A stretch of DNA of 64,000 nucleotides from contig AP026073.1 of the NCBI GenBank assembly GCA_024349765.1, positions 4,650,001 to 4,714,000 on the forward strand, read 5' to 3'. Every line of letters begins with the position of its first letter. Positions within the stretch are counted from its first letter, which is position 1. Position numbers and translations under genes: made by a program. Under the pieces are notes generated by a model. It did not search any database. It was not told the origin of the DNA and saw nothing but the letters and a program-made list of their open reading frames with translations. Shown here piece after piece: positions 1 to 64,000 of the stretch. Origin of the DNA: Streptomyces nigrescens (lineage in GTDB: Bacteria > Actinomycetota > Actinomycetes > Streptomycetales > Streptomycetaceae).

Positions 1-1545
1 GGCCGCGAAGGAGGGCGCGGCGAGCGCGGAGACGGAACGGCTGCGGGTGGTGGCGTCGGGGTAGGAGGCGCGCATCGTGCGGGAGACGGTGGCGGCGAAG
101 TCGTCGTCGTACAGCCGCATCACCACCCGTATTTGGGGGTTGGCCTCGCGCGCGGCCATGACGATGTCGAGGTTCTCGCCGTCGTCGCGGGTGAGCACGA
201 GCAGGGACTTGCTCTGGCAGATGCGCGCTCTGTCGAGGACGCCGGGCGCACCGGCGTCCTCCAGCAGCAGGGGTACGCCGAGCTCCCGGGCGAGGGCGAC
301 GCCACGTGCGTGCGGATCGCGTTCGATGACCACCACTTGGTGCTCGGTGGTGCGCAGTTGGGCCAGTACCCGCGTACCGATCTTGCCGAGGCCGACCAGC
401 ACGATGTGATCGCTCAGGTCCTCGGCCGGCGGGTGCCCGACGGATGCCTTCCGGAACGCGTCGGTGGCGTTCATGGTGGCGGCGACCACGAGCGGCAGCA
501 CGGCCAGGCCGACGAACCCGGCGATCAGCTGGAGCACGCGGCGGGCCGGGGACTCGTCGGTCGCCGGATCGCCCATGGTGAAGATGTCCAGCAGCGGCAG
601 GTACACCGACTTCCACAACGGCCCGGGCTCGGCGAGTGCGGTGGCACCTGCCAGCACCAGCACGATCGCGGCGAGGGCACCGAAGACGGCGATCACCTCG
701 CGGGAAAGGAACACCGTCCACGGCAGATGTGCCAGCCGGTCGCGCAGCCATACGCCGTAGTTACGCCGGTCGCGCTGCGGCGCCTCGGGCGGGTGGTGGT
801 GAGTGACCTCCTCCAGCATCAACCGGCCGTGGGTGAACTGCCGGTGGTAGGACGTGACGGTGTCGGGCAGCAGCTGCGTGCCCTCCTCCCCCGGCGTTTC
901 GGGGCTGTCCTCACTGGCCGGGTCGTCCTGATGGGCGCCGGAGAGCACGGCGAGCGTCGCCAGGTCGGCAGAGCGCGGAGGAGTGCGGGCAGGCCGGACC
1001 ACCCCGCGGAACACTTGGCCCTCCACCTGGAGCGTGTGCCCCTGCCCGACCGCGGCGGCGGCCACCAGCTCGGGCACCGCGGTGTCGGTGTCGGACAGCA
1101 CGGTGGTGGACGTGTCCAGCCCCGCCATGTCATCGGTCCGTCCGAGCGCCAACACCGCGCGGTCCAGCAGCCGTTCGAGGTGCTCACCGCGCTCCCGGTT
1201 GTACATCCGGATGACCAGGCGGATCGTCGGGTTGAGGGTGCGGGCCAGCAGCGCCGCCGTGACGTTGACCTGGTCCTCGCGGTAGGTGAGGGCGAGCGCC
1301 GCGGCCCGCTCCACACCCGCGGCGCGCAGCGTCTGCTCGTCCGGACGGGCGGCCACCAACAGCTCGACGGGAGAGCGCGGATCGCGGTGCAGCGCGGCGA
1401 TCTCCGGCGCGTGCCCCTCCCTCCGCGACGGCAGCACGACGGTGACCGCCTCGCCGCACACCGCGTCCAGCGTCACCGCCAGCCGGTGGGCGAGCCCGTC
1501 GTCCCCGCAGATCACCATGTGCTGAGAACGCTGGCCAAACGGCAT
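1..1545 (-). CDS. TrkA-N/RCK-domain ion channel protein (3' end beyond window)
   Basis: Likely membrane K+ (or other cation) channel gated by nucleotide-binding RCK domains. The minus-strand frame is open from ATG at 1545 to base 1, so the C-terminus is missing and about 515 residues are visible. Order: a Rossmann-like TrkA-N domain at the N-terminus (HMVICGDDG near residue 10, plus a second TrkA-like strand pattern). Next, around residues 274-358, come two hydrophobic helices flanking a short loop with TMGDP, resembling a pore loop. A second TrkA-N domain follows with a GxGxxG-type motif (VLVGLGKIG, about residue 380). This RCK-membrane-RCK arrangement recalls actinobacterial CASTOR/POLLUX-like or TrkA-fused channels. 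Upstream GTG codons are possible alternative starts; no strong SD is visible. It diverges from kdpB, which supports a potassium theme. Family assignment is good; the transported ion is inferred. Confidence 0.8.
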   Translation of the reverse strand, partial: MPFGQRSQHMVICGDDGLAHRLAVTLDAVCGEAVTVVLPSRREGHAPEIAALHRDPRSPVELLVAARPDEQTLRAAGVERAAALALTYREDQVNVTAALLARTLNPTIRLVIRMYNRERGEHLERLLDRAVLALGRTDDMAGLDTSTTVLSDTDTAVPELVAAAAVGQGHTLQVEGQVFRGVVRPARTPPRSADLATLAVLSGAHQDDPASEDSPETPGEEGTQLLPDTVTSYHRQFTHGRLMLEEVTHHHPPEAPQRDRRNYGVWLRDRLAHLPWTVFLSREVIAVFGALAAIVLVLAGATALAEPGPLWKSVYLPLLDIFTMGDPATDESPARRVLQLIAGFVGLAVLPLVVAATMNATDAFRKASVGHPPAEDLSDHIVLVGLGKIGTRVLAQLRTTEHQVVVIERDPHARGVALARELGVPLLLEDAGAPGVLDRARICQSKSLLVLTRDDGENLDIVMAAREANPQIRVVMRLYDDDFAATVSRTMRASYPDATTRSRSVSALAAPSFAA

Positions 1546-2114
1546 GCGTAGGTGAAGAGTTGACGTCACGTCATCAAGATTGCCGGGACATGACAGGCGG
1601 TTCCGGTGCGCACACCAGTTCGGCGTCAAGGTTGCGTAAGGACGGCCGGAGGCCGGAACGGCCTGGCAGTGGCCTTCGCGCACCTGACGGCCGGTAGGTA
1701 CGTGGACGGGGGTGCCGGCGCGGAGGTGGGAGGGGATCCATACGCAGCCCGCAGACGAGTGTGCCGACGGAGGCCAACTGACGCAGGCTGTACGGGCCGA
1801 TTCGTTTGCATCCGGGGGGCGAGGCGCGCGGAAGGTGGAGCAGGAGATCGGGGCGATCGCCTTCGAGGCCACTGGTCGTCCGTGAAGAGACCTTGCCTGA
1901 TCGTCGGCCCGTAAGAGAGCCGCAAATACCGTACGTAACAGTGCCCGCACCGCTCCGTGACGCCGTAAATTCCCTGGCGGCCGACAGATGCGCGAACGAC
2001 AGCTTCCGCGCCCGCCACCTGCACGCCGCTATGCCGCCACCTCGACCGGCACCCGCCCCGTCCCCCACGCCGCCACTCGTTCCGCAGGCGGCCGCGCTCC
2101 CGGAAAGTTCCCGC
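1546..2114. other. Divergent intergenic region between TrkA-type channel and kdpB
   Basis: About 570 bp with no gene I can support, although open frames cross it on both strands. Only the kdpB frame (open from 1806) is continuous with a real gene, and its codon use before 2115 is not convincing. The region contains a perfect 8-bp palindrome, TGACGTCA, at 1561-1568, immediately followed by another CGTCA half, just upstream of the channel start. An A/T-richer stretch lies near 1918-1945 and could carry the kdpB promoter. No kdpA, kdpF or kdpDE sequence is seen. Confidence 0.5.
1561..1568. promoter_or_regulatory. Candidate operator palindrome TGACGTCA
   Basis: A perfect 8-bp palindrome followed directly by CGTCA, 16 bp upstream of the channel start codon. 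It could bind a dimeric regulator. No partner site or regulator is identified, so this is only a candidate. Confidence 0.25.
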
Positions 2115-4292
2115 ATGGCTCCAGCCCCCCACACACCAACGGCGCCGACGCAGCACGCGACCGGGACGGCCTCCCCCGCTCCCCAGGGCGCCCCGCACCC
2201 CGGGGGCCACCGACGGCGTCGCAAACCGGCCGGCCTCCTGGACCCAAGGGTGCTGCTGACCTCCCTCCCCGAGGCACTGCGCAAGCTGCGCCCGCGGGCG
2301 CTGGCCACCAAGCCCGTGCTCTTCGTCGTGGCCTGCGGCTCCCTCCTCACGACCCTGGATGCGCTGCTCGACCCGTCCGTCTTCACCTGGCTGATCAGCA
2401 TCTGGCTCTGGCTGACCGTCATCTTCGCCAATCTCGCCGAAGCGGTCGCCGAGGGCCGTGGCAAGGCCCAGGCCGCGTCCCTGCGCAAGGCGCGCACCGA
2501 CATCACCGCCCGGCGACTGCGCAACAACTGGCGCGTCGGCCTGGACGTCCGTACGGCCGAGACCGAGACCGTCCCCGCTGCCGAGCTGCAGCCGTTCGAC
2601 TTCGTGGTGGTGGAGGCGGGCGAGGCGATCCCGGCCGACGGCGACGTCGTCGACGGGGTCGCGGCGGTCGACGAATCGGCGGTCACGGGCGAATCGGCAC
2701 CCGTCATCCGCGAATCCGGCGGTGACCGCTCCGGGGTCACCGGCGGCACCACCGTGCTGTCCGACCGCCTCGTCGTGCGCGTCACCTCCCGTCCCGGGCA
2801 GTCCTTCCTGGACCGGATGATCGCGCTGGTCGAGGGCGCGACCCGGCAGCGCACCCCCAACGAGATCGCGCTGCACATCCTGCTCGCCGCGCTCACCATC
2901 GTCTTCGTCCTCGTCGTGGTCACCCTGCAGCCGATGGCCTCCTACGCCGACGCGGCCCAGTCGACGACGGTCCTCGTCGCCCTCCTCGTCACGCTCATCC
3001 CCACCACGATCGGCGCGCTGCTCTCCGCGATCGGCATCGCCGGCATGGACCGCCTCGTCCAGCGCAACGTGCTGGCCATGTCCGGCCGCGCGGTCGAGGC
3101 GGCCGGCGACATCAACACCCTGCTGCTCGACAAGACCGGCACCATCACCCTCGGCAATCGCGAAGCCGTCGCCTTCGTCCCGCTCCCGGGCGCCGACGAA
3201 CTCCAGCTCGCGGACGCCGCCCAGCTCTCCTCCCTCGCCGATGAGACCCCCGAAGGCCGCTCCGTCGTCGTCCTCGCCAAGAACACCTACGGACTGCGGG
3301 CGCCTGCCGAAGGGGAGCTCCAGCATGCCGAGTACGTCGACTTCAGCGCGCACACCCGGATGAGCGGCGTCGATCTGCACTGGGCCGACGGAACCGGTTG
3401 CGCCATCCGCAAGGGCGCGGCCGCCCAGATCATCGAGTGGGTAACGCACCGCGGCGGCCAAGTCCCCTCAGAGGTCCGGACGTTCACCGATGCGATCGCT
3501 GCTTCCGGCGGTACGCCCCTGCTGGTCGCGACGCACGACGCGTACGGAGCCCGGGTTCTCGGCGTCATCCACCTCAAGGACGTCGTCAAGGACGGCATCC
3601 GCGAACGCTTCGCCGAACTGCGCCGGATGGGAATCCGCACGGTGATGATCACCGGCGACAACGCGCTCACCGCGAAGGCCATCGCCCAGGAAGCAGGCGT
3701 AGACGACTACCTGGCCGAAGCCACCCCCGAGGACAAACTCGCCCTGATCACCCAGGAGCAGGAGGGCGGCAAGCTGGTCGCGATGACCGGCGACGGCACC
3801 AACGACGCCCCCGCACTGGCCCAGGCCGACGTCGGCGTGGCCATGAACACCGGTACCTCGGCCGCCAAGGAAGCCGGCAACATGGTCGACCTCGACTCCA
3901 ACCCCACCAAACTCATCGAGATCGTCGAGATCGGCAAACAACTCCTCATCACCCGCGGCGCACTGACGACCTTCTCCATCACCAACGACGTCGCCAAGTA
4001 CTTCGCGATCATCCCCGCCATGTTCGCCGGCGCCTATCCCGGTCTGGCCGACCTGAACGTCATGGGCCTGCACAGCCCGACGTCCGCCATCACCTCCGCG
4101 ATCATCTTCAACGCCCTCATCATCATCGCCCTCATCCCGCTCGCCCTGCGCGGCGTGCGCTACACCCCCGCCTCCGCCCACGACCTGCTGCGCCGCAACC
4201 TCACCCGCTACGGCCTCGGCGGCCTTGTCGCCCCGTTCCTCGGCATCAAACTCATCGACCTGTTGGTCTCCCAGATCCCTGGGCTCGGCTGA
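2115..4292 (+). CDS. kdpB: Potassium-transporting ATPase subunit B (orphan KdpB)
   Basis: P-type ATPase that powers the high-affinity K+ uptake complex KdpFABC in the cytoplasmic membrane. Start chosen at ATG 2115 because GGAAAG sits 7 nt upstream, giving 725 aa, close to the usual 680-710 plus a Pro/Ala-rich N-terminal tail of about 45 residues. Catalytic signatures are intact: TGES at about residue 191, DKTGT with the phosphorylated Asp at about 339, and GDGTNDAP at about 559. The membrane segment before the phosphorylation site ([18 protein letters not shown]) is KdpB-specific. KdpA (the K+ channel subunit), KdpC and KdpF are not encoded on either side: the left neighbour is a divergent RCK channel and the right neighbour, 630 bp away, is tetR. 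Either partners are encoded elsewhere or this KdpB has another role. Confidence 0.93.
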
Positions 4293-4923
4293 GCACTTTC
4301 ATGAACTCCCGGGGCTTCGCCTGCGGCAGCATCGCTGGTCCGCGGCCATGCTCTCGACGGCAGCCGGCGGGCGAGGTGCTAGGTGACAACACCGCCCGGA
4401 CACGGCCCGCTCGGGGTCCCGCCGGTAATGCTGCTGAACTCCGCGACCTGCGAAGCGCGGCGAGAGACCACCGGTCGCAGCGCGCCCAGCAGCGCAGCAT
4501 GGAAGGCGATGGGTCCTTGAGTGCCGCTCCCGCGACGGGGCTCAATCAAGCCGACCGAGCCGACCGAGCCGACGGACTCCCGCCGTCAGCACCGCTGGAC
4601 GGTCACGGCCATCCCCGAATCGACCTGCAGGACGCTTCGACGGGACCTGACGGGACATCAGGAAAGTCAGCAACTAGTCAGCATAGGCATCATCAGAGCT
4701 GACCAGAGATGGTGGAACCCGCAACGTGACGTGAACCGAGGTTAACCGTGTGACCTGGCAAGACGCTGGTCACGAGGCCAACCCCGGCCCCGCCTGCACC
4801 CGATTCGGGCGATCCCCCGCGTCGCCCGAATCAGGCTGCTCTCCGGATTCCGCCCGAGGGGACGGACTTCCGGTGGCCGTCTGAGTATATTGGCTCTCAG
4901 CCAGTCAACGCAGGAGTTACAGG
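4293..4923. other. Gene-free interval between kdpB and tetR
   Basis: About 630 bp with no supportable gene. I looked for a kdpC or kdpA remnant and saw none. It holds a 9-bp tandem repeat (CCGACCGAG, two copies and part of a third, 4551-4575) and the tetR promoter/operator at its right end. Confidence 0.5.
4891..4903. promoter_or_regulatory. Likely TetR autoregulatory operator
   Basis: Inverted repeat TGGCT-CTC-AGCCA at 4891-4903, overlapping an A/T-rich stretch (GAGTATATT) that could be a -10 element. It lies 20 bp upstream of the tetR start and just before the SD AGGAG. Position and symmetry fit autoregulation by the TetR protein encoded next. Confidence 0.45.
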
Positions 4924-5583
4924 ATGTCCCCCCGCAGCGCATCGGTCAATGAAGAATTGCGGCGGCGCTCCCGCGAGCGGCTGTTGCAAGCGACGGTCGA
5001 TCTGGTAGGGGAGCGCGGGTACGAGGCGACGACGCTCGGGGACATCGCCCAGCGGGCCGGGGCGGCGCGCGGGCTGATCTCGTATTACTTCCCGGGCAAG
5101 CGGCAACTGCTTCAGTCCGCCGTGCACCGGCTGATGCACCTCACCCTGCAGGCGGCGCTGGAGCGCGAACCGCGGCCCACCGGGCCGGACGCGGGACGGG
5201 AACTGCTGGCCCGGGCCATCGACGCGATCCTCGGACTGGCGCACGACCGGGCGCTGCTGATGCGGACACACATGGCGGGGATCCTGACGGCCGAGGGGTT
5301 CATCCGGTGTCCCGAGCAGCAGCGGCTGGCGCAGTTGCTGCGGGAGACGGTCGTGGCGTACGGCTCGGCGGACCCGGACACCGACTATCCGCTGCTGCGG
5401 GCCCTGTTGATGGGCGCGGTGGTGCCGATGCTGCTGCCGGGGGCACCGATGCCGCGGGCCCGGCTGCGGGCCGAGCTGTTCCAGCGGTACGCGCTGGACT
5501 GGGAACTGGGCGTCCCACCGGGCGAGGAGCCGGCCGCGGTGACGCGACCGCGCGACAACTCCCCTCAGCTGACGGGTGGTTGA
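4924..5583 (+). CDS. TetR/AcrR-family transcriptional regulator
   Basis: DNA-binding one-component repressor of 219 aa, the usual TetR length. Residues about 15-62 form the TetR helix-turn-helix (RERLLQATVDLVGERGYEAT, then IAQRAGAARGLISYYFPGKR). The remaining two thirds are the helical ligand-binding and dimer domain, with no recognised subfamily. ATG 4924 is preceded by AGGAG at 7 nt. Neighbours on both sides are oriented away or convergent, so the obvious regulated gene is itself. Ligand unknown. Confidence 0.9.
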   Translation: MSPRSASVNEELRRRSRERLLQATVDLVGERGYEATTLGDIAQRAGAARGLISYYFPGKRQLLQSAVHRLMHLTLQAALEREPRPTGPDAGRELLARAIDAILGLAHDRALLMRTHMAGILTAEGFIRCPEQQRLAQLLRETVVAYGSADPDTDYPLLRALLMGAVVPMLLPGAPMPRARLRAELFQRYALDWELGVPPGEEPAAVTRPRDNSPQLTGG

Positions 5584-5644
5584 GGCTCCCCTTCGGGCGG
5601 GTGGGGCCTGGGGTGGAGGTACCTCCGGGGCCTCGGCGGCCGGG

Positions 5645-6751
5645 TCAGCGCTTGTTGTGACGTGGCGTCAAGAGACCCTCGTCGCGGGCACCGGCGATCA
5701 GCCGCAGTGATCGCCGGCGGTTGCGTCCGGTGGCGAGCATGACGGCCAGCACCGGGTCGCGCCCCTCGCGCTGGGCCTGCCGGTAGGCGTCCGCGGCGAG
5801 CTTGCGGCGCTCGGCGACCCGTTTCCGGGCGAGCGGCGCCGGGCGGGTGCGCGCCTCCGCCCCGTCCCCCTGCGTCGCCACCTTGCCGGTCGCTTCCGCG
5901 GCCGGCTCCTCCGTCTCGGCGCGGCCCTCCGCCTCGGTCCGGGCGCGCTCGTCGCCTTCGGGACCCGCCGTTTCCGTCCCACCGACCGCCTCCGCCGCCG
6001 CGTCGGCCGACTGCTCGGCGAGCGGCTCCGGCGGTTCGGTGATCCGGGCCGTTCCACCGGTGCCCCGGGCCGGTCCGGTCGTCGGCTCCGTGGGCGCCGC
6101 CGGCCCCTCGGACGGCCGTTCCGAAGCCCGGTCGGTCAGCGCGGTGTCCGGCACGCCGGCGGTCCGGCCGGTCGGCGCAGGGTCTGCCACGCCGGCCGTC
6201 GGGCCGGTCGCCGATGCGTCCTCCACGGCAGCCGCCGGTCCGGGTGCCGGACCGGCCGACGGTTCCCGGGGCGGGCCGGCCGGTGCGCTTGGCGCCGGGC
6301 CGCTCGCGGGTGCGCCCGCCGGGCGCACCATCCGCTCCGGTGATCCGGCGGCCGGGCCGGGCTGGCGGGGTGTCGGGCGGTGCTTCCGCGGGCGCCCGGT
6401 GGCCGCCCGGAAGGCGTCGTCCAGGGGGCCCTCGATCCAGCGGCCCAGGTCGGCGAGGCCGTCCAGGGTGAGCGGCGGGTCGGCCCGTACGTCCTCGACG
6501 GTGATGTGGTCGTCGGAGACCGTCACGAGGACGTCGATGCGGGCGCCGTCGGCGAACGTCAGCCGGGCGCTGCACCAGGGGCCCAGCGGGTCGAGCCGGG
6601 GTGCGGTCGGGCCGGCCGGCTCGTCCGGTGCGGCGGGCGTGCGCGCGGGCGCGGCGGAGCCGTGCGCCTGCAGCTCCCACGTGGGCCACTCCCGTGGCGC
6701 GCCCTGGGCTTCATATCGGTGATTAACGGTATAAAAGTCACTTTCCGACAC
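5645..6751 (-). CDS. DUF6214-like protein with Pro/Ala/Glu-rich linker
   Basis: Function unknown. Of 368 aa, residues about 18-115 form a compact domain (WPTWELQAH, then CSARLTFADGARIDVLV, DHITVEDVRADPPLTLDGL and WIEGPL). I recognise this as the Streptomyces DUF6214 type from memory. Residues about 120-300 are low-complexity and rich in Ala, Pro, Gly, Thr and Glu, probably disordered. A basic C-terminal helix bundle (about 305-368, RKLAADAYRQAQREGRDPVLAVMLA) looks like a small helical or nucleic-acid-binding module. An A/T-rich leader upstream on the minus strand probably holds the promoter shared with the divergent reductase gene. The domain name is from recall; molecular function is not inferable. 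Confidence 0.7.
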   Translation of the reverse strand: MSESDFYTVNHRYEAQGAPREWPTWELQAHGSAAPARTPAAPDEPAGPTAPRLDPLGPWCSARLTFADGARIDVLVTVSDDHITVEDVRADPPLTLDGLADLGRWIEGPLDDAFRAATGRPRKHRPTPRQPGPAAGSPERMVRPAGAPASGPAPSAPAGPPREPSAGPAPGPAAAVEDASATGPTAGVADPAPTGRTAGVPDTALTDRASERPSEGPAAPTEPTTGPARGTGGTARITEPPEPLAEQSADAAAEAVGGTETAGPEGDERARTEAEGRAETEEPAAEATGKVATQGDGAEARTRPAPLARKRVAERRKLAADAYRQAQREGRDPVLAVMLATGRNRRRSLRLIAGARDEGLLTPRHNKR

Positions 6752-6887
6752 ATTGAAAACCTAGCCTCCAGCCCACCCGGCCCAGTAGCGCGGCACGCTC
6801 ATCCCACCGGGAGCAACCCCGATAGCGCATCTCCCGTCGCGCGCCCGCCGGTGCGATCCTGGGGTTATCCCGCGGAAGGGGCCTCTC

Positions 6888-8258
6888 GTGCTTCGTGTCG
6901 CAGTGATCGGTTCGGGACCCAGCGGCGTCTACACCGCCCAGTCCCTCGTCGAGCAGGAGACCGTGCCGGACATCGAGGTCTACGTCCTGGACCGGCTGCC
7001 GTGCCCGTACGGCCTGGTGCGCTACGGCGTCGCCCCCGATCACGAGAAGATCAAATCCCTGCAGAACAACCTGCGTACGGTGCTGGAGCACCCCCGGGTG
7101 CGCTTCGTGGGAAATGTGGAGGCAGGGGCTCCGGGGCTGGGGGTCGCGGAGCTGCGGGAGATCTTCGACGCGGTGGTGTTCTGCGTGGGCGCGGCCACCG
7201 ACCGGCATCTGGGCATCCCCGGCGAGGACCTGCCCGGCAGCCACCCGGCGACCGATTTCGTCGCCTGGTACAGCGCGCACCCGGACGCGGCCGCGACCCG
7301 CTTCGCCCTCACCGCGCGGTCGGCCGTCGTGATCGGGGTCGGGAACGTGGCGGTGGACGTGGCGCGGATGCTCTCGCGGGCGGCCGCCGAGCTGGCCGCC
7401 ACCGACATGCCGCAGGGTCCGCTGGGGGCGCTCGCGGACAGCCGGGTCGAGGACGTGTGGATGGTGGGCCGACGCGGGCCCTCCCAGGCCAAGTTCACGA
7501 CCAAGGAGCTGCGCGAGCTGGGGTCGCTGCCGGGCACCGAGGTGCTGGTGCGGCCGGAGGAGCTGGCGCTGGATCCGGCGTACCGGGACCCGGCCGGCCT
7601 GCCGGCGGTGGCCCGGCGCAACGTCGAGGTGCTGCGGGGCTGGACGGAGCGGCCGAACGGCGGCGGCGCCCCGGTGGGCCGGCGGCGCCGGATCCATCTG
7701 CGGTTCTTCCTGCGGCCGGTGGAGATCCTCGGCGACGCCGGCGGGGTGCGGGCCGTCCGGTTCGAGCGGACCGCGCCCGACGGGCGGGGCGGGGTCACCG
7801 GAACCGGCCGATTCGAGGAGATCGAGGGCCAGTTGGTGCTGCGCTCGGTGGGCTACCGGGGGACGCCGCAGCCGGGGCTGCCGTTCGACGAGGCGACCGG
7901 AACGGTGCCGCACATCGCGGGGCGGGTGCTGGAGGACGGGGCGCCGCTGCCCGGCGTCTATGTGGCGGGCTGGATCAAGCGGGGCCCCACGGGGGTGATC
8001 GGCACGAACCGGCCGTGCGCCAAGGAGACCGCGCAGTCGCTGCTGACGGACGCGGCCGCACTGGCGGGGCGGGCGACGGCCGGGGACCCGGTGGCCGCGC
8101 TGGCCCGGGCGGGGCAGCGGCCGGTCCTGTGGCCGGGCTGGCTCGCCATCGAGGCCGCCGAGGCGGAATGGGGCCGGGGCCTGGGGCGCGGCACGGTCAA
8201 GCTGACGGACTGGGCGGGCCTGCTGGAGGCGGCCCGGGCGGCGGACACGGGCTGCTGA
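6888..8258 (+). CDS. fprA: FprA-type ferredoxin/adrenodoxin-NADP+ reductase
   Basis: Cytoplasmic FAD flavoprotein moving electrons between NADPH and ferredoxins, often to cytochromes P450 (a P450 lies at 32.6 kb, but no link is shown). 456 aa, the normal length for the adrenodoxin-reductase/FprA family. FAD-binding GxGxxG at residues about 7-13 (GSGPSG). The family signature RLPCPYGLVRYGVAPDH follows, and the NADP-binding segment VVIGVGNVAVDVAR lies near residue 150. A C-terminal FAD contact is in GVIGTNRPCAKET. GTG start at 6888 with GGAAGGGG about 6 nt upstream. Probably monocistronic, convergent with the ArsR gene. Confidence 0.93.
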   Translation: MLRVAVIGSGPSGVYTAQSLVEQETVPDIEVYVLDRLPCPYGLVRYGVAPDHEKIKSLQNNLRTVLEHPRVRFVGNVEAGAPGLGVAELREIFDAVVFCVGAATDRHLGIPGEDLPGSHPATDFVAWYSAHPDAAATRFALTARSAVVIGVGNVAVDVARMLSRAAAELAATDMPQGPLGALADSRVEDVWMVGRRGPSQAKFTTKELRELGSLPGTEVLVRPEELALDPAYRDPAGLPAVARRNVEVLRGWTERPNGGGAPVGRRRRIHLRFFLRPVEILGDAGGVRAVRFERTAPDGRGGVTGTGRFEEIEGQLVLRSVGYRGTPQPGLPFDEATGTVPHIAGRVLEDGAPLPGVYVAGWIKRGPTGVIGTNRPCAKETAQSLLTDAAALAGRATAGDPVAALARAGQRPVLWPGWLAIEAAEAEWGRGLGRGTVKLTDWAGLLEAARAADTGC

Positions 8259-8280
8259 GGCCGGGCGGGCGGTGCCGGCG

Positions 8281-8652
8281 TCACTCCTCCCCGAGCCGGC
8301 AGGCCTGGAGGTCGGCCGCCCTCAGGACGCCGTCGATCAGGCCGGGGAAGAGCGTTTCCAGGTCTGCCGTGCGCAGCCGGTTCATCTTGGCCGTGCCCCG
8401 GTAGAACTGCTCGATCACGCCGTGCTCCCGCAGCACCCGGAAGTGGTGCGTACAGGTCGACTTGCTGACCGGCAGCTCGATGTCCGCGCAGTTCAGCTCG
8501 CCCTCGGCGGCGGCGAGCCGGCACACCACCCGCAGGCGCATGGGGTCGGCGAGGGCGTGCAAAACGCCGGCGAGCCGGATCTCCTCGCGGGCCGGGTGTG
8601 CGAGCGCGCGCGATCCCGGCACGGCGCCGGGGGAAGTCGTATCGGTCGGCAT
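8281..8652 (-). CDS. ArsR-family winged-helix regulator
   Basis: 123-aa winged-helix repressor. The HTH runs through LAGVLHALADPMRLRVVCRL and a recognition helix with SKSTCTHHFRVLREHGVIEQ. A cysteine in the recognition helix (STCTHH) and one in LNCADIEL could sense thiol-reactive electrophiles or metal, which suits regulation of an Old Yellow Enzyme. ATG 8652 has AGGAG 5-6 nt upstream. It is divergent from the OYE gene across a 183-bp interval containing repeated TACGAG elements, so OYE is the likely target. The inducer is inferred, not seen. Confidence 0.9.
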   Translation of the reverse strand: MPTDTTSPGAVPGSRALAHPAREEIRLAGVLHALADPMRLRVVCRLAAAEGELNCADIELPVSKSTCTHHFRVLREHGVIEQFYRGTAKMNRLRTADLETLFPGLIDGVLRAADLQACRLGEE

Positions 8653-8835
8653 GACGGCTCCTGTGGGGTCTGCGGGCCCGCTCTCCGGGTTCCGGGGGCC
8701 TGACGCCCGGTCCGCAGGGTCATTGTACGAGAAGCGTCGTAGTTTGACACCTGCCGTAGTACGGTGGTTATCGTACGAGCGCGGGGCCGGTCCGGCTCCC
8801 GTCCTTCCCGGCACACCCAGGCACAGGAGCCCGCC
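8653..8835. promoter_or_regulatory. Divergent arsR/OYE promoter with repeated operator-like elements
   Basis: TTGTACGAG (8723-8731) and a matching ATCGTACGAG (8770-8779) flank a TTGACA -35-like box at 8744-8749, with TTATCG about 18 bp downstream as a possible -10. The two GTACGAG copies bracket the OYE promoter, where an ArsR dimer could block RNA polymerase. This is position-based inference. Confidence 0.5.
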
Positions 8836-9939
8836 GTGAGCGCACTGTTCGAGCCCATCACCCTTCGCTCGCTGACCATCCCGAACCGCCTCTGGATGGC
8901 GCCCATGTGCCAGTACTCCGCGGCTCCCGAGGGCCCCGAGGAAGGGGCGCCCAACGACTGGCACTTCCAGCACCTGGCCGCGCGGGCCACCGGCGGCACC
9001 GGGCTGATCCTCACGGAGGCGACCGCGGTGCGCCCCGACGGCCGGATCAGCCCGTACGACCTCGGGCTGTGGAACGACACCCAGACCGAGGCCTTCCGGC
9101 GCATCACCGCCTTCCTCAAGGCCCAGGGCACCACCCCCGGCGTCCAGATCGCCCACGCCGGACGCAAGGCATCCACCGAGCGCACCTGGGTCAACCGCGG
9201 CGGCCCGATCCTGCCCGGTCAGCGGCACGGCTGGGAGCCGGTGGGGCCGAGCCCGCTGCCGTTCGACGAGGGGTTCACCACGCCGGCGGAGCTGTCCGTC
9301 GCGCAGATCCAGGAACTGGTCGGGCAGTTCGGGGCGACCGCGCGCCGGGCGCTGGCGGCCGGCTTCGAGGTGGCCGAGATCCACGGCGCGCACGGCTACC
9401 TGATCAACCAGTTCCTCTCCCCCTTCACCAACCGGCGCACCGACGCCTACGGCGGCTCGTACGAGAACCGGACGCGGTTCGCGCTGGAGGTCGTGGACGC
9501 CGTGCGGGCGGAGTGGCCGGACGAGCTGCCGGTCTTCTTCCGGATCTCGGCGACCGACTGGCTCACCGAGGACGCGAGCGACGACCGCACGGGCTGGACG
9601 GCCGACGACACCGTGCGCTTCGCCCGGGACCTGCGGGAGCACGGCGTCGACCTGCTGGACACCTCCACCGGTGGCAACGCGCCGGACGCGAAGATCACCG
9701 CCGGGCCGGGCTACCAGGTGCCGTTCGCCGAGCGCGTCAAGAAGGAGACCGGCCTGGCGGTGGGCGCCGTCGGACTGATCACCGAGGCGCGGCAGGCCGA
9801 GAAGATCGTCGCGGACGGCCAGGCGGACGCCGTGCTGCTCGGCCGGGAGCTGCTGCGCTCCCCCAGCTTCGCGCAGCACGCGGCGCGGGAGCTGGGCGCC
9901 GAGGTCCGGGGGCCGCAGCCGTACCACCGCGCCGTCTGA
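8836..9939 (+). CDS. Old Yellow Enzyme (YqjM-like NADH:flavin oxidoreductase)
   Basis: FMN-dependent ene-reductase reducing activated C=C bonds with NAD(P)H. 367 aa TIM barrel. Cys25 in MAPMCQYSA is the redox-tuning cysteine typical of the YqjM/thermophilic-like subclass. QIAHAGRK and EIHGAHGYL carry the substrate-binding His and flavin-contact residues, followed by FLSPFTNRRTDAYGGS. The C-terminal LGRELL region closes the barrel. Start GTG 8836 with CAGGAG 6 nt upstream is preferred to an earlier in-frame ATG at 8764, which lies in the promoter. Divergent from, and probably controlled by, the ArsR protein. Confidence 0.93.
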   Translation: MSALFEPITLRSLTIPNRLWMAPMCQYSAAPEGPEEGAPNDWHFQHLAARATGGTGLILTEATAVRPDGRISPYDLGLWNDTQTEAFRRITAFLKAQGTTPGVQIAHAGRKASTERTWVNRGGPILPGQRHGWEPVGPSPLPFDEGFTTPAELSVAQIQELVGQFGATARRALAAGFEVAEIHGAHGYLINQFLSPFTNRRTDAYGGSYENRTRFALEVVDAVRAEWPDELPVFFRISATDWLTEDASDDRTGWTADDTVRFARDLREHGVDLLDTSTGGNAPDAKITAGPGYQVPFAERVKKETGLAVGAVGLITEARQAEKIVADGQADAVLLGRELLRSPSFAQHAARELGAEVRGPQPYHRAV

Positions 9940-10009
9940 AGCCGGTCCGAAGCCCTCGGACGGCGGTCTGCGGCACGCCGTCGCACGCCGTCCGACCTGC
10001 GCGGACGCG

Positions 10010-10076
10010 CTCCGGGACGCCGTTGTCAGTGGTCGGGTGCAGACTTGCCACTGTCTGAGACAACGGCGTCCCGGAG
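10010..10076. promoter_or_regulatory. 18-bp perfect stem-loop covering the SD of the next gene
   Basis: Arms CTCCGGGACGCCGTTGTC (10010-10027) and its exact complement (10059-10076), separated by 31 nt. A nested second pair lies inside the loop (CAGTGG 10027-10032 with CCACTG 10048-10053). The right arm ends in CCGGAG, which is part of the SD (GGAGG 10073-10077) of the gene starting at 10086. In RNA the ribosome binding site would be paired. It could be a translational switch, a protein-binding site, or a terminator-like attenuator. Confidence 0.8.
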
Positions 10077-10085
10077 GTTCGGACC

Positions 10086-11171
10086 ATGACTGACGTACTA
10101 CTCGCGGTGGGCACCCGCAAAGGGCTCTTCATCGGCCGGCGACGGCGCGGCGCATGGGAGTTGAGCGGTCCGCATTTTCCCTCGCAGGCGGTGTACTCCC
10201 TCGGGATCGACACCCGCCGGGCGACACCCCGGCTGCTGGCCGGTGCCGACAGCGCCCACTGGGGCCCGTCGGTGTTCCACTCCGACGACCTGGGCGAGAG
10301 CTGGCAGGAGCCCGCCCGCCCCGCGGTCAAGTACCCGAAAGACACCGGGACTTCACTGGAGCGGGTGTGGCAGCTGCATCCGGCGGGCCCGGCCGCCCCG
10401 GACGTGGTGTACGCCGGCACCGAGCCCGGCGGGCTGTTCCGCTCCGAGGACTGCGGCGAGACGTTCGAGCTGGTCCGGGCGCTGTGGGAGCACCCGAGCC
10501 GTGAGCAGTGGGTGCCGGGCGGCGGCGGGCTGGCGGTCCATACGGTGGTCACCGACCCGCGGGACCCCGACGCGGTCACCGTCGCGGTGTCCACGGCCGG
10601 GGTGTTCCGCACCCTGGACGGCGGCGCCAGCTGGGCCCCGTCCAACAAGGGCGTCAAGGCGGTCTTCCTGCCGGACCAGCATCCGGAGTTCGGACAGTGC
10701 GTCCACAAGATCGCCCAGGACCCGGTCGACCGCGACCGGCTCTATCTGCAGAACCACTGGGGCGTCTACCGCAGCGACGACGCGGGCGCGCAGTGGACGG
10801 ACATCGGCGCCGGGCTGCCCTCCGACTTCGGCTTCGCGGTGGCCGCGCATCCGCACCGCGGCGAGGTCGCCTACCTCTTCCCCATCACGGCCGACATCGA
10901 CCGGGTGCCCGCCGAGCACCGCTGCCGGGTCTACCGCACCTCCGACGCCGGCGGCAGCTGGGAGGCGCTGAGCCACGGCCTCCCCGAGGAGGACCATTAC
11001 GGCACGGTGCTCCGCGACGCCCTCTCCGTCGACGACGCCGATCCCGCGGGGGTGTATTTCGGCAATCGCAACGGCGAGTTGTACGCCAGCGCGGACGACG
11101 GCGACAGCTGGCGGCAGCTCGCCTCCCATCTGCCGGACGTGCTGTGCGTCCGGGCGGCTGCGGTGGCGTGA
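10086..11171 (+). CDS. BNR/sialidase-repeat beta-propeller protein
   Basis: 361 aa with repeated Asp-box (BNR) motifs of the S-x-D-x-G-x-T/S-W type: HSDDLGESW, RSEDCGETF, RTLDGGASW, RSDDAGAQW, RTSDAGGSW and ASADDGDSW. They are spread through the protein and predict a six- to seven-bladed propeller. No signal peptide is visible, so it is probably cytoplasmic. Related actinobacterial proteins are called WD40/YVTN/BNR-like or glycosyl-hydrolase-like, without demonstrated enzymatic function. No sialidase catalytic triad is apparent. ATG 10086 has GGAGG at 10073-10077, inside a long hairpin. Monocistronic by position. Confidence 0.88.
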   Translation: MTDVLLAVGTRKGLFIGRRRRGAWELSGPHFPSQAVYSLGIDTRRATPRLLAGADSAHWGPSVFHSDDLGESWQEPARPAVKYPKDTGTSLERVWQLHPAGPAAPDVVYAGTEPGGLFRSEDCGETFELVRALWEHPSREQWVPGGGGLAVHTVVTDPRDPDAVTVAVSTAGVFRTLDGGASWAPSNKGVKAVFLPDQHPEFGQCVHKIAQDPVDRDRLYLQNHWGVYRSDDAGAQWTDIGAGLPSDFGFAVAAHPHRGEVAYLFPITADIDRVPAEHRCRVYRTSDAGGSWEALSHGLPEEDHYGTVLRDALSVDDADPAGVYFGNRNGELYASADDGDSWRQLASHLPDVLCVRAAAVA

Positions 11172-11355
11172 GGAGAGAGGTGGCCCGGGCAAGGGGGTGA
11201 GCGGTGACGCGATCGCACTTACCGGAGGAAGAACGGCACGGCGCCCTGCGGCAGTTGGGGTGCTCCGGGTGGGGACCGTGCGCGGCCGGCCGGACCGGGT
11301 CCGTCGAAGGACAGGGAATTGAAGCGGAAGGCGCCGCGGCCAGTAGGGTGATCCC

Positions 11356-12033
11356 GTGGCTGCACGACCTCTTCAAGACATCGTCGAACCAGGCTGGGCC
11401 AAAGCGCTGGAGCCCGTCGCCGACCGGATCGCCGCGATGGGCGACTTCCTGCGGGCGGAGATCGCCCAGGGGCGTACCTATCTACCGGCCGGCAACAACG
11501 TGCTGCGCGCCTTCCAGCAGCCGTTCGACGAGGTACGGGTGCTCATCGTCGGACAGGACCCCTACCCCACCCCGGGGCATGCGGTCGGGCTCAGCTTCTC
11601 GGTGGCGCCGGACGTCCGTCCGCTGCCCGGGAGCCTGGAGAACATCTTCCGCGAGCTGCACTCCGACCTCGGCCTGCCCCGGCCGTCGAACGGCGATCTG
11701 ACGCCCTGGACGCGCCAGGGCGTCCTGCTGCTGAACAGAGCGCTGACGACGGCGCCGCGCAAGCCCGCAGCCCACCGCGGCAAGGGCTGGGAAGAGGTCA
11801 CCGAGCAGGCCATCCGCGCGCTGGTGGCCCGCGGCCGTCCGCTGGTGTCGATCCTGTGGGGGCGCGACGCACGGAACCTTCGCCCGCTGCTGGGCGACCT
11901 GCCGGCCGTCGAGTCCGCGCACCCCTCCCCCATGTCCGCCGACCGGGGCTTCTTCGGCTCCCGGCCGTTCAGCCGGGCGAACGACCTGTTGGTCCGGCAG
12001 GGCGCGGCGCCCGTCGACTGGAGGCTGCCCTGA
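11356..12033 (+). CDS. ung: Uracil-DNA glycosylase (family 1)
   Basis: Base-excision-repair enzyme removing uracil from DNA in the cytoplasm. 225 aa, the family 1 length. The water-activating motif GQDPYP begins at residue about 66, and the minor-groove loop HPSPMS begins at residue about 189. The uracil-binding region (LLLNRALTT) and Phe/Asn contacts are in place. GTG start at 11356; the 184-bp interval before it presumably carries the promoter, and I see nothing else in it. The next gene follows after 23 bp, so co-transcription is possible. Confidence 0.96.
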
Positions 12034-12056
12034 CTCCGGGCGATAGTGTGCCCGGC

Positions 12057-13151
12057 ATGACGAATGCGAACATCCCTGCGGGTTGGTACGCCGACCCACA
12101 GGGCACCCCCCACCAACTCCGCTGGTGGGACGGGTCCCAGTGGACGGCGCACACCCACCCGGGACAGCAGCCGGCGGCCCCGGACCGGGCCGCACAGCCC
12201 GGCCTCCAGCAGCCGCAGCAGCAGTACACCCCGGCCCAGCAGCAGCCGGCCGGGCAGCAGCCCCAGCCGGCCGCCCAGCACCACGCGCAGCAGCAGATGG
12301 CCCCGCAGCAGGCGCCGCAGCAGTCCGTGCCGGGTCAGACGCCGTACCCCGGCCAGCCGCAGGGCGGCGCCCCGTACGGCCAGCCCGGTCCCGGTCCGCA
12401 GGGCCAGGGTCAGCCGATGCCCGGCCAGCCGATGCAGCAGCCGTACGGCCAGCAGCCGATGCCCGGCCAGCAGCCCGGCCCGTACGCCGGGGCCGGCGTG
12501 GCGCACCAGGTGCAGCAGCAGGCGGGCGTGGCACCGACGGGCCAGGGCGGCGGGACGCTGTTCACCGAGCCGGTCCTGGTGGTCAACCAGAAGGCCAAGC
12601 TCATCGAGGTCACCAACGAGTACAGCGTCTTCGACCAGCACGGCAACACCCTGGGCGCGGTCGTCCAGGTCGGCCAGAGCACGGCCAAGAAGGTGCTGCG
12701 GGTGGTCTCCAGCCTGGACCAGTACATGACCCACAAGCTGGAGATCCGGGACGCCTACGGCCAGCCGCAGCTGGTGCTGACCCGGCCCGCGAAGCTGATC
12801 AAGTCCCGGGTCATCGTGGAGCGTCCGGACGGCTCGCCGGTCGGCGAGATCGTCCAGCAGAACGCCATCGGGAAGATCAACTTCGGGCTGATGGTGAACG
12901 GCCAGCAGATCGGCGCCATCAAGGCCGAGAACTGGCGGGCCTGGAACTTCGCCATCGTGGACCACACCGACGCCGAGATCGCCCGGATCACCAAGACCTG
13001 GGAGGGCCTCGCCAAGACGATGTTCACGACCGCCGACAACTACGTCCTGCAGATCCACCAGCAGCTGCCCGATCCGCTGCTCAGCCTCGTCGTCGCCACG
13101 GCCCTGACCGTCGACACCGCCCTCAAGCAGGACGCCCGGGGCCTTGGCTGA
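12057..13151 (+). CDS. DUF2510-scramblase (LURP-one-like) domain protein
   Basis: 364 aa. Residues about 6-35 are a DUF2510 module (AGWYADPQG, LRWWDGSQWT), a short Trp-rich motif common in actinobacterial membrane-associated proteins. Residues about 40-165 are an extreme Gln/Pro/Gly-rich linker. The C-terminal 200 residues (from LFTEPVLVVNQKAKLIE) match the phospholipid scramblase/LURP-one fold, a 12-strand barrel with a buried C-terminal helix (LLSLVVATALTVDTAL). Bacterial members have no proven scramblase activity. The downstream kinase-like gene overlaps its end by 8 bp, suggesting translational coupling. Confidence 0.88.
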   Translation: MTNANIPAGWYADPQGTPHQLRWWDGSQWTAHTHPGQQPAAPDRAAQPGLQQPQQQYTPAQQQPAGQQPQPAAQHHAQQQMAPQQAPQQSVPGQTPYPGQPQGGAPYGQPGPGPQGQGQPMPGQPMQQPYGQQPMPGQQPGPYAGAGVAHQVQQQAGVAPTGQGGGTLFTEPVLVVNQKAKLIEVTNEYSVFDQHGNTLGAVVQVGQSTAKKVLRVVSSLDQYMTHKLEIRDAYGQPQLVLTRPAKLIKSRVIVERPDGSPVGEIVQQNAIGKINFGLMVNGQQIGAIKAENWRAWNFAIVDHTDAEIARITKTWEGLAKTMFTTADNYVLQIHQQLPDPLLSLVVATALTVDTALKQDARGLG

Positions 13152-14148
13152 CGCCTCCGGCGACGTCGTCCTCGGCGTCGACTCGGGCGGGTCGGGGCTG
13201 CGGATCGCGGTGGCCCGCGCCGGCGGCGCCACGGCGCGGCCGCTGGCCGTCCGCACCTCCCGTGAGCCGGTGCGCACCGGCCCCGCCGGGATCGACGCGG
13301 ACCACCTGCTGTCCCAACTCCTGCCGCTGGCCGGGGAGTTGGCGCGGGAGGTGGGGGCGCGGGACTTCCCGGCCGTGTGTGTCGGCGCCGCCGGTATGGC
13401 CTCCATGGGCGACGACCTGCGCGCCCGGCTGCCCGGCGCGCTGGCCACCGCGTACGGGGTGCGCGGGCTCGCCCTCGCGGCCGACGCCGTGACCGCGTAC
13501 GCCGGGGCCCTCGGGCAGCGGCCCGGCGCCGTGGTCGCCGCGGGCACCGGCATGATCGCACTCGGCACCGACCTGACCGGGGAGGCGGGCTGGCGCCGCG
13601 CGGACGGCTGGGGCCATCTGCTGGGCGACTGCGGCAGCGGCGCCTGGATCGGCCGGGCGGGACTGGAGGCCGCACTGCGCGCGTACGACGGCCGGCCCGG
13701 GGGTTCGGCCGCCCTCCTGGCGCGCGCGGAGGCGGTGTTCGGCCCGGTCACCGGGCTCCCCGGGGCGCTCTACCCGCGCCCCGACCGGCCCGCCGTCCTG
13801 GCCTCGTTCGCACCCGAGGTCGGCCGGTGCGCCGCGGCGGACGACGCGGTGGCGCGGGGCATCCTGGGCGCCGCCGCGGGCCATATCGCCGATGCCGCGG
13901 CCGCGGTCTGCCCGCCGGGCGCCGGCCGCGCGGTGGCCTGCACCGGCGGGCTGTTCGGCCTCGGCGAACCGCTGCTGGCCCCGCTGCGCACCGCGCTCGC
14001 CGAACGGCTGCCGGACGCCCCGCTGACGCCCGCCGCCGGGACCCCGCTCGACGGGGCGCTGGCCCTCGCCGCGGCGCTCGCCGGCGACCGGCTGAAACTC
14101 CCCGCCGATGGGAAGTTGTTGCAGATCACACGGCCTGCGCCGGGGTAA
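13144..14148 (+). CDS. BadF/BadG/BcrA/BcrD-family ATPase, N-acetylglucosamine-kinase-like
   Basis: ASKHA-fold ATPase or sugar kinase, 334 aa. The N-terminal phosphate-1 loop is VLGVDSGGSGLRIA. The middle carries VVAAGTGMIALG and GWGHLLGDCGSGAWIG, typical of GlcNAc kinases. The C-terminus has an adenosine-binding CTGGLFG segment. The start appears to be TTG 13144, overlapping the preceding stop by 8 bp; the first in-frame residues already match the family, so the true start cannot be far away. Probably phosphorylates an amino sugar, but the substrate cannot be read from sequence. Confidence 0.87.
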   Translation: MADASGDVVLGVDSGGSGLRIAVARAGGATARPLAVRTSREPVRTGPAGIDADHLLSQLLPLAGELAREVGARDFPAVCVGAAGMASMGDDLRARLPGALATAYGVRGLALAADAVTAYAGALGQRPGAVVAAGTGMIALGTDLTGEAGWRRADGWGHLLGDCGSGAWIGRAGLEAALRAYDGRPGGSAALLARAEAVFGPVTGLPGALYPRPDRPAVLASFAPEVGRCAAADDAVARGILGAAAGHIADAAAAVCPPGAGRAVACTGGLFGLGEPLLAPLRTALAERLPDAPLTPAAGTPLDGALALAAALAGDRLKLPADGKLLQITRPAPG

Positions 14149-14243
14149 CGCGACCATGACGCGCGGGATAAATCGGGACGGATACCTCGGCACCGAACCC
14201 TCCCTCCGCGGACGGGGGGTCCGAGGCGTTAGCATGCGGCGCC

Positions 14244-15200
14244 ATGAGTTCCCCCACTGGGCCCGCACCTGGCTCGCCCCATTTTGACGCCGCACCCCCG
14301 AGCCCGGGAGGCGCACCCGGCCTGCCCGTACGCATGCCGCGCGCCCGGCAGTCCGGCCGCCACCGCAGGCCGGAGCCGCTCGCCGCACCCGAGGGCGCAC
14401 CCGCCCTGGTGCTGGCCGTGCCCGGCACCCCTTCCCCCGCCGCGCGCAGCCTGGCGGAGGAGGTCTCCAGCATCGCCCGCTCCGAACTCCCCGGTCTGGA
14501 CGCCCGGATCGGCTACGTCGACGGCGGTGACGACGAGTTCCCGTCGCTCGAAGCGGTGCTGGCGCAGGCCGCCGCCGAGCGCAGGGCCCGCGAGAGCGCC
14601 GACGGCCAGGAGGACCCCGGTCCGGTCGCCGTGGTCGTCCCGCTGCTGGCCGGCCCGGACAGCGCGCTGCTGCGCCGGATACGCCAGGCGATGATGAACA
14701 GCGGCTCGGGCGCCGAGCTGACCGACGTCCTCGGCCCGCACCCGCTGCTCGCCGAAGCTCTGCACGTCCGGCTCTCCGAGGCCGGGCTGGCGCGCGCCGA
14801 CCGGGCCCGGCTGTTCACGGTCGCGACGGCCGCGGACGGCATCATCCTCGCCACCGTCGGCGGCGAGGAGGCCGTGCAGGCCGCCGGGATCACCGGCATG
14901 CTGCTGTCCGCCCGGCTCGCGGTGCCGGTGCTGGCCGCCGCGCTGGACGAGGAGGGCGCCATCTCCCGTACGGCCGAGCAGCTGCGCGAGTCCGGTTCGC
15001 AGCAGCTGGCGCTGGCTCCGTACCTGATCGGCCCGGAGATCGCCGACGGCCTTGTGGGGGCGGCCGCGGCGGAGGCGGGCTGCGCGGCGGCCGAGTCCCT
15101 GGGCGCGTACGGCGCCGTGGGCCGGCTGGTGCTCTCCAACTACGCGGCCTCGGTGGGCATCACCCTCCCGACGCAGACGCCGGGTGTCCCGGTCCGCTAG
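14244..15200 (+). CDS. CbiX/SirB-like protein lacking the metal-binding histidines
   Basis: 318 aa with the two-lobed chelatase-like pattern of sirohydrochlorin cobalto/ferrochelatases, preceded by a 50-residue Pro/Ala-rich tail. In active CbiX the first strand ends in a GHGS-type motif. Here it reads LVLAVPGTPSPA, so the first catalytic His is absent. The position usually occupied by the second His (VVVPLLAGPDSALL) also lacks one. The C-terminal lobe (HPLLAEALHVRL, then FTVATAADGIIL) keeps the fold pattern. Probably a catalytically degenerate paralogue with a binding or structural role; not evidence of cobalamin or sirohaem synthesis here. Confidence 0.75.
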   Translation: MSSPTGPAPGSPHFDAAPPSPGGAPGLPVRMPRARQSGRHRRPEPLAAPEGAPALVLAVPGTPSPAARSLAEEVSSIARSELPGLDARIGYVDGGDDEFPSLEAVLAQAAAERRARESADGQEDPGPVAVVVPLLAGPDSALLRRIRQAMMNSGSGAELTDVLGPHPLLAEALHVRLSEAGLARADRARLFTVATAADGIILATVGGEEAVQAAGITGMLLSARLAVPVLAAALDEEGAISRTAEQLRESGSQQLALAPYLIGPEIADGLVGAAAAEAGCAAAESLGAYGAVGRLVLSNYAASVGITLPTQTPGVPVR

Positions 15201-15246
15201 GAGACCGGACGACGCAACGCAACCACCGGTATCCGATACCGGCCGG

Positions 15247-15280
15247 GGCCGTCCTCGCACGCTTCGTGCGGGGACGGCCC
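15247..15280 (+). terminator. Rho-independent-type hairpin after the CbiX-like gene
   Basis: GGGCCGTCC...GGACGGCCC with an inner GCACG-CTT-CGTGC stem and a 2-nt internal mismatch, 47 bp after the stop at 15200, followed by TTCG rather than a U-run. Streptomyces terminators often lack U-runs. Confidence 0.75.
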
Positions 15281-15494
15281 TTCGCCGTTCCGGGCCGACG
15301 GCACACTCCCCCGGCGGCCGGCACGCCTCCCGGGCGGAAGGCAGCGGTCCGGTTCCTGCCGTGAGCGGCGCAGACGGCCGTCAGACGGCCTGGAGGCGCG
15401 GCGGGTGCGGCACGGGACCCCGGGGAGCCGTACGCTCGCGAGAGGACCGCACACGGCCCCTCCCTGGGCGCTCACCCCTACGCGAAGGAAGCCC

Positions 15495-15836
15495 ATGTCG
15501 AACATCGACATCGTCCGAGCCGGATTCGCCGCCTACCTCGCCCAGGACCGCGACGCCATCGACCGGCTGCTCGCCGACGACTTCGTCTTCACCAGCCCCC
15601 AGGACGACCACATCGACCGGGCCGCCTTCCTGGAGGTGTGCTTCCCGACCGCGGACCGGCTGCGCCACCAGGAGATCCTGGACACGGCCGAGATCGACGA
15701 CGAACAGGTCTACGTCCGCTACGAGTACGAGCTGACGACCGGTGAGCGGCACCGCAACGTCGAGGTGCAGACGGTGCGGAACTGCCGGATCGCGGAGGCG
15801 CAGGTGTACTTCGGCGGCCGCTTCCCGCGGGAATGA
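15495..15836 (+). CDS. SnoaL-like/NTF2-fold protein
   Basis: 113 aa, the size of single-domain SnoaL-like or ketosteroid-isomerase-fold proteins. The N-terminal helix pair (VRAGFAAYLAQDRDAIDRLLADDFVFTSP) is diagnostic. It is followed by DHIDRAAFLEVCFP and a beta-sheet ending VEVQTVRNCRIAEAQVYFG. Start ATG 15495 with GAAGGAA about 5 nt upstream is preferred to an earlier in-frame codon at 15405. No partner suggests a pathway; substrate unknown. Convergent with the lactonase gene, only 16 bp apart. Confidence 0.88.
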   Translation: MSNIDIVRAGFAAYLAQDRDAIDRLLADDFVFTSPQDDHIDRAAFLEVCFPTADRLRHQEILDTAEIDDEQVYVRYEYELTTGERHRNVEVQTVRNCRIAEAQVYFGGRFPRE

Positions 15837-15852
15837 GCGCCCTGGTCGCCCG

Positions 15853-16944
15853 TCAGACGAACACGACGCAGGAGGCCGCCGGCGCCTCGATCGCGCCGCC
15901 CCGCACCGGGACCCCGCTCTCCGGGTCGACGGTGAACCAGGTGACGTCGCCGGAGCGCTCGTTGGCCACGTAGAGGTGCCGGCCGTCGGGGTGCAGGGCG
16001 AGGGCGCGCGGCCAGTGGCCGCCGCAGGGCACGGTGGTGACCAGGGTCGCCGCGCCGCCCGACGGGTCGAGGGCGAGCACGGAGAGGCTGTCGTGGCCCC
16101 GGTTGGCGGCCCAGGCGAACCGTCCGTCCGGAGAGACGACCAGTCCGGAGGGGTACGTTCCGGCCGCCTCCGCCCCCTCCGGCAGCAGCCGGCACTCCCC
16201 CAGCGGCGTCAGAGCGCCGCGCGCCCCGTCCCACCGGCAGACCGTCACCGCGGGGTCGAGTTCGTGGATGACGTAGACGTGGTGGCCGTGCGGGTGGAAG
16301 GCGAGGTGGCGCGGGCCGCTGCCGGGCCGGAGCGGCACCTCGTCGTGCACGGCCGGCGCCCCGCCGGCCGGGTCGGCGAACGCGCAGATCCGCACGGAGT
16401 CGGTGCCCAGGTCGACGCTGAGCAGCCACCGCCCGTCCGGAGCGGGTGCGACGGCATGGGCGTGCGGCCCCTCCTGGCGGTCGGCCTGCGGCCCGCTGCC
16501 CTGATGGGCGAGCACCCCGGCCATGCCGCCGAGCGCACCGTCCGCGCCCACCGGGAGCGTACTGACGCTGCCGGAGCTGTAGTTGGCGGTGACCAGGCGC
16601 CCCTCCACCAGGGCGAGATGCGTCGGATCGGCGCCGCCGACGGGGACGGCGGGGCCGAGCAGTTCGGGCCCACCGGGTGTGAGGAGGAAGGCGGCCGCGG
16701 CCCCCTCGGCGGTCTCGCTGACCGCGTACAGCCGCCGGCCGTCCGGATCCGGCACCAGATAGGAGGGGTTCGGGACGGCGTCGGTGGAGCGCAGGACGGT
16801 GAGCGCCCCCGTCTCCGGGTCGACCGCCGCGGTGGTGATCCCGCGCCCCCCGTTCGTGGTGAACGACCCGATGTACGCCCGCCGCCCCGGCGCCGCACCC
16901 TCCGCCTCCGCGCCCACTTCGCCCGCCACCGCCCCGTCCGTCAC
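15853..16944 (-). CDS. Lactonase-family (YbhE-like) seven-bladed propeller
   Basis: 363 aa. Repeated propeller strands carry PDG-R or HPDGRHLYVANE motifs (LVPDPDGRRLYAVSE, LVVSPDGRFAWAANRG, LALHPDGRHLYVANERSGDV), typical of 6-phosphogluconolactonase-like proteins in the YbhE/muconate-cycloisomerase superfamily. GTG 16944 is chosen because AAGGGTGGAG lies directly upstream; the frame extends 35 residues further but that part is Arg-rich and unlike a signal peptide. Predicted cytoplasmic. Whether it hydrolyses 6-phosphogluconolactone is unproven. Confidence 0.88.
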   Translation of the reverse strand: MTDGAVAGEVGAEAEGAAPGRRAYIGSFTTNGGRGITTAAVDPETGALTVLRSTDAVPNPSYLVPDPDGRRLYAVSETAEGAAAAFLLTPGGPELLGPAVPVGGADPTHLALVEGRLVTANYSSGSVSTLPVGADGALGGMAGVLAHQGSGPQADRQEGPHAHAVAPAPDGRWLLSVDLGTDSVRICAFADPAGGAPAVHDEVPLRPGSGPRHLAFHPHGHHVYVIHELDPAVTVCRWDGARGALTPLGECRLLPEGAEAAGTYPSGLVVSPDGRFAWAANRGHDSLSVLALDPSGGAATLVTTVPCGGHWPRALALHPDGRHLYVANERSGDVTWFTVDPESGVPVRGGAIEAPAASCVVFV

Positions 16945-17053
16945 CGCTCCACCCTTCGTCCGTCGGGCCGTCGCGCGCCGGCCCGTTGCGCGCCGGGATG
17001 CGCCACGCACCCGGCGTACGTATCCCTTACCGCGGGGCACGGCGGACACGCCA

Positions 17054-17098
17054 GTACGGACGCCGCCGGTACGGACGCCGCGGGTACGGACACCGCTG
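17054..17098. repeat. Three tandem 15-bp repeats
   Basis: GTACGGACGCCGCCG, GTACGGACGCCGCGG, GTACGGACACCGCTG at 17054-17068, 17069-17083 and 17084-17098, in the gap between the FUSC stop and the lactonase start. No regulatory role is evident; probably a small length-variable tract. Confidence 0.85.
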
Positions 17099-17113
17099 GG
17101 CCGGGACCGCCGG

Positions 17114-18619
17114 TCAGGCCCCGGCGAGCGGGGAGGGCCGGGTGCTGCGCAACGGAGCGGCCAGGTCGGACAGGGCCCGCTCCAGGCCGTGCAGGTGGGC
17201 GAGTGCGGGCTCGGGCACCGCGTACTCGGGCACCGCCCCGGTCTCGGCGGCGGCGCGGGACCGGCCCGGTGTGGTGAGGGCCTCCACGGCGGCCTCCACC
17301 CGCCAGCACGCGGCGGCCAGCCGGTCGTCGTGCGAGGCCTCCGGGTCCGCGGCGATCGAGGCGAGCCCGCGGACCTCCCGGGCGCAGTCGTCGAGCAGCG
17401 CCAGTACCCGGCGCGCCTTCTCCTTGCGGCCGCGCAGCGGGCTCAGCGGGTGCACGAGCGGGGCGAGGGAGAGCCGGACCCGGCCGAGCAGCAGTTCCAG
17501 TTCGGCGATCCGCGGGGTGGGGTCGGCGGTCCTCGAACCGGCGAGCCGGGCGGCGGCCTCGGTGGCGCAGGCGTGCACACAGCGCAGGGCGCGCTCGATC
17601 CAGGCGTCCGTGGTGGCGTGCGTGGTCACCGGCAGGACGAGCAGGACGGCCAGTGCCGCGCCGAGCGCGCCGACGCCGGTCTCGGTGAGTCGGAGGGCCA
17701 GCAGGTCCGGGGTCAGGACGCCGAGGAGCCCGTAGAGCAGACCGGCCATCACCGTCACCGCGAACATCATCCAGGTGTACGAGACCGGGGCGGTGTAGAA
17801 GATCCCGAAGACGCAGAGCGCGATCAGGGCCATGGAGGGGACCGCGGCGCCGTGCAGGGGGATGGCCACGACCGTCCCGGCGGCGATGCCGAGGACGGTG
17901 CCGAGCACCCGGCGGAAGCCGCGGACCAGGGTCTCCCCCCGGGAGGCGGTGTTGACGAAGATCCACCAGGTGGCGCCGACGGCCCAGTACCAGCGCTGGT
18001 CGGAGAGCACCTGGCCCGCCAGGAGGGCGAACCCGCCGCCGAGCGTCGCCTGGATCGCCTGGCGAGTGGTCGTACGGGCCAGTCCGGTCCCGGACGGCGG
18101 CGCCGGCGCGGCGGCCGGCGGCAGCTTCCGCTCGTAGCACCAGAGCCCGAACCGCACGGCCGAGGACATGGCGATCGACAGCGCGACGGCGCCGTAGAGC
18201 TCGACGAGCTGGCCGGGCACCGTGTGCAGGAACTGCGTGGCGAAGAACATCATGAACGCGAACACCCCGAGGGCATGGCCGCGCGGGCCCCAGCGGCGGG
18301 CGTAGACCCCCAGGCCCATGACCGCGAGGAAGGCCGCGTCCCGGGCCGGCGGGAGGTCGTGCAGGCCCGCGGCGAGTGCGAGCACCGGGAAGCCGACGGC
18401 GGGCAGCAGCAGGGTGGTGACGGCCTGGCCGCGGACCGTGGCGTCGGTGACGGTGAAGAGGGCCAGCAGTGCGGCGAGCCCGCCGGTGACGGCGGCGACC
18501 AGGGAATGCCCGGCCAGGCCGCAGGCGGCGACCGCCAGGGCGATGCCGAGGACGGCCCGCACGGCGCTGCGCAGCCGCAGCCACCCCGGGTCCGGAGCCA
18601 CGAACACCCTCTTCAGCAC
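17114..18619 (-). CDS. FUSC-family (aromatic acid exporter-like) membrane protein
   Basis: 501-aa membrane protein. Two blocks of hydrophobic helices: an N-terminal cluster (LRSAVRAVLGIALAVAACGL onward) and a second block after residue about 220 (YWAVGATWWIFVNTASR is the FUSC signature). The second block continues as GFRRVLGTVLGIAAGTVVA and several more helices. The cytoplasmic C-terminal third is helical and rich in Leu, Arg and Glu. The family exports aromatic acids, fusaric acid or related compounds. Divergent from an Lrp/AsnC-type regulator with three GCCATTGG-type motifs between them, suggesting amino- or aryl-acid-responsive control. Confidence 0.88.
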   Translation of the reverse strand: MLKRVFVAPDPGWLRLRSAVRAVLGIALAVAACGLAGHSLVAAVTGGLAALLALFTVTDATVRGQAVTTLLLPAVGFPVLALAAGLHDLPPARDAAFLAVMGLGVYARRWGPRGHALGVFAFMMFFATQFLHTVPGQLVELYGAVALSIAMSSAVRFGLWCYERKLPPAAAPAPPSGTGLARTTTRQAIQATLGGGFALLAGQVLSDQRWYWAVGATWWIFVNTASRGETLVRGFRRVLGTVLGIAAGTVVAIPLHGAAVPSMALIALCVFGIFYTAPVSYTWMMFAVTVMAGLLYGLLGVLTPDLLALRLTETGVGALGAALAVLLVLPVTTHATTDAWIERALRCVHACATEAAARLAGSRTADPTPRIAELELLLGRVRLSLAPLVHPLSPLRGRKEKARRVLALLDDCAREVRGLASIAADPEASHDDRLAAACWRVEAAVEALTTPGRSRAAAETGAVPEYAVPEPALAHLHGLERALSDLAAPLRSTRPSPLAGA

Positions 18620-18740
18620 TGCTTCCCCACCCTTCGACGGTCCGGCATGACAAAGGCGCCGCGGGGATCCGCAGCGCCATCGACCCCACCATCAGAGCAT
18701 CCCTCCGGCGAATGGCTCAACAGAGGTCGAAATCGCTGTG

Positions 18741-18903
18741 CCATTGGCCCACCCGGTGGCATCCATTCCGGTTCCGAGGAGGTCCAATGGCCGGGCCGCG
18801 CGGGACGGCACGCGGGATGTCCGCGCTGGCCGGTGCCCTGCCGGAGTACGCCGACGGGCCGGCAGCCGTCTCACCCGGCGGCCCGGATGCTGGGCCATTG
18901 GTA
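18741..18903. promoter_or_regulatory. Three GCCATTGG-type motifs in the FUSC/lrp intergenic region
   Basis: CCATTGGCC at 18741-18749, CCAATGGCC (reverse orientation) within 18781-18792, and GGCCATTGG within 18892-18903. The shared 8-mer GCCATTGG recurs in both orientations between FUSC (starts 18619) and the Lrp/AsnC gene (starts 18948). Lrp/AsnC proteins bind arrays of such sites as octamers. Direct observation of the motif; binding is inferred. Confidence 0.45.
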
Positions 18904-18947
18904 CATTCACCGGCAGAGTCCGCCGACCGTGGAGGAGGCCGTGGACC

Positions 18948-19427
18948 GTGCCCGTGGACGCCCTGGACGCCAAGATCCTCCGGCTGCTGCTGGAGCAGCC
19001 GCGCACCAGCGTGCGGGAGTACGCCCGGCTGCTCGGCGTGGCGCGGGGCACCGTGCAGGCCCGGCTGGACCGGCTGGAGCGGGACGGCGTGATCACGGCG
19101 TACGGACCGCGGCTGTCGCCCGCCGCGCTCGGCCATCCGCTGCTCGCCTTCGTGCACATCGAGGTCACCCAGGGCCACCTGGAGGAGGTGGCCGACGCGC
19201 TCGCGGAGGTACCGCAGATCATCGAGGCGTTCTCGACGACCGGCGGCGGCGATCTGCTGACCCGGGTGGTGGCCCGGGACGCGGCGCACCTGGAGGACGT
19301 GATCCAGCGGCTGATCAGCCTGCCGGGGGTGGTCCGCACGCGGACGGAGATGGCACTGCGCGAGCGGGTGCCGCACCGGATGCTGCCGTTGGTCGAGGAC
19401 GTGGGCGGGACCGCCCGGCAGCGGTGA
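18948..19427 (+). CDS. Lrp/AsnC-family transcriptional regulator
   Basis: 159 aa, the standard length. The N-terminal HTH starts at DALDAKILRLLLEQPRTSVRE and includes YARLLGVARGTVQARLDRLERDGVITAYG. A RAM (amino-acid binding) domain follows (AFVHIEVTQGHLEEVADALAEVPQIIEAFSTTGGGDLL). Start GTG 18948 with GGAGGAGG 9 nt upstream; a second GTG at 18954 is also possible. Divergent from the FUSC exporter, its most likely target. Effector unknown. Confidence 0.9.
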   Translation: MPVDALDAKILRLLLEQPRTSVREYARLLGVARGTVQARLDRLERDGVITAYGPRLSPAALGHPLLAFVHIEVTQGHLEEVADALAEVPQIIEAFSTTGGGDLLTRVVARDAAHLEDVIQRLISLPGVVRTRTEMALRERVPHRMLPLVEDVGGTARQR

Positions 19428-19435
19428 GCCGGGCC

Positions 19436-19470
19436 GGCGTTCGGCGTTCGGCGTTCGGCGTTCGGCGTTC
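19436..19470. repeat. Five perfect tandem copies of GGCGTTC
   Basis: Uninterrupted 7-bp repeat x5 between the Lrp/AsnC stop (19427) and the HAD gene start (19501). It ends 30 bp before the start codon, so copy-number change would alter the leader or promoter spacing of the HAD gene. Confidence 0.95.
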
Positions 19471-19500
19471 GGGGCGGAACGCCTTGGCATGCTGGAGGGC

Positions 19501-20247
19501 ATGAGTGCCTCCCCCACCTCCCCGGTCACGCCCACCCCGGTGATCTTCGATCTCGACGGCACGCTGGTGGACAGCGAGCCGAACTACTACGAGGCGGGGC
19601 GCCGGCTGCTGGCCGGCTACGGCGTGCCGGACTTCGGCTGGGAGCAGCACGCCCGTTTCATCGGCATCGGGACGCGGGAGACGCTGGAGATCCTCAGCGC
19701 GGAGCTCGGGATCGACGCGCCCGTGGACGAGCTGCTCGCGGGCAAGAACCGGCTCTATCTGGAGCTGGCGCGGGCGCACACCGAGGTCTTCCCGGAAATG
19801 CGCCGCCTGGTCCGGCTGCTGTCGGCGGCCGGGCATCCGATGGCGGTGGCGTCCGGTTCCTCGCGGGCCGCGATCGAGGCGGTGCTGGCCGGGACGGGGC
19901 TCGACGGGCTGCTGACGACGGTCGTGTCGGCGGAGGAGGTGGCGCGCGGCAAGCCGGAACCCGATGTGTTCCTGGAGGCGGCGCGCCGGCTGGGGGCCGC
20001 GCCCGCGGACTGTGTGGTGCTGGAGGACGCGGCGCCCGGTGCGCTCGCGGCCGCCCGGGCCGGGATGCGGTGCATCGCGGTCCCGTACGTGCGCGGCACG
20101 GCCGACGACCCGGGTTTCGCGGGCGCCGGGCTGCTGTTCCGGGGCGGCCAGCGGGAGTTCACCGCCCGGGCCGCGTACGCGTGGCTGGGGCGGGCGGCGC
20201 AGCGCCCGGCGGAGGAACCGGCGGGGGAGACCGCGAGGCCGTCCTGA
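19501..20247 (+). CDS. HAD-superfamily phosphatase (beta-phosphoglucomutase-like)
   Basis: 248 aa HAD hydrolase. Motif I is IFDLDGTLVDSEP near residue 15, motif II is VASGSSRAAIE, motif III is the Lys in GKPEPDVFLEAARRL, and motif IV is LEDAAPGALAA. A helical type-1 cap lies between motifs I and II, as in beta-PGM/YbiV-like sugar-phosphate phosphatases. ATG 19501 is preceded by GGAGGG and preferred to ATG 19489. Substrate is likely a small phosphorylated sugar or nucleotide; not determinable. Convergent with the sugar-binding lipoprotein gene across a shared terminator. Confidence 0.9.
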   Translation: MSASPTSPVTPTPVIFDLDGTLVDSEPNYYEAGRRLLAGYGVPDFGWEQHARFIGIGTRETLEILSAELGIDAPVDELLAGKNRLYLELARAHTEVFPEMRRLVRLLSAAGHPMAVASGSSRAAIEAVLAGTGLDGLLTTVVSAEEVARGKPEPDVFLEAARRLGAAPADCVVLEDAAPGALAAARAGMRCIAVPYVRGTADDPGFAGAGLLFRGGQREFTARAAYAWLGRAAQRPAEEPAGETARPS

Positions 20248-20257
20248 CGGAAGCGCC

Positions 20258-20303
20258 GGACGGCCACGCTCCGGCCGGTCTGCGGCGCGGAGCGTGGCCG
20301 TCC
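20258..20303. terminator. Bidirectional terminator hairpin (16-bp perfect stem)
   Basis: GGACGGCCACGCTCCG (20258-20273) and its exact complement (20288-20303) with a 14-nt loop. It lies between the convergent HAD gene (stop 20247) and the substrate-binding-protein gene (stop 20327). Confidence 0.88.
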
Positions 20304-20326
20304 CGGTCACCCGGCCCGCGGCGGGG

Positions 20327-21409
20327 TCACTCCAGGCCGAGCGACTTGCAGGCGGAGGCGAGGTCGTCGGCGCAGAGCAGGTCGACCCGGACCAGGCCGT
20401 CGCGGACGACGGTGTCCTTCAGGTTCTTCCGGTTGACCAGCTGCGCCTTGAACAGCCGGGCCGGAATGGCGGCCTTGCTGCTGCTGGTCGCGGTGGTGGA
20501 CGTCAGCGAGCTGATCTTCTTGCCACGGAGCAGCCGGAAGGCAATTTCTGCCGCCGTTTCGGCCTCCGGCCGGACTTCCTTGTAAATGGTGAAGGACTGG
20601 GTGCCGGCGATCACCCGCTGGAGGGCGGGGAGTTCGGCGTCCTGGCCGCCGACCGGAATGTTCTTGAGGCCCGCCGACTTGAGCGCCTCGGCGATACCGC
20701 CGGCCATACCGTCGTTGGCGGAGTACACCGCGTCGAATCCCTGCGGGCCGCGCGCCTTGATGACGTCGGACATCTTCTTCTTGGCGGTCGCCGCGGACCA
20801 GTCGGGGATGTCCTTCTCATACACGATCTTGTGGACCTTGCCGTCGAGGACGTCATGTGCGCCCTTCTTGTAGGACGGCGCATTCGGGTCGGTCGGCGAG
20901 CCGTTCATCATGACGATGTCGGAGTTGGCCGCCTGCGATCCGAGAGCGGCGAGAATGCCCTCTCCCTGGAGCCGGCCGATCTTCTCGTTGTCGTAGGAGA
21001 CATACGCTGCGACGTCGCCCTCGGCGAGCCGGTCGTAGGCGATGACCTTGACGCCCTTCTTGGCAGCGGCGTCCACCCAGCTCTTGGCCGCCTGGGAGTC
21101 GACCGGGTCCAGGATGATGACCTTGACGCCCTTCTTCACCATGGCGTCGAACTGCTGTTTCTGGGTGCCGACTTGCTGCTCGGCGTTGCGGTAATCGACT
21201 TTGCATTCGAGGCAGAGGGAGGCCACCCGCGACGTAATGATGCGGCGGTCGAACTTCTCGTATCGGTCCGCTTTGTTCTCCGGGAGGAGCAGACCGATGG
21301 AGTCCTTGCCGGCACCCGCGTCCTGGTGATCTTGGCCGCAGGCCGCCAATGGCGCCGCAAGAGAAAGCGCCATTGCGCCGGTGAGCGCACGCCGCATTAT
21401 TGCATTCAT
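20327..21409 (-). CDS. Sugar ABC transporter substrate-binding lipoprotein (orphan)
   Basis: 360-aa periplasmic-binding-protein-1 fold of the ribose/xylose (CUT2) type, for extracytoplasmic sugar capture. A signal peptide with lipobox LAAC near residue 27 gives a lipid-anchored mature protein starting CGQDHQD. Typical patterns: SIGLLLPENKADRYEKFD, AMVKKGVKVIILDPVDSQAA, KVIAYDRLAEGDVAAYVSYDNEKIG, DAVYSANDGMAGG and PVGGQDAE. An unusual CLEC pair sits around mature residue 45. ATG 21409 with GGGAGG 10 nt upstream is preferred to ATG 21427. No ABC ATPase or permease lies within the window on either side. Confidence 0.92.
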   Translation of the reverse strand: MNAIMRRALTGAMALSLAAPLAACGQDHQDAGAGKDSIGLLLPENKADRYEKFDRRIITSRVASLCLECKVDYRNAEQQVGTQKQQFDAMVKKGVKVIILDPVDSQAAKSWVDAAAKKGVKVIAYDRLAEGDVAAYVSYDNEKIGRLQGEGILAALGSQAANSDIVMMNGSPTDPNAPSYKKGAHDVLDGKVHKIVYEKDIPDWSAATAKKKMSDVIKARGPQGFDAVYSANDGMAGGIAEALKSAGLKNIPVGGQDAELPALQRVIAGTQSFTIYKEVRPEAETAAEIAFRLLRGKKISSLTSTTATSSSKAAIPARLFKAQLVNRKNLKDTVVRDGLVRVDLLCADDLASACKSLGLE

Positions 21410-21852
21410 TTTTTCGGTACCTCCCATGGGGCCGCCTGACCCGGCCCAGAACGGCTGAAGTGAACGCCACCACCTGCCCGGTAGTCAAGAATCGAAGCAA
21501 TAACGATGCGAAGGTGGGGCACGAGTTGAGACTCCGAAGTGAGAAGGAGTCCGGATACTCGGAGTGAGCCTTTCGCCCCCTATCAGCCCGCCAGGACTTC
21601 AACCCGCCCCTTCTGGGCCGGAGTTGTCCGATCACGCTGAGTGAACATCAACTTCGCTGTTATGTACATCGAGGCGACGACTCATCCCCTTTTTCCGAGA
21701 GGTGCACATGGCGAGCTGTCGACGCAAAAAGTCCGTTTGGCGAGAGAGGCGGTTTCCCAACCGCTTTCACTCCGCACTGCCCCTATTTCGGGGAAATGGG
21801 CTTTCACGCCGAAAGCGGGGACCCACCCGATGGACGGTCCCCCGATGGACGG
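21410..21852. other. Intergenic region upstream of the sugar-binding lipoprotein gene
   Basis: About 440 bp, locally less GC-rich (around 21480-21760), holding the promoter of the lipoprotein gene on the minus strand. Short plus-strand frames exist (e.g. 21641-21949) but show no coding bias or SD. A direct repeat of CGATGGACGGTC lies near 21828-21853, just after the 3' end of the pucR gene. No clear LacI-type operator was found. Confidence 0.4.
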
Positions 21853-23085
21853 TCAGTGGCCGATGGTGCGTGCGATGTCCAGCGTGAGCCGCTGCCACGG
21901 ATCGCGGGGGTCGCGTCCGGTGAGCTCGCCGATCCGGCGCAGGCGGTAGCGCAACGACTGCGGGTGGAGGCCCAGCCTGCGGGCGGCGGCGTTCGCGGAG
22001 CCGGTGTCGAGGTAGGCGGTGAGCGCGTCCAGGAGGTGCCGCCGACCGGGGCTCAGGAGCGGACCGAGCAGCAACCGGGCGATCTGGTCGGGGGTGGTGG
22101 CGGGGCGGCCGGCGAGGAGCGCGAGGACCTGGGCGTCCCCGTCGGTGAGGAGGCGTGCGGGGTGGTGGGCGTGTGCGGGGGCGGTGTCCAGGGCGTCGGC
22201 CGCGAGGCGGTGGGCCACGGCGATCCGCTCCAGGCTCTCCCCGGAGATCGCGCAGCCGCGCAGCGCCCGCTCGTGCAGCGCCGCGGGCGCACCCCCTTCG
22301 CCGCCCGCCGGGAGCAGCAGGACGAGGCGGGATCCCCGTACCGTCGCCAGCGCGGCGACGTCGGACGCCCCCGCTCCCCCGTCACCGGTCAGCGCCGCGA
22401 GCAGCTCGTCCGCCAGCTCCCCGGAGACGGCCGGCCCGATCTCCGCGCCGGCCGGTGCCAAAGGCGCAGCGGCCTGACCCGGATGACTCGGCTCGGCAGG
22501 TTCGACCGGTTCGGCCACCAACAGGCAGTACGGGTCCGGGAGTTGGACGCCCAGACGGGCGGCCCGGCCGGTCAGGGCGCCGATGGAGGCGTGCCGCCCG
22601 GCGATCAGGTCGTCGAGGAGCAGCCGCAGCGCCCGGCCGCGGTCCCCCGCGAGGTCCTCGTTCGCGGCCTCGTAGGTCCCCGCCATCTCTTCGGCCAGGG
22701 TGTCCAGCGCGGTCAGCAGCATCCGGGTGAGGGCGAAGGCGTCCTCGGCGGTGGGCCGGGGCGTGCAGACCGCGATCTCGTCCGCGATGACGGTCGCCGC
22801 GACCCGGTAGGCCCGCAGTACGGCCTGTACGGGGCGGCCGTCGGCGGCCCGGGCCGCCGCGATACCGCGGAACCGGCGCAGATCGGCCGGCCCCAGCACG
22901 CCGTCCGTGGCCCACAGGTGCAGCAGCCGGTCCAGCGCCCAGGCGGCGATCGCCCGCACCTCCGGAAGCCGGCGGTCGTCGAGCGCCGCGTACGCCGGGA
23001 CCTGCGCGTGCACCGCGTCGACGACGGCGTCGACGACACGGGGAGTGGCGGTCAGCTCCTGCCGGATCCGCTCGCGGTCGTTCAT
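21853..23085 (-). CDS. PucR-family transcriptional regulator
   Basis: 410 aa. The C-terminal HTH_30 (PucR C-terminal) domain is clear: LLDALTAYLDTGSANAAARR then LGLHPQSLRYRLRRIGELTG. The N-terminal half matches PucR-like regulators (VDAVHAQVPAYAALDDRR, LRRFRGIAAARAADGRPVQ, VLRAYRVAATVIADEIA). These control catabolic operons (purines, amino acids, hydroxy acids) as one-component regulators. ATG 23085 has no strong SD. Divergent from lactate 2-monooxygenase, the most likely target. Confidence 0.88.
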   Translation of the reverse strand: MNDRERIRQELTATPRVVDAVVDAVHAQVPAYAALDDRRLPEVRAIAAWALDRLLHLWATDGVLGPADLRRFRGIAAARAADGRPVQAVLRAYRVAATVIADEIAVCTPRPTAEDAFALTRMLLTALDTLAEEMAGTYEAANEDLAGDRGRALRLLLDDLIAGRHASIGALTGRAARLGVQLPDPYCLLVAEPVEPAEPSHPGQAAAPLAPAGAEIGPAVSGELADELLAALTGDGGAGASDVAALATVRGSRLVLLLPAGGEGGAPAALHERALRGCAISGESLERIAVAHRLAADALDTAPAHAHHPARLLTDGDAQVLALLAGRPATTPDQIARLLLGPLLSPGRRHLLDALTAYLDTGSANAAARRLGLHPQSLRYRLRRIGELTGRDPRDPWQRLTLDIARTIGH

Positions 23086-23132
23086 CACAGGGTGATAGTC
23101 GCAGCGGAAGAATGTGCGCACCACCGTGGACG

Positions 23133-23156
23133 GATCTTGTCACTGTCGCAAGGATC
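23133..23156. promoter_or_regulatory. Imperfect inverted repeat in pucR/lactate monooxygenase promoter region
   Basis: GATCTTG (23133-23139) and CAAGGATC (23149-23156) form an inverted repeat with one bulged base, 48-115 bp from the two divergent starts. Candidate site for the PucR-type regulator. Confidence 0.3.
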
Positions 23157-23247
23157 ACGGGGACGGCCCGACGGCCCCGCGGTCGCGACGGACGCATCGG
23201 ACCGGTGGGCCCCAGAAAGACGCGCACGAGAGAGGCGGGACGGCCGG

Positions 23248-24417
23248 ATGGCGAAGCACTGGGCGGACTTCCAGTACGAGATCTACCTGAACGGCATGAC
23301 GGGCGCGGTACCCCGGCTGCCGACCGATCTGACCCGGCTGGAGGAGCTCACCGAGCAGCGGCTGGGCCCCGGCCCGGTCGGCTATGTGGCGGGCAGTGCG
23401 GGCAGCGGCAGCACCGCGGCCGCCAACCGGGCCGCCCTCGACCGCCGGCGAATCGTCCCGCGGATGCTCCGCGACGTGCACGAACGCAACCTGTCCGTCG
23501 AGGTGTTGGGCCGCCGGCTGCCGGCGCCGATGGCGCTCGCCCCGGTCGGGGTGCTGTCGATCCTGCATCCGGACGCCGAGCCCGCCGCCGCCCGGGCCGC
23601 CGCGGCACACGGCGTCCCGTACATCCTCTCCTCCGCCTCCAGCACCCCGATGGAGCAGGTCGCCGAGGCGATGGGCGACGGGGAGCGCTGGTTCCAGCTG
23701 TACTGGGCGAAGGACCGCGAGGTCACCAGGAGCTTCCTGCACCGGGCGAAGGCCGCGGGTTTCACCGCGCTGTTCGTCACCCTCGACACCCCGCTCCTCG
23801 CCTGGCGGCCGCGCGACCTCGACCAGGCGTACCTGCCGTTCCTGCACGGGGTGGGCACCGCCAATTACTTCTCCGACCCCGCGTTCCGGGCCGGGCTCGC
23901 CAAGCCGGTCCACGAGGACCCGAACGCGGCCGTGCTGCACTTCGTCCAGATGTTCGCCGACCCCGCCAAGACCTGGCCCGACCTGGCGTTCCTGCGGGAG
24001 AACTGGGACGGCCCGATCGTGCTCAAGGGCATCCTGCACCCGGATGACGCACTGCGGGCGGCCGAGGCCGGCGTGGACGGCGTGGTCGTCTCGAACCACG
24101 GCGGCCGTCAGGTGGCCGGCTCGGTCGCCGCCGCCGACGCGCTGCCCCGCGTCGCCGAGGCGGCCGGCGACCGGCTCACCGTGCTCTTCGACAGCGGCAT
24201 CCGCACCGGCGACGACATCGTCAAGGCGCTGGCGCTCGGCGCGCAATCGGTGCTGGTCGGACGCCCGTACGCATACGGTCTCGGCCTCGACGGCCAGGCC
24301 GGCGTCGAGCACGTGATCCGCTGTCTGCTCGCCGAGTTCGACCTCACCCTCGCACTGTCCGGGCACGCCCGCCCCGGCACGCTGACCGCCGACGACCTCA
24401 CCACGGCGTCCGCGTAA
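23248..24417 (+). CDS. FMN-dependent L-lactate 2-monooxygenase/alpha-hydroxyacid oxidase
   Basis: 389-aa TIM-barrel FMN enzyme. Lactate monooxygenase converts L-lactate and O2 to acetate, CO2 and water; related oxidases give pyruvate and H2O2. Signatures: LAPVGVLSILHPDAE, FQLYWAKDRE (active-site Tyr), VLKGILHPDDA (Lys at about 260, FMN N1 contact), and SNHGGRQ with the catalytic His at about 284 and substrate-binding Arg at about 287. The stretch between the Tyr and Lys motifs is long, as in lactate 2-monooxygenases rather than glycolate oxidases. ATG 23248 follows GAGAGGCGGGA. It may be transcribed with the 2-hydroxyacid dehydrogenase gene, 63 bp downstream. Confidence 0.9.
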   Translation: MAKHWADFQYEIYLNGMTGAVPRLPTDLTRLEELTEQRLGPGPVGYVAGSAGSGSTAAANRAALDRRRIVPRMLRDVHERNLSVEVLGRRLPAPMALAPVGVLSILHPDAEPAAARAAAAHGVPYILSSASSTPMEQVAEAMGDGERWFQLYWAKDREVTRSFLHRAKAAGFTALFVTLDTPLLAWRPRDLDQAYLPFLHGVGTANYFSDPAFRAGLAKPVHEDPNAAVLHFVQMFADPAKTWPDLAFLRENWDGPIVLKGILHPDDALRAAEAGVDGVVVSNHGGRQVAGSVAAADALPRVAEAAGDRLTVLFDSGIRTGDDIVKALALGAQSVLVGRPYAYGLGLDGQAGVEHVIRCLLAEFDLTLALSGHARPGTLTADDLTTASA

Positions 24418-24480
24418 CGCTCGCCCCCCTTCCGCATGACCACCGCGGCGCGCACCGCGCCCGACACCGAGAGGCCCGCC

Positions 24481-25449
24481 ATGAAGAACGTGCTCGCCGT
24501 CATCTCCCCGCACGTGGGCGGCCGCGCCGCCGGCGCCGCGCTGGCCGGCGTCTTTCCCGGCCACGCCCACGTCACCGTCGTCGAGAGCACCGACGAGGAC
24601 CCCGCGGCGCTGGCCGCGGCGCACGTCATCATCACCGGCCTCGCCCCCGTGACCGCCGAACACCTCGCTGCGGCAGCGGAGTTGGAGCTGGTCCAGTGCG
24701 CCAGCCACGGCTTCGACTACGTCGATCTGGACGCCGCGCGCGACCGGGGCGTCCCGGTCTGCAACATCGGCTCCAGCGGCGCCGAGAAGCAGAACGTGGC
24801 CGAGCAGACCTTCGCCCTGATGCTCGCGCTCGCCAAGCAGCTGGTCCCCGCCCATACGGCGCTGACCGAGGCGGACTGGGCGCTGCCGCGTCTGCAGCAG
24901 TCGATCACCGAGCTGTCCGGGAAGACCCTCGGCATCGTCGGCCTGGGCCACATCGGGGTGGAGGTGGCACGGCGCGCCGTCGCGTTCGACATGAGCATCG
25001 TCTACGCCGGACCGCGGCCGGTCGACCCGGAGACCGCGGCCCGGCTCGGCGGGGCCCGCCATCTGGACCTGGACGAGCTGCTCCGCACGTCGGACTACGT
25101 TTCCCTGCACGCCCCGCTCACCGAGGCGACCCGGCACCTCCTCGACGCCGAGCGACTGGCCCTCCTGAAGCCGAGCGCCTTTGTCATCAACACGGCGCGG
25201 GGTGCCCTGATCGACCAGGACGCGCTGGCGGACGCGCTGGCCGCCGGGACCCTCGCCGGCGCCGGCATCGACGTCTTCGACCCCGAACCGCCCACCGCGG
25301 CCCTGCGACTCCTCAAGGCCCCGAACGTCGTCCTCTCCCCCCACGTCGCGGGCGTCACGCGAGAAACACTGGTCCGCATCGCCCTGGCGGCCGTCGAGAA
25401 CGTCGTCACCCATCTGGACGGCAAGCGGGTGCGCGACGTCGTGGGCTAG
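24481..25449 (+). CDS. D-isomer-specific 2-hydroxyacid dehydrogenase
   Basis: NAD(P)-dependent oxidoreductase reducing 2-keto acids to D-2-hydroxyacids. 322 aa. Dinucleotide-binding motif TLGIVGLGHIGVEVARR. Catalytic residues are Arg240 in NTARGALID, Glu269 in DVFDPEPP and His288 in LSPHVAG. ATG 24481 has GAGAGG 6 nt upstream; an in-frame ATG at 24436 would add 15 residues. Lying just behind lactate monooxygenase, it may take part in hydroxy-acid turnover, but substrate specificity cannot be read. Confidence 0.92.
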   Translation: MKNVLAVISPHVGGRAAGAALAGVFPGHAHVTVVESTDEDPAALAAAHVIITGLAPVTAEHLAAAAELELVQCASHGFDYVDLDAARDRGVPVCNIGSSGAEKQNVAEQTFALMLALAKQLVPAHTALTEADWALPRLQQSITELSGKTLGIVGLGHIGVEVARRAVAFDMSIVYAGPRPVDPETAARLGGARHLDLDELLRTSDYVSLHAPLTEATRHLLDAERLALLKPSAFVINTARGALIDQDALADALAAGTLAGAGIDVFDPEPPTAALRLLKAPNVVLSPHVAGVTRETLVRIALAAVENVVTHLDGKRVRDVVG

Positions 25450-25450
25450 T

Positions 25451-25888
25451 CCCCACGTAGCCGTCTGTCCCGCCGTCGGGCTTGTTCGCCGTTGCGCCTG
25501 GCGGCGGGCGTGGTGTTGTCGGGTGCGGTGCCGGCCCTCCAGACTTCGTCCTCCGGTCCAGCCCCTCCCGTGAGTGGGAGGTAAGAGGTGGTTGGGGGCG
25601 GGCCTCATCCGTTGCCTGCGGGCACATGGACGTCACGTGCACCCCCACCACCGTTTTCTTCTCCCCTCACGGGAGGGGACGGGCCGGAGGGGCCGGTTGT
25701 GTGGACGTAAAGCGTCAGCAGTCCACACAACCGGCCCCGGAGGCCCGTCACCGCACCCACAAACCACCCGGCCCGCCGCAGGCGCAACGGCGAGACCACC
25801 CGCGGCGCCGCAGACAAGTACGTGGGAGGCGCCGCAAAGCGCACAACGGCGAGCAAGCCCCGCGGCGGGAAAGACGGGTACGTAGGGC
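25451..25888. repeat. Complex palindromic element: one inverted and two tandem copies of a ~58-bp unit enclosing two hairpins
   Basis: Copy A (25451-25509) is the reverse complement of copies B (25771-25827) and C (25828-25888), which are in tandem. A and B share GCCCGCCGC(C)AGGCGCAACGGCGA with a single extra base; A and C share AACGGCGA/GCAAGCCC, CGGCGGGA/CAGACGG and TACGTGGG/TAGGG blocks. Between them are a first hairpin (CCCCTCCCGTGAG 25562-25574 with 25666-25678, plus GGTGGTTGGGGG 25587-25598 with CCCCCACCACC 25642-25652) and a second one. The second has an 18-bp perfect stem (25689-25706 with 25721-25738), extended by GACGGGCC/GGCCCGTC beyond a symmetric GGA/GGA internal loop. No convincing gene lies here. 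Position: directly after the dehydrogenase stop and ending 48 bp before dnaK. Confidence 0.85.
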
Positions 25889-25936
25889 AATATGGGACAA
25901 TTTGAGCGCCCAGGGCCGCTACGTGAGGAGAAGACC

Positions 25937-27820
25937 ATGGCACGTGCAGTGGGTATCGACCTCGGTACGACGAATTCGGTGGTCAGCGTGCTGGAGGGCG
26001 GCGAGCCCACGGTGATCACCAACGCCGAGGGGGCCCGCACGACCCCGTCGGTGGTGGGGTTCGCCAAGGGTGGGGAGGTGCTGGTCGGGGAGATCGCCAA
26101 GCGGCAGGCCGTGACCAACATCGACCGCACCGCGCGGTCGGTCAAGCGCCACATGGGCGAGTCGGACTGGCGCTTCCCCGCCAGCGGCGACATCGACGGC
26201 AAGCGGTACACCGCCCAGGAGATCTCCGCGCGGGTGCTGCAGAAGCTCAAGCGCGACGCCGAGGACTACCTGGGCGAGGACGTGACGGACGCCGTCGTCA
26301 CCGTTCCGGCCTACTTCAACGACGCGCAGCGCACCGCCACGAAGGAGGCCGGGGAGATCGCCGGCCTGCGGGTGCTGCGGATCGTCAACGAGCCGACCGC
26401 CGCGGCGCTGGCGTACGGGCTGGACAAGGAGAACGACCAGACGATCCTGGTCTTCGACCTCGGTGGCGGCACCTTCGACGTCTCGCTGCTGGAGATCGGC
26501 GAGGGCGTGGTCGAGGTCAAGGCCACGAACGGCGACACCCATCTGGGCGGTGACGACTGGGACCAGCGGATCGTCGATCACCTGGCCAAGCAGTTCAAGA
26601 ACGCGTACGGCATCGACCTGTCGAACGACAAGATGGCCACCCAGCGGCTGCGGGAGGCCGCGGAGAAGGCGAAGATCGAGCTGTCGGCGGCCACCGAGAC
26701 CACGATCAACCTGCCGTATCTGAGCGCCTCGGCCGAGGGCCCGCTGCACCTGGACGAGAAGCTCACCCGCTCGCAGTTCCAGCAGCTCACCGCGGACCTC
26801 CTGGAGCGCTGCAAGACGCCGTTCCACAACGCGGTGAAGGACGCCGGGATCAACCTCTCGGACATCAACCACGTGATCCTGGTCGGCGGTTCGACCCGGA
26901 TGCCCGCGGTGACCGATCTGGTCAAGGAGCTCACCGGCAAGGACCCGCACAAGGGTGTGAACCCCGACGAGGTCGTGGCCGTGGGGGCCGCCCTGCAGGC
27001 CGGCGTCCTCAAGGGCGAGGTCAAGGACGTCCTGCTCCTCGACGTCACCCCGCTGTCCCTCGGCATCGAGACCAAGGGCGGCATCATGACCAAGCTCATC
27101 GAGCGGAACACCACGATCCCGACCAAGCGCTCGGAGATCTTCACCACCGCCGAGGACAACCAGTCGTCCGTGCAGATCCAGGTCTACCAGGGCGAACGCG
27201 AGATCGCGGCGTACAACAAGAAGCTCGGGATGTTCCAGCTCACCGGCCTGCCGCCGGCCCCGCGCGGGGTGCCGCAGATCGAGGTCTCCTTCGACATCGA
27301 CGCCAACGGCATCATGCACGTGACCGCGAAGGACCTGGGCACGGGCAAGGAGCAGAAGATGACCGTCACCGGCGGCTCCTCGCTGCCGAAGGACGACATC
27401 GACCAGATGGTGCGCGACGCCGAACGGCACGCCGAGGAGGACCGGCAGCGCCGCGAGGCCGCGGAGACCCGCAACCAGGGCGAGCAGCTCGTCTACCAGA
27501 CCGAGAAGTTCCTCAAGGACAACGAGGACAAGGTCCCCGGTGAGATCAAGACCGAGGTCGAGACCGCCGTCGGTGAGCTGAAGGAGAAGCTCAAGGGCGA
27601 GGACACCGCCGTGATCCGCACCGCCACCGAGAAGGTCGCGGCCGTCTCCCAGAAGCTCGGCCAGGCCATGTACGCCGACGCCCAGGCCGCGCAGGCCGCC
27701 GCGGGTGGCGGCGGAGCCGCCGGGGGCGACGCGGGTGAACAGGGCCGGTCGGACGCCGCCGACGACGTCGTGGACGCCGAGATCATCGACGACGACAAGC
27801 GGGAGGGAGGCACGCCATGA
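25937..27820 (+). CDS. dnaK: Hsp70 chaperone DnaK (second-type locus, dnaK-grpE only)
   Basis: ATP-dependent cytoplasmic chaperone, 627 aa. Nucleotide-binding domain motifs are [11 protein letters not shown] at the N-terminus, [18 protein letters not shown], and [13 protein letters not shown]. Linker [19 protein letters not shown], then the substrate-binding beta-domain and helical lid. The C-terminus ends in a disordered Gly/Ala/Asp-rich tail with [13 protein letters not shown] 25937 has GAGGAG 6 nt upstream. Its TGA overlaps the grpE ATG (ATGA). Unlike the standard Streptomyces dnaK-grpE-dnaJ-hspR operon, no dnaJ or hspR follows, and no HAIR inverted repeat (CTTGAGT-N7-ACTCAAG) is seen upstream. 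Probably a paralogous stress chaperone under different control. Confidence 0.96.
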
Positions 27821-28506
27821 GCCGCCCGACGCGGATCCGCGGCACATCCCGGCCACCGCTGGCCATAGTCGGTAGCGGCACGGACCGGGCGGACCGGCCG
27901 GAGCTCGGGCGGCGCGGACCGGGCGCCGGCTCCCGGAGCGGGGCCGGTTCCCCGCCGCGTACCGACCGGGACACCGGTCCCCCGCCGTTCCGCGTGTCCG
28001 AGGAGGCCGGTACGACCTCCCAGGAGGCGGTGCTCCGCGCCGAGCTGCGGCAGCGCACCGCCGAACTGCAGGAGCGCACGGCCGATCTGCAGCGCCTCAA
28101 GGCCGAGTACGACAACTACCGCAAGCGGGTGCACCGGGACCGGCTGGCGGTCGGCGAGATCGCCGTGGCCAATGTGCTGGGGCGGCTGCTGCCCGTGCTC
28201 GACGCCGTGGAGGAGGCGGCCGGGCAGGGCGAGGTCACGGATGGCTTCGGGCGGGTCGCCCGGGCGCTGGTGGCCGAACTGACCGCGCTGGGCCTGATCT
28301 CCTTCGGCAGCGTGGGCGACGCCTTCGATCCGGAGATCCACGAGGCCGTCACGTTCACGGCGGTGAGCCGTCCCGAAAGCCCCCCGGGTGCCGTGTGCAC
28401 GGCGGTGCTGCGGCAGGGGTACCGCGTCGGTGACCACCTGCTGCGTCCCGCGCAGGTCTCGGTCACGGGCGATCCGCCCGCGGCTCCGGCCCGTCCGTCC
28501 TGGTGA
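27817..28506 (+). CDS. grpE: GrpE-family nucleotide exchange factor
   Basis: Exchange factor for DnaK, 229 aa. Residues 1-65 are a basic, Pro/Arg/Gly-rich tail. Then come a long coiled-coil helix ([20 protein letters not shown]) and the GrpE signature ([15 protein letters not shown]). The C-terminal beta-domain ([14 protein letters not shown], then [20 protein letters not shown]) contacts the DnaK lobe. It overlaps dnaK by the ATGA junction, so the two are translationally coupled. Its last 44 bp overlap the 3' end of the convergent PP2C gene. Confidence 0.94.
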
Positions 28507-29596
28507 GCGCGATGAGGGCGACGTCGTCGCCGAGGGTTCCGCCGGCGTACGCGAGCAGGTCGTCGCGGAGGCGCGCCACCAGCGCGCCCGGGTCCCGCTC
28601 GGTGCAGGCGGCGACCCGGTCCGGCAGCCGGTAGAACGCGCCGGTCGCGTCCCGCGCCTCGATCACCCCGTCCGTGTACAGCAGGAGCAGGTCGCCGGGT
28701 GCGAAGTCGAACGTCTCGACCTGGTAGTCGCCCTCCGACGGGGCGCCGATGCCGAGGGGCAGCGCGGGTTCCTGGACCTCCAGGGAACGGACCTTGCCCT
28801 CCCGTAGCAGGAGCGGCGGCGGGTGCCCGCAGTTCACCATCGTGAGGAACGGCTCGTCGTGGTGGACGTCCAGCACCACCGCGGTCACGAAGGACTCCGT
28901 GGGCTCGGGATCGCCTGCGGTGCGGTGCGCGGTGTTCCAGTGCACGGAGTTCCCCAGGTGGGCGGCGATGCCCGGCAGGGAGAGGTTGCGGTAGGCGGAG
29001 CCCTGGAAGGCGCCGATCAGCACCGCCGCCTCCCCGATGGCGGACAGTCCCTTGCCGCGGACGTCGCCGACGACCAGTCGGGTGGCCCCGGGGGTGGGCG
29101 CCACCGCGTAGAGGTCGCCGCCGATCAGCGCCTCGGCGTCGGCGGCGAGGTAGGTGGCGGCGATCCGGAGCGGGCCGATGCGTTCGGGCAGCGGCCGCAT
29201 CAGGACCTGCTGCGCCGCGACGGCCACCGACTGCACCCGGCTGAGCCGCCGCTGGTGCCGGTCCTGGACGTACCGGAAGACGGTGACGAGCACGGAGATC
29301 ACCAGCAGGGCGGCGATCTGCGCCTGGTGATTGGGCGTCATCAGACCGCCGTGCAGGGTGCCGATGATGATCTGGGCCGCCACCGCGAGGGCACCGACCG
29401 CACCGGTAAGGCCGGGCCCGGCGAAGGAGGCGGTGATCGCGGGCGCGGCGACCAGGAACGGTCCGAGGTGGATGCTCGCCGGGGAGTTGATGTCCACCAC
29501 CGTCACGGCCACGATGATCGCCAGCGGGACGACCAGCAGGCCGGGGCTCCACCGCCGGAAGCCGGCGCGCTGAGCTGGACCGTGCCGGAGGCGCAT
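28463..29596 (-). CDS. Membrane-anchored SpoIIE/PP2C-type phosphatase
   Basis: 377-aa Ser/Thr phosphatase of the RsbU/SpoIIE class, which acts on anti-sigma-factor antagonists. The N-terminus has about four transmembrane helices (residues about 18-110: LLVVPLAIIVAVTVVDIN, FLVAAPAITASFAG, GAVGALAVAAQIIIG, AALLVISVLVTVF). A short linker (RYVQDRHQRRLSRVQSVAVA) precedes the PP2C domain. Mn-binding Asp residues lie in GGDLYAVAP, VVGDVRGKG, LLYTDGVIEARD and GDDVALIAL. No PAS, GAF or kinase domain. Convergent with dnaK-grpE, overlapping grpE by 44 bp. Confidence 0.92.
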   Translation of the reverse strand: MRLRHGPAQRAGFRRWSPGLLVVPLAIIVAVTVVDINSPASIHLGPFLVAAPAITASFAGPGLTGAVGALAVAAQIIIGTLHGGLMTPNHQAQIAALLVISVLVTVFRYVQDRHQRRLSRVQSVAVAAQQVLMRPLPERIGPLRIAATYLAADAEALIGGDLYAVAPTPGATRLVVGDVRGKGLSAIGEAAVLIGAFQGSAYRNLSLPGIAAHLGNSVHWNTAHRTAGDPEPTESFVTAVVLDVHHDEPFLTMVNCGHPPPLLLREGKVRSLEVQEPALPLGIGAPSEGDYQVETFDFAPGDLLLLYTDGVIEARDATGAFYRLPDRVAACTERDPGALVARLRDDLLAYAGGTLGDDVALIALTRTDGPEPRADRP

Positions 29597-29641
29597 AACT
29601 CCTCTTTACACCCCTCCCGACCTCCGTGCCGGGAAACGGAC

Positions 29642-29670
29642 GGACCCCGGGACCGTGGGTCCCGGGGTCC
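29642..29670 (-). terminator. Terminator hairpin of the double-glycine peptide gene
   Basis: GGACCCCGGGACC (29642-29654), GTG loop, exact complement (29658-29670). The 13-bp perfect stem lies 48 bp beyond the stop codon of the minus-strand peptide gene and 45 bp upstream of the PP2C start. Confidence 0.88.
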
Positions 29671-29717
29671 TGGCCGACGCGGTGCCGCGCCGGCCTCCGC
29701 AGATCTGCCGTGACGTC

Positions 29718-29924
29718 TCAGACGTCGCTGGTCTGCACGGTGGCGAGACCGGCCAGCTGCCCGACGGGCAGGGTGGGGACGAGCGACTGGGCGGTGCCGA
29801 CGACGTCGCCGATGGCCACCGCGCCACCGTGGCCGGCCACCTCGGCACCGGCGCTGGCGAGACCACCGGAAATGTTGTCCAGCTCGCTGTCGGCAATCTC
29901 GCAGGTCTCGACGATGTCACGCAT
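29718..29924 (-). CDS. Putative double-glycine leader peptide precursor
   Basis: 68 aa. The N-terminus MRDIVETCEIADSELDNISGG has the acidic/hydrophobic E/D-x-x-L-D-x-I-S-G-G pattern of bacteriocin and RiPP leaders cleaved after Gly-Gly by C39 peptidase-transporters. The predicted 47-residue core is Ala/Gly/Val-rich, has no Cys, and ends in TVQTSDV; it therefore does not look like a lanthipeptide core despite the leader type. ATG 29924 has GGAAGGG 6 nt upstream. It is free-standing with its own terminator; no transporter, peptidase or modification gene lies within several kb. Could be an unmodified secreted peptide or a signal. The gene is well supported; the role is inference. Confidence 0.75.
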   Translation of the reverse strand: MRDIVETCEIADSELDNISGGLASAGAEVAGHGGAVAIGDVVGTAQSLVPTLPVGQLAGLATVQTSDV

Positions 29925-30419
29925 GACGTGCCCTTCCTTCATTACTCTCAATTTTCCTGGCGGACACCGCGCGGAATTCATGCACACCACATGCAAGAAA
30001 AATTACGCACGGTCCTGCGGCAGCAGACTTCGCCGCCCGATAATCCGGGCCGCAGTGATCAATCTGCCGCACGGGAAGGATGCAATCACGCCGACGAAGC
30101 GTCAGGCAACCTGCCCCCCAATTTCCTTTCCGGATGTTCACGTTCGCCCCCACAACCCCGCTGAAGTGCAGCTTTGTCAGTCAGCGGGTGACGAATCCAC
30201 CGAACCGCACACCCACGGAAGCAACGTCTCGGCCATTGTGAAAAGCCGCCGCATCCGAGGAAAAGACATCGCACCGGGCCGCGACTGGACATATCTGCAT
30301 TTACGTTTCGACGTGGGATGCGGGGGCCGAGATGACCAGAGATGTCGGGATGTATGACCCGACGGCCCATACAATTGACCAGGCCGGACGAAAGCGGCAC
30401 CTTCCGGCGTCCGGGGCGA
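29925..30419. other. Gene-free, less GC-rich region upstream of the double-glycine peptide gene
   Basis: About 495 bp with noticeably more A/T than its surroundings (e.g. 29940-30060 and 30180-30360), likely holding the peptide promoter on the minus strand. Open frames cross it, but none has an SD with consistent codon bias. Its composition is compatible with an ancient insertion or a long regulatory leader; nothing specific is recognised. Confidence 0.4.
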
Positions 30420-30686
30420 TTACCGGACGTCGAAGCCCGACAACCCCTGGGGTTCCTCCGCCGTCACCGAGACCGCGTCGACGACCGCCGCCGGCGGCCC
30501 CTGGTGCGCCCACTCCACCAGCCTGTCCACGCTCTCCGGATCGCCCTCGAACACGGCCTCCACGGTTCCGTCCGGGACGTTGCGCACCCAGCCGGCCACG
30601 CCCTGCGCCTCGGCGGTACGCCGGCAGGTGTCGCGGAAGAACACCCCCTGCACGGTCCCCGAGACCACCACCCGCCTGCGGATCAT
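30420..30686 (-). CDS. acyP: Acylphosphatase
   Basis: 88-aa cytoplasmic enzyme hydrolysing acyl phosphates such as acetyl or carbamoyl phosphate. The catalytic pair is in place: Arg18 in VQGVFFRDT and Asn36 in GWVRNVPDG. The GT-V-AVFEG segment and the C-terminal FDVR strand complete the ferredoxin-like fold. A 17-bp tandem repeat lies in its upstream region. Confidence 0.93.
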   Translation of the reverse strand: MIRRRVVVSGTVQGVFFRDTCRRTAEAQGVAGWVRNVPDGTVEAVFEGDPESVDRLVEWAHQGPPAAVVDAVSVTAEEPQGLSGFDVR

Positions 30687-30710
30687 CGGTCCTCACCTCG
30701 CGTCATGGCT

Positions 30711-30778
30711 GCCCTCTCCTCACGTCCGCGCTCTCGTCAGGGCTGTGCTCTCATCACGGCTGTGCTCTCGTCACGGCT
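30711..30778. repeat. Four tandem ~17-bp repeats upstream of acyP
   Basis: Units GCCCTCTCCTCACGTCC (degenerate), GCGCTCTCGTCAGGGCT, GTGCTCTCATCACGGCT and GTGCTCTCGTCACGGCT at 30711-30727, 30728-30744, 30745-30761 and 30762-30778. They begin 25 bp upstream of the acyP start. A period of 17 bp is not a multiple of the helical turn. Could be neutral or part of the promoter. Confidence 0.88.
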
Positions 30779-30842
30779 GCGCCGCACCCGGTCCGGTCCG
30801 GATCATCGGCTCCGCGGCTTCCGGATGTCCGGACCCCGGGGC

Positions 30843-31616
30843 TCACCCGGCGAAGCCACGCCCGGACGGCGTACGGCTGACCGCCCGCCCGGTGGCCGCC
30901 ACCGCCCGCGCGAACACGGTCGCGTCGCGCACGGCCGCGCCGCCCGGGTCGTTGTTGAAGTACGCGTACACATCGGCCCGGTCCGGCCAGGTGTCGGCGA
31001 TCCGGCGTGCCCAGGTGGCGAGCGCCTTACTGCCGTAGCGCGGCCAGGGTGCTGCCCGGCCCTCGTGGAACCGCACGTAGCCCCAGTCGGTGGTCCGCCA
31101 CAGCGGGGCCACCGGACGGGACCCCCGGTCCGCCCAGCACAGCGCCGCGCCCCGGCGCTCCAGTACCGCGCGGACCTCCTCGGTCCACCACGAGTCGTGC
31201 CGGGGCTCGACGGCCACCCGGGTACCGGCCGGGAAGCAGTCGAGGCAGGCGTCCAGCAGCCCGGCGTCCCGCCGCAGCGTGGGCGGCAGTTGGAGCAGTA
31301 CGGGCCCCAGCCGCGGCCCCAGGGCGGCGGCCCGTGACATCAGCCGGTCCACCGGCTCCTCGGGGGTGCGCAGCCGCTTGATGTGGGTCAGATAGCGGCT
31401 CGCCTTGACGGCCATCACGAAGCCGTCCGGGGTCCTCTCCCGCCAGTCGGCGAAGGTCTTCTCCTCGGGCAGCCGGTAGAAGGCCGCATTGCTCTCGACG
31501 GTCGCGAACCCCCGCGCGTACTCCTCCAGCCACAGCCGCTGCGGCCGGTCCGGCGGGTAGAGGACACCGCGCCAGTCCTTGTACTGCCAGCCGGAAGTGC
31601 CGAGGAGGACCGTCAT
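30843..31616 (-). CDS. DUF72-family protein
   Basis: 257-aa TIM-barrel-like protein of unknown function. Family features: LLGTSGWQYKDWRGVLYP at the N-terminus, FATVESNAAFYRLP, KASRYLTHIKRL, GPVLLQLPPTL, VAVEPRHDSWW and a C-terminal DVYAYFNNDPGG. The conserved acidic and aromatic residues suggest a nucleic-acid-related or phosphoester hydrolase, but no activity has been settled. ATG 31616. Divergent from the hydrolase-P450 pair. Confidence 0.92.
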   Translation of the reverse strand: MTVLLGTSGWQYKDWRGVLYPPDRPQRLWLEEYARGFATVESNAAFYRLPEEKTFADWRERTPDGFVMAVKASRYLTHIKRLRTPEEPVDRLMSRAAALGPRLGPVLLQLPPTLRRDAGLLDACLDCFPAGTRVAVEPRHDSWWTEEVRAVLERRGAALCWADRGSRPVAPLWRTTDWGYVRFHEGRAAPWPRYGSKALATWARRIADTWPDRADVYAYFNNDPGGAAVRDATVFARAVAATGRAVSRTPSGRGFAG

Positions 31617-31733
31617 GCCCGGATGCCTGCCCGTTGGTGCGCACGCCCTATCAGGACGCCAACAGGGCGCCATCAGGGCCCCGCCTGCCTCACGGCCCCC
31701 GCCCGCGCCGGGACGCCCTTGCGGAGGCGGGTG

Positions 31734-32594
31734 GTGACGGTCAGTGTGGGGCCCGTGACTTCCTTCGTCCTGCCCCACGCCCTGCACGGCAGGGGCCCGC
31801 ACAAGGTCATCGCCGTCCACGGGTGGTTCGCCGACCGGTCCGCCTTCGCCCCGCTCCTTCCCGACCTCGACCGCTCCGCCTTCCAGTACGCGCTGGTCGA
31901 TCTCCGGGGCTACGGCGAGGCGCAGGACGCGGCCGGCGCGTACACCACGGCGGAGGGCGCGGCCGATGTGCTGGCGCTCGCCGACCGGCTGGGCTGGGAC
32001 CGGTTCTCGATGATCGGCCATTCGATGGGCGGCAGCGTCGTCCAGCGGGTGCTGGCCGCGGCCCCGGCACGCGTCCGGCGGCTGGTCGGCATCTCGCCGG
32101 TGCCCGCCTCCGGGTTTCCGCTGCCGCCGGACCAGTGGGCGCTGTTCTCCTCGGCGGCGCACGCCCCGGACAGCCGGCGGGCCATCATCGACCTCACGTC
32201 CGGTGGCCGGCGCCCCGACGCCTGGCTGGACCGGATGGTGCGGCGGTCGCTGGAGCGCAGCAACCCGACGGCGTTCCGCACCTGGCTGGACTCCTGGGCC
32301 GGCGAGGGCTTCGCCGACGACGTCGACGGTTCGCCGGTGCCGGCGCTGGCGGTGACCGGCGCCCTGGATCCCGCGCTCACCGCCGATCTGACCCGCCGGA
32401 CGTGGCTGCGGTGGTACGCCAACAGCCAGCTGATCGAGCTGTCGGCGGCCGGGCACTACGCGATGGACGAGACGCCGCTGGAGCTGATCCGCGCCGTCGA
32501 GGACTTCCTGCGCGCGGACGGCGACGGGGACGGCCACGGGAACGGGGACCGGCGCCGCGGTGCCGGGGCCCCCGACGGGCCGGTGGCCCGATGA
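31734..32594 (+). CDS. Alpha/beta hydrolase
   Basis: 286-aa alpha/beta-hydrolase fold esterase, lactonase or haloperoxidase-like enzyme. Nucleophile Ser in GHSMGGSV, oxyanion HG in IAVHGWFADRS, acidic residue in VTGALDP, and catalytic His in SAAGHYAMDETP. The C-terminus is a short Gly/Asp/Arg-rich tail. GTG 31734 has GGAGG 6 nt upstream; nearby GTG codons are alternatives. Its stop overlaps the P450 start (ATGA at 32591-32594), so the two are translationally coupled and may act on one substrate. Confidence 0.88.
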   Translation: MTVSVGPVTSFVLPHALHGRGPHKVIAVHGWFADRSAFAPLLPDLDRSAFQYALVDLRGYGEAQDAAGAYTTAEGAADVLALADRLGWDRFSMIGHSMGGSVVQRVLAAAPARVRRLVGISPVPASGFPLPPDQWALFSSAAHAPDSRRAIIDLTSGGRRPDAWLDRMVRRSLERSNPTAFRTWLDSWAGEGFADDVDGSPVPALAVTGALDPALTADLTRRTWLRWYANSQLIELSAAGHYAMDETPLELIRAVEDFLRADGDGDGHGNGDRRRGAGAPDGPVAR

Positions 32595-33886
32595 CGTCGT
32601 CGGCCGCCGACGCCACCCGGATACCCGACGTCTTCGACCCCCGCGGCTACGCCCAGGGGCTGCCGCACACCGCCTACCGGCTGCTGCGCGACCGCCGTCC
32701 GGTGGCCTGGCAGGAGGAGCACGAGGTCCTCGGCTGGCCCGCCGGGCCCGGTTTCTGGGCGGTCACCCGGCACGCCGATGTCGTCCGGGTCCTGAAGGAC
32801 GCCCGCACCTTCTCCTCGCACCTGGGCGCCACCCAGATCCGCGATCCGGACCCCGCCGACCTGCCGTTCATCCGGCGCATGATGCTCAATCAGGACGCTC
32901 CGGTCCACGGGCGGCTGCGCCGGCTGGTGAGCCGGGCCTTCACCCGCGGCCGGATCGACCGCTTCGAGACGGTGGTACGCGACCGGGCCCGCGGCCTGCT
33001 GACCGCGGCACTCGATGCCGCGCGCACGGGGAGCGGCGTGGCCGACCTGGTCACCACCGTCACCGACGACTACGCGCTGCTCAACCTCGCCGACCTGCTC
33101 GGCGTGCCGCCCGGTGAACGCGGGCTGCTGCTGGACTGGACCCGGCGCGTCATCGGCTACCAGGACCCGGACGAATCCGGTCCGCCGGCGTCCGGACCGG
33201 ACGGCCGTCCGGCCGACCCGCGCTCACCGGCGATGCTGCAGGACATGTTCGCGTTCGCGCGGGAGCTGGCCGCCCACAAGCGGCGGCACCCCGGCGACGA
33301 CGTGATGACGGTCCTCGCCGCGGACCGCGAACTGGCCACGCCCGAGCTGGAGATGTTCTTCTTCCTGCTGACCATCGCGGGGAACGACACGGTACGCAGC
33401 GCGGCGCCCGGCGGCCTGCTGGCGTTGGCCCGGCACCCGGACGCCTACCGCGCACTGCGCGCCGGTGCCGTGGCGACGGCCTCGTGCGTGGAGGAGCTGC
33501 TGCGCTGGCATCCGCCGGTGCTCAGCTTCCGCCGTACCGCGGCGTGCGGCACGGAGCTTGCCGGCCGCCCGATCCGCGCCGGTGAGAAGGTGGTGGTCTT
33601 CCACGGCTCGGCCAACTACGACGAGCGGGTGTTCCCCGCCCCGCACCGGCTGGACCTCGCCCGTACGCCCAACCCCCATGTCTCCTTCGGCGACGGTCCG
33701 CACGTCTGCCTGGGCGCCCATCTCGCCCGGCTGCAGCTTCGGGTGCTCTACGAGGAGACCCGCGTCCTGCTGCCCGCCCTCGAACTCGCCGCCCCGCCAC
33801 GGCACTTGGTGTCGAACTTCATCCACGGCCTCAAGTCCCTGCCGCTGCGGCTCCTCCCGTCCGGTGGGGACCGGCCACCGGGCTGA
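32591..33886 (+). CDS. Cytochrome P450 (CYP124/125/142-like)
   Basis: 431-aa soluble haem monooxygenase. I-helix oxygen-binding motif AGNDT (the Asn-containing version seen in CYP124/125/142-type sterol or branched-lipid hydroxylases), ExxR at about residues 302-305 (EELLRW), and haem-ligand Cys at about 373 in FGDGPHVCLGAH. Needs a ferredoxin and reductase; none is adjacent, though an FprA gene lies at 6.9 kb. Coupled to the alpha/beta hydrolase. Its 3' end overlaps the convergent XRE gene by 56 bp. Substrate class is inferred from the I-helix only. Confidence 0.93.
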   Translation: MTSSAADATRIPDVFDPRGYAQGLPHTAYRLLRDRRPVAWQEEHEVLGWPAGPGFWAVTRHADVVRVLKDARTFSSHLGATQIRDPDPADLPFIRRMMLNQDAPVHGRLRRLVSRAFTRGRIDRFETVVRDRARGLLTAALDAARTGSGVADLVTTVTDDYALLNLADLLGVPPGERGLLLDWTRRVIGYQDPDESGPPASGPDGRPADPRSPAMLQDMFAFARELAAHKRRHPGDDVMTVLAADRELATPELEMFFFLLTIAGNDTVRSAAPGGLLALARHPDAYRALRAGAVATASCVEELLRWHPPVLSFRRTAACGTELAGRPIRAGEKVVVFHGSANYDERVFPAPHRLDLARTPNPHVSFGDGPHVCLGAHLARLQLRVLYEETRVLLPALELAAPPRHLVSNFIHGLKSLPLRLLPSGGDRPPG

Positions 33887-34703
33887 GCGCGGCCAGTTCG
33901 GGAAGTCTGGCGGCGGTCGCCGCGTCGGCGGGCAGGCAGGAGACCAGGGTGACGCCCGGCGCGTCCACGGCCGCGAGCTTGACGTAGTCGAAGGTCAGCC
34001 GGCCCAGCGACGGATGGTCGAACTCCCGGCGCGCCGGCCGGAAGTCCGCCACGTCATGGGTGGCCCACCAGGTCCTGAACTCCGCGCTGCGCGCGCACAG
34101 TTCGCCGGTCAGCCGGCGGAACTCCGGGTCGTCGGGGTGCCGGTCGGCGCTGGCGCGGTACTGCTCCAGCAGGGCCCGGGCCTGGCCGTCCCAGTCGGCC
34201 AGGAGCGTACGGATCCTGGGCCGGGTGAACACCAGGCGCATCAGGTTGCGTTCGGCGGCGTCCCAGTGGGCGGGGTCGCCGATGAGACCGGCCTCGGCGC
34301 GGTTCCAGGCCAGCAGGTCCCAGTTGGGCGCGAGCACGTACGCGGGGTGCGGGTCGAGCGCGTCCACCAGGCGCTGCAGTTCCGGCCCGCCGGGGTGGTC
34401 GCCGGCCGGCTCGGGCAGCGGCTGCCCGGCCAGGGCGAACAGGTGGCGGGTCTCGGCGGGGGACAGCCGCAGCGCCCGGGCCAGGCTGTGCAGCACCTGA
34501 CGGCTCACGCTGATGTCCCTGGCCTGTTCGAGCCAGGTGTACCAGGTGACGCTGACCCCCGAGAGGACGGCGACCTCCTCGCGGCGCAGTCCGGGCGTGC
34601 GGCGTCGGGGGCCCGCCGGGAGTCCGGCCTCGCCGGGCGGGACCCGTTCCCGTCGCGAGCGGAGGAACTCCGCCAGCACCCGGCGCCGTTCCCGGTCGGC
34701 CAT
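33831..34703 (-). CDS. XRE-family regulator with MmyB-like ligand domain
   Basis: 290 aa. The N-terminal XRE HTH (RRRTPGLRREEVAVLSGVSVTWYTWLEQARDISVS) is followed by the MmyB-type C-terminal domain (LDPHPAYVLAPNWDLLAWNRAEAGLIGD, then LMRLVFTRPRIR), which binds fatty-acyl or hydrophobic ligands in related structures. ATG 34703 has AGAGGGG upstream. Divergent from the MFS exporter, which is the obvious target. It overlaps the P450 gene tail to tail by 56 bp. Confidence 0.9.
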   Translation of the reverse strand: MADRERRRVLAEFLRSRRERVPPGEAGLPAGPRRRTPGLRREEVAVLSGVSVTWYTWLEQARDISVSRQVLHSLARALRLSPAETRHLFALAGQPLPEPAGDHPGGPELQRLVDALDPHPAYVLAPNWDLLAWNRAEAGLIGDPAHWDAAERNLMRLVFTRPRIRTLLADWDGQARALLEQYRASADRHPDDPEFRRLTGELCARSAEFRTWWATHDVADFRPARREFDHPSLGRLTFDYVKLAAVDAPGVTLVSCLPADAATAARLPELAALSPVAGPHRTGGAAAAGT

Positions 34704-34868
34704 CGGACCCCTCTCCCCCGCGGCGCACCGTGCCGTGCGCCCGCCGCTTCCCCGTGTCGCGCGGCCGGGTGCCGGACCCCGAGGGGTCGTTCGGCCGACA
34801 CCGGTACCGCTGCCACCAGGATAATTCGCCTCTGTATGGCCCGTGCGGCCCGGGCCAGGCTCGGGGCC

Positions 34869-36350
34869 ATGACTCCTCTGCGACCGCCGGCCGATCCGGC
34901 CCCGTCCTCCCCCGCCGCCGCTGCCCCGCACACCGCGGCGGTTTCCCCGCCCGCTCCGTGGCGGGCCCTGTCCGTCGTCCTCACCGGCGTCTTCATGGCC
35001 GTGCTCGACACCTTCATCGTGCTGGTGGCGGCGCCCGCCATCCAGGACGATCTGCGCGCCTCGGACGCCGATGTGCAGCTGATCCTGGCGGGCTATCAAC
35101 TCACCTACGCCGTCGCGCTGATCACCGGAGCGCGCCTCGGTGACCGGTTCGGCCGCAAGCGGTGTTTCCTCCTCGGGATGGGCCTCTTCACCCTGGCGTC
35201 GGTGGGCTGCGCGGCCGCACCCGGGGCCGGCGGTCTGATCGCGGCCCGGCTCGTCCAGGGGCTCGGGGCCGCGGTGATGTTCCCGCAGGTCTTCTCGACG
35301 ATCCAGGTGCTGCTGCCGCCCGAGCGGCGGGCCCGGGCCTTCGGCGTGCTGGGGGCGGTGATCGGCGCGGCGGGGGTGGTCGGCCAGCTGCTGGGCGGGG
35401 TCCTGCTCTCCGCCGACCTGTTCGGCGCTTCCTGGCGGCCGATCTTCTGGGTCAACGTTCCCGTCGGGCTGGTGACGCTGGCCCTCGCGGCGGTCCTCCT
35501 GCCCGAGTCGCGGGCCCCCGAGAGCCACCGGCTGGACCTGGCGGGCGTGGCGGTGCTGACCGTGGCGCTGTTCCTCCTGGTCGTGCCCGTGGTGGAGGGC
35601 CGGGAGGCCGGCTGGCCCGCATGGGCGTGGGTCAGCCTGGCCGCGGGGGTGCTCGCCCTGCTCGCCTTCGGCGCCGTGGAACGCCGGGTCGCGGCCCGCG
35701 GCCGGTCCCCGCTGGTACGGCCGGGGCTGCTGCGTGAGCGGGCCTTCGCGGTCGGGATGGTGCTGGTCCTCCTGGCGTACTCCGGGATCAACTCCTTCTT
35801 CCTGGTGCTGTCCCTGACCGTGCAGGACGGGCTGGGGCTGGACGCCCTGGGCGCCGGCTTGTTCTATCTGCCGTTCGCCGCGGGCTTCTTCACCGGGAGC
35901 CTGGTGGCGGGGCGCCTGGCGCGGTACGGGAAGCGGCTGCTGCGGACCGGGGCGCTGGTCCTCGGACTCGGCCACGCGGTGGCGCTCGGCGTCGTCGTGC
36001 TCGCCGGGGACACGCTGACGGCCCGGTCGCTGGCGCTGCCGCTGCTCGTCGTGGGCCTGGGGAACGGGGTTCTGGTCACACCGCTGCTCAACACCGTGCT
36101 CGCCCGCATCCGCCCGGCGGAGATCGGGATGGCCTCCGGTGTGCTCTCCACCGGCCAGCAGATCGGCGGCTCGGTCGGGGTCGCGCTGGTCGGCGTCCTG
36201 TTCTACGGGGCGCTGGGCCACGCCGCACGCCACGACGTCGGCGCCTACGGGCACGCCCTGATGGCGGCGCTGCTCTTCGACCTCGCCCTGGCCGCCGCCC
36301 TCTCGCTGCTCCTGCGGGTCCTGCCGGACCCGGCGCCGGCCGGCCGGTGA
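34869..36350 (+). CDS. MFS drug-export protein, DHA2 (EmrB/QacA) type
   Basis: 493-aa major-facilitator protein with about 14 predicted transmembrane helices. The motif A loop is GARLGDRFGRKRCFLLGM, motif C-like GAVIGAAGVVGQLLGGVLL, and the first helix contains VLDTFIVLVAAPAI, typical of DHA2 drug/H+ antiporters. It exports lipophilic compounds. ATG 34869; the 165-bp divergent interval to the XRE regulator is the likely control region. Confidence 0.92.
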   Translation: MTPLRPPADPAPSSPAAAAPHTAAVSPPAPWRALSVVLTGVFMAVLDTFIVLVAAPAIQDDLRASDADVQLILAGYQLTYAVALITGARLGDRFGRKRCFLLGMGLFTLASVGCAAAPGAGGLIAARLVQGLGAAVMFPQVFSTIQVLLPPERRARAFGVLGAVIGAAGVVGQLLGGVLLSADLFGASWRPIFWVNVPVGLVTLALAAVLLPESRAPESHRLDLAGVAVLTVALFLLVVPVVEGREAGWPAWAWVSLAAGVLALLAFGAVERRVAARGRSPLVRPGLLRERAFAVGMVLVLLAYSGINSFFLVLSLTVQDGLGLDALGAGLFYLPFAAGFFTGSLVAGRLARYGKRLLRTGALVLGLGHAVALGVVVLAGDTLTARSLALPLLVVGLGNGVLVTPLLNTVLARIRPAEIGMASGVLSTGQQIGGSVGVALVGVLFYGALGHAARHDVGAYGHALMAALLFDLALAAALSLLLRVLPDPAPAGR

Positions 36351-36367
36351 GCCGGGGGCCGGCCGGC
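36339..36367. terminator. GC-rich hairpin at the MFS/GNAT convergent junction
   Basis: GCCGGCCGG (36339-36347) with CCGGCCGGC (36359-36367) and an 11-nt loop. It overlaps the MFS stop codon and sits before the convergent GNAT stop. Plausible bidirectional terminator. Confidence 0.55.
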
Positions 36368-36378
36368 GGCGTCGCGGG

Positions 36379-37140
36379 TCAGTGCGCGGCGAGGCGGGCG
36401 GACACGCAGGGGTCCTCGTTGCGGTAGCCGAGGCGGGTGTAGAGCCGGTCGGCGGGCGCGTTGTCGGCGAGCTGCCACAGCGTGCAGAAGCCGTGCCGGC
36501 GCACCGCGTACCGGGTCAGCCAGGCGGTCAGCGCCGCGCCGAGGCCCTGGCCGCGCTGTGCGGCGTCGGTGGCGACGGAGGCCATGAGGGGGGCGCCGGT
36601 GTCCCGCAGGCTGCTCAGGGCGCCGCAGGCCACGAGGTTCCCGTCCGCGCCGCGGATGCCCGCCCACAGGCTGACGGCGGAGGAGCCGGGCCCGGTGGAG
36701 TGGGCCGGGCTGTGCACGCCGAGGAAGGCGAGCAGCTCGTCGTGGTGGGTCTCGTCGAGCGCGACCACCCGCTCCTCCGCGCGCTGGACGGGCGGCTCCT
36801 GAAGCGTCCAGCGGAAGACCCACTCGACGACGTCGGTCACCGGGAGGTGGCGGCCGACCAGGGCGTCCGTGCCGCGCGGGCCGGTGAACTCCCGCACCCG
36901 GTCGGGCAGGCCCAGCGCGGCGCGCAGCACGAGTCCGGCCGCGGCCTCCGGTGCGCCGACGCTCCACACGTGCCCGCGGGTGTCGTCGAGCCAGGCCACG
37001 GCGCCGTCGCCGGACCAGCCGGGCCGGCCGGCCGGTCGCTGCCGCGCGGCGCCGAAACGCAGCAGGGCGGAGCCGGTCCGGCGCTCCAGGCCCTGGTCGA
37101 ACAGATCGGTGGCCCGGGGGACGAGGGTCGTTGCCAGCAT
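36379..37140 (-). CDS. GNAT-family N-acetyltransferase
   Basis: 253 aa. The C-terminal GNAT domain shows the acetyl-CoA motif A (MASVATDAAQRGQGLGAALTAW), followed by LWQLADNAPADRLYTRLGY, the usual C-terminal signature. The N-terminal 110 residues form a second, degenerate GNAT-like half (DDTRGHVWSVGAPEAAAGLVL). ATG 37140 is chosen over an upstream in-frame start because the upstream part is Pro/Arg-rich. Substrate unknown. Confidence 0.87.
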   Translation of the reverse strand: MLATTLVPRATDLFDQGLERRTGSALLRFGAARQRPAGRPGWSGDGAVAWLDDTRGHVWSVGAPEAAAGLVLRAALGLPDRVREFTGPRGTDALVGRHLPVTDVVEWVFRWTLQEPPVQRAEERVVALDETHHDELLAFLGVHSPAHSTGPGSSAVSLWAGIRGADGNLVACGALSSLRDTGAPLMASVATDAAQRGQGLGAALTAWLTRYAVRRHGFCTLWQLADNAPADRLYTRLGYRNEDPCVSARLAAH

Positions 37141-37338
37141 CGCTCTCAGGGGGACGTACGGACACGGGAAGGCGGCGGCGCCGGTACGCGCGCGGGGGCG
37201 CGGTCGGAACCGTCCGTAAGGGTGGGGGGAGCCCGGCGGCGGCAGCGCACGGGGGCGGGCCCGGCCGACCGGACGGCCCACTGTCGCACACCGCCCCGGG
37301 CCCCACGCAAATCCACCTCCGCGCCGGGCCGCGGCCGG

Positions 37339-40101
37339 TCAGCGCAGGGTCAGTTCCGCCCAGATGATCTTGCCTTCGGAGGTGTAACGGGTGCCCCAGC
37401 GCCCGGCCATCCGGGCGACGAGGAAGAGCCCGCGGCCGCCCTCGTCCTCGCCCGCGGCGAACCGGAGATGGGGCGCGGTGCTGCTGGAGTCGGAGACCTC
37501 GCAGATCAGCGTGCGGTCGTACAGCAGGCGGACGCCGATCGGGCCGGAGGCGTAGACGATGGCGTTGGTGACCAGCTCGCTGAGGATGAGCTCGGTGGTG
37601 AAGACCTCCTCCTCCAGGCCCCACTCCATCAGCTGCCGGGTGAGGTTCGCCCGGGCCTCGGCGACGGCCGCGGGGTCGGCGGGGACCTCCCACTCGGCGA
37701 TGCGGTCGGGCGGCAGCAGGCGGGTGCGCGCCACGAGGAGGGCAATGTCGTCGCGCTGCCGGTCGGGGAGCAGGGCGCCGAGCACGGCCTCGCAGGTCTC
37801 CTGCGGCGTCCGCTCGCGGTGTGCCAGCGCCGTGGCGAGCTGGTGCATGCCGGTGTCGATGTCGTGGTTGCGGTCCTCCACCAGGCCGTCGGTGTACAGG
37901 ACCAGGTTGCTGCCCTCGGGCAGCTGCAGTTCCACGGATTCGAAGGGCAGGCCGCCGATGCCGAGCGGCGGACTGGCCGGGAGGTCCGGGTACGTGACGG
38001 TGCCGTCCGGGTGGACGAGGGCCGGTGGGAGGTGGCCGGCCCGGGCCAGCGTGCAGCGGCCGGAGGCCGGGTCGTAGATGGCGTAGAGGCAGGTGGCGCC
38101 GGAGACGGTGGCCTCGTCGTTCGCCGCGGTGGCCTCCTCGTCGATGCGGTTGACCAGCTCGTCCAGGAAGCCGAGGAGCTCGTCGGGCGGCAGGTCGAGG
38201 GTGGAGAAGTTCTGCACCGCGGTACGCAGTCGGCCCATGGTCGCCGCGGCGTGCAGCCCGTGGCCGACGACGTCCCCGACGACCAGCGCGACCCGGGCGC
38301 CGGGCAGTGGGATGACGTCGAACCAGTCGCCGCCCACCCCGGTCTGTGCGGGCAGGTAGCGGTGGGCGAGGTCGAGGGCGCTCTGCTCGGGCAGACCGCG
38401 CGGCAGCAGGCTCTCCTGCAGGGTGACGGCCATGGCGTGCTCGCGGGTGAAGCGGCGCGCGTTGTCGATGCACACGGCGGCGCGGGCCGCCATCTCCTCG
38501 GCCAGCGACAGCTCGCCCTCCTCGAAGGGCCGCTCCCGGGAGCGCCAGAAGTTGACGATCCCCATCCGGACGCCGCGGGCCTGGAGCGGCACGGTGATCA
38601 GGGATTCGCAGCCGTGGCTCATGACCAGCTCCAGCCGCCCGGGGTCGTCCGGGTACCAGTCGCCGGCCGCCCGCACATCGGGCACGAGCACGGACTGGCC
38701 GCTGACGAATCCGGTGGCCATCGGGGTGAGCGAGAGGTAGGTGTGCACCTCGCCCGGCCGGTAGAGGGGGTGGTCGTCGCGGATCCCGGCGACCGCCACC
38801 CGGCGCAGCTCGGGCGCCTCGCGGTACGAGCCCACCGGTGGCTCCCCGCCGCTCAGCACGGGTTCGGCCAGGTCGACGGTGGCGTAGTCGGCGAACCACC
38901 GCACGGCGACCTGGGTCAGCTCCTCGGCGGTGCGCCGCACATCGAGGGTGGTGCCGATGGCCACGCTGGCCTCGTACAGCAGCCGCAGGCGGCTCTGGGT
39001 GACCTCCGCCTTCCCGGCGAGGGCGAGCAGGTCGGTGGAGTCCCGCAGCGTGGCGACGCTGCCGGGCGGGCCGCCCTGGCGGTCGGTGGACCGGATGTTC
39101 AGCGCGAGCAGCCGTTCGTTGACCGGCAGCACCTCGTCGGAGATCGCCTGCCCGGACGTCAGCAGCTCGGTGATCCGGGAATCGAGGCCGAGGCCGGAGA
39201 GGCACTGCCCCTCGGCGTCCGCGGGCAGGCCCAGCAGCTTTTGGGCCTCGTCGTTCGCCAGCAGGACCCGCCCGTCCGCGTCGAGGATCAGCACGCCCTC
39301 GCGCACGGCGTGCAGCACCGCGTCGTGGTGCTCGTACATCCGGGTCATCTCCGACGGGCCGAGCCCCCGGGTCTGGCGCCGCAGCCGGCGGCTGACCAGT
39401 GCGGTGCCGGCCGTGGTGAGGGCGAGCGCGGCACCGCCGGCCCCGACGACGACGGGCAGCTGCCGGTCGACGGCGCTGCTGACCCGGCTCACCCGCATAC
39501 CGGAGCTCACCAGGGCCACCACGTGGCCCTTGGCGTCCTTCACCGGGACCGTCGCCTGCACCTCGTGGCCGAGCGGCCCGTAGACGCTCTCGATGGTGGT
39601 GCGGCCGGCGAGGGACGGCTTGATCGTGCCGACGAATTTCTTGCCGATCCGGCTGGGGATCGGGTGGGTGTAGCGGATCCCGTTGCGGTCCATGACGACG
39701 ATGAAGTCCACGCCGCCGCGCTTGCGGGCGTCCTCGGTCAGCGGCTGGAGCACCACGCTCGCGCCCGGATGGCCCTTCTTCAGCACGGTGGGCAGGCCGG
39801 GGGCGTGCGCGAAGGACTCGGCGGAGGCGAGCGAACGGTCCCGGGCGCCCTGGAACCGGTCGCTCCGCGCCTGGACCAGCAGGGTGATCACCGCGGCCAC
39901 GACGAGCAGCAGCACGATCAGCACCTGCAGGAGGAACATCTGGCCGGCGACACTGTGGACGTCCACCAGGGCGCGCAGGCGCTGGTTCAGCGGTTTCGGC
40001 GGGCCGCCGTTCCGTGCCCGCCGGCCGTTGTCGCCCGGGCGCCGACCGGTGGACCTGCGCCCCGGAGCGAACCACGGAAAGCGGCCGGAAATTCGGGCCA
40101 T
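37339..40101 (-). CDS. Cache-PAS-GAF-PP2C-HATPase multi-domain sensor phosphatase
   Basis: 920-aa membrane sensor. Order: transmembrane helix at about residues 52-75 (FLLQVLIVLLLVVAAVITLL), an extracytoplasmic CitA/DcuS-type Cache domain (VDFIVVMDRNGIRYTHPIP, then VYGPLGHEVQATVPV), and a second helix (about 210-230). Next a PAS domain (VLHAVREGVLILDADGRVLL), a GAF domain (about 370-530), a SpoIIE/PP2C phosphatase (GGDWFDVIPL, VVGDVVGHG, LYTDGLVEDR, RDDIALLV), and a C-terminal RsbW-like HATPase (ELILSELVTNAIVY, GGRGLFLVARMAGRWG). It can sense a small external acid or ligand and set a partner-switching anti-sigma pathway; the fused kinase domain may antagonise the phosphatase. Start at ATG 40101; earlier ATG 40158 is possible. 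Confidence 0.93.
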   Translation of the reverse strand: MARISGRFPWFAPGRRSTGRRPGDNGRRARNGGPPKPLNQRLRALVDVHSVAGQMFLLQVLIVLLLVVAAVITLLVQARSDRFQGARDRSLASAESFAHAPGLPTVLKKGHPGASVVLQPLTEDARKRGGVDFIVVMDRNGIRYTHPIPSRIGKKFVGTIKPSLAGRTTIESVYGPLGHEVQATVPVKDAKGHVVALVSSGMRVSRVSSAVDRQLPVVVGAGGAALALTTAGTALVSRRLRRQTRGLGPSEMTRMYEHHDAVLHAVREGVLILDADGRVLLANDEAQKLLGLPADAEGQCLSGLGLDSRITELLTSGQAISDEVLPVNERLLALNIRSTDRQGGPPGSVATLRDSTDLLALAGKAEVTQSRLRLLYEASVAIGTTLDVRRTAEELTQVAVRWFADYATVDLAEPVLSGGEPPVGSYREAPELRRVAVAGIRDDHPLYRPGEVHTYLSLTPMATGFVSGQSVLVPDVRAAGDWYPDDPGRLELVMSHGCESLITVPLQARGVRMGIVNFWRSRERPFEEGELSLAEEMAARAAVCIDNARRFTREHAMAVTLQESLLPRGLPEQSALDLAHRYLPAQTGVGGDWFDVIPLPGARVALVVGDVVGHGLHAAATMGRLRTAVQNFSTLDLPPDELLGFLDELVNRIDEEATAANDEATVSGATCLYAIYDPASGRCTLARAGHLPPALVHPDGTVTYPDLPASPPLGIGGLPFESVELQLPEGSNLVLYTDGLVEDRNHDIDTGMHQLATALAHRERTPQETCEAVLGALLPDRQRDDIALLVARTRLLPPDRIAEWEVPADPAAVAEARANLTRQLMEWGLEEEVFTTELILSELVTNAIVYASGPIGVRLLYDRTLICEVSDSSSTAPHLRFAAGEDEGGRGLFLVARMAGRWGTRYTSEGKIIWAELTLR

Positions 40102-40217
40102 GCTCCATGTGTACCTCGCGCACCGAGGTGGCCGATACGCACCACGCTGAAGTATCACATGACTGTACGACGGTGACCGGGCCCGCGAGGCGGTGTTCCG
40201 GGGCCCGTCAGCCGTGC

Positions 40218-41141
40218 TCAGCCCGCCAGCTCGCCCAGGAACTCCCAGGTACGGCGCCGGTCCGCGTCCCCGGCGAGCTCCGTGCCGGAGAAGACCACCT
40301 CCGTCGCCCCGGCGTCCCGGTAGCGCCGCACCTCGGCCGCGACCGTCCGCTCGTCGCCGATCACGGCCACGTCGGCCGCCCGCTTGCCGCCGGAGAGCCC
40401 GATGACCCGGGCGTAGGACGGGATCTGCTCGTAGAAGGCGAGCTGCTCGGTGAACGTCCGGCGCACCGCGTCGGCGTCGTCGGTGACCAGGCCGGGCACC
40501 AGCGCCACGATCCGGGGCGCGGGCCGGCCGGCGGCCTCCGCCGCGGCGGTGACGGCCGGGACGATGTGCTCGGCCAGCGCGCGGGGCCCGGCGAGGTACG
40601 GCAGGATCCCGTCGGCCAGCTCGCCGCTCACCCGGAGGGCCTGCGGGCCCATCGCGGCGACGAGCAGCGGTACGCCCGCCTCGGCGCCCGGCACCCGCGC
40701 GGGGATCGGGGTGGCGGCGGTCAGCAGCTCGCCGCGGAAGTCGGCGCTGCCGGTCTCGGTCAGCTGGCGCAGCGCGGTGAGGAATTCCCGCAGCCGGGCG
40801 ACCGGCCGCTCGAAGGGGAGGCCGAAGCCGGACTCGGTGAGGAGTTTGGTGCCGAGGGCGAGTCCGAGGTGGTAGCGGCCGTGCGTGGCCGCCTGGGCGG
40901 TCAGCGCCTGGCTGGAGACCACCAGCGGGTGGCGTCCGAAGACGGGGATCGCGGAGGTGCCCACCTGGAGCTCCGGGACCTCGCGCCCGACGATCGCGGC
41001 GAGCTGGGGCGAGTCCGCCCCGAAGGTCTGGCCGAACCAGGCGGACCGCAGCCCCGCGGCCGCCGCCTCCGCGGCGAGCCGCACGGTCGCGTCGATCTGG
41101 TTGTCGGAGTCGGTCGCGTTGAGTGCTACTCCCACTGTCAT
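40218..41141 (-). CDS. F420-dependent LLM-class oxidoreductase (TIGR03564-like)
   Basis: 307-aa luciferase-like TIM-barrel enzyme expected to use coenzyme F420, common in Streptomyces. Features: MTVGVALNATDSDNQIDATV at the N-terminus, GLRSAWFGQTFGADS, GTSAIPVFGRHPLVVSSQAL, LGLALGTKLL and VAAMGPQALRVSGELADG. I recognise it as the TIGR03564/MSMEG_4879 type from memory. ATG 41141; an in-frame ATG at 41174 is an alternative and neither has a strong SD. Substrate unknown. Confidence 0.88.
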   Translation of the reverse strand: MTVGVALNATDSDNQIDATVRLAAEAAAAGLRSAWFGQTFGADSPQLAAIVGREVPELQVGTSAIPVFGRHPLVVSSQALTAQAATHGRYHLGLALGTKLLTESGFGLPFERPVARLREFLTALRQLTETGSADFRGELLTAATPIPARVPGAEAGVPLLVAAMGPQALRVSGELADGILPYLAGPRALAEHIVPAVTAAAEAAGRPAPRIVALVPGLVTDDADAVRRTFTEQLAFYEQIPSYARVIGLSGGKRAADVAVIGDERTVAAEVRRYRDAGATEVVFSGTELAGDADRRRTWEFLGELAG

Positions 41142-41255
41142 GTCAGCCGGAACGAACGGGAGTTGGCCGAACATTCCGGTGCGGGCGTGACGGTTCTCCG
41201 TCGGCTGTGTGAACTCCTTCTCCGTCCGGCCGATGGGGTTACCTACCCCGGGGGC

Positions 41256-42413
41256 TCAGGCGGCGGCGGTCGAGCCGGTCGGGCCCGTGCCCGGTCCGGC
41301 GGGGTCGCGGTGGATCGGGGTGCCGGAGCCGGTCAGCGGCCGGCCCGTACCGCCGCGCCGGGCCGCGACGATCTCGGCGGCGATGGACAGGGCGGTCTCC
41401 TCGGGCGTACGGGCGCCGAGGTCGAGACCGATCGGGGAGCGCAGCCGGGCCAGCTCGCGGTCGGTGAGGCCGGCCTCGCGCAGTCTTCGGTCGCGGTCGT
41501 CGTGGGTGCGGCGGGACCCCATGGCGCCGACGAACGCGACCGGCAGCCGCAGCGCCACCTCCAGCAGCGGGATGTCGAACTTGGCGTCGTGGGTGAGCAC
41601 GCACAGGGCCGTACGGCCGTCGGTGGCCGTGCGGCGGAGGTAGCGGTGCGGCCACTCGACCACGATCTCGTCGGCCTCGGGGAAGCGGGCCCGGGTGGCG
41701 AAGACGGGGCGGGCGTCGCAGACGGTGACGTGGTAGCCGAGGAACTTGCCGGTGCGCACCAGGGCCGCGGCGAAGTCGACCGCACCGAAGACGATCATGC
41801 GGGGCGGCGGTACGTTCGCCTCGACGAACACCGTCAGCTCCGCCTCGCAGCGGGTGCCGCCCGCCGAGACGTCGAAGCTGCCGGTGCGGCCCGCGTCCAG
41901 CATGGCGCGGGACTCGCCCCGTGCCGTCCGGTCCAGGTCCGGCCCGCCGCCGAGGCCGCCCTCGTGGGAGCCGTCGGGGTGGACGAGCAGCGCCCGGCCG
42001 AGGAGGTCGGCCGGGCCCTGGACCACCCGGGCCAGGGCCGCCGCCTCGCCCCGGGCGGCGGCCGCCAGCGCGGCGGCGAACACCGGCCGGTCCGGGGCGT
42101 CGGCGGTCACCGGCGTGACCAGGACCTCGATCGTTCCGCCGCAGGTCAGGCCGACCGCGAAGGCGTCCTCGGCGCTGTATCCGAAGCGTTCGCGGACGGT
42201 CGTGCCGTCCTGCAGCGCCTGGGCGCACAGGTCGTAGACGGCCGCCTCCACGCACCCGCCGGAGACCGAACCGATGGCCGTGCCCCGGCTGTCGACGGCG
42301 AGGGCGGCGCCGGGGCTGCGCGGGGCACTGCCGCCGACGCCCACGACCGTGGCGACGGCGAACTCCCGGCCCTCCTCGGTCCACCGGTTCAGCTCATCGG
42401 CGATGTCCAGCAT
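41256..42413 (-). CDS. XdhC/PaoD-like molybdenum cofactor insertion chaperone
   Basis: 385 aa. XdhC-family proteins bind and sulfurate Moco before loading it into xanthine-dehydrogenase-family enzymes. The N-terminal XdhC/CoxI segment is FAVATVVGVGGSAPRSPGA then GTAIGSVSGGCVEAAVYDL, with a conserved Cys. The C-terminal Rossmann domain holds RMIVFGAVDFAAALVRTGKFLG and the FVGAMGSRRTHDDR motif. ATG 42413 overlaps the stop of the molybdopterin subunit by 20 bp. Last gene of the four-gene operon, matching the paoABCD order. Confidence 0.92.
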   Translation of the reverse strand: MLDIADELNRWTEEGREFAVATVVGVGGSAPRSPGAALAVDSRGTAIGSVSGGCVEAAVYDLCAQALQDGTTVRERFGYSAEDAFAVGLTCGGTIEVLVTPVTADAPDRPVFAAALAAAARGEAAALARVVQGPADLLGRALLVHPDGSHEGGLGGGPDLDRTARGESRAMLDAGRTGSFDVSAGGTRCEAELTVFVEANVPPPRMIVFGAVDFAAALVRTGKFLGYHVTVCDARPVFATRARFPEADEIVVEWPHRYLRRTATDGRTALCVLTHDAKFDIPLLEVALRLPVAFVGAMGSRRTHDDRDRRLREAGLTDRELARLRSPIGLDLGARTPEETALSIAAEIVAARRGGTGRPLTGSGTPIHRDPAGPGTGPTGSTAAA

Positions 42414-44556
42414 CCCGCTCTCCCACGCTTCCTCGTCCGGTCCCCGCCCGCAGGACCCGGTCCGGCCGGATCGGCAGATGCCGGTGCCGCACACCGGTCG
42501 CGTGCCAGACCGCGTTGGCGACGGCCGCCGCGGCACCAACGATGCCGATCTCGCCGATGCCCTTGATCCCCACCGGGTCGTCCGGGTCCGGATCGTCCAC
42601 CCAGTCCGCCTCGACGAGCGGTACGTCGGCGTGTGTGGCGACGTGATAGCCGGCGAGGTCGGCGCCGACGTGGCCGCCCGAGGCGCGGTCCCGGACCGCC
42701 TCCTCGTGCAGGGCCATGGAGATGCCCCAGATCATGCCACCGACGAACTGGTTGCGCGCGGTGAGCGGATTGACGATCCGGCCCGCCGCGAAGACGCCGA
42801 GCATGCGCCGTACCCGCACCTCGCCGGTGGTGACGTCCACGGCGACCTCGGCGAACTGTGCGCCGAAGGAGTGCCGTTCCTTCTGCGCGAGGGCGCCGAT
42901 CGCCTCGGTGGTGTCCGACCGTACGGTGATGCCCTCCGGCGGGACGTCCGCGCCCAGCGCGAGCCGCTCGCGCAGTTCCTTCGCCGCGGCCATCACCGCC
43001 CAGGACCAGGAGCGGGTGCCCATCGAGCCGCCCGCGATCATCGCCGGGCCGAAGTCGCTGTCCCCGATGCGCACCCGGACCCGGTCCGGCGCGACCTCAA
43101 GCGCGTCGGCGGCGACCAGGGTGAGCGCGGTGCGCGCCCCGGTGCCGATGTCGGCCGCGGCGATCCGCACGGTGAAGGTGCCGTCCGCCTCGGCCGTCAG
43201 GACCGCCGTGGAGGGGGCGGCTCCGGCGCCGAAGGAGGCCGCGGCCGTGCCGGTGCCGAGCAGCCAGCGCCCCTCACGGCGGAGTCCGGGACGCGGGTCC
43301 CGGTCGGCCCAGCCGAACCGGCGGGCACCTTCCTCGAAACAGGCGCGCAGATTGCGGGTGCTGAACGGCAGACCGGAGACCGGGCCCTTCTCGGGTTCGT
43401 TGCGCAGCCGCAGCTCGATCGGGTCGATCCCGCACTTCTCGGCGAGCTCGTCGAGCGCCGCCTCCAGCGCGAACGAGCCCGGTGCCTCGCCCGGCGCGCG
43501 CATGAACGTCGGCGTCGGCACATCGAGTCGTACGACGGTGTTGGCGGTGTGGTGGGCGTCGGCGTCGTACATCACCCGGGCCACGGCGGCGCTCGGCTCG
43601 ATGAATTCGTGCACGGTCGAGGTCAGGCTCAGGGCGCGGTGCTCCAGCGCGCGCAGCCGCCCGTCGGGGTCGGCGCCGAGCCGGACCCGCTGGCTGGTGG
43701 GGCTGCGGTAGCCGGCCAGCGAGAACATCTGACGGCGGGTCAGGACGACGCGTACGGGGCGCTGGAGGACGGTCGCGGCCATCACGGCGGCCACCTGGTG
43801 TGCGCGCAGGCCCTTGCTGCCGAAGCCGCCGCCGACGTGCTCGGACCGCACCCGCACCGCGGACGGGTCGAGCGAGAACAGCTTGGCGAGCTCGCCCACG
43901 ACCCAGGTGGCGCCCTGGTTGGAGTCGACGACCTCCAGCCGGCCGCCGTCCCAGCGGGCCGTCGCCGCATGGGGCTCCATCGGGTTGTGGTGCTCTTCGG
44001 GCGTGGTGTACTCGGCGTCCAGGACGACGGCGGAGGCGGTGAGTTCGGCCTCCAGGTCGCCCTTCTCCGCCACCGCCGGCAGATGGCCGTCCAGCGGGTA
44101 GGCGTCCGGGTGCCCGCCGGCGAAGTCGATGTCGTGCGGCTCCTGGTCGTAGTGCACCACCAGCGCTTCGGCGGCCGCCCTGGCCTCCTCGGACGTCTCG
44201 GCGACGACCAGCGCCACCGGCCAGCCCATGCTCGGCACCCGGTCGTGCTGGAACACCGCGCAGGTCGGGTCCGGAGCGCCCAGCATGCCGACGTAGTCGG
44301 TGTCGACGCGCGGGGCGTTGCCGTGGTGCAGCACGGCGAGCACACCGGGCATCGCCAGGACGGGCTCGGCCTCCACCGAGCGGATCCTGCCGCGGGCGAT
44401 GGTGGACACCACCAGCCAGCCGTGGGCGAGCTCGGCGAAGGGGATCTCGCCGGCGTAGCGCGCCGCGCCGGTGACCTTGGCCAGGCCCTCCACGCGGGTG
44501 TGCGCGGTGCCGACGGCTCCCCGTACGGCGGTGGTTTCCGTCGTCGTCGTGGTCAT
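42394..44556 (-). CDS. Molybdopterin-binding subunit of a xanthine dehydrogenase-family (PaoC-like) enzyme
   Basis: 720-aa large catalytic subunit. Motifs: EHVGGGFGSKG (Moco pocket), FMRAPGEAPGSFALEAALDELA, IAAADIGTGARTALTLV, and the active-site Glu in GIKGIGEIGIVGAAAAVANA. It hydroxylates aldehydes, purines or heterocycles. Together with the FAD and 2Fe-2S subunits it forms a heterotrimer; the extra cysteines in the FAD subunit make the PaoABC aldehyde oxidoreductase subgroup more likely than true xanthine dehydrogenase. ATG 44556 has GAGGAGG upstream and overlaps the FAD-subunit stop by 4 bp (ATGA). Confidence 0.93.
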   Translation of the reverse strand: MTTTTTETTAVRGAVGTAHTRVEGLAKVTGAARYAGEIPFAELAHGWLVVSTIARGRIRSVEAEPVLAMPGVLAVLHHGNAPRVDTDYVGMLGAPDPTCAVFQHDRVPSMGWPVALVVAETSEEARAAAEALVVHYDQEPHDIDFAGGHPDAYPLDGHLPAVAEKGDLEAELTASAVVLDAEYTTPEEHHNPMEPHAATARWDGGRLEVVDSNQGATWVVGELAKLFSLDPSAVRVRSEHVGGGFGSKGLRAHQVAAVMAATVLQRPVRVVLTRRQMFSLAGYRSPTSQRVRLGADPDGRLRALEHRALSLTSTVHEFIEPSAAVARVMYDADAHHTANTVVRLDVPTPTFMRAPGEAPGSFALEAALDELAEKCGIDPIELRLRNEPEKGPVSGLPFSTRNLRACFEEGARRFGWADRDPRPGLRREGRWLLGTGTAAASFGAGAAPSTAVLTAEADGTFTVRIAAADIGTGARTALTLVAADALEVAPDRVRVRIGDSDFGPAMIAGGSMGTRSWSWAVMAAAKELRERLALGADVPPEGITVRSDTTEAIGALAQKERHSFGAQFAEVAVDVTTGEVRVRRMLGVFAAGRIVNPLTARNQFVGGMIWGISMALHEEAVRDRASGGHVGADLAGYHVATHADVPLVEADWVDDPDPDDPVGIKGIGEIGIVGAAAAVANAVWHATGVRHRHLPIRPDRVLRAGTGRGSVGERDAGHRR

Positions 44557-45545
44557 CGTGCGGCCTCCTCGGCGAGCTCGGTCAGCAGGGCGACGACGAG
44601 ATTGCGCATCAGCGTCACCTTGTATCCGTTGTGGGGCAGCACCTCGGCGGCGGCGAGTTCGGCGTCCGCGGCGGCGGCGAACGCCTCGGCGCCGGCCGGC
44701 CCTCCGGTCAGCACCCGCTCGGCCGCAAGGGCCCGCCACGGCCGGGACGCCACCGCCCCGAGGGCGAGGCGGACGTCGTTCACGATTCCGTCGCGGACGT
44801 CGAGGGCGGCGGCGACCGAACCGATCGCGAAGGCGTACGACGCGCGCTCCCGCACCTTGCGGTAGCGCGAAGTGGCGGCGACCGGCAGCGGCGGCAGGGT
44901 GATGCCGGTGATCAGCGCCCCGGACGGCAGTGCGGTCTCCCGATGCGGGGTGTCCCCCACGGGCAGGTAGAACTCCGCGAACGGCAACTCCCCCGGCCCG
45001 TCCGCCGTTTCGTAGTGGACGACGGCGTCGAACGCGGCCAGCGCCACCGCCATGTCCGAGGGGTGGACCGCGACGCAGTGCGAGGAAGCGCCGAGGATCG
45101 CGTGGTTGTGGTGCTCGCCCTCGATGGCGGAGCAACCGCTGCCGGGCGTCCGCTTGTTGCACGGACGGGCGAGGTCCGTGAAGTACCCGCAGCGGGTCCG
45201 TTGCAGGAGGTTCCCGCCGACGGTGGCCATGTTGCGCAACTGGCCCGAGGCACCGGCGAGCACCGCCTGCGCCAACGCCGGGTAGTGTCGCCGCACCTCG
45301 GGATGGGCGGCGAGATCGCTGTTGGTCACCGTGGCGCCGATCCGCAGCCCGCCGCCCTTGGTGAACTCGATTCCGTCCAGGGGGAGTTCACGTACGTCGA
45401 CGAGCAGTCCGGGCCGCTCCACCCCGGCCTTCATCAGGTCGACGAGGTTGGTGCCACCGCCGAGACAGCGCGCCTCCGGGTCGGCCCCGAGGAGCGCGAC
45501 CGCCCCGGGAACATCGAACACCCGCTGATAGCCGAACTCCTTCAT
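44553..45545 (-). CDS. FAD-binding subunit with [4Fe-4S]-type cysteines (PaoB-like)
   Basis: 330 aa. FAD pyrophosphate loop LGGGTNLVDLMK near residue 30; a second FAD segment QLRNMATVGGNLLQRTRCGYF. Directly after it come Cys in RCGYFTDLARPCNKRTPGSGC, the pattern that holds an extra [4Fe-4S] cluster in E. coli PaoB. The C-terminal CO-dehydrogenase flavoprotein-like domain (ALGAVASRPWRALAAERVL) completes it. ATGA overlaps join it to both neighbours, so the three subunits are co-translated. Confidence 0.93.
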   Translation of the reverse strand: MKEFGYQRVFDVPGAVALLGADPEARCLGGGTNLVDLMKAGVERPGLLVDVRELPLDGIEFTKGGGLRIGATVTNSDLAAHPEVRRHYPALAQAVLAGASGQLRNMATVGGNLLQRTRCGYFTDLARPCNKRTPGSGCSAIEGEHHNHAILGASSHCVAVHPSDMAVALAAFDAVVHYETADGPGELPFAEFYLPVGDTPHRETALPSGALITGITLPPLPVAATSRYRKVRERASYAFAIGSVAAALDVRDGIVNDVRLALGAVASRPWRALAAERVLTGGPAGAEAFAAAADAELAAAEVLPHNGYKVTLMRNLVVALLTELAEEAAR

Positions 45546-46168
45546 GCCGCCCCCTCCGTGCCCACTGAACCCGCCGCACCCGCTTCGAGCCCAGGCGTCT
45601 CGATCCCCTGGGTCCCGATCCCCTGCGCCGATCCGGCTTCGTGCACGGCTGCCGCTCGCGCGACGGCCTCAACGATCGACACATACGCCCCGCAGCGGCA
45701 CAGGTTGCCGCTCATCCGCTCCCGGATCTCCTCCGGCGTCAAGGGCGGAACCCCCGCCTCCGGCCGCACATCGGCACTCGCCGCACTCGGCCACCCGGCA
45801 GCGTGTTCCTCGATCACCGCGAGCGCGGAACATATCTGCCCCGGTGTGCAGTACCCGCACTGATAGCCGTCGAGGTCGAGAAAGGCCTGCTGCACCGGAT
45901 GGAGCGTCTCACCGTCCGCCACGCCCTCGATCGTGGTGATCTCCCGCCCCTCGGCGGCCACCGCGAGCTGAAGGCAGGAGACGGCTCTGCGGCCATCGAT
46001 CAGCACCGTACAGGCACCGCATTGGCCTTGGTCACAGCCCTTTTTGGTGCCCGTCAGATCGAGCCGCTCGCGCAGCGCGTCGAGCAGCGTGGTGCGGTGG
46101 TCGACGGGCAGCGCATGCTTCTCGCCGTTGATGTTCAGGGTGATGGCACTGGACGTCGATAGGGCCAT
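45542..46168 (-). CDS. 2Fe-2S subunit of the first molybdenum hydroxylase (PaoA-like)
   Basis: 208 aa. Plant-type [2Fe-2S] ligands in KKGCDQGQCGACTVLIDG and the second, helical [2Fe-2S] domain in CGYCTPGQICSA and MSGNLCRCGAY. The C-terminus carries a 30-residue Gly/Ala/Thr-rich tail. No Tat signal is present, so unlike E. coli PaoA the complex should stay in the cytoplasm. First gene of the operon; ATG 46168. The upstream 470 bp include a G-rich tract, and palindromes next to a TetR gene. Confidence 0.94.
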   Translation of the reverse strand: MALSTSSAITLNINGEKHALPVDHRTTLLDALRERLDLTGTKKGCDQGQCGACTVLIDGRRAVSCLQLAVAAEGREITTIEGVADGETLHPVQQAFLDLDGYQCGYCTPGQICSALAVIEEHAAGWPSAASADVRPEAGVPPLTPEEIRERMSGNLCRCGAYVSIVEAVARAAAVHEAGSAQGIGTQGIETPGLEAGAAGSVGTEGAA

Positions 46169-46546
46169 GATCAGCTTCTTTCGCGTGTGACTTTCACGTA
46201 GGCGATGCGCGAAACAGGAGGAGGGGCAGGGAAGGAAGGGGGACGGGAAAGGAAGGGGGCAGGGAAGGGGGGACGCGGATCCGGAGTTCGGGGTTCGGCG
46301 TTCCGGCGAACCCCGAGGGCACCTTCAGGAAGGACGCCCCCCGCCAGGGAGGCACCCTCAAGAAGGGGGTAGTGCATGCGGTACGTCAGTGCGTCAGTGC
46401 GTCAGGACAGACATCGGGTGCGGTGAGTGCGATGCAGTGCGGTCACCTGCGTGCGATGAGCACGGCAACGTAGCAAAAGTGGCGAACGTAGCGAATACGG
46501 AAGGGCGAACACCCCACCACCCGCTTCTGCCGCTATGGTGGAGCTA
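46169..46546. promoter_or_regulatory. Promoter/leader region of the first molybdenum hydroxylase operon with a G-rich tract
   Basis: About 380 bp, no gene. At 46216-46273 the plus strand carries seven or more runs of 3-6 G separated by A/C, with GGAAGGGGG repeated; it could fold into a G-quadruplex on the template strand of the operon. A short tandem GTCAGTGC repeat lies at 46385-46405. Operators for the adjacent TetR follow at 46547. Confidence 0.55.
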
Positions 46547-46594
46547 ACCGGACAGCTATCCGATTACCGCAAATCTACCGGACACCTGTCCGGT
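46547..46594. promoter_or_regulatory. Two TetR-type operator palindromes
   Basis: Site 2 (46577-46594) is perfect: ACCGGACA-CC-TGTCCGGT. Site 1 (46547-46564) is imperfect: ACCGGACA-GC-TATCCGAT. Centres are 30 bp apart (about three helical turns). They lie 42 bp upstream of the tetR GTG and between it and the divergent molybdenum hydroxylase operon, so they probably serve both. Symmetry is seen directly; binding is inferred. Confidence 0.75.
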
Positions 46595-46635
46595 TATCAA
46601 GGCCGATCCGGCAGTGATTCCCGAAGGGAGGACGA

Positions 46636-47232
46636 GTGCGGGAGAAGAAGGACGCCCCACTGCGCTCGGACGCGCAACGGAATCGCGAGCGCATCCTGGA
46701 AGTCGCCCTGGAGGAGCTGACGCGCGCGGCCGACGCCCCGCTGAGCGCGATCGCGAAGAAGGCCTGCGTCGGGCAGGCGACGTTCTACCGCAACTTCCCC
46801 AACCGCGAGTCGCTCGTCCTCGAGGTCTACCGCTACGAGGTCCAGCAGGTCGCGGACACCGCGGCGCAGCTGCTCGAAACCCGCTCCCCCGACCAGGCGC
46901 TGCGGGAATGGATGGACCGCCTGGCCCAGTACGCCATGGCCAAGGCCGGTCTGGCCGACGCGCTCCGGAAGGCGACCGCGCACGGCAGCCTGGCCGCCTC
47001 CGGGCACGGCCCGGTGACGTCGGCCGTCGCCCTCCTTTTGAAGGCCAACGAAGAGGCCGGCACCATCCGCCCCGGCATGACCCCCGACGACTTCTCACTC
47101 GCCATCGCCGGACTCTGGCAGATCGACCCGCACAGCGACTGGCAGTCCCGGGCCGGCCGCCTCCTCGACCTCGTCATGGACGGCCTCCGCGCCGGAGCCC
47201 CGGCCTCACGCGGCGCCGCCGCGGAAAGCTGA
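46636..47232 (+). CDS. TetR-family regulator of the first molybdenum hydroxylase region
   Basis: 198 aa. TetR HTH in RNRERILEVALEELTRAADAPLSAIAKKACVGQATFYRNFPNRESLV, with the usual TFYRNFPNRE recognition segment. The C-terminal TetR_C domain (REWMDRLAQYAMAKAGLADALRK) resembles regulators of the SCO1712/SMc01842 type. GTG 46636 has AAGGGAGG 4-5 nt upstream. It likely represses itself and the divergent aldehyde-oxidoreductase-like operon through the twin palindromes. Confidence 0.92.
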   Translation: MREKKDAPLRSDAQRNRERILEVALEELTRAADAPLSAIAKKACVGQATFYRNFPNRESLVLEVYRYEVQQVADTAAQLLETRSPDQALREWMDRLAQYAMAKAGLADALRKATAHGSLAASGHGPVTSAVALLLKANEEAGTIRPGMTPDDFSLAIAGLWQIDPHSDWQSRAGRLLDLVMDGLRAGAPASRGAAAES

Positions 47233-47242
47233 GCGGCGCGGT

Positions 47243-47452
47243 CTACCGCGCCTGACGGTCCGGACCCGGGGGGCCGGCATCGAGGCCGAGCCGGTGCGCC
47301 ACCGCCGATCCCATGCCCTGCACGGTGTCGGCGGTCTCGGCGACCGGGAGCCGGGTGCCGGTGTCGGCCGCGGCGGCGGGCACGGCCCCCGCCAGTCCCG
47401 CCAGGGCCGCGGCGGCGGCCGCGAGGGTCAGGGTCGTCTTGCGCACGCGCAC
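47243..47452 (-). CDS. Small secreted protein of unknown function
   Basis: 69 aa with a signal peptide (basic MRVRK, then LTLAAAAAALAGLAGAVPAAAA) and a predicted cleavage after about residue 29, leaving a 40-residue mature peptide with no Cys. GTG 47452 has GGAGG 5 nt upstream. The 3' end is only 10 bp from the convergent tetR stop. Nothing recognisable in the mature part; small secreted orphans of this kind are common in Streptomyces. Confidence 0.65.
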   Translation of the reverse strand: MRVRKTTLTLAAAAAALAGLAGAVPAAAADTGTRLPVAETADTVQGMGSAVAHRLGLDAGPPGPDRQAR

Positions 47453-47796
47453 GGGTTCCTCCCGAAGTGATCGCGCTCAGTGATCAGCGAGATCAGCGGA
47501 TCAAGGGTTGGCGGTGACCGGCTGTAGTTGCCGGCTGTCCGGTCAACGAGACGTTCTCGGCCAGGACACGGCGGGGGCAGCCGGGTTCATGGTGTCCGAC
47601 CTGCGCGGTACGGCGCGCGTCGATCGTTCGTCACCGCCGACGGCTTCGCACGGACAGTAACCGGACCACCCCTGACTCGTCTCAGAGTGCGACCACTTCG
47701 TTGACACCCCGACGGGCTCTATGTCCAGGATGTTCGGCATTCCGTGTTCTTCGCCTTGCTGTGGAAATTTCTGCCGTACAGCGGAAAGGAACCCCG
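47453..47796. other. Intergenic interval upstream of the small secreted protein gene
   Basis: About 345 bp with A/T-richer patches (around 47730-47780). Contains the promoters of the secreted-peptide gene (minus) and the 47-aa ORF (plus). No RNA gene or repeat recognised. Confidence 0.35.
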
Positions 47797-47940
47797 ATGG
47801 GTGCACATGTGCACGTCCGCCTGATACAGAGCCTGGGCGTAACCGAGGACGGCGAGCTGATCGAGTACTCCTCCTGCGCCGAGTGCGGTGCGACATGGGT
47901 CAAGAAATACCCGGAGGGGCAGGTTCCGGCCCCGGACTGA
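47797..47940 (+). CDS. Small 47-aa protein with a CxxC motif
   Basis: ATG 47797 with GGAAAGGA 7 nt upstream. The sequence starts MGAHVHVRLIQSLGVTEDGE and ends with EYSSCAECGATWVKKYPEGQ. One CxxC in a zinc-ribbon-like context (CAECGATW), possibly dimerising around a metal. No match recognised. Convergent with the J-domain protein gene 31 bp away. Confidence 0.55.
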   Translation: MGAHVHVRLIQSLGVTEDGELIEYSSCAECGATWVKKYPEGQVPAPD

Positions 47941-47971
47941 GGGACGGAGGGCACGCCGCGCCCGCTTCCCC

Positions 47972-48463
47972 CTACCGCCCCTGACGGCCCCGCTGCCACA
48001 GCGGGCGCACGAGCCACTCCAGGGACTCCAGCCCGTCGGTCGCCGGGGCATCGTCCTCGCCGCGACGGACACCGAGCAGTTCGATGCTCACCGGACCGAG
48101 CCTCAGCACGAGCACGGTGTCCGCTTCGTCGGCCGACGGCCGGGGGCGGCGGGTCCGGGTGGGGACCGGGCGGTCGGGCCCCGAACGGCCCGGCCCGGCG
48201 CGGGTACCCCGCCGCTGCGCGTAGCGGCGGTCACGCTCGGCGAGGGCACGGTCCGCGTCGTAACGGGCCCGGCTCTGCGGGTCGTGGAGGACGCGGTAGG
48301 CCGTCAGCACCTCTGCGAGTTCTCGTTCCGCTGCCGGCCGGGCGGGACCGGTGTCCGGGTGCAGTCTGCGGACCAGTCGGCGGTAGGCCGTGGTGATCTG
48401 GCGCGCGGATGCGGAGGGCTGGACACCGAGTACGGCGTAGTGATCGGGCTGCGGTCCCGGCAT
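47972..48463 (-). CDS. J-domain (DnaJ-like) protein
   Basis: 163 aa. N-terminal J domain with HPD at residues about 35-37 (RLVRRLHPDTGP) and DHYAVLGVQPSASARQI, then YRVLHDPQSRARYD. No Gly/Phe-rich region or zinc domain; instead an Arg/Pro/Gly-rich linker and an unassigned C-terminal segment (VLVLRLGPVSIELLGVRRGEDD). It could stimulate Hsp70 ATPase activity; the orphan-type dnaK-grpE pair at 26-28 kb lacks a dnaJ, so it is a conceivable partner. ATG 48463 has AGGAGG 8 nt upstream. Confidence 0.88.
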   Translation of the reverse strand: MPGPQPDHYAVLGVQPSASARQITTAYRRLVRRLHPDTGPARPAAERELAEVLTAYRVLHDPQSRARYDADRALAERDRRYAQRRGTRAGPGRSGPDRPVPTRTRRPRPSADEADTVLVLRLGPVSIELLGVRRGEDDAPATDGLESLEWLVRPLWQRGRQGR

Positions 48464-48813
48464 CACCGCCACCTCCTACTCAGGCAGGCAATCGGGTAGG
48501 TATCAGGCAGGCATCCGACCCATACCCGGAATTCCCGGATGAAAGCGCGGGAGCCTGGCACAAGAGCACGCTTCGACGTGCACGGTTGCCCCCTCCACAT
48601 CCCCGCCCCGCCCTCATGCCCGCCCTGCCCCCATCCCCGTCCCCATCCCCGTCCCCGTACCCGTCCCCGGGGAGACCGTCGGGTCAGCGTCACGACGTCG
48701 TGTCGCTTGTCGTCGGGTGGGTGACGTGTCCCGTCGTCGCCGCCGGTGATACGGACGGCGACGACGGGACACGACGGGAGGGGAGGGCTCAGCGGCGGCT
48801 CACGGACGCCCCG
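48464..48813. other. Intergenic interval between J-domain and encapsulin cargo genes
   Basis: About 350 bp, no gene. It holds a C-rich microsatellite of six hexamers CCCCAT/CCCCGT/ACCCGT at 48629-48664 and the terminator of the encapsulin operon. Confidence 0.6.
48726..48772 (-). terminator. Terminator of the encapsulin operon (17-bp perfect stem)
   Basis: GTGTCCCGTCGTCGCCG (48726-48742) with its exact complement (48756-48772) and a 13-nt loop, 41 bp after the stop of the cysteine desulfurase gene. Confidence 0.85.
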
Positions 48814-50358
48814 TCAAGCGCCCTGTCGCCCTTGCAGTTGTTGCAGTTGTTGCAGTGAGGCCACCAGCTTGTCCACCTCCTCAGGGGTGTTGTAGAGCGC
48901 CAGGGAGGCGCGCGCGGCGCTCGTCAACCCGTAGTGGGCCAGGGCGGGTTGGGCGCAGTGGTGGCCGGCGCGGATGGCGATGCCGTCGCGGTCCAGCCAG
49001 TCGGCGATCCGTGACGGGTCCTGGCCGGCGAGGGTGAAGGTCAGGACGCCGACCCGGCCGGGTGCGGAGCCCAGCAGTTCCAGACCCGGCACCGTGGACA
49101 GCGCCTGCTGGGCATGGGCCGTCAGCGCCGTCTCATAGGCGGCGATGGCGTTCCGGTCGAAGGAGGTCAGCCAGTTCAGCGCGGACAGCAGACCGACCAC
49201 TCCGGAGATGTGCCCGGTGCCGGCCTCCATACGGTGCGGCACGGGCGCGTAGGTGGTGCGGGTGAAGTCGACGGACTCGATCATGTTCCCGCCGCCCTGC
49301 CACGGCGGCATCTTCTCCAGGACGTCCGGCTTCGCGTACAGGGCGCCGATGCCCGTGGGGGCGAACAGCTTGTGGCCCGAGAACGCGTAGAAGTCGGCGT
49401 CCAGGTCCGTGACGTCGACGGGGAAGTGCGCCACCGCCTGCGCCCCGTCCACCAGCACCTTCGCGCCGTACCGGTGCGCCAGCGCGGTCATCTCCCGTAC
49501 CGGCACGACGGTGCCGAGCACGTTCGAGACCTGGCTGAGCGCGACGAGCTGGGTGCGCATGGAGAGCAGATCGGCGTAGGCGTCGAGGTCGACCTGCCCG
49601 TCCGGTTGCAGCGGTACGGGTACCACCCGGGCCCGGGTCTCCTTGGCGATCAGCTGCCAGGGCACGATGTTCGAGTGGTGCTCCAGTGTGGAGACCAGGA
49701 TGTCGTCCCCGGGACCGAGGTTCGCCCGTCCCCAGCTCTGGGCGACGAGGTTGATCGCCTCGGTGGTGCCGCGTACGAAGACGATGTCGTCCGGTGACGG
49801 CGCGCCCAGGAACTGGGCCACCGCCGCCCGGCCCGCCTCGTACGCCTCGGTGGCCTCCCGGGCCATGGTGTGCGCGCCGCGGTGGATGTTGGAGTTGGCG
49901 GACCCGTAGAAGCCGGCCAGCGCCTCGATCACCTGGCGCGGCTTCTGGGTGGTGGCTCCGTTGTCCAGCCACACGAGGGGGTGCCCGTTCACCGTCCGGT
50001 GCAGGATCGGGATGTCCCGCCGGGCCAACTCCGGTGCGAATCCGGCCGGTTGACCGGGGAGAACGGTGGCGGCGGACGGCGGGGCAGGGGCATCGGCGGA
50101 GGCCTGCGCACCGGCAGGATCCGTGACGGACCCCGGGACTGGATGCGTGACGGAGCCCGGCACAGAACCCGGCGCAGAACCCGGAACGGAACCCGGAACG
50201 GAACCCGTGACCGGATCCGCAACGGGGGCCGTTCCCAAGCCCGCCACCGGGCCCGTGACCGGGCTTGCCGCCGAGCTCGTGACCGGTTCCGTGACCGGTG
50301 TCGTGGTCGCAGCCGGGGCGCTCGGCCAGGCGCCCCGGAGGACGTCAGGAGTAGTCAT
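48814..50358 (-). CDS. SufS-type cysteine desulfurase, family 2 encapsulin cargo
   Basis: 514-aa PLP enzyme taking sulfur from cysteine, presumably inside an encapsulin shell. Residues 1-108 are a disordered Ala/Pro/Gly/Ser/Val/Thr domain with repeats such as PVTGSVPGSVPGSAPGSV, the kind that directs family 2 cargo into the shell. The catalytic domain starts near 112 (ELARRDIPILHRTVNG, then VWLDNGATTQKP). PLP-binding Lys is about 330 in FSGHKLFAPTG; His in STLEHHSN; active-site Cys is about 468 in RAGHHCAQP, as in group II desulfurases. The C-terminus ends in a short LQQLQQLQ repeat. Translation overlaps the shell gene by 14 bp. Confidence 0.93.
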   Translation of the reverse strand: MTTPDVLRGAWPSAPAATTTPVTEPVTSSAASPVTGPVAGLGTAPVADPVTGSVPGSVPGSAPGSVPGSVTHPVPGSVTDPAGAQASADAPAPPSAATVLPGQPAGFAPELARRDIPILHRTVNGHPLVWLDNGATTQKPRQVIEALAGFYGSANSNIHRGAHTMAREATEAYEAGRAAVAQFLGAPSPDDIVFVRGTTEAINLVAQSWGRANLGPGDDILVSTLEHHSNIVPWQLIAKETRARVVPVPLQPDGQVDLDAYADLLSMRTQLVALSQVSNVLGTVVPVREMTALAHRYGAKVLVDGAQAVAHFPVDVTDLDADFYAFSGHKLFAPTGIGALYAKPDVLEKMPPWQGGGNMIESVDFTRTTYAPVPHRMEAGTGHISGVVGLLSALNWLTSFDRNAIAAYETALTAHAQQALSTVPGLELLGSAPGRVGVLTFTLAGQDPSRIADWLDRDGIAIRAGHHCAQPALAHYGLTSAARASLALYNTPEEVDKLVASLQQLQQLQGRQGA

Positions 50359-51727
50359 GGTAGTTGGCGACCTCGACGTTCTGGAGGACGGCGAGTGCGT
50401 CCTCCACCAGTACCGCGGTGTTGAAGTACGCCGTCATCAGGTACGACGTGATGCCCTTCTGGTCGACGCCCATGTTCCGCATCGACAGGCCGGGTTCCAC
50501 CTCGTCCTCGATCTTGGCGGGGCGCAGGCCCACCACCCCCTGCTCGGCCTCGCCCACCCGCATCAGCAGGATCTCGGTCGTGCCGATGCCCGCGCCGCCG
50601 GAGAACCGCACCTTGTCGGACGGCAGCAGCGGGACGCCGCGCCAGGTCAGCAGCGGGCTGCCGAACCGGGTGTCGATGATCGGGGGCACACCCCGGCGCG
50701 TACACTCCCGGCCGAACGCGGCGATGGCCCTGGGGTGCGCGAGGAAGTAGCCGGGCTGCTTCCAGACCCGGGTCAGCAGTTCGTCCAGGTCGTCGGGGGT
50801 CGGTGAGCCGGTGCGCGCCTGCACCCGCTGCCCGGGCGCCACGTTGTTGAAGAGCCCGAACTCCGGGTGGTTGAGCAGCGAGGCCTCCTGCCGCTCCCGC
50901 AGGGCGTGCACGGTGAGGTTGGACTGGGCGCGGATCTGGTCGATGGGCCCGTTGTAGAGGTCGGAGACCCTGGTGTGGACGCGGAGGACGGTCTGCGCGA
51001 GGGTCATGTGGTACTCGCGGGGCGTGTCCTCGTAGTCCACGAAGGTTCCCGGGAGGTCGGGTTCGCCGACGTGGCCGGAGCTGAGGTCGACCGGCACCTC
51101 GGCGCCGGGCAGCACGCCGTCCGTCGAGAGGTAGGCGTCCAGCGCTCCGCGCACCGTCGCGTCGCGGTCGCACAGTCCGGCGAGCGCGCTGCGGTTGACG
51201 CACAGGGCCACACCGGGGGTGAGCGCCCGGACGCGGTACGGCATGGGCTCGTCGCGGGTCCAGGAGTCGAGGTCGAAGAACTGGCCGTCGCCGATCACTT
51301 CGAGCACCGCGTCCTCGCCGTAGCGGCCGCTGACCCGCTTCTCGGCACGGCCCTGGGCGATCACCCACAGCTGGTCGTGCGCCTCACCGTCCTGGGCCAG
51401 CATCTGCCCGGCCTCGAAGGGCACTTCCGTGAAGGCGCCGGCCAGTTCGGTCAGCAGATCGTCGTCGGCCTCCCGGAGGTACGGCAGTTCCCGCAGGTCG
51501 CCCGGGATGACGCGGGGCGAACCGCCGTCGTTGTGCGTGCTGATGCGGTCGTCGCCGAGAACGTAGGTACGCCGCCGGTTGACGCGGAACACGCCCGCTT
51601 CGACGTCGACCCAGGGCAGTGCACGCAGCAGATAGCGCGGGGTGATGCCGCGCATCTGCGGGGTGGTCTTGGTGGTTGTCGCGAGCTGCCGTGCGGCATC
51701 CGGGCTGAGGCTCAACTGGTCGTTCAC
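50345..51727 (-). CDS. Family 2 encapsulin shell protein with inserted cyclic-nucleotide-binding domain
   Basis: 460-aa HK97-fold capsid protomer forming a proteinaceous nanocompartment. The N-arm and first HK97 part run to about residue 80 (TPQMRGITPRYLLRALPWVDVEAG, RRTYVLGDDRISTHND). Residues about 85-205 are a cNMP-binding/Crp-like beta-roll (VPFEAGQMLAQDGEAHDQLWVIAQGRAEKRV, DGQFFDLDSW, ALTPGVALCVNRSALAGL). The remaining HK97 fold follows (YEDTPREYHMTLAQTVLRVHTRVSDLYNGP to NVEVANYHDYS). This insert is the trait of the 2B type, whereas cysteine desulfurase cargo is best known from 2A. GTG 51727 has GAGGAGGGG upstream. Upstream gene of the two-gene operon. Confidence 0.92.
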   Translation of the reverse strand: MNDQLSLSPDAARQLATTTKTTPQMRGITPRYLLRALPWVDVEAGVFRVNRRRTYVLGDDRISTHNDGGSPRVIPGDLRELPYLREADDDLLTELAGAFTEVPFEAGQMLAQDGEAHDQLWVIAQGRAEKRVSGRYGEDAVLEVIGDGQFFDLDSWTRDEPMPYRVRALTPGVALCVNRSALAGLCDRDATVRGALDAYLSTDGVLPGAEVPVDLSSGHVGEPDLPGTFVDYEDTPREYHMTLAQTVLRVHTRVSDLYNGPIDQIRAQSNLTVHALRERQEASLLNHPEFGLFNNVAPGQRVQARTGSPTPDDLDELLTRVWKQPGYFLAHPRAIAAFGRECTRRGVPPIIDTRFGSPLLTWRGVPLLPSDKVRFSGGAGIGTTEILLMRVGEAEQGVVGLRPAKIEDEVEPGLSMRNMGVDQKGITSYLMTAYFNTAVLVEDALAVLQNVEVANYHDYS

Positions 51728-52190
51728 GGGACCCCTCCTCGCACACAGGCATGCCGGACGGCCGGCGTACGGCCGGACGACATGCGGGAACAGCCCGATC
51801 GTCCGGGCGGGCGTCGCCCACCCGCAACCAACCGTTCGCCGGCCTCCGGCCGGAATTGCGCCCCGTTCTCACGTCTCCATTTCGCATGGACGTACGACTA
51901 CGGGCCGTCACATCGCCGCGACCACGAGGGGAATTACCGAAGGGCCGCGGCGCCCCCCGTCCAGGCGTTCTCGAACGCCCCACCAGGCACAACCCGGTGC
52001 TGCGCATACGACCTGATTTCCCCTCATAACACAGCTTTGCGTTTCCTAAAGGGCGGCTTATGGCGCTGGCTCATGACACCGACCGGTGTCCCGGCACGGT
52101 GTTGCGCCGCAGTTCGGCGCGTTGTGCCGCGGAATGGATCAGGGGCTGCCCGACGTTGTAGGAACGTGTCACCCGATGAAAGGTACGGAC
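51728..52190. other. Divergent intergenic region upstream of the encapsulin operon
   Basis: About 460 bp without a gene, A/T-richer around 52010-52060, containing promoters for the encapsulin operon (minus) and the dienelactone hydrolase gene (plus). No SoxR-, FUR- or CymR-type operator could be picked out by eye. Confidence 0.4.
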
Positions 52191-52949
52191 ATGACCACCG
52201 TGCACGGTACGGCCCTGGACATTCCCACGCAGGACGGCGTCGTGGACGCCTATCTCGCCCACCCCGACGACGGCCGCGCGCACCCGGGGGTCCTGCTGTA
52301 CATGGACGCCTTCGGGCTGCGCGCCTCGTTGGAGGCGATGGCCAGGCGCCTGGCCGGACACGGCTACACGGTGCTGGTGCCCAACGTCCTGTACCGCACC
52401 GGGCGGGCGCCCGTGGTGGAACTCCCCGACTTCATCAACCCCGCCGAGCGGCCCGAGATCTTCGAGCAGCTCTTCCCGATCATCCGGGAGCTCACCCCTG
52501 AGCGGGCCGTGCGGGACGCCGGCGCGTACCTCGACTGGCTGGCCGCCTCGCCGCTGGTCGCCGACGGCCCGGTGGGCACCACCGGCTACTGCATGGGTGG
52601 CGTCCTCGCGCTCCGCACCGCCGCGGCCCACCCCGACCGCATCGCGGCGGTGGCCTCGTTCCACGCCGGCCATCTGACCACGGATGCCGAGGACAGCCCG
52701 CACCGCATCGTCGACCGCATCACGGCGGAGGTGTACTTCGGGCACGCCGATCAGGACTCGTCGCTGCCGGCCGAGGCGGTCAAGGCCCTGGAGCAGGCCC
52801 TGGACACCGCGGGCGTGCGCTACCGCAGCGAGGTGTACGAAGGCGCCCAGCACGGCTACACCCAGACCGACACCGCCGCCTACAACGGCGCGGCGGACGA
52901 CCGGCACTGGCGCAACCTGCTGGAGCTGTTCGGGCGCACGCTCGGCTGA
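52191..52949 (+). CDS. Dienelactone hydrolase-family protein
   Basis: 252-aa alpha/beta hydrolase with a cysteine nucleophile: Cys134 in GYCMGGVL, Asp in HADQDSSLP, and His in GAQHGYTQ. This matches the carboxymethylenebutenolidase triad. The N-terminal strand pair GVVDAYLAHPDDGRAHPGVLLYMDAFGL is typical. ATG 52191 with AAAGG 7 nt upstream is preferred to earlier in-frame ATGs. No aromatic-degradation gene adjoins, so it may hydrolyse other lactones or esters. Confidence 0.9.
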   Translation: MTTVHGTALDIPTQDGVVDAYLAHPDDGRAHPGVLLYMDAFGLRASLEAMARRLAGHGYTVLVPNVLYRTGRAPVVELPDFINPAERPEIFEQLFPIIRELTPERAVRDAGAYLDWLAASPLVADGPVGTTGYCMGGVLALRTAAAHPDRIAAVASFHAGHLTTDAEDSPHRIVDRITAEVYFGHADQDSSLPAEAVKALEQALDTAGVRYRSEVYEGAQHGYTQTDTAAYNGAADDRHWRNLLELFGRTLG

Positions 52950-52966
52950 GCCGGCCCGCCCGGGCG

Positions 52967-53599
52967 TCAACCGGGGCCGCCCCGCCAGATGTTGTCGAAC
53001 GCGGCCTTGTCGATGGCGCGCCGCTGCCGCTGGTACCCCAGCTCGCTCAGCGCGTCATGGACGGCGGCGAGCACCGTCTCCACCGACTCGTCCGCCGGCG
53101 GTCCGTCGTCCTTGAGACCCCCGGTCCGGGGGTCTTCGGTCGGCTCCCCGCCGATCCCGAGGTTTGCCGCGAGGGCGGCCAGGACGGGTTCGTCCGCCGC
53201 CCAGCGGTCCGCCGCCGCACGGCGCGCGGGCGATTCGGCCAGCACCAGCTCACCGGCCCGGAACGGCCTCCAGTGGCCCCGGCGTTCACGGGTGAGCTCG
53301 CCGCCCGCTTCGAGGGCGGACAGGTACGCCGTGTACAGCCCGCGGCCCCTGCGCCACAGCCAGTCCTCGACCGACTCGTACGGCTCCTGCTGGACGAGCG
53401 CTCCGGCCGCCTCGTCCAACAGGCGATCGGCCGCGCTCGGCCGGTATCCGGGAACGATCCGCTCGCCGTCCAGCGCGGCGGCCTGTGCCCGCAGCAGGTC
53501 GATCAGCTCGGCCCCGGCGAGCGCGAGCGACAGGTCGCCCTGCTCGGGAGGCGACGCCTCGCCCAGGGCCACGATCAGCAGGTCCCGCGGTGTGGTCAT
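52967..53599 (-). CDS. GOLPH3/Vps74-like (GPP34) family protein
   Basis: 210 aa. Characteristic all-helical family opening: RDLLIVALGEASPPEQGDLSLALAGAELIDLL, then YESVEDWLWRRGRGLYTAYLSALE and RRGHWRPFRAGELVLAES. The C-terminus is AIDKAAFDNIWRGGPG. Eukaryotic homologues bind phosphatidylinositol-4-phosphate; actinobacteria hold many paralogues of unknown role. ATG 53599. Convergent with the hydrolase gene, 17 bp apart. Confidence 0.87.
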   Translation of the reverse strand: MTTPRDLLIVALGEASPPEQGDLSLALAGAELIDLLRAQAAALDGERIVPGYRPSAADRLLDEAAGALVQQEPYESVEDWLWRRGRGLYTAYLSALEAGGELTRERRGHWRPFRAGELVLAESPARRAAADRWAADEPVLAALAANLGIGGEPTEDPRTGGLKDDGPPADESVETVLAAVHDALSELGYQRQRRAIDKAAFDNIWRGGPG

Positions 53600-53632
53600 G
53601 ACGGCTCCCCACGTCTGTTTCGAGCTTACGGA

Positions 53633-53839
53633 GTGGTGGGCCCGGCTGCATCCGCCCGGACCCGTACGGCCGAGTGGGACGCCCGCGCCCTGCTGTGCAC
53701 CGTCGCCGAAGCCGGGTCCGGCGGGGAGCTGAACCAGGTCCTCGGCCGGCCGCCCTCGGGCCACGCCGTCTTCTTCGGCAAGCCGGGGCTCGGCGACCGA
53801 CCGGCCGTGCCTCAGGCCGCCTGCGCCTCGTCGCCGTAG
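53633..53839 (+). CDS. Possible small or remnant ORF, 68 aa
   Basis: Begins at GTG 53633/53636 and ends at TAG 53839, overlapping the 3' end of the minus-strand baeRF gene by 28 bp. Codons from about 53670 to 53800 have consistently G/C third positions (reading WDARALLCTVAEAG and GHAVFFGKPGLGD), unlike random sequence. No family recognised and no good SD. May be a real small gene, a degraded 3' gene fragment, or chance. Low confidence. Confidence 0.25.
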   Translation: MVGPAASARTRTAEWDARALLCTVAEAGSGGELNQVLGRPPSGHAVFFGKPGLGDRPAVPQAACASSP

Positions 53840-54933
53840 CGCACGGCATCGGCGTAGCGCAGCAGCACGCCGACCCCCTCGCGCAGCCTCAGCTGCTGCT
53901 CGGGGACGAGGACGAGTTCCGCGCCGGTGCCCACCAGCGCGCGGGTGAGCGCGGCGTCGGCGCGTTCCTCGCGTACGGTCGCCACGCCGTAGACCCGCAG
54001 GTCGCGCTCCGTGAGGGCGAGCTGGCCGGGCTCCGGGCCCACCCACAGGCGCAGCGGCGACTCCGGGTGGTTGTTGAGGAAGAGCGCACTGGCCTGGCCG
54101 CGCTGCAGTGCCGCGACCGTGGCCGCGAGCCCTTCGGCACAGGCCCCGTCGTGGGCCCGCCGGGCGAGGAAGGTCTCCAGGAGGGTGCGGTCGTGGGCGG
54201 CCATGCGCCCGCTGAAGAGCCGGTCGAGCTGGCTCTCCAGCAGTGCCCGTCCCGGTTCCGGCCGGCCGCCGCCCTCGGCGGTGGCCAGCCGGCCGCGCAG
54301 ATAGGCGGGCAGCCGGCGGGCCAGGATGCCGCGGGCCCAGGCGTCACCGGCGAGCAGCAGCGTCTCGGCGCCGCGGCGGCGGGCCTGCGTCTCCAGCTGC
54401 CGGCCGAGCCGCTCGGTGAGGTGCTGCCATTCGGCCACCGGGACCTCCAGGTGGAGCCGGTCCCCGGGCGTCACCTTGGTCAGGGGCCAGGTCCCGGCCT
54501 CGGTGTCGATGCGGACGGTGCCCTCGGCGTCGGTGGAGTGGCGGCCCATGTAGTGGACACGTACTGCCAGATAGGCGATCTCGGGCGCGTGCTGGGCGAT
54601 CAGCGGCAGGGTGTCGGGCAGTGCGCCGAAATGGGCCGTGTCCTGTGCCGGCGGGCGGGGCAGTTCGTCCTGGAGGACGAGCTTCCCGTGCGCGGTGAAC
54701 AGGGCCTGCCCGTGCCGGCCGGGCACCCGGACGTCGTCGCCGACGGTGCCCGCCACGGCGGCGATGGACTCCGGGTCCGCCCCTTCGGCGAGCAGGTCGT
54801 CGCGCAGATGCCGCCAGCGCAGCGCGATGGCGGAGTCCGGGTCCTCGATGGCACTGTCGCGCGAGGTGTCGAGGTACACCGAGGCGAACGGGCCGGCTTC
54901 CTTGTAGAGCGGTTCGAGGAAAGAAAGTCGCAT
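53812..54933 (-). CDS. Rv2629/baeRF-like (archaeo-eukaryotic release factor family) protein
   Basis: 373 aa. N-terminal MRLSFLEPLYKEAGPFASVYLDTS, then DDVRVPGRHGQALFTAHG and a central segment YLAVRVHYMGRHSTD. The C-terminal eRF1-domain-3-like part contains LLAGDAWARGILARRL and QGRLFSG-like helices, typical of baeRF/Vms1-like proteins related to eRF1 and mycobacterial Rv2629. Proposed role: ribosome-associated quality control or peptidyl-tRNA hydrolysis under stress; unproven here. ATG 54933 has AGGAG upstream. Confidence 0.8.
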   Translation of the reverse strand: MRLSFLEPLYKEAGPFASVYLDTSRDSAIEDPDSAIALRWRHLRDDLLAEGADPESIAAVAGTVGDDVRVPGRHGQALFTAHGKLVLQDELPRPPAQDTAHFGALPDTLPLIAQHAPEIAYLAVRVHYMGRHSTDAEGTVRIDTEAGTWPLTKVTPGDRLHLEVPVAEWQHLTERLGRQLETQARRRGAETLLLAGDAWARGILARRLPAYLRGRLATAEGGGRPEPGRALLESQLDRLFSGRMAAHDRTLLETFLARRAHDGACAEGLAATVAALQRGQASALFLNNHPESPLRLWVGPEPGQLALTERDLRVYGVATVREERADAALTRALVGTGAELVLVPEQQLRLREGVGVLLRYADAVRYGDEAQAA

Positions 54934-55090
54934 CGCCACTCCTGCCGGGAACGGAACCATCCCTGGGCCCATGATGCGCCCGGGAGGCGTACGGCGCGTC
55001 CGCTGGCGGTGCGGTACGGGCCGCTACCGGGTCGTCGGGGCCCGGCCGCGGACCGTAGGCCGCCGTCCGCGCACCGTCACCCCGCGCGGT

Positions 55091-57097
55091 TCACACCGGC
55101 AGCCCGCCCAGCAGCTCCGTGACCTCCTCCGCGGCCAACGGGAGTTCGGCCTCCTCGTACGCCGTCCGCGCCCGTTCCCAGTAACTGCGGGCCTCGGCCG
55201 GCCGGTTGTCGGCCACCGCGAGGTGGCCGAGGTGCTGCAGGGTGCGGGCCCACCCGACCGTGTTGCCGAGCCGGTGGTAGAGGTCGAGTGCCGACCGGTA
55301 GTGGTCGTGGGCCGCGACGCGGCTGCCCCGCAGGCGGGCCGTGAACGCCAGGTTGAAGAGGGTGTGCGCGGTGGCCTGGTGGTCGTCGAGCGCCCGGAAG
55401 AGCGGTAAGGCGGCGGCGTAATGGCCGTCCGCCTCCGCGTACCGGCAGAGGCGGCGGGCGGCCGTGCCCATGCTGTGCAGCGTACGGGCCTCGCCGGTAC
55501 GGTCGCCGAGCGCCCGGTAGTGGTCGAGTGCCTCGGCGAAGAGGGGCAGCGCCCGGTCGAAGTCCTGCTTGTGCTTGAGGAAGTCGCCCTTGTCGTACAG
55601 GGCCAGGGCCTGCTGGGCGGGGTCCGCGACGGTGTGCGCGAACTCCACGGCCATGTCGCACACTTCCAGGCCGGCGTCCCAGTCCTGCTGGCGGCGGAGG
55701 AACCAGCTGACGTCGTGCGCCAGCGGCAGCATCACGGCGGGCCGGCCGTGCCGCTGCGCCAGATGGAGGGCCGACCGCAGGTTCAGACGCTCGGTGTCGA
55801 GCCAGTCCTCCGCGGCGTCGTCCCGCCGGCGCGCGCGGGCCGCCGCCACGATGCGCTCGGTGGCGTCCCGGGCGGCATCGCGGTAGTGGGCCAGCAGCCG
55901 GTCGACGGCGTCCTCGACGCCCGCCGCGTCCTCCTCCTCGTGGCGGCGCCGCTCGGCGAACAGCCGCAGCAGGTCGTGGAAGCGGACCCAGCCGCGGGGT
56001 TTGCCGGGCTCGACCATGTGGACGTCACGCAGCGCGCGCAGCAGTTTCCTGGCCCGGGGCACGGGCTCCCCGGCCAGCGCGGCGGCCGCCTCGACGCTCA
56101 CCTGCTGACCCGGGTTGAGCGACAGCAGCCGGAACATCCGGGCCTCGTCGGCGGCGAGCCGGGCGTACGACAGGTCGAAGGCGGCGGTCACCGAACGGCG
56201 GTCACCGTAGGACAGCTCCTCCAGGCGGGTGGCGCGGTCGCGCAGGGCCGCGGTGAGTTCGCCGACGGACTGGTCCGGGTCACCGGCCAGTATCGAGGCC
56301 ACGACGGCGAGCGCGAGGGGCAGGTGGCCGCAGAGTGCGGTGAGGTCGCGTACGGCTCCGGGCTCGTCGAGGGCGCGGGTGTCGTCGGGGCGGCGCATCC
56401 GGAGCGTGCGGCTGATCAGGGCGGCGGCCTCGGCCGGTGCCAGGACGCCGAGGTCGAGGATCCGGGAGCCGGGGAGGTCCCCGAGGGTGCGGCGGCTGGT
56501 GACGACGAGCCGGTGGGCCGGGGAGCCGGGCAGCAGCGGGCCGACCTGGTCCGTCGAGGAGGCGTTGTCGAGCACGACGAGCGCGGCGCCGTGCCGGGCG
56601 GCGCGTTCGGCCAGCTTCGAGCGGTACAGCGACAGCCGGCCCTCGAAGGTGGGCGGGAAGAGTTCGTCGGGGACGCCGAGCGCGCTCAGGAAGACGGAGA
56701 CCGCGATGTCCGGCCGGACGTAGCGGTGCTCGTCGTAGCCCTGGAGGTTGATGAAGAGCACCCCGCCGGGGAACCAGCCCGCCGCCACGGCGTCGTGCGC
56801 GGCGCGCAGGGCGAGTGCGGTCTTGCCGACGCCTGCGGTGCCCACCAGCGCGGACACGACCAGCGGCGGGGCCGCGGCCGACGGCGCCGACGCGTCCCGC
56901 GCCCCCTGGGAGGCTGGGCGCAGCGCGGCGGTCAGGGTGCGCAGCGCCTCCTGTCTGCCGGTGAACTCCGGCGGCGCCGGGGGCAGCCCGGCCAGTGCGG
57001 TGGGCGCCGAGGGCGTGAGGTGCAGCTCCCCCACGTGGCCGGCCTGCACGACCGGGCCGGTGACGGTGCCACTCAGGTCGTTGGATGACTGGTTCAC
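55091..57097 (-). CDS. STAND-type NB-ARC ATPase with TPR repeats
   Basis: 668 aa. Starts with a short conserved-looking strand motif (SGTVTGPVVQAGHVGELHL). NB-ARC domain: Walker A GTAGVGKTAL (Lys92), Walker B-like ALVVLDNASST, RNBS-B-like RLVVTSRRTLGDLPG, and the GLPLA-equivalent CGHLPLALAVVA. A winged-helix region follows, then about seven TPRs from residue about 440 (ALALYDKGDFLKHKQDFDRALPLFAEALDHYRALGD and following). No N-terminal effector such as SARP DNA-binding, protease or kinase is present. GTG 57097. Related STAND proteins act as regulators or as immune-like sensors; role here unknown. Confidence 0.92.
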   Translation of the reverse strand: MNQSSNDLSGTVTGPVVQAGHVGELHLTPSAPTALAGLPPAPPEFTGRQEALRTLTAALRPASQGARDASAPSAAAPPLVVSALVGTAGVGKTALALRAAHDAVAAGWFPGGVLFINLQGYDEHRYVRPDIAVSVFLSALGVPDELFPPTFEGRLSLYRSKLAERAARHGAALVVLDNASSTDQVGPLLPGSPAHRLVVTSRRTLGDLPGSRILDLGVLAPAEAAALISRTLRMRRPDDTRALDEPGAVRDLTALCGHLPLALAVVASILAGDPDQSVGELTAALRDRATRLEELSYGDRRSVTAAFDLSYARLAADEARMFRLLSLNPGQQVSVEAAAALAGEPVPRARKLLRALRDVHMVEPGKPRGWVRFHDLLRLFAERRRHEEEDAAGVEDAVDRLLAHYRDAARDATERIVAAARARRRDDAAEDWLDTERLNLRSALHLAQRHGRPAVMLPLAHDVSWFLRRQQDWDAGLEVCDMAVEFAHTVADPAQQALALYDKGDFLKHKQDFDRALPLFAEALDHYRALGDRTGEARTLHSMGTAARRLCRYAEADGHYAAALPLFRALDDHQATAHTLFNLAFTARLRGSRVAAHDHYRSALDLYHRLGNTVGWARTLQHLGHLAVADNRPAEARSYWERARTAYEEAELPLAAEEVTELLGGLPV

Positions 57098-57140
57098 GGT
57101 CCCTTTTCTAGCCGACCGCCCCCTCGCCCAGCTGGGTTTT

Positions 57141-57174
57141 CCGGCGACGGGCGCCGGTCGCCGCCCGTCGCCGG
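57141..57174. promoter_or_regulatory. 13-bp perfect hairpin in the divergent leader of the STAND gene
   Basis: CCGGCGACGGGCG (57141-57153) with its complement at 57162-57174 and an 8-nt loop, between the divergent STAND (57097) and membrane-protein (57266) starts. It is not at a gene end, so an operator or RNA-structure role is more likely than termination. Confidence 0.6.
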
Positions 57175-57265
57175 CGGTATCCGGGCCGCTCGTCCCGCGT
57201 CGCGTGCGGTGGCATCTGCTGGGACCGTGGCAGCAGCGTGCCCGTCCGTCCCGCGAGGTGGCAAC

Positions 57266-57784
57266 GTGAGCGACAAGGTCAGCCGGTCCACCCCTCCTCC
57301 CCGCCGCGGGGGGCCGTTGCAGCGGCTCCTGTTCGGCGGGGTCTACGGCTCGGTCCTCGCCAGTGCGCTGGCGGCCGCCCTCGGCAGCGAGCACGGGCCC
57401 CTGGACCCCGGGTACGACGCGGCGTGGGTGCTGGTGACCGCCGTCGCGTCGGCCGCGGCGCACGGCTACGCGCACGCCATCGCGCACCGTACGGCCGACG
57501 CGGCTCCGGTCACCACGAGCGCGGTGCGCTCGATGCTCGCCGAGTGGCCGCTGGTGGTCGCGACACTGCCGACGGTCGCCGCGCTGTTCGGCTCCTACCT
57601 GGAGTGGTGGGGCGAGGAGGGCGCGATCGACGTGGCGCTGACGTTCAACACGGCGGCGCTGTTCGGCTGGGGCGTGTGGGGGGCCCGGGCGGCGGGGCGG
57701 AGTTGGCCGGCGTCGTGCCGGGTCGGGGGCGTGGACGCGCTGCTCGGGCTGTTCATCATCGCCGCGAACGTGTTGACCAAGTGA
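57266..57784 (+). CDS. Small integral membrane protein of unknown function
   Basis: 172 aa with about four predicted helices (FGGVYGSVLASALAAALG, AAWVLVTAVASAAAHGYAHAIAHR, WPLVVATLPTVAALFGSYL, ALLGLFIIAANVL). The N-terminal 20 residues are Pro/Arg-rich and cytosolic. GTG 57266 has GAGGTG 5 nt upstream. Divergent from the STAND gene and possibly a partner; no family recognised. Confidence 0.75.
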   Translation: MSDKVSRSTPPPRRGGPLQRLLFGGVYGSVLASALAAALGSEHGPLDPGYDAAWVLVTAVASAAAHGYAHAIAHRTADAAPVTTSAVRSMLAEWPLVVATLPTVAALFGSYLEWWGEEGAIDVALTFNTAALFGWGVWGARAAGRSWPASCRVGGVDALLGLFIIAANVLTK

Positions 57785-57861
57785 GCGCCCCGCGACCCGC
57801 CGGGTCGCGGTCCGGGCGGCGATGAAACACGATGAGAACTCCAGCCAGAGGAGGTCCGCCC

Positions 57862-58389
57862 GTGTCTGCTCCGGACATCCCCTCCCGGGCGCCCGCGCGA
57901 GCCGTACTGCCGGAGCGCGGCCCCGAGCCGGTGAGGATCACGCTGACGGTGAACGGCGTCGACCGCGCGGTGGAGGTCGAGCCGCGCGTCAGCCTTCTGG
58001 ACGCGCTGCGCGAACGCCTGGACCTGACGGGCGCGAAGAAGGGCTGTGACCAGGGCACCTGCGGGGCCTGCACGGTATGGGTCGACGGGCGCCGGGTGCT
58101 GGCCTGCCTGACCCTGGCGATCACCTGCGAGGGGCGCGAGGTCACCACCATCGAGGGCCTGGCCGAGGGCGATGAGCTGCACGCCATGCAGAGCGCGTTC
58201 ATCGAGCAGGACGCGTTCCAGTGCGGCTACTGCACCCCGGGCCAGATCATGTCCGCGGTGGCACTGCTCAAGGAGGGCCACGCCTCGGACGACCGCGAGA
58301 TCGCCGAGTGGATGAGCGGCAACATCTGCCGCTGCGCCGCCTACCCCCACATCCGGGCCGCCATCCGCACGGTCCGTGACCGAGCCTGA
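57862..58389 (+). CDS. 2Fe-2S subunit of the second molybdenum hydroxylase (PaoA-like)
   Basis: 175 aa. Both [2Fe-2S] domains: KKGCDQGTCGACTVWVDG, and FQCGYCTPGQIMSA with MSGNICRCAAYP. A 35-residue Pro/Arg-rich N-terminal tail lacks a twin-arginine signal. GTG 57862 with GAGGAGG 7 nt upstream is preferred to ATG 57832. First gene of the second, plus-strand cassette. Confidence 0.94.
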   Translation: MSAPDIPSRAPARAVLPERGPEPVRITLTVNGVDRAVEVEPRVSLLDALRERLDLTGAKKGCDQGTCGACTVWVDGRRVLACLTLAITCEGREVTTIEGLAEGDELHAMQSAFIEQDAFQCGYCTPGQIMSAVALLKEGHASDDREIAEWMSGNICRCAAYPHIRAAIRTVRDRA

Positions 58390-58400
58390 GGAGATTCGCC

Positions 58401-59396
58401 GTGCGGCCCATCAGCTACTCCCGCGCCACGGCCGTCGCCGACGCGGTCGCCGCCGTCGCCGCCGACCCCACCAGCGACTTCCTGGCCGGCGGCACCACCG
58501 AGGTCGATCTGCTGCGGCAGAACGTCTTGCTGCCGCGCCGGCTCGTGGACATCAACGACCTGCCGCTCACCGGGATCGAGGACCGGCCCGACGGCGGCCT
58601 GTACATCGGTGCGCTGGCCCGTATGAGCGAGGTGGCCGAGGCCCCCGCCGTACGGGAGCGCTTCCCCATGGTGGCCGAGGCGCTGGTGCTCGGGGCGTCC
58701 GCCCAGCTCCGGCATATGGCCAGCATGGGCGGCAACATGATGCAACGGGTGCGCTGCGGCTACTTCCGCGACGCGTCGTCGCCGTGCAACAAGCGCGATC
58801 CGGGCAGCGGCTGCGGTGCCCTGGACGGGTTCAACCGCGGCCATGCCGTCCTCGGCGTCAGCGAGCACTGCATCGCCACCCACCCGTCAGACGTCGCCGT
58901 CCCGCTGGTGGCCCTGGACGCCCGCATCCACACCGAGGGGCCGCACGGCCGGCAGGTCCACGCCCTGGACGACTTCTTCCTGCTGCCGGGTGCCACACCG
59001 CATCTGGAGCATCCGCTGGAGCACGGTGAGCTGGTGGTGGGCATCGAGGTGCCCGGTCTGGCCATGGCCCGGTCCTCGTGCTACCTGAAGGTGCGCGACC
59101 GGGAGTCGTACGAGTTCGCGCTGACGTCCGTGGCGGCCGCGGTGGATCTGGCGGACGGGGTGATCCGCGACGTACGGCTGGCGCTGGGCGGGGTGGCCAC
59201 GAAGCCCTGGCGGGCCCGCCGTGCGGAGGAGCTGCTGCGCGGCGCGCCCGCCGACATCGGGGCCTTCCGGCGGGCCGCCCGCGAGGAGCTGGCCGCCGCC
59301 CGCACCACGCCGCTCAACGCCTTCAAGGCCGAGCTGGCCCGGCGGACCGTGGTCCGCGCGCTGGCGACCCTCACCGGCACGGAGCACGCGTCATGA
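58401..59396 (+). CDS. FAD-binding subunit of the second molybdenum hydroxylase (PaoB-like)
   Basis: 331 aa. FAD loop LAGGTTEVDLLRQ, second segment QLRHMASMGGNMMQRVRCGYF, and the extra Cys set RCGYFRDASSPCNKRDPGSGC as in [4Fe-4S]-containing PaoB. GTG 58401 has GAGGAG 7 nt upstream. Its TGA overlaps the large-subunit ATG. Confidence 0.93.
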   Translation: MRPISYSRATAVADAVAAVAADPTSDFLAGGTTEVDLLRQNVLLPRRLVDINDLPLTGIEDRPDGGLYIGALARMSEVAEAPAVRERFPMVAEALVLGASAQLRHMASMGGNMMQRVRCGYFRDASSPCNKRDPGSGCGALDGFNRGHAVLGVSEHCIATHPSDVAVPLVALDARIHTEGPHGRQVHALDDFFLLPGATPHLEHPLEHGELVVGIEVPGLAMARSSCYLKVRDRESYEFALTSVAAAVDLADGVIRDVRLALGGVATKPWRARRAEELLRGAPADIGAFRRAAREELAAARTTPLNAFKAELARRTVVRALATLTGTEHAS

Positions 59397-61633
59397 CCAC
59401 GGCCCCGGCCGTCGGCCGCCCCGTCGACCGGGTCGACGGCCGGCACAAGGTCACCGGCGGCGCGCACTACTCCGCGGACGTCCGCCCGACCGATCGTGCC
59501 CACGCCGTCCTGGTCGGCGCGCGGGTGCCGAGCGGCCGGGTCACCGGCATCGACACCGACGAGGCCCGGCAGGCCGGCGGGGTGCTCGCGATCCTCACGC
59601 ACGAGAACCTGCCCGGCATCGCCACGCAGCCCCCGCTGCTGCCCTCGCTCGCCGGTATGCCCGCGCCCGGGCAGACCTTCTTCCCGCTCCAGGACGAGGT
59701 CGTCCACTACAGCGGGCAACCGGTCGCCGTGGTGGTCGCCGACACCCTGGAGCGCGCCCAGCACGCGGCCGCGCTGGTCCGCGTCACGTACCAGGAGACG
59801 CCCTCGGTCACCACCGTCGCCCAGGGGCGGGACGACGCCTACGTACCGGACGCGATCTTCGGCGGTTTCGTCCCGGGCCGGAGCGTGCGCGGCGATGTCG
59901 AGGCCGGGCTGGCCGCGGCGGACGTGCGGATCGACGCCACGTACACCTACGCCGCGAACCACCACAACCCCATCGAGCCGGCCGCCACCACCGCCGTCTG
60001 GGACGGCGACCAACTGACCCTGTACGACGCCACGCAGGGGGTGGCGGCCACCCAGCTGACGGTGGCGGCGCTGCTCGGCCTGTCCCCCTCCAAGGTGCGT
60101 GTGCTCTCCCACTTCGTCGGCGGCAGTTTCGGCTGCAAGGCCATGATCTGGGCGCACCCCGCGCTGGCCGCGCTCGCCGCCCGGCACGTCGGACGTCCCG
60201 TCAAGCTGTCGCTGACCCGTGAGCAGATGTTCACCTCGGTCGGCCACCGGGAGGAGCAGGAGCAGCGGATCGAGCTGGGCGCGGACAAGGAGGGGCGGCT
60301 CGTCGCGCTGCGGCACCACAAGCTCTCCCCCACCTCGCCCTTCGACGACTGGGCCGAGCCCTCGCTGGGCGTCGCCTCGCAGCTCTACGCCTGCGCCCAC
60401 TACGAGGGCGTCTACCGGCTGTTCCGCGCCAACACCATGACGCCGACCTTCATGCGGGCGCCCGGCGAGGCGTCCGGCATGTTCGCCCTCGAATGCACGA
60501 TGGACGACCTCGCCCACCAACTGGGCATCGACCCCGTCGAACTGCGCCTGCGCAACTACTCCGAGACCGACCCGACCACCAAAAACCCCTGGTCCAGCAC
60601 GGGACTCAAGGAGTGCTACGCACGCGGCGCGGAACGCTTCGGCTGGCACCGGCGCCGCCCCGCGCCGCGCTCGCACCGCGACGGCGACTGGCTGATCGGC
60701 TACGGCATGGCCGCCGCCGGCTATCCCGTCTACGGTCCGAACAACCCGCAGCGGGCCCGGGCCCGGCTGTACGCCGACGGTACGGCCGTCGTGCAGGCCG
60801 CGACCCCCGACTTCGGCACCGGGGTGGCCACGGTGATGACCCAGGTGGCCGCCGATGCCCTCGGTCTCCCGTGGGAGCGCTGCCGCTTCGAGGGCGGTGA
60901 CACGGCGCTGCCGGGCATCGCCGCCGCGGTCGGCTCCGCGGGCGCGGGGATGATCAGCGCCGCCGTCCACACCGCCGCCGCCCGCCTCCGCGACCAGTTG
61001 GTGGCGCAGGCCGTCGCCGACTCCCAGTCCCCGCTGCACGGCGCCGATCCGGCGGCGGTCACCGTACGGGACGGCCGGATGATGCTGCGCGACGCGCCCG
61101 CGACCGGCGAGACCTACGGCGACCTGCTGCACCGCAACTTCCTGCCGGACGTCGAGGCCTCCGGCGCCTGGTCCCCGTCCCCGGAGTCCCACCACTACGG
61201 GATGATGACCTTCGGCGCCCAGTTCGCCGAGGTCGCCGTCGACCCCGACCTCGGCGTCGTCCGGGTCCGCCGCATGGTCGGTGCCTTCGCCCCCGGCCGC
61301 GTCCTCAACCCCAAGACGGCCCGCAGCCAGCTGATGGGCGGCATGCTCTGGGGCCTTGGCCAGGCCCTCCTGGAAGCCAACTACATGGACCCCCGCCGCG
61401 GCCGCTGGGTCGCCTCCGGCCTGGGCGACTACCTCGTCCCGGTCAACGCCGACGCCCCCGACATCGAGGTCGAACTCGTCGACGTCACCGACGACATCGT
61501 CAACCCGCTCGGCGTCAAGGGCGTCGGCGAGATCGGCCAGGTCGGCGCCGCGGCCGCCCTCGCCAACGCCCTCCACCACGCGACGGGCCGGCGGGTGCGG
61601 AAGCTGCCGGTGACGATCGAGGACCTGCTGTGA
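59393..61633 (+). CDS. Molybdopterin-binding subunit of the second molybdenum hydroxylase (PaoC-like)
   Basis: 746-aa catalytic subunit. Motifs: SHFVGGSFGCKAMI (Moco pocket, here with a Cys in place of Ser), FMRAPGEASGMFALECTMDDLA, TPDFGTGVATVMTQVAADALG, and the active-site Glu in GVKGVGEIGQVGAAAALANA. Coupled to the FAD gene by ATGA. No XdhC gene follows; the chaperone of the first cassette may serve both. A 25-bp tandem duplication spans its stop codon. Confidence 0.93.
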   Translation: MTTAPAVGRPVDRVDGRHKVTGGAHYSADVRPTDRAHAVLVGARVPSGRVTGIDTDEARQAGGVLAILTHENLPGIATQPPLLPSLAGMPAPGQTFFPLQDEVVHYSGQPVAVVVADTLERAQHAAALVRVTYQETPSVTTVAQGRDDAYVPDAIFGGFVPGRSVRGDVEAGLAAADVRIDATYTYAANHHNPIEPAATTAVWDGDQLTLYDATQGVAATQLTVAALLGLSPSKVRVLSHFVGGSFGCKAMIWAHPALAALAARHVGRPVKLSLTREQMFTSVGHREEQEQRIELGADKEGRLVALRHHKLSPTSPFDDWAEPSLGVASQLYACAHYEGVYRLFRANTMTPTFMRAPGEASGMFALECTMDDLAHQLGIDPVELRLRNYSETDPTTKNPWSSTGLKECYARGAERFGWHRRRPAPRSHRDGDWLIGYGMAAAGYPVYGPNNPQRARARLYADGTAVVQAATPDFGTGVATVMTQVAADALGLPWERCRFEGGDTALPGIAAAVGSAGAGMISAAVHTAAARLRDQLVAQAVADSQSPLHGADPAAVTVRDGRMMLRDAPATGETYGDLLHRNFLPDVEASGAWSPSPESHHYGMMTFGAQFAEVAVDPDLGVVRVRRMVGAFAPGRVLNPKTARSQLMGGMLWGLGQALLEANYMDPRRGRWVASGLGDYLVPVNADAPDIEVELVDVTDDIVNPLGVKGVGEIGQVGAAAALANALHHATGRRVRKLPVTIEDLL

Positions 61634-61664
61634 GCCCAGGACCGAGGACCTGCTGTGAGCCCAG
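61618..61664. repeat. Tandem duplication across the stop codon of the second large subunit
   Basis: A 22-bp segment (61618-61639) recurs exactly at 61643-61664 with a 25-bp period. The unit carries GACCTGCTGTGAGC, including the TGA stop, so the first copy ends the protein and the second is silent. The exact identity suggests a recent slippage duplication. Confidence 0.95.
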
Positions 61665-61692
61665 AGTGTGTGAGCCATGGTGAGCGGTGATG

Positions 61693-62034
61693 TCAGACCG
61701 TGGTCACCGGTGCGATCAGTTCCTCGTCGGACCTCGGCCGGACGACGGTGGCCTGAGTGGTGATCAGGTCTCCGATCTCCAATGACCCGCTTCCGGAGAC
61801 GTCGACGTGGACGCGGAGTCCGTAGGCGCCCGTCGGGTCGAGGTCGGGCACGTCCACGCGGAAGGGCAGCCGGCCGTGCGGGGCGAGGGGGACATCCGTC
61901 TGGACCTGGGCGGCCACCACGGTGGAGGGGGCATCGGCGAGGGACACGTCGCGGACCTCCACCAGGACCCTGGCGGCCCGGGTGACCGGCGTATCGGCGG
62001 GCAGCGACACGATGCCCCGCACGGTGCGGTTCAT
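61693..62034 (-). CDS. YbaY-like beta-sandwich protein, third gene of the ATP-grasp operon
   Basis: 113 aa matching the YbaY/type III secretion chaperone-like pattern (VRGIVSLPADTPVTRAARVLVEVRDVSLADAPSTVVAAQ, then LPFRVDVPDLDPTGAYGLRVHVDVSGSG). Unlike E. coli YbaY it lacks a signal peptide and lipobox, so it is cytosolic. ATG 62034 overlaps the ATP-grasp stop (ATGA). It could bind or hold the product of the ATP-grasp enzyme; inference only. Confidence 0.8.
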   Translation of the reverse strand: MNRTVRGIVSLPADTPVTRAARVLVEVRDVSLADAPSTVVAAQVQTDVPLAPHGRLPFRVDVPDLDPTGAYGLRVHVDVSGSGSLEIGDLITTQATVVRPRSDEELIAPVTTV

Positions 62035-63035
62035 GCCGTCCTCCCGACCAGAGGCCGCGACGCCACCGCTCGCGCCCGGTCGGGTGCCTCGCCGCGGGCA
62101 TCGGTCCGGGCCAGGAGCCCGGCGACCTCCGCGCTGATCGGCAGACCGGTCCGGTGCTCCACGAACAGCCATTGCCCCGCCGGATTGACCTCGAAGAAGA
62201 CGTAACTCCCGTCCGGGCGCCGGCGCAGATCGACGGCGCCGTAGACCAGTCCGAGCCGGCGCAGGAAGCGGAGCAGCGTGTCGGTGAGGGCCGGCGGGAG
62301 GGTCACCGGCCGTACCCGGGCCTCGTCGACCACCGTCCTCATGTCGACGGGATAGCGGGTCGCCGAGGCGTCGATCTCGGCGGCGAAGACGCGCTCCCCC
62401 ACCACCGTCACCCGCAGATCGGCGCCGGGCACGAACTCCTGGAAGATCACCGGGGCGTAGCGGACCGCGTCGAGGTGCGCCAGGTCCTGCGGCCGCACGA
62501 GCCGGGTCTCCCGCCACGCCTCCGCATGGGCGAGGAAGGATTTGAAGACCGTGCGCCCGACGCCGACGTCCTCGATGAACCGGCGCGCCCGCTCCGGCTG
62601 GTTGGTGACCAGGGTGCGCGGCAGCACGAGGCCCACCCGGCGCGCCACCTCCCACTGGTACGGCTTGTGGTGGGCGACGGCGTCGAGCGACGGCGGATTG
62701 ATCCAGGTGCAGTCGAGCGCGTGCAACATGCCGTACAGCGCCTGGCTGGTCTCGCTCGCCGCGAATCCCTGGTCCCGGGCCGTGCACAGCGTCGGATCGA
62801 CGGTGAAGGGACGCACCCTTCGCCACCACGCGACGCGACACCCCGCCAACGAGGCTTCCGCCGTGGGCGTGGTCAGGGTGCAGACCGGCTGGCTGCCGTC
62901 CGAAGAGTCGAAGTTGATCACTCCGTGGGCGGGAAAGTCCGCCAGGTCGAACCTGGCCACCTCCCGACCGGCGGCCTCCAGCCGGCCGATGACGTCCAGC
63001 GTGTGGTCCTCGTCGTAGGAGATGACGAGGATCAT
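62031..63035 (-). CDS. MvdD/RimK-like ATP-grasp ligase
   Basis: 334 aa. N-terminal pre-ATP-grasp domain (MILVISYDEDHTLDVIGRLE, then VARFDLADFP) like graspetide maturases MvdC/MvdD. ATP-grasp core with FKSFLAHAEAWRETRLV, FQEFVPGADLRVTVVGERVFAAEID and the Mg-binding FFEVNPAGQWLFVE. These enzymes activate side-chain carboxylates of Asp/Glu and join them to Thr, Ser or Lys. It overlaps both neighbours by ATGA junctions. No small precursor gene with the usual leader is visible inside the window; the upstream metallopeptidase carries an odd tail that could be the substrate. Confidence 0.88.
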   Translation of the reverse strand: MILVISYDEDHTLDVIGRLEAAGREVARFDLADFPAHGVINFDSSDGSQPVCTLTTPTAEASLAGCRVAWWRRVRPFTVDPTLCTARDQGFAASETSQALYGMLHALDCTWINPPSLDAVAHHKPYQWEVARRVGLVLPRTLVTNQPERARRFIEDVGVGRTVFKSFLAHAEAWRETRLVRPQDLAHLDAVRYAPVIFQEFVPGADLRVTVVGERVFAAEIDASATRYPVDMRTVVDEARVRPVTLPPALTDTLLRFLRRLGLVYGAVDLRRRPDGSYVFFEVNPAGQWLFVEHRTGLPISAEVAGLLARTDARGEAPDRARAVASRPLVGRTA

Positions 63036-64000
63036 CGCAGCTGCCCGGCGCTTTCACCGCTGCCGAACAGCGGGCCCAGCTGGGTCACCAGGCTCTGGTG
63101 ACTGGCGGCCACGGCGGCGAGATCGTGCTGGAGGGAACCGAGCAGCTGGGCGAGCTGGCGTACTTGCTCGGCCAGCCCGTCGGACTGCCCGGCCAGCGCG
63201 GGCGACTGATGCGGCGTGGCGAGCACGAAGGGGCTGGCCGCGGCCGGGCTCATCAGTTCTTGGTGCGGTTGCTTGGGGGGCATGTCGTGGACCGGGTCCT
63301 TCGCCTGCTCCTTCAGCGTGAAGTCGGTGAGGGGGTCCTTGCCGATCTCCTTGGCCGTGACGGGGGCGTTCGGGTACAGCGCCTGGACGCCGGCGAGATC
63401 GCCCTGGGACAACCCGGTCCGTTGCCCCATCACCACACCGGGCGGGAGCGGCTGCTTCGCGGTGATGGTCGGCCGAGTGCTGTCGATGGCGAAGGCCCGC
63501 GGCGGATAGTGCATGATCGAGCCGTAGTCGTACGGTCCGATGTCGTCGCCGTCCGAGATCTGCTGCAGGAAGTTGTGCTGCTGTGCCGGGTCGATGTTCG
63601 AGAAGTCGATCGTGACGAACTGGTCGCGGTCCTCCCGGCTTTGTTCGTGCCAGAGCCCCACCGTGTGACCGATCTCGTGGATGGCATTTCCGGCACTGCA
63701 CGAATCGCCCAGCGTGATCCTCTGCATACCCCCTCGCCGGCCCACCGAGGAGGAACATCCGTCACCCGGAACGAAACGCACGAAGTCGGGGAACTGGGCC
63801 GCGTTGTCGGCGGTCCGTGACTCGAAGGTGATCCGGGTGTGGGTCCTCCAGTGGGCAAGCGCGTCGAAGACCCGGTCTGTGTTGGGCAGAGCGGGATCGA
63901 TCTCGAACGGAACGGTCGCGTTCGGCCAGCGGAATTGCTGCCCGGTGATCCCCACCGCCCGGAACATCAGCTCATGACCGCCCGCGGCCTCGGCCTGCTG
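63032..64000 (-). CDS. Astacin-type (M12A) zinc metallopeptidase with K/D/E-rich tail (5' end beyond window)
   Basis: The frame is open to the window edge, so the N-terminus is missing. Zinc site HEIGHTVGLWHEQSRED (HExxHxxGxxH) and Met-turn YDYGSIMHYP are intact, giving an active astacin fold. The catalytic domain ends near GDLAGVQALYPNA. A C-terminal tail of about 110 residues follows with TAKEIGKDPLTDFTLKEQ, AKDPVHDMPPKQ and PFVLATPHQ, then a helical coiled-coil-like stretch (EQVRQLAQLLGSLQHDLAAV). No signal peptide is visible in the part available. Stop overlaps the ATP-grasp ATG. Confidence 0.9.
   Translation of the reverse strand, partial: QQAEAAGGHELMFRAVGITGQQFRWPNATVPFEIDPALPNTDRVFDALAHWRTHTRITFESRTADNAAQFPDFVRFVPGDGCSSSVGRRGGMQRITLGDSCSAGNAIHEIGHTVGLWHEQSREDRDQFVTIDFSNIDPAQQHNFLQQISDGDDIGPYDYGSIMHYPPRAFAIDSTRPTITAKQPLPPGVVMGQRTGLSQGDLAGVQALYPNAPVTAKEIGKDPLTDFTLKEQAKDPVHDMPPKQPHQELMSPAAASPFVLATPHQSPALAGQSDGLAEQVRQLAQLLGSLQHDLAAVAASHQSLVTQLGPLFGSGESAGQLR

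What the first reader, a model, noticed from the sequence alone, without database searches (positions are those of the whole stretch)
61693..64000. Astacin metallopeptidase, MvdD-like ATP-grasp ligase and YbaY-like protein in a tightly coupled operon
Three minus-strand genes joined by ATGA overlaps pair a zinc protease with a graspetide-type ligase and a cytosolic YbaY-fold protein. No conventional precursor gene is in view. The protease tail has alternating Lys, Asp, Glu and Thr (KEIGKDPLTDF, LKEQAKDPVHD) followed by PFVLATPHQ, which could be a built-in substrate for ester or amide cross-linking. Motifs and gene order are seen directly; the modification idea is inference.
Basis: partly seen in the sequence, partly recalled or inferred. 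Interest (0 to 1): 0.78.

Follow-up and report, generated by a model that had tools for sequence, protein, structure and literature searches.

The report
Zinc proteases carrying built-in graspetide precursor tails
In some soil bacteria a protein-cutting enzyme ends in a repetitive tail that looks like the missing raw material for a neighbouring enzyme that ties protein side chains into rings, so the protease itself is probably the thing being modified.

Summary
In detail: three minus-strand genes with ATGA overlaps encode an astacin, a microviridin-type ATP-grasp ligase and a YscW/YbaY-like protein. The astacin (402 aa complete) starts 240 bases beyond the window.

In 17 of 17 loci found by the ligase (Streptomyces, Acidobacteria, Pseudomonadota) an astacin lies directly upstream. 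In 16 of 17 its frame ends in a variable K-x-P-x-x-D repeat array, a PFVL motif and a helix; one copy is frame-broken.

Two further ligases sit beside a different peptidase family (M43) whose added tail has different Thr/Lys/Asp-rich repeats but the same PFVL[AS]TPH motif. Homologous proteases without the ligase lack the tail: 3 of 3 astacins and 7 of 7 M43s. No separate small precursor was found.

PF-h-h resembles known graspetide leader motifs (microviridin PFFARFL), but here it follows the core. I read this as a protease-embedded graspetide precursor with a natural follower, probably explaining the precursor-less 'branch 7' ATP-grasp loci of Makarova et al. 2022. Ring chemistry, connectivity and fate of the tail are inferred, not shown.

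The parts
63032..64000 (-). Astacin (M12A) zinc metallopeptidase with C-terminal precursor tail; the gene continues 240 bases beyond the window (ATG at G000:C1:4714240; 402 aa)
63374..63931 (-). Astacin catalytic domain
   Evidence: PF01400 residues 24-209 of P0001, E 1.2e-46
63647..63679 (-). Zinc-binding motif HEIGHTVGLWH; 10 of its 11 residues invariant in 13 of 13 rows (the T varies)
63257..63358 (-). Predicted core: 3 K-x-P-x-x-[DE] units with Thr/Glu between (TAKEIGKDPLTDFTLKEQAKDPVHDMPPKQPHQE)
63206..63232 (-). Predicted recognition (follower) motif PFVLATPHQ
   Evidence: PFVL invariant in 15 of 15 rows of A3; shared with M43 carriers
63062..63178 (-). C-terminal helix after the motif (model residues 275-313)
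   Evidence: AlphaFold2 model, low to moderate confidence
62031..63035 (-). Graspetide-type ATP-grasp ligase (MvdD-like pre-ATP-grasp plus RimK-like domain)
61693..62034 (-). YscW/YbaY-like 113 aa protein; putative partner
   Evidence: PF09619 3.1e-7; conserved downstream of the ligase

Best explanation
The C-terminal tail of the protease is itself the graspetide precursor. The ATP-grasp ligase docks on the conserved PFVL motif (plus helix), which lies after the core as a natural follower, and joins Lys and/or Thr side chains to Asp/Glu side chains within the K-x-P-x-x-D repeats, losing water for each ring. The YscW-like protein is a partner or chaperone in the astacin loci. The modified product is a cytosolic, latent astacin (FxGDI-type prosegment, no evident signal peptide) bearing a ring-stapled tail. 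After activation the tail either stays on as a stapled extension or is cut off as ring-bearing peptides. Shown here: operon, conserved tail, co-occurrence of tail and ligase, sharing of the motif by two peptidase families, predicted microviridin-type ligase fold. Inferred: docking on PFVL, the chemistry, connectivity, and the fate of the tail.
For: (1) Ligase-first search: 17 of 17 loci have an astacin upstream; in 16 of 17 the tail with PFVL is in frame. (2) Astacin-first search: 10 carriers in 199 + 180 genomes; 7 have tail and adjacent ligase, 3 have neither, none mixed (G000 and G295). Distance alone does not explain it: the tailed astacin of G1562 is 58% identical to the window's, the tail-less ones 54-61%. 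(3) M43 peptidases beside ligases of the same clade carry APFVLSTPHHS / APFVLATPHHS after other Thr/Lys/Asp-rich repeats; 7 of 7 other plasmid M43 homologues lack both tail motif and ligase. (4) Core varies in repeat number and sequence while PFVL stays, as in graspetide precursors (PMC8939145 section 5). (5) Ligase model best matches MdnC bound to its precursor peptide, TMq 0.80; profile best hit MdnC, 167 bits. (6) Precedents: corallotide, five Lys-Asp isopeptide rings on a 22 kDa precursor made by a TIGR04187 ligase (PMC13097080); a leader engineered to the C-terminus still works (PMC13003496). TIGR04187 is also the best NCBIfam hit here, below its cut-off.
Against: No mass-spectrometric or structural evidence of rings. 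Five of 26 members of the wider ligase clade (L099, L100, L104-L106) show no convincing PF[VI]L carrier within 5 kb; the two hits found are inside a 231-codon ORF that looks like a regulator and in a remote short frame. In Streptomyces the repeats are degenerate and few (1-7 per tail in 14 tails). Astacin and M43 are both metzincins, so the two protease families are not wholly independent folds. No YscW gene was detected beside the M43 loci. The tail model is low confidence and shows no docking. Genome searches scored only 7-12 candidates per genome in the large sets, so absences there are soft.
Confidence: 0.74

Rival explanations
1. The ligase acts on the protease tail but as a RimK-like amino-acid ligase (adding residues to side chains or the C-terminus), not as a macrocyclase.
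For: RimK-like domain PF08443; RimK structures also match the model, more weakly.
Against: PF21068 MvdD pre-ATP-grasp domain; MdnC, CdnC, AMdnB, PruB and PsnB outrank RimK in the sequence-profile and fold searches; repeats pairing Lys/Thr with Asp resemble graspetide cores.
Confidence: 0.08
2. The tail is only a disordered linker or docking segment and the ligase modifies another protein (the YscW-like protein or an unlinked precursor), with the protease maturing that product, much as Makarova et al. proposed for branches 7 and 8.
For: Makarova et al. suggested that the peptidases release peptides from proteins encoded elsewhere (PMC8939145, passages); the tail is predicted disordered.
Against: In the protease-first searches the tail is present exactly when the ligase is, in two protease families; PFVL is conserved beyond what a linker needs; no separate precursor with a PF-type motif among 51 short ORFs in +/-3 kb (none in four further loci either).
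Confidence: 0.12
3. The cassette is cargo of the phage-tail-like particle encoded just upstream, and the tail is a loading signal.
For: In the window genome the astacin overlaps the last gene of a cluster with sheath and baseplate matches; the astacins lack an evident signal peptide.
Against: Of the 11 Streptomyces loci only S. lydicus (L045) and S. endophytica (L046) keep any of that cluster in the sequence held upstream, which is short in L047 and L050; none of the five non-Streptomyces astacin loci tested does, though L055 and L056 are short upstream too.
Confidence: 0.05

Closest known systems
Microviridin / MvdD-MdnC type graspetide biosynthesis
   Same: Ligase domain architecture and predicted fold (PF21068 plus RimK-like; best match MdnC with bound MdnA); PF-h-h recognition motif beside Thr/Lys/Asp-rich cores
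   Different: Precursor is the tail of a 402 aa zinc protease; motif lies C-terminal to the core; ligase forms a separate, well-supported clade
Branch 7 ATP-grasp loci of Makarova et al. 2022 (PMC8939145)
   Same: ATP-grasp with a YscW homologue, peptidases of several unrelated families (said of branches 7 and 8), no small precursor
   Different: They reported no precursor and proposed that the peptidases cut other proteins; here the peptidase C-terminus is the candidate precursor. Identity of the two groups was not tested
Corallotide (PMC13097080)
   Same: Large precursor with repeated Lys...Asp units; ligase in TIGR04187
   Different: Corallotide has KxxxD, a stand-alone precursor and 2OG hydroxylation; here K-x-P-x-x-D, fused to a protease
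Fuscimiditide ligase ThfB with repositioned leader (PMC13003496)
   Same: Recognition element C-terminal to the core
   Different: ThfB's was engineered; this would be natural
LegP-type bacterial astacins
   Same: Catalytic domain matches NCBIfam LegP at 267 bits
   Different: Below the equivalog cut-off of 300; added repeat tail and ligase

Membership tests
Graspetide synthetases (MvdC/MvdD/TIGR04187 type ATP-grasp) | MvdD-like pre-ATP-grasp plus RimK-like ATP-grasp domains | tested here: met
   PF21068 37.9 bits (cut-off 27), PF08443 25.7 bits (cut-off 21); fold match MdnC
Graspetide synthetases (MvdC/MvdD/TIGR04187 type ATP-grasp) | Score above the NCBIfam subfamily or equivalog cut-off (TIGR04187, 04184, 04185) | tested here: not met
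   249.8 of 350, 176.2 of 475, 168.8 of 425; so not filed in any of these three NCBIfam models
Graspetide synthetases (MvdC/MvdD/TIGR04187 type ATP-grasp) | Candidate active-site residues conserved (K124, K165, E282, N284; their roles recalled) | tested here: met
   Invariant in 13 of 13 rows of A2
Graspetide (RiPP) | Precursor with a conserved recognition motif and a variable Thr/Ser/Lys-Asp/Glu core beside the ligase | tested here: met
   motif order core-then-recognition, the reverse of the usual one
Graspetide (RiPP) | Side-chain ester or amide rings in the product | not testable with these tools
   needs mass spectrometry or NMR
Astacin family M12A | HExxHxxGxxH zinc motif, Met-turn, FxGDI-type prosegment | tested here: met
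   FEGDI or VEGDI in 12 of 12 full-length proteins (VEGDI in the window protein); FXGDI described for animal astacins in PMC9848320 (passages)
LegP equivalog (NF045530) | Score above the cut-off of 300 bits | tested here: not met
   266.7 bits for the window part of the protein; the 80 N-terminal residues outside the window were not in that scan
YscW/YbaY family PF09619 | Pfam match above the gathering score | tested here: met
   31.1 bits, cut-off 22.6

The most novel reading that the evidence does not exclude
A class of follower-directed, protease-embedded graspetides: latent zinc proteases of two families carry the same C-terminal PFVL recognition module and repeat cores, on which a dedicated clade of ATP-grasp ligases staples multiple Lys/Thr-Asp rings, giving a natural covalently stapled enzyme. 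It would identify the missing precursors of the peptidase-linked branch 7 ATP-grasp loci, and the stapled tail could regulate, protect or be released by its own protease.
Probability: 0.6. Interest if true: 0.85.

Novelty: new variant of a known kind. Interest (0 to 1): 0.72.

Why it matters
A 2022 survey of ATP-grasp loci could not predict precursors for the peptidase-linked branches 7 and 8 (PMC8939145, passages). If the peptidase tails are the precursors, a puzzle becomes a one-experiment test (intact mass of a co-expressed protein), and graspetide chemistry extends from small peptides to native enzymes, with a natural C-terminal recognition element of the kind that was engineered in PMC13003496. 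The PFVL[AS]TPH motif also gives a search handle for further carriers.

Tried and rejected
Phage-tail or injection-system link: the cluster upstream of the window genes is real (PHROGs tail sheath 4.8e-9, baseplate wedge 4.5e-41; Pfam Baseplate_J 2.8e-12) but among the relatives tested is kept only in the S. lydicus and S. endophytica loci, so it was dropped as an explanation of the cassette. Viral contigs: one scan with A2 found no relative. Phage records: two remote ATP-grasp hits only. PADLOC: no hit for the three proteins. Tail profile in 398 Pseudomonadota genomes: only the query genome, with at most 9 candidates scored per genome. Tail of the window protein against plasmids: no match. 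A weak tail hit in G294:C319 was a coiled-coil false positive. Relatives of G1340: no further clade ligase in 16 other genomes. Other members of the ligase clade (L099, L100, L104-L106) showed no convincing PF[VI]L carrier; one search had filtered out the low-GC frames of L111, so one search repeated this without a filter. The astacin model (mean pLDDT 59, pTM 0.44) gave no information on tail docking; its best structural matches include astacins, meprins and a hatching enzyme. Papers: searches found no description of a protease-tail graspetide (listings, plus the passages cited); the strings KEIRKDPI, KEVRKDPI, PFVLATPH and PFVLAG occur in no held paper.

Full report
Observation. The window is bases 4650001-4714000 of contig C1 of a 9.3 Mb genome. 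The ligase of Streptomyces endophytica is 98% identical to this one over the best segment, so the host is a Streptomyces (inference). The astacin starts 240 bases outside the window and is 402 aa long. Pfam assigns astacin, MvdD pre-ATP-grasp plus RimK-like ATP-grasp, and YscW.

Which ligase. The best NCBIfam hit is TIGR04187 at 249.8 bits, below the cut-off of 350; MvdD and MvdC models match more weakly. A profile of 13 relatives finds MdnC (5ig9), MdnB, CdnC, AMdnB, PruB (9bou) and PsnB among solved structures, ahead of RimK (some names). The AlphaFold2 model (mean pLDDT 82.3, pTM 0.80) matches MdnC bound to its precursor MdnA best (TMq 0.80). It is therefore predicted to have a microviridin-type macrocyclase fold.

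Distribution. In the order, 200 of 293 genomes have some match at 1e-20, but only six have an orthologue of 71% identity or more, the window's included; the other listed matches are at 43% or less. A scan of genome contigs with the six-row alignment gave 17 relatives: 11 Streptomyces, one Acidobacteria MAG, one Thiobacillus MAG, three Polaromonas and one Pseudomonadota MAG. In 17 of 17 the gene ending at or within about 20 bases of the ligase start (about 50 in the broken L046) is an astacin; in 16 of 17 its frame ends in the repeat-PFVL-helix tail, and in L046 the motif lies in another frame. A YscW-like gene follows the ligase in all 11 Streptomyces loci and in the five other loci tested (L055, L056, L057, L059, L060; L058 was left out of that call).

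Anatomy of the tail. The tail follows the catalytic domain directly. In 15 aligned tails PFVL and three Lys are invariant. In the six proteobacterial and acidobacterial tails the core is mostly a clean repeat, T-h-K-E-x-x-K-D-P-h-x-D; in 14 Streptomyces tails it decays to K-x-P-x-x-[DE] with 1-7 copies (K, P and D/E at those places are fixed by the search pattern, the T, K, E and D before and between are not). Counts exceed shuffled cores 55 to 2.5, and Lys is nearly absent after the motif. The model predicts the repeats and motif as disordered (pLDDT below 50 over residues 203-276) and a helix at 275-313. All 12 full-length astacins examined keep FEGDI or VEGDI, close to the latency motif FXGDI of astacin prosegments (PMC9848320, passages), and none shows a hydrophobic N-terminal stretch. 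So the enzyme is probably made as a latent cytosolic zymogen, where the ligase can reach it (inference).

Does the tail go with the ligase? Searching by the catalytic domain instead, 7 of 199 Streptomyces and 3 of 180 genomes of the Polaromonas family have the astacin. Seven of these ten have a PFVL, PYIL or PYVL tail and the ligase directly downstream; three (G1695, G1620, G1551) have other C-termini and no ligase in the stretch held, which for the first two reaches only about 0.4 kb past the gene (G000 and G295). Whole-genome search settles that: these three hold only remote ligases (158 bits or less, on other contigs or more than 0.5 Mb from the astacin), against 448 bits or more in the four tailed genomes searched. 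Distance alone does not explain the split: the tailed astacin of G1562 is 58% identical to the window's, the tail-less ones 54-61%.

A second protease family. A Burkholderia stagnalis replicon (L094) and an Actinomycetota genome outside the window's class (G1340, L103) have ligases of the same clade (44% identity to the Polaromonas ligase for L094, 342 bits against A2 for G1340, 59% to each other). Directly upstream is a Peptidase_M43 (PF05572) with some 150-210 more residues after the zinc motif than its tail-less homologues: T/D repeats in one, TxKFRDDPVG-like repeats in the other, then VAPFVLSTPHHS or PAPFVLATPHHS and a helix-like end. The seven other plasmid records with this M43 domain have no such motif and no ligase in the flanking 4 kb or so; six end within about 130 residues of the zinc motif and the seventh is a large CUB protein, read to its end. 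An acidobacterial ligase of the wider clade (L082/L114) lies beside a 375 aa protein of K/D repeats ending in GPFILTTNWPY. Recognition motif fixed, core free to change, is the pattern of graspetide precursors: Makarova et al. describe a 'Phhx(1,2)h' leader motif and PFFARFL in microviridins (PMC8939145, section 5, read in full). Here the motif comes after the core.

Tree. In a 67-row tree the astacin-type ligases are one group (97/89), joined by L104 (100/97) and then by the M43-type (95/87); a 26-row clade with L082, L099, L100, L105 and L106 is supported 100/99, apart from the microviridin ligases (100/98) and the Streptomyces paralogues. L082 and L104 are long branches, so their places are unsure. 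For L099, L100 and L104-L106 no convincing PF[VI]L carrier was seen within 5 kb; L105 and L106 instead follow 155-165 aa proteins with a conserved Thr/Ser/Asp-rich C-terminus. So the follower arrangement is not universal in the clade.

Mechanism. The best-supported reading is that the ligase binds PFVL and staples the repeats with lactams or lactones. Precedents: corallotide has five Lys-Asp isopeptide rings on a 22 kDa precursor, made by a TIGR04187 ligase (PMC13097080; abstract, sections 7 and 10, passages); a leader moved to the C-terminus still directs ThfB (PMC13003496, abstract and passages); ThfB also cyclises whole proteins (PMC12291112, abstract). The YscW-like protein may act as a partner, as MirC does for rosaritide (PMC13097080). 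Whether the stapled tail stays or is released is open. Rings, connectivity and docking are inference.

Relation to the literature. Makarova et al. report for branch 7 a YscW homologue in many loci, for branches 7 and 8 peptidases of several unrelated families and no predictable precursor, and propose that the peptidases cut other proteins (PMC8939145, passages). The loci here fit that description, but I could not map them onto that tree. Group 32 of PMC13097080 has 'diverse families of neighboring proteases' and may overlap. Searches found no paper that names protease tails as the precursor; supplements were not tried.

Limits. Large genome searches scored only 7-12 candidates per genome, so their absences are soft. 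The two protease families are both metzincins.

Verdict. Observation confirmed; interpretation supported by comparison, chemistry untested. A new variant of graspetide biosynthesis, of high interest because it turns the missing-precursor problem into a simple test.

Noticed in passing
G000:C1:4714237-4733532 (just right of the window; L004, L007, L008): Phage-tail-like contractile cluster (sheath, baseplate J, baseplate wedge, hub-like protein, fibre-like repeat protein); its last gene overlaps the astacin by ATGA. Also in S. lydicus (L041/L045) and partly in S. endophytica (L046).
   Followed up: partly
G000:C1:4725297-4729226: 1309-codon ORF inside the tail-like cluster with an AHH-family HNH nuclease domain near its C-terminus (PF14412, 4.6e-12).
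   Followed up: no
L046 (Streptomyces endophytica) about 8773-10004: Frame of the astacin is broken in the tail; PFVLATPHQ lies in a different frame from the catalytic domain.
   Followed up: no
L114 (G892, Acidobacteriota) 10474-11601: 375 aa protein with many DPK repeats ending in GPFILTTNWPY beside a ligase of the wider clade and a 636 aa protein that I take, from its N-terminus and from memory, for a radical-SAM-like enzyme; possible non-protease carrier.
   Followed up: partly
L109 9932-10429 and L110 9830-10297 of the reverse complement (G1312, G1491): 155-165 aa proteins upstream of clade ligases with a conserved Thr/Ser/Asp-rich C-terminus (TFTFAQTRSHNSSDDGVHCDSLD-like); possible large precursors.
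   Followed up: no
L118, L119 (G1695, G1620): Homologous Streptomyces astacins without the ligase carry repeated W-W-D-G-x-x-W-G-P units in place of the PFVL tail.
   Followed up: no
window 57832-61633 (+): Three-subunit molybdenum hydroxylase-like operon (2Fe-2S, FAD, Mo subunits; assignment recalled from sequence, not tested) converging on the cassette.
   Followed up: no
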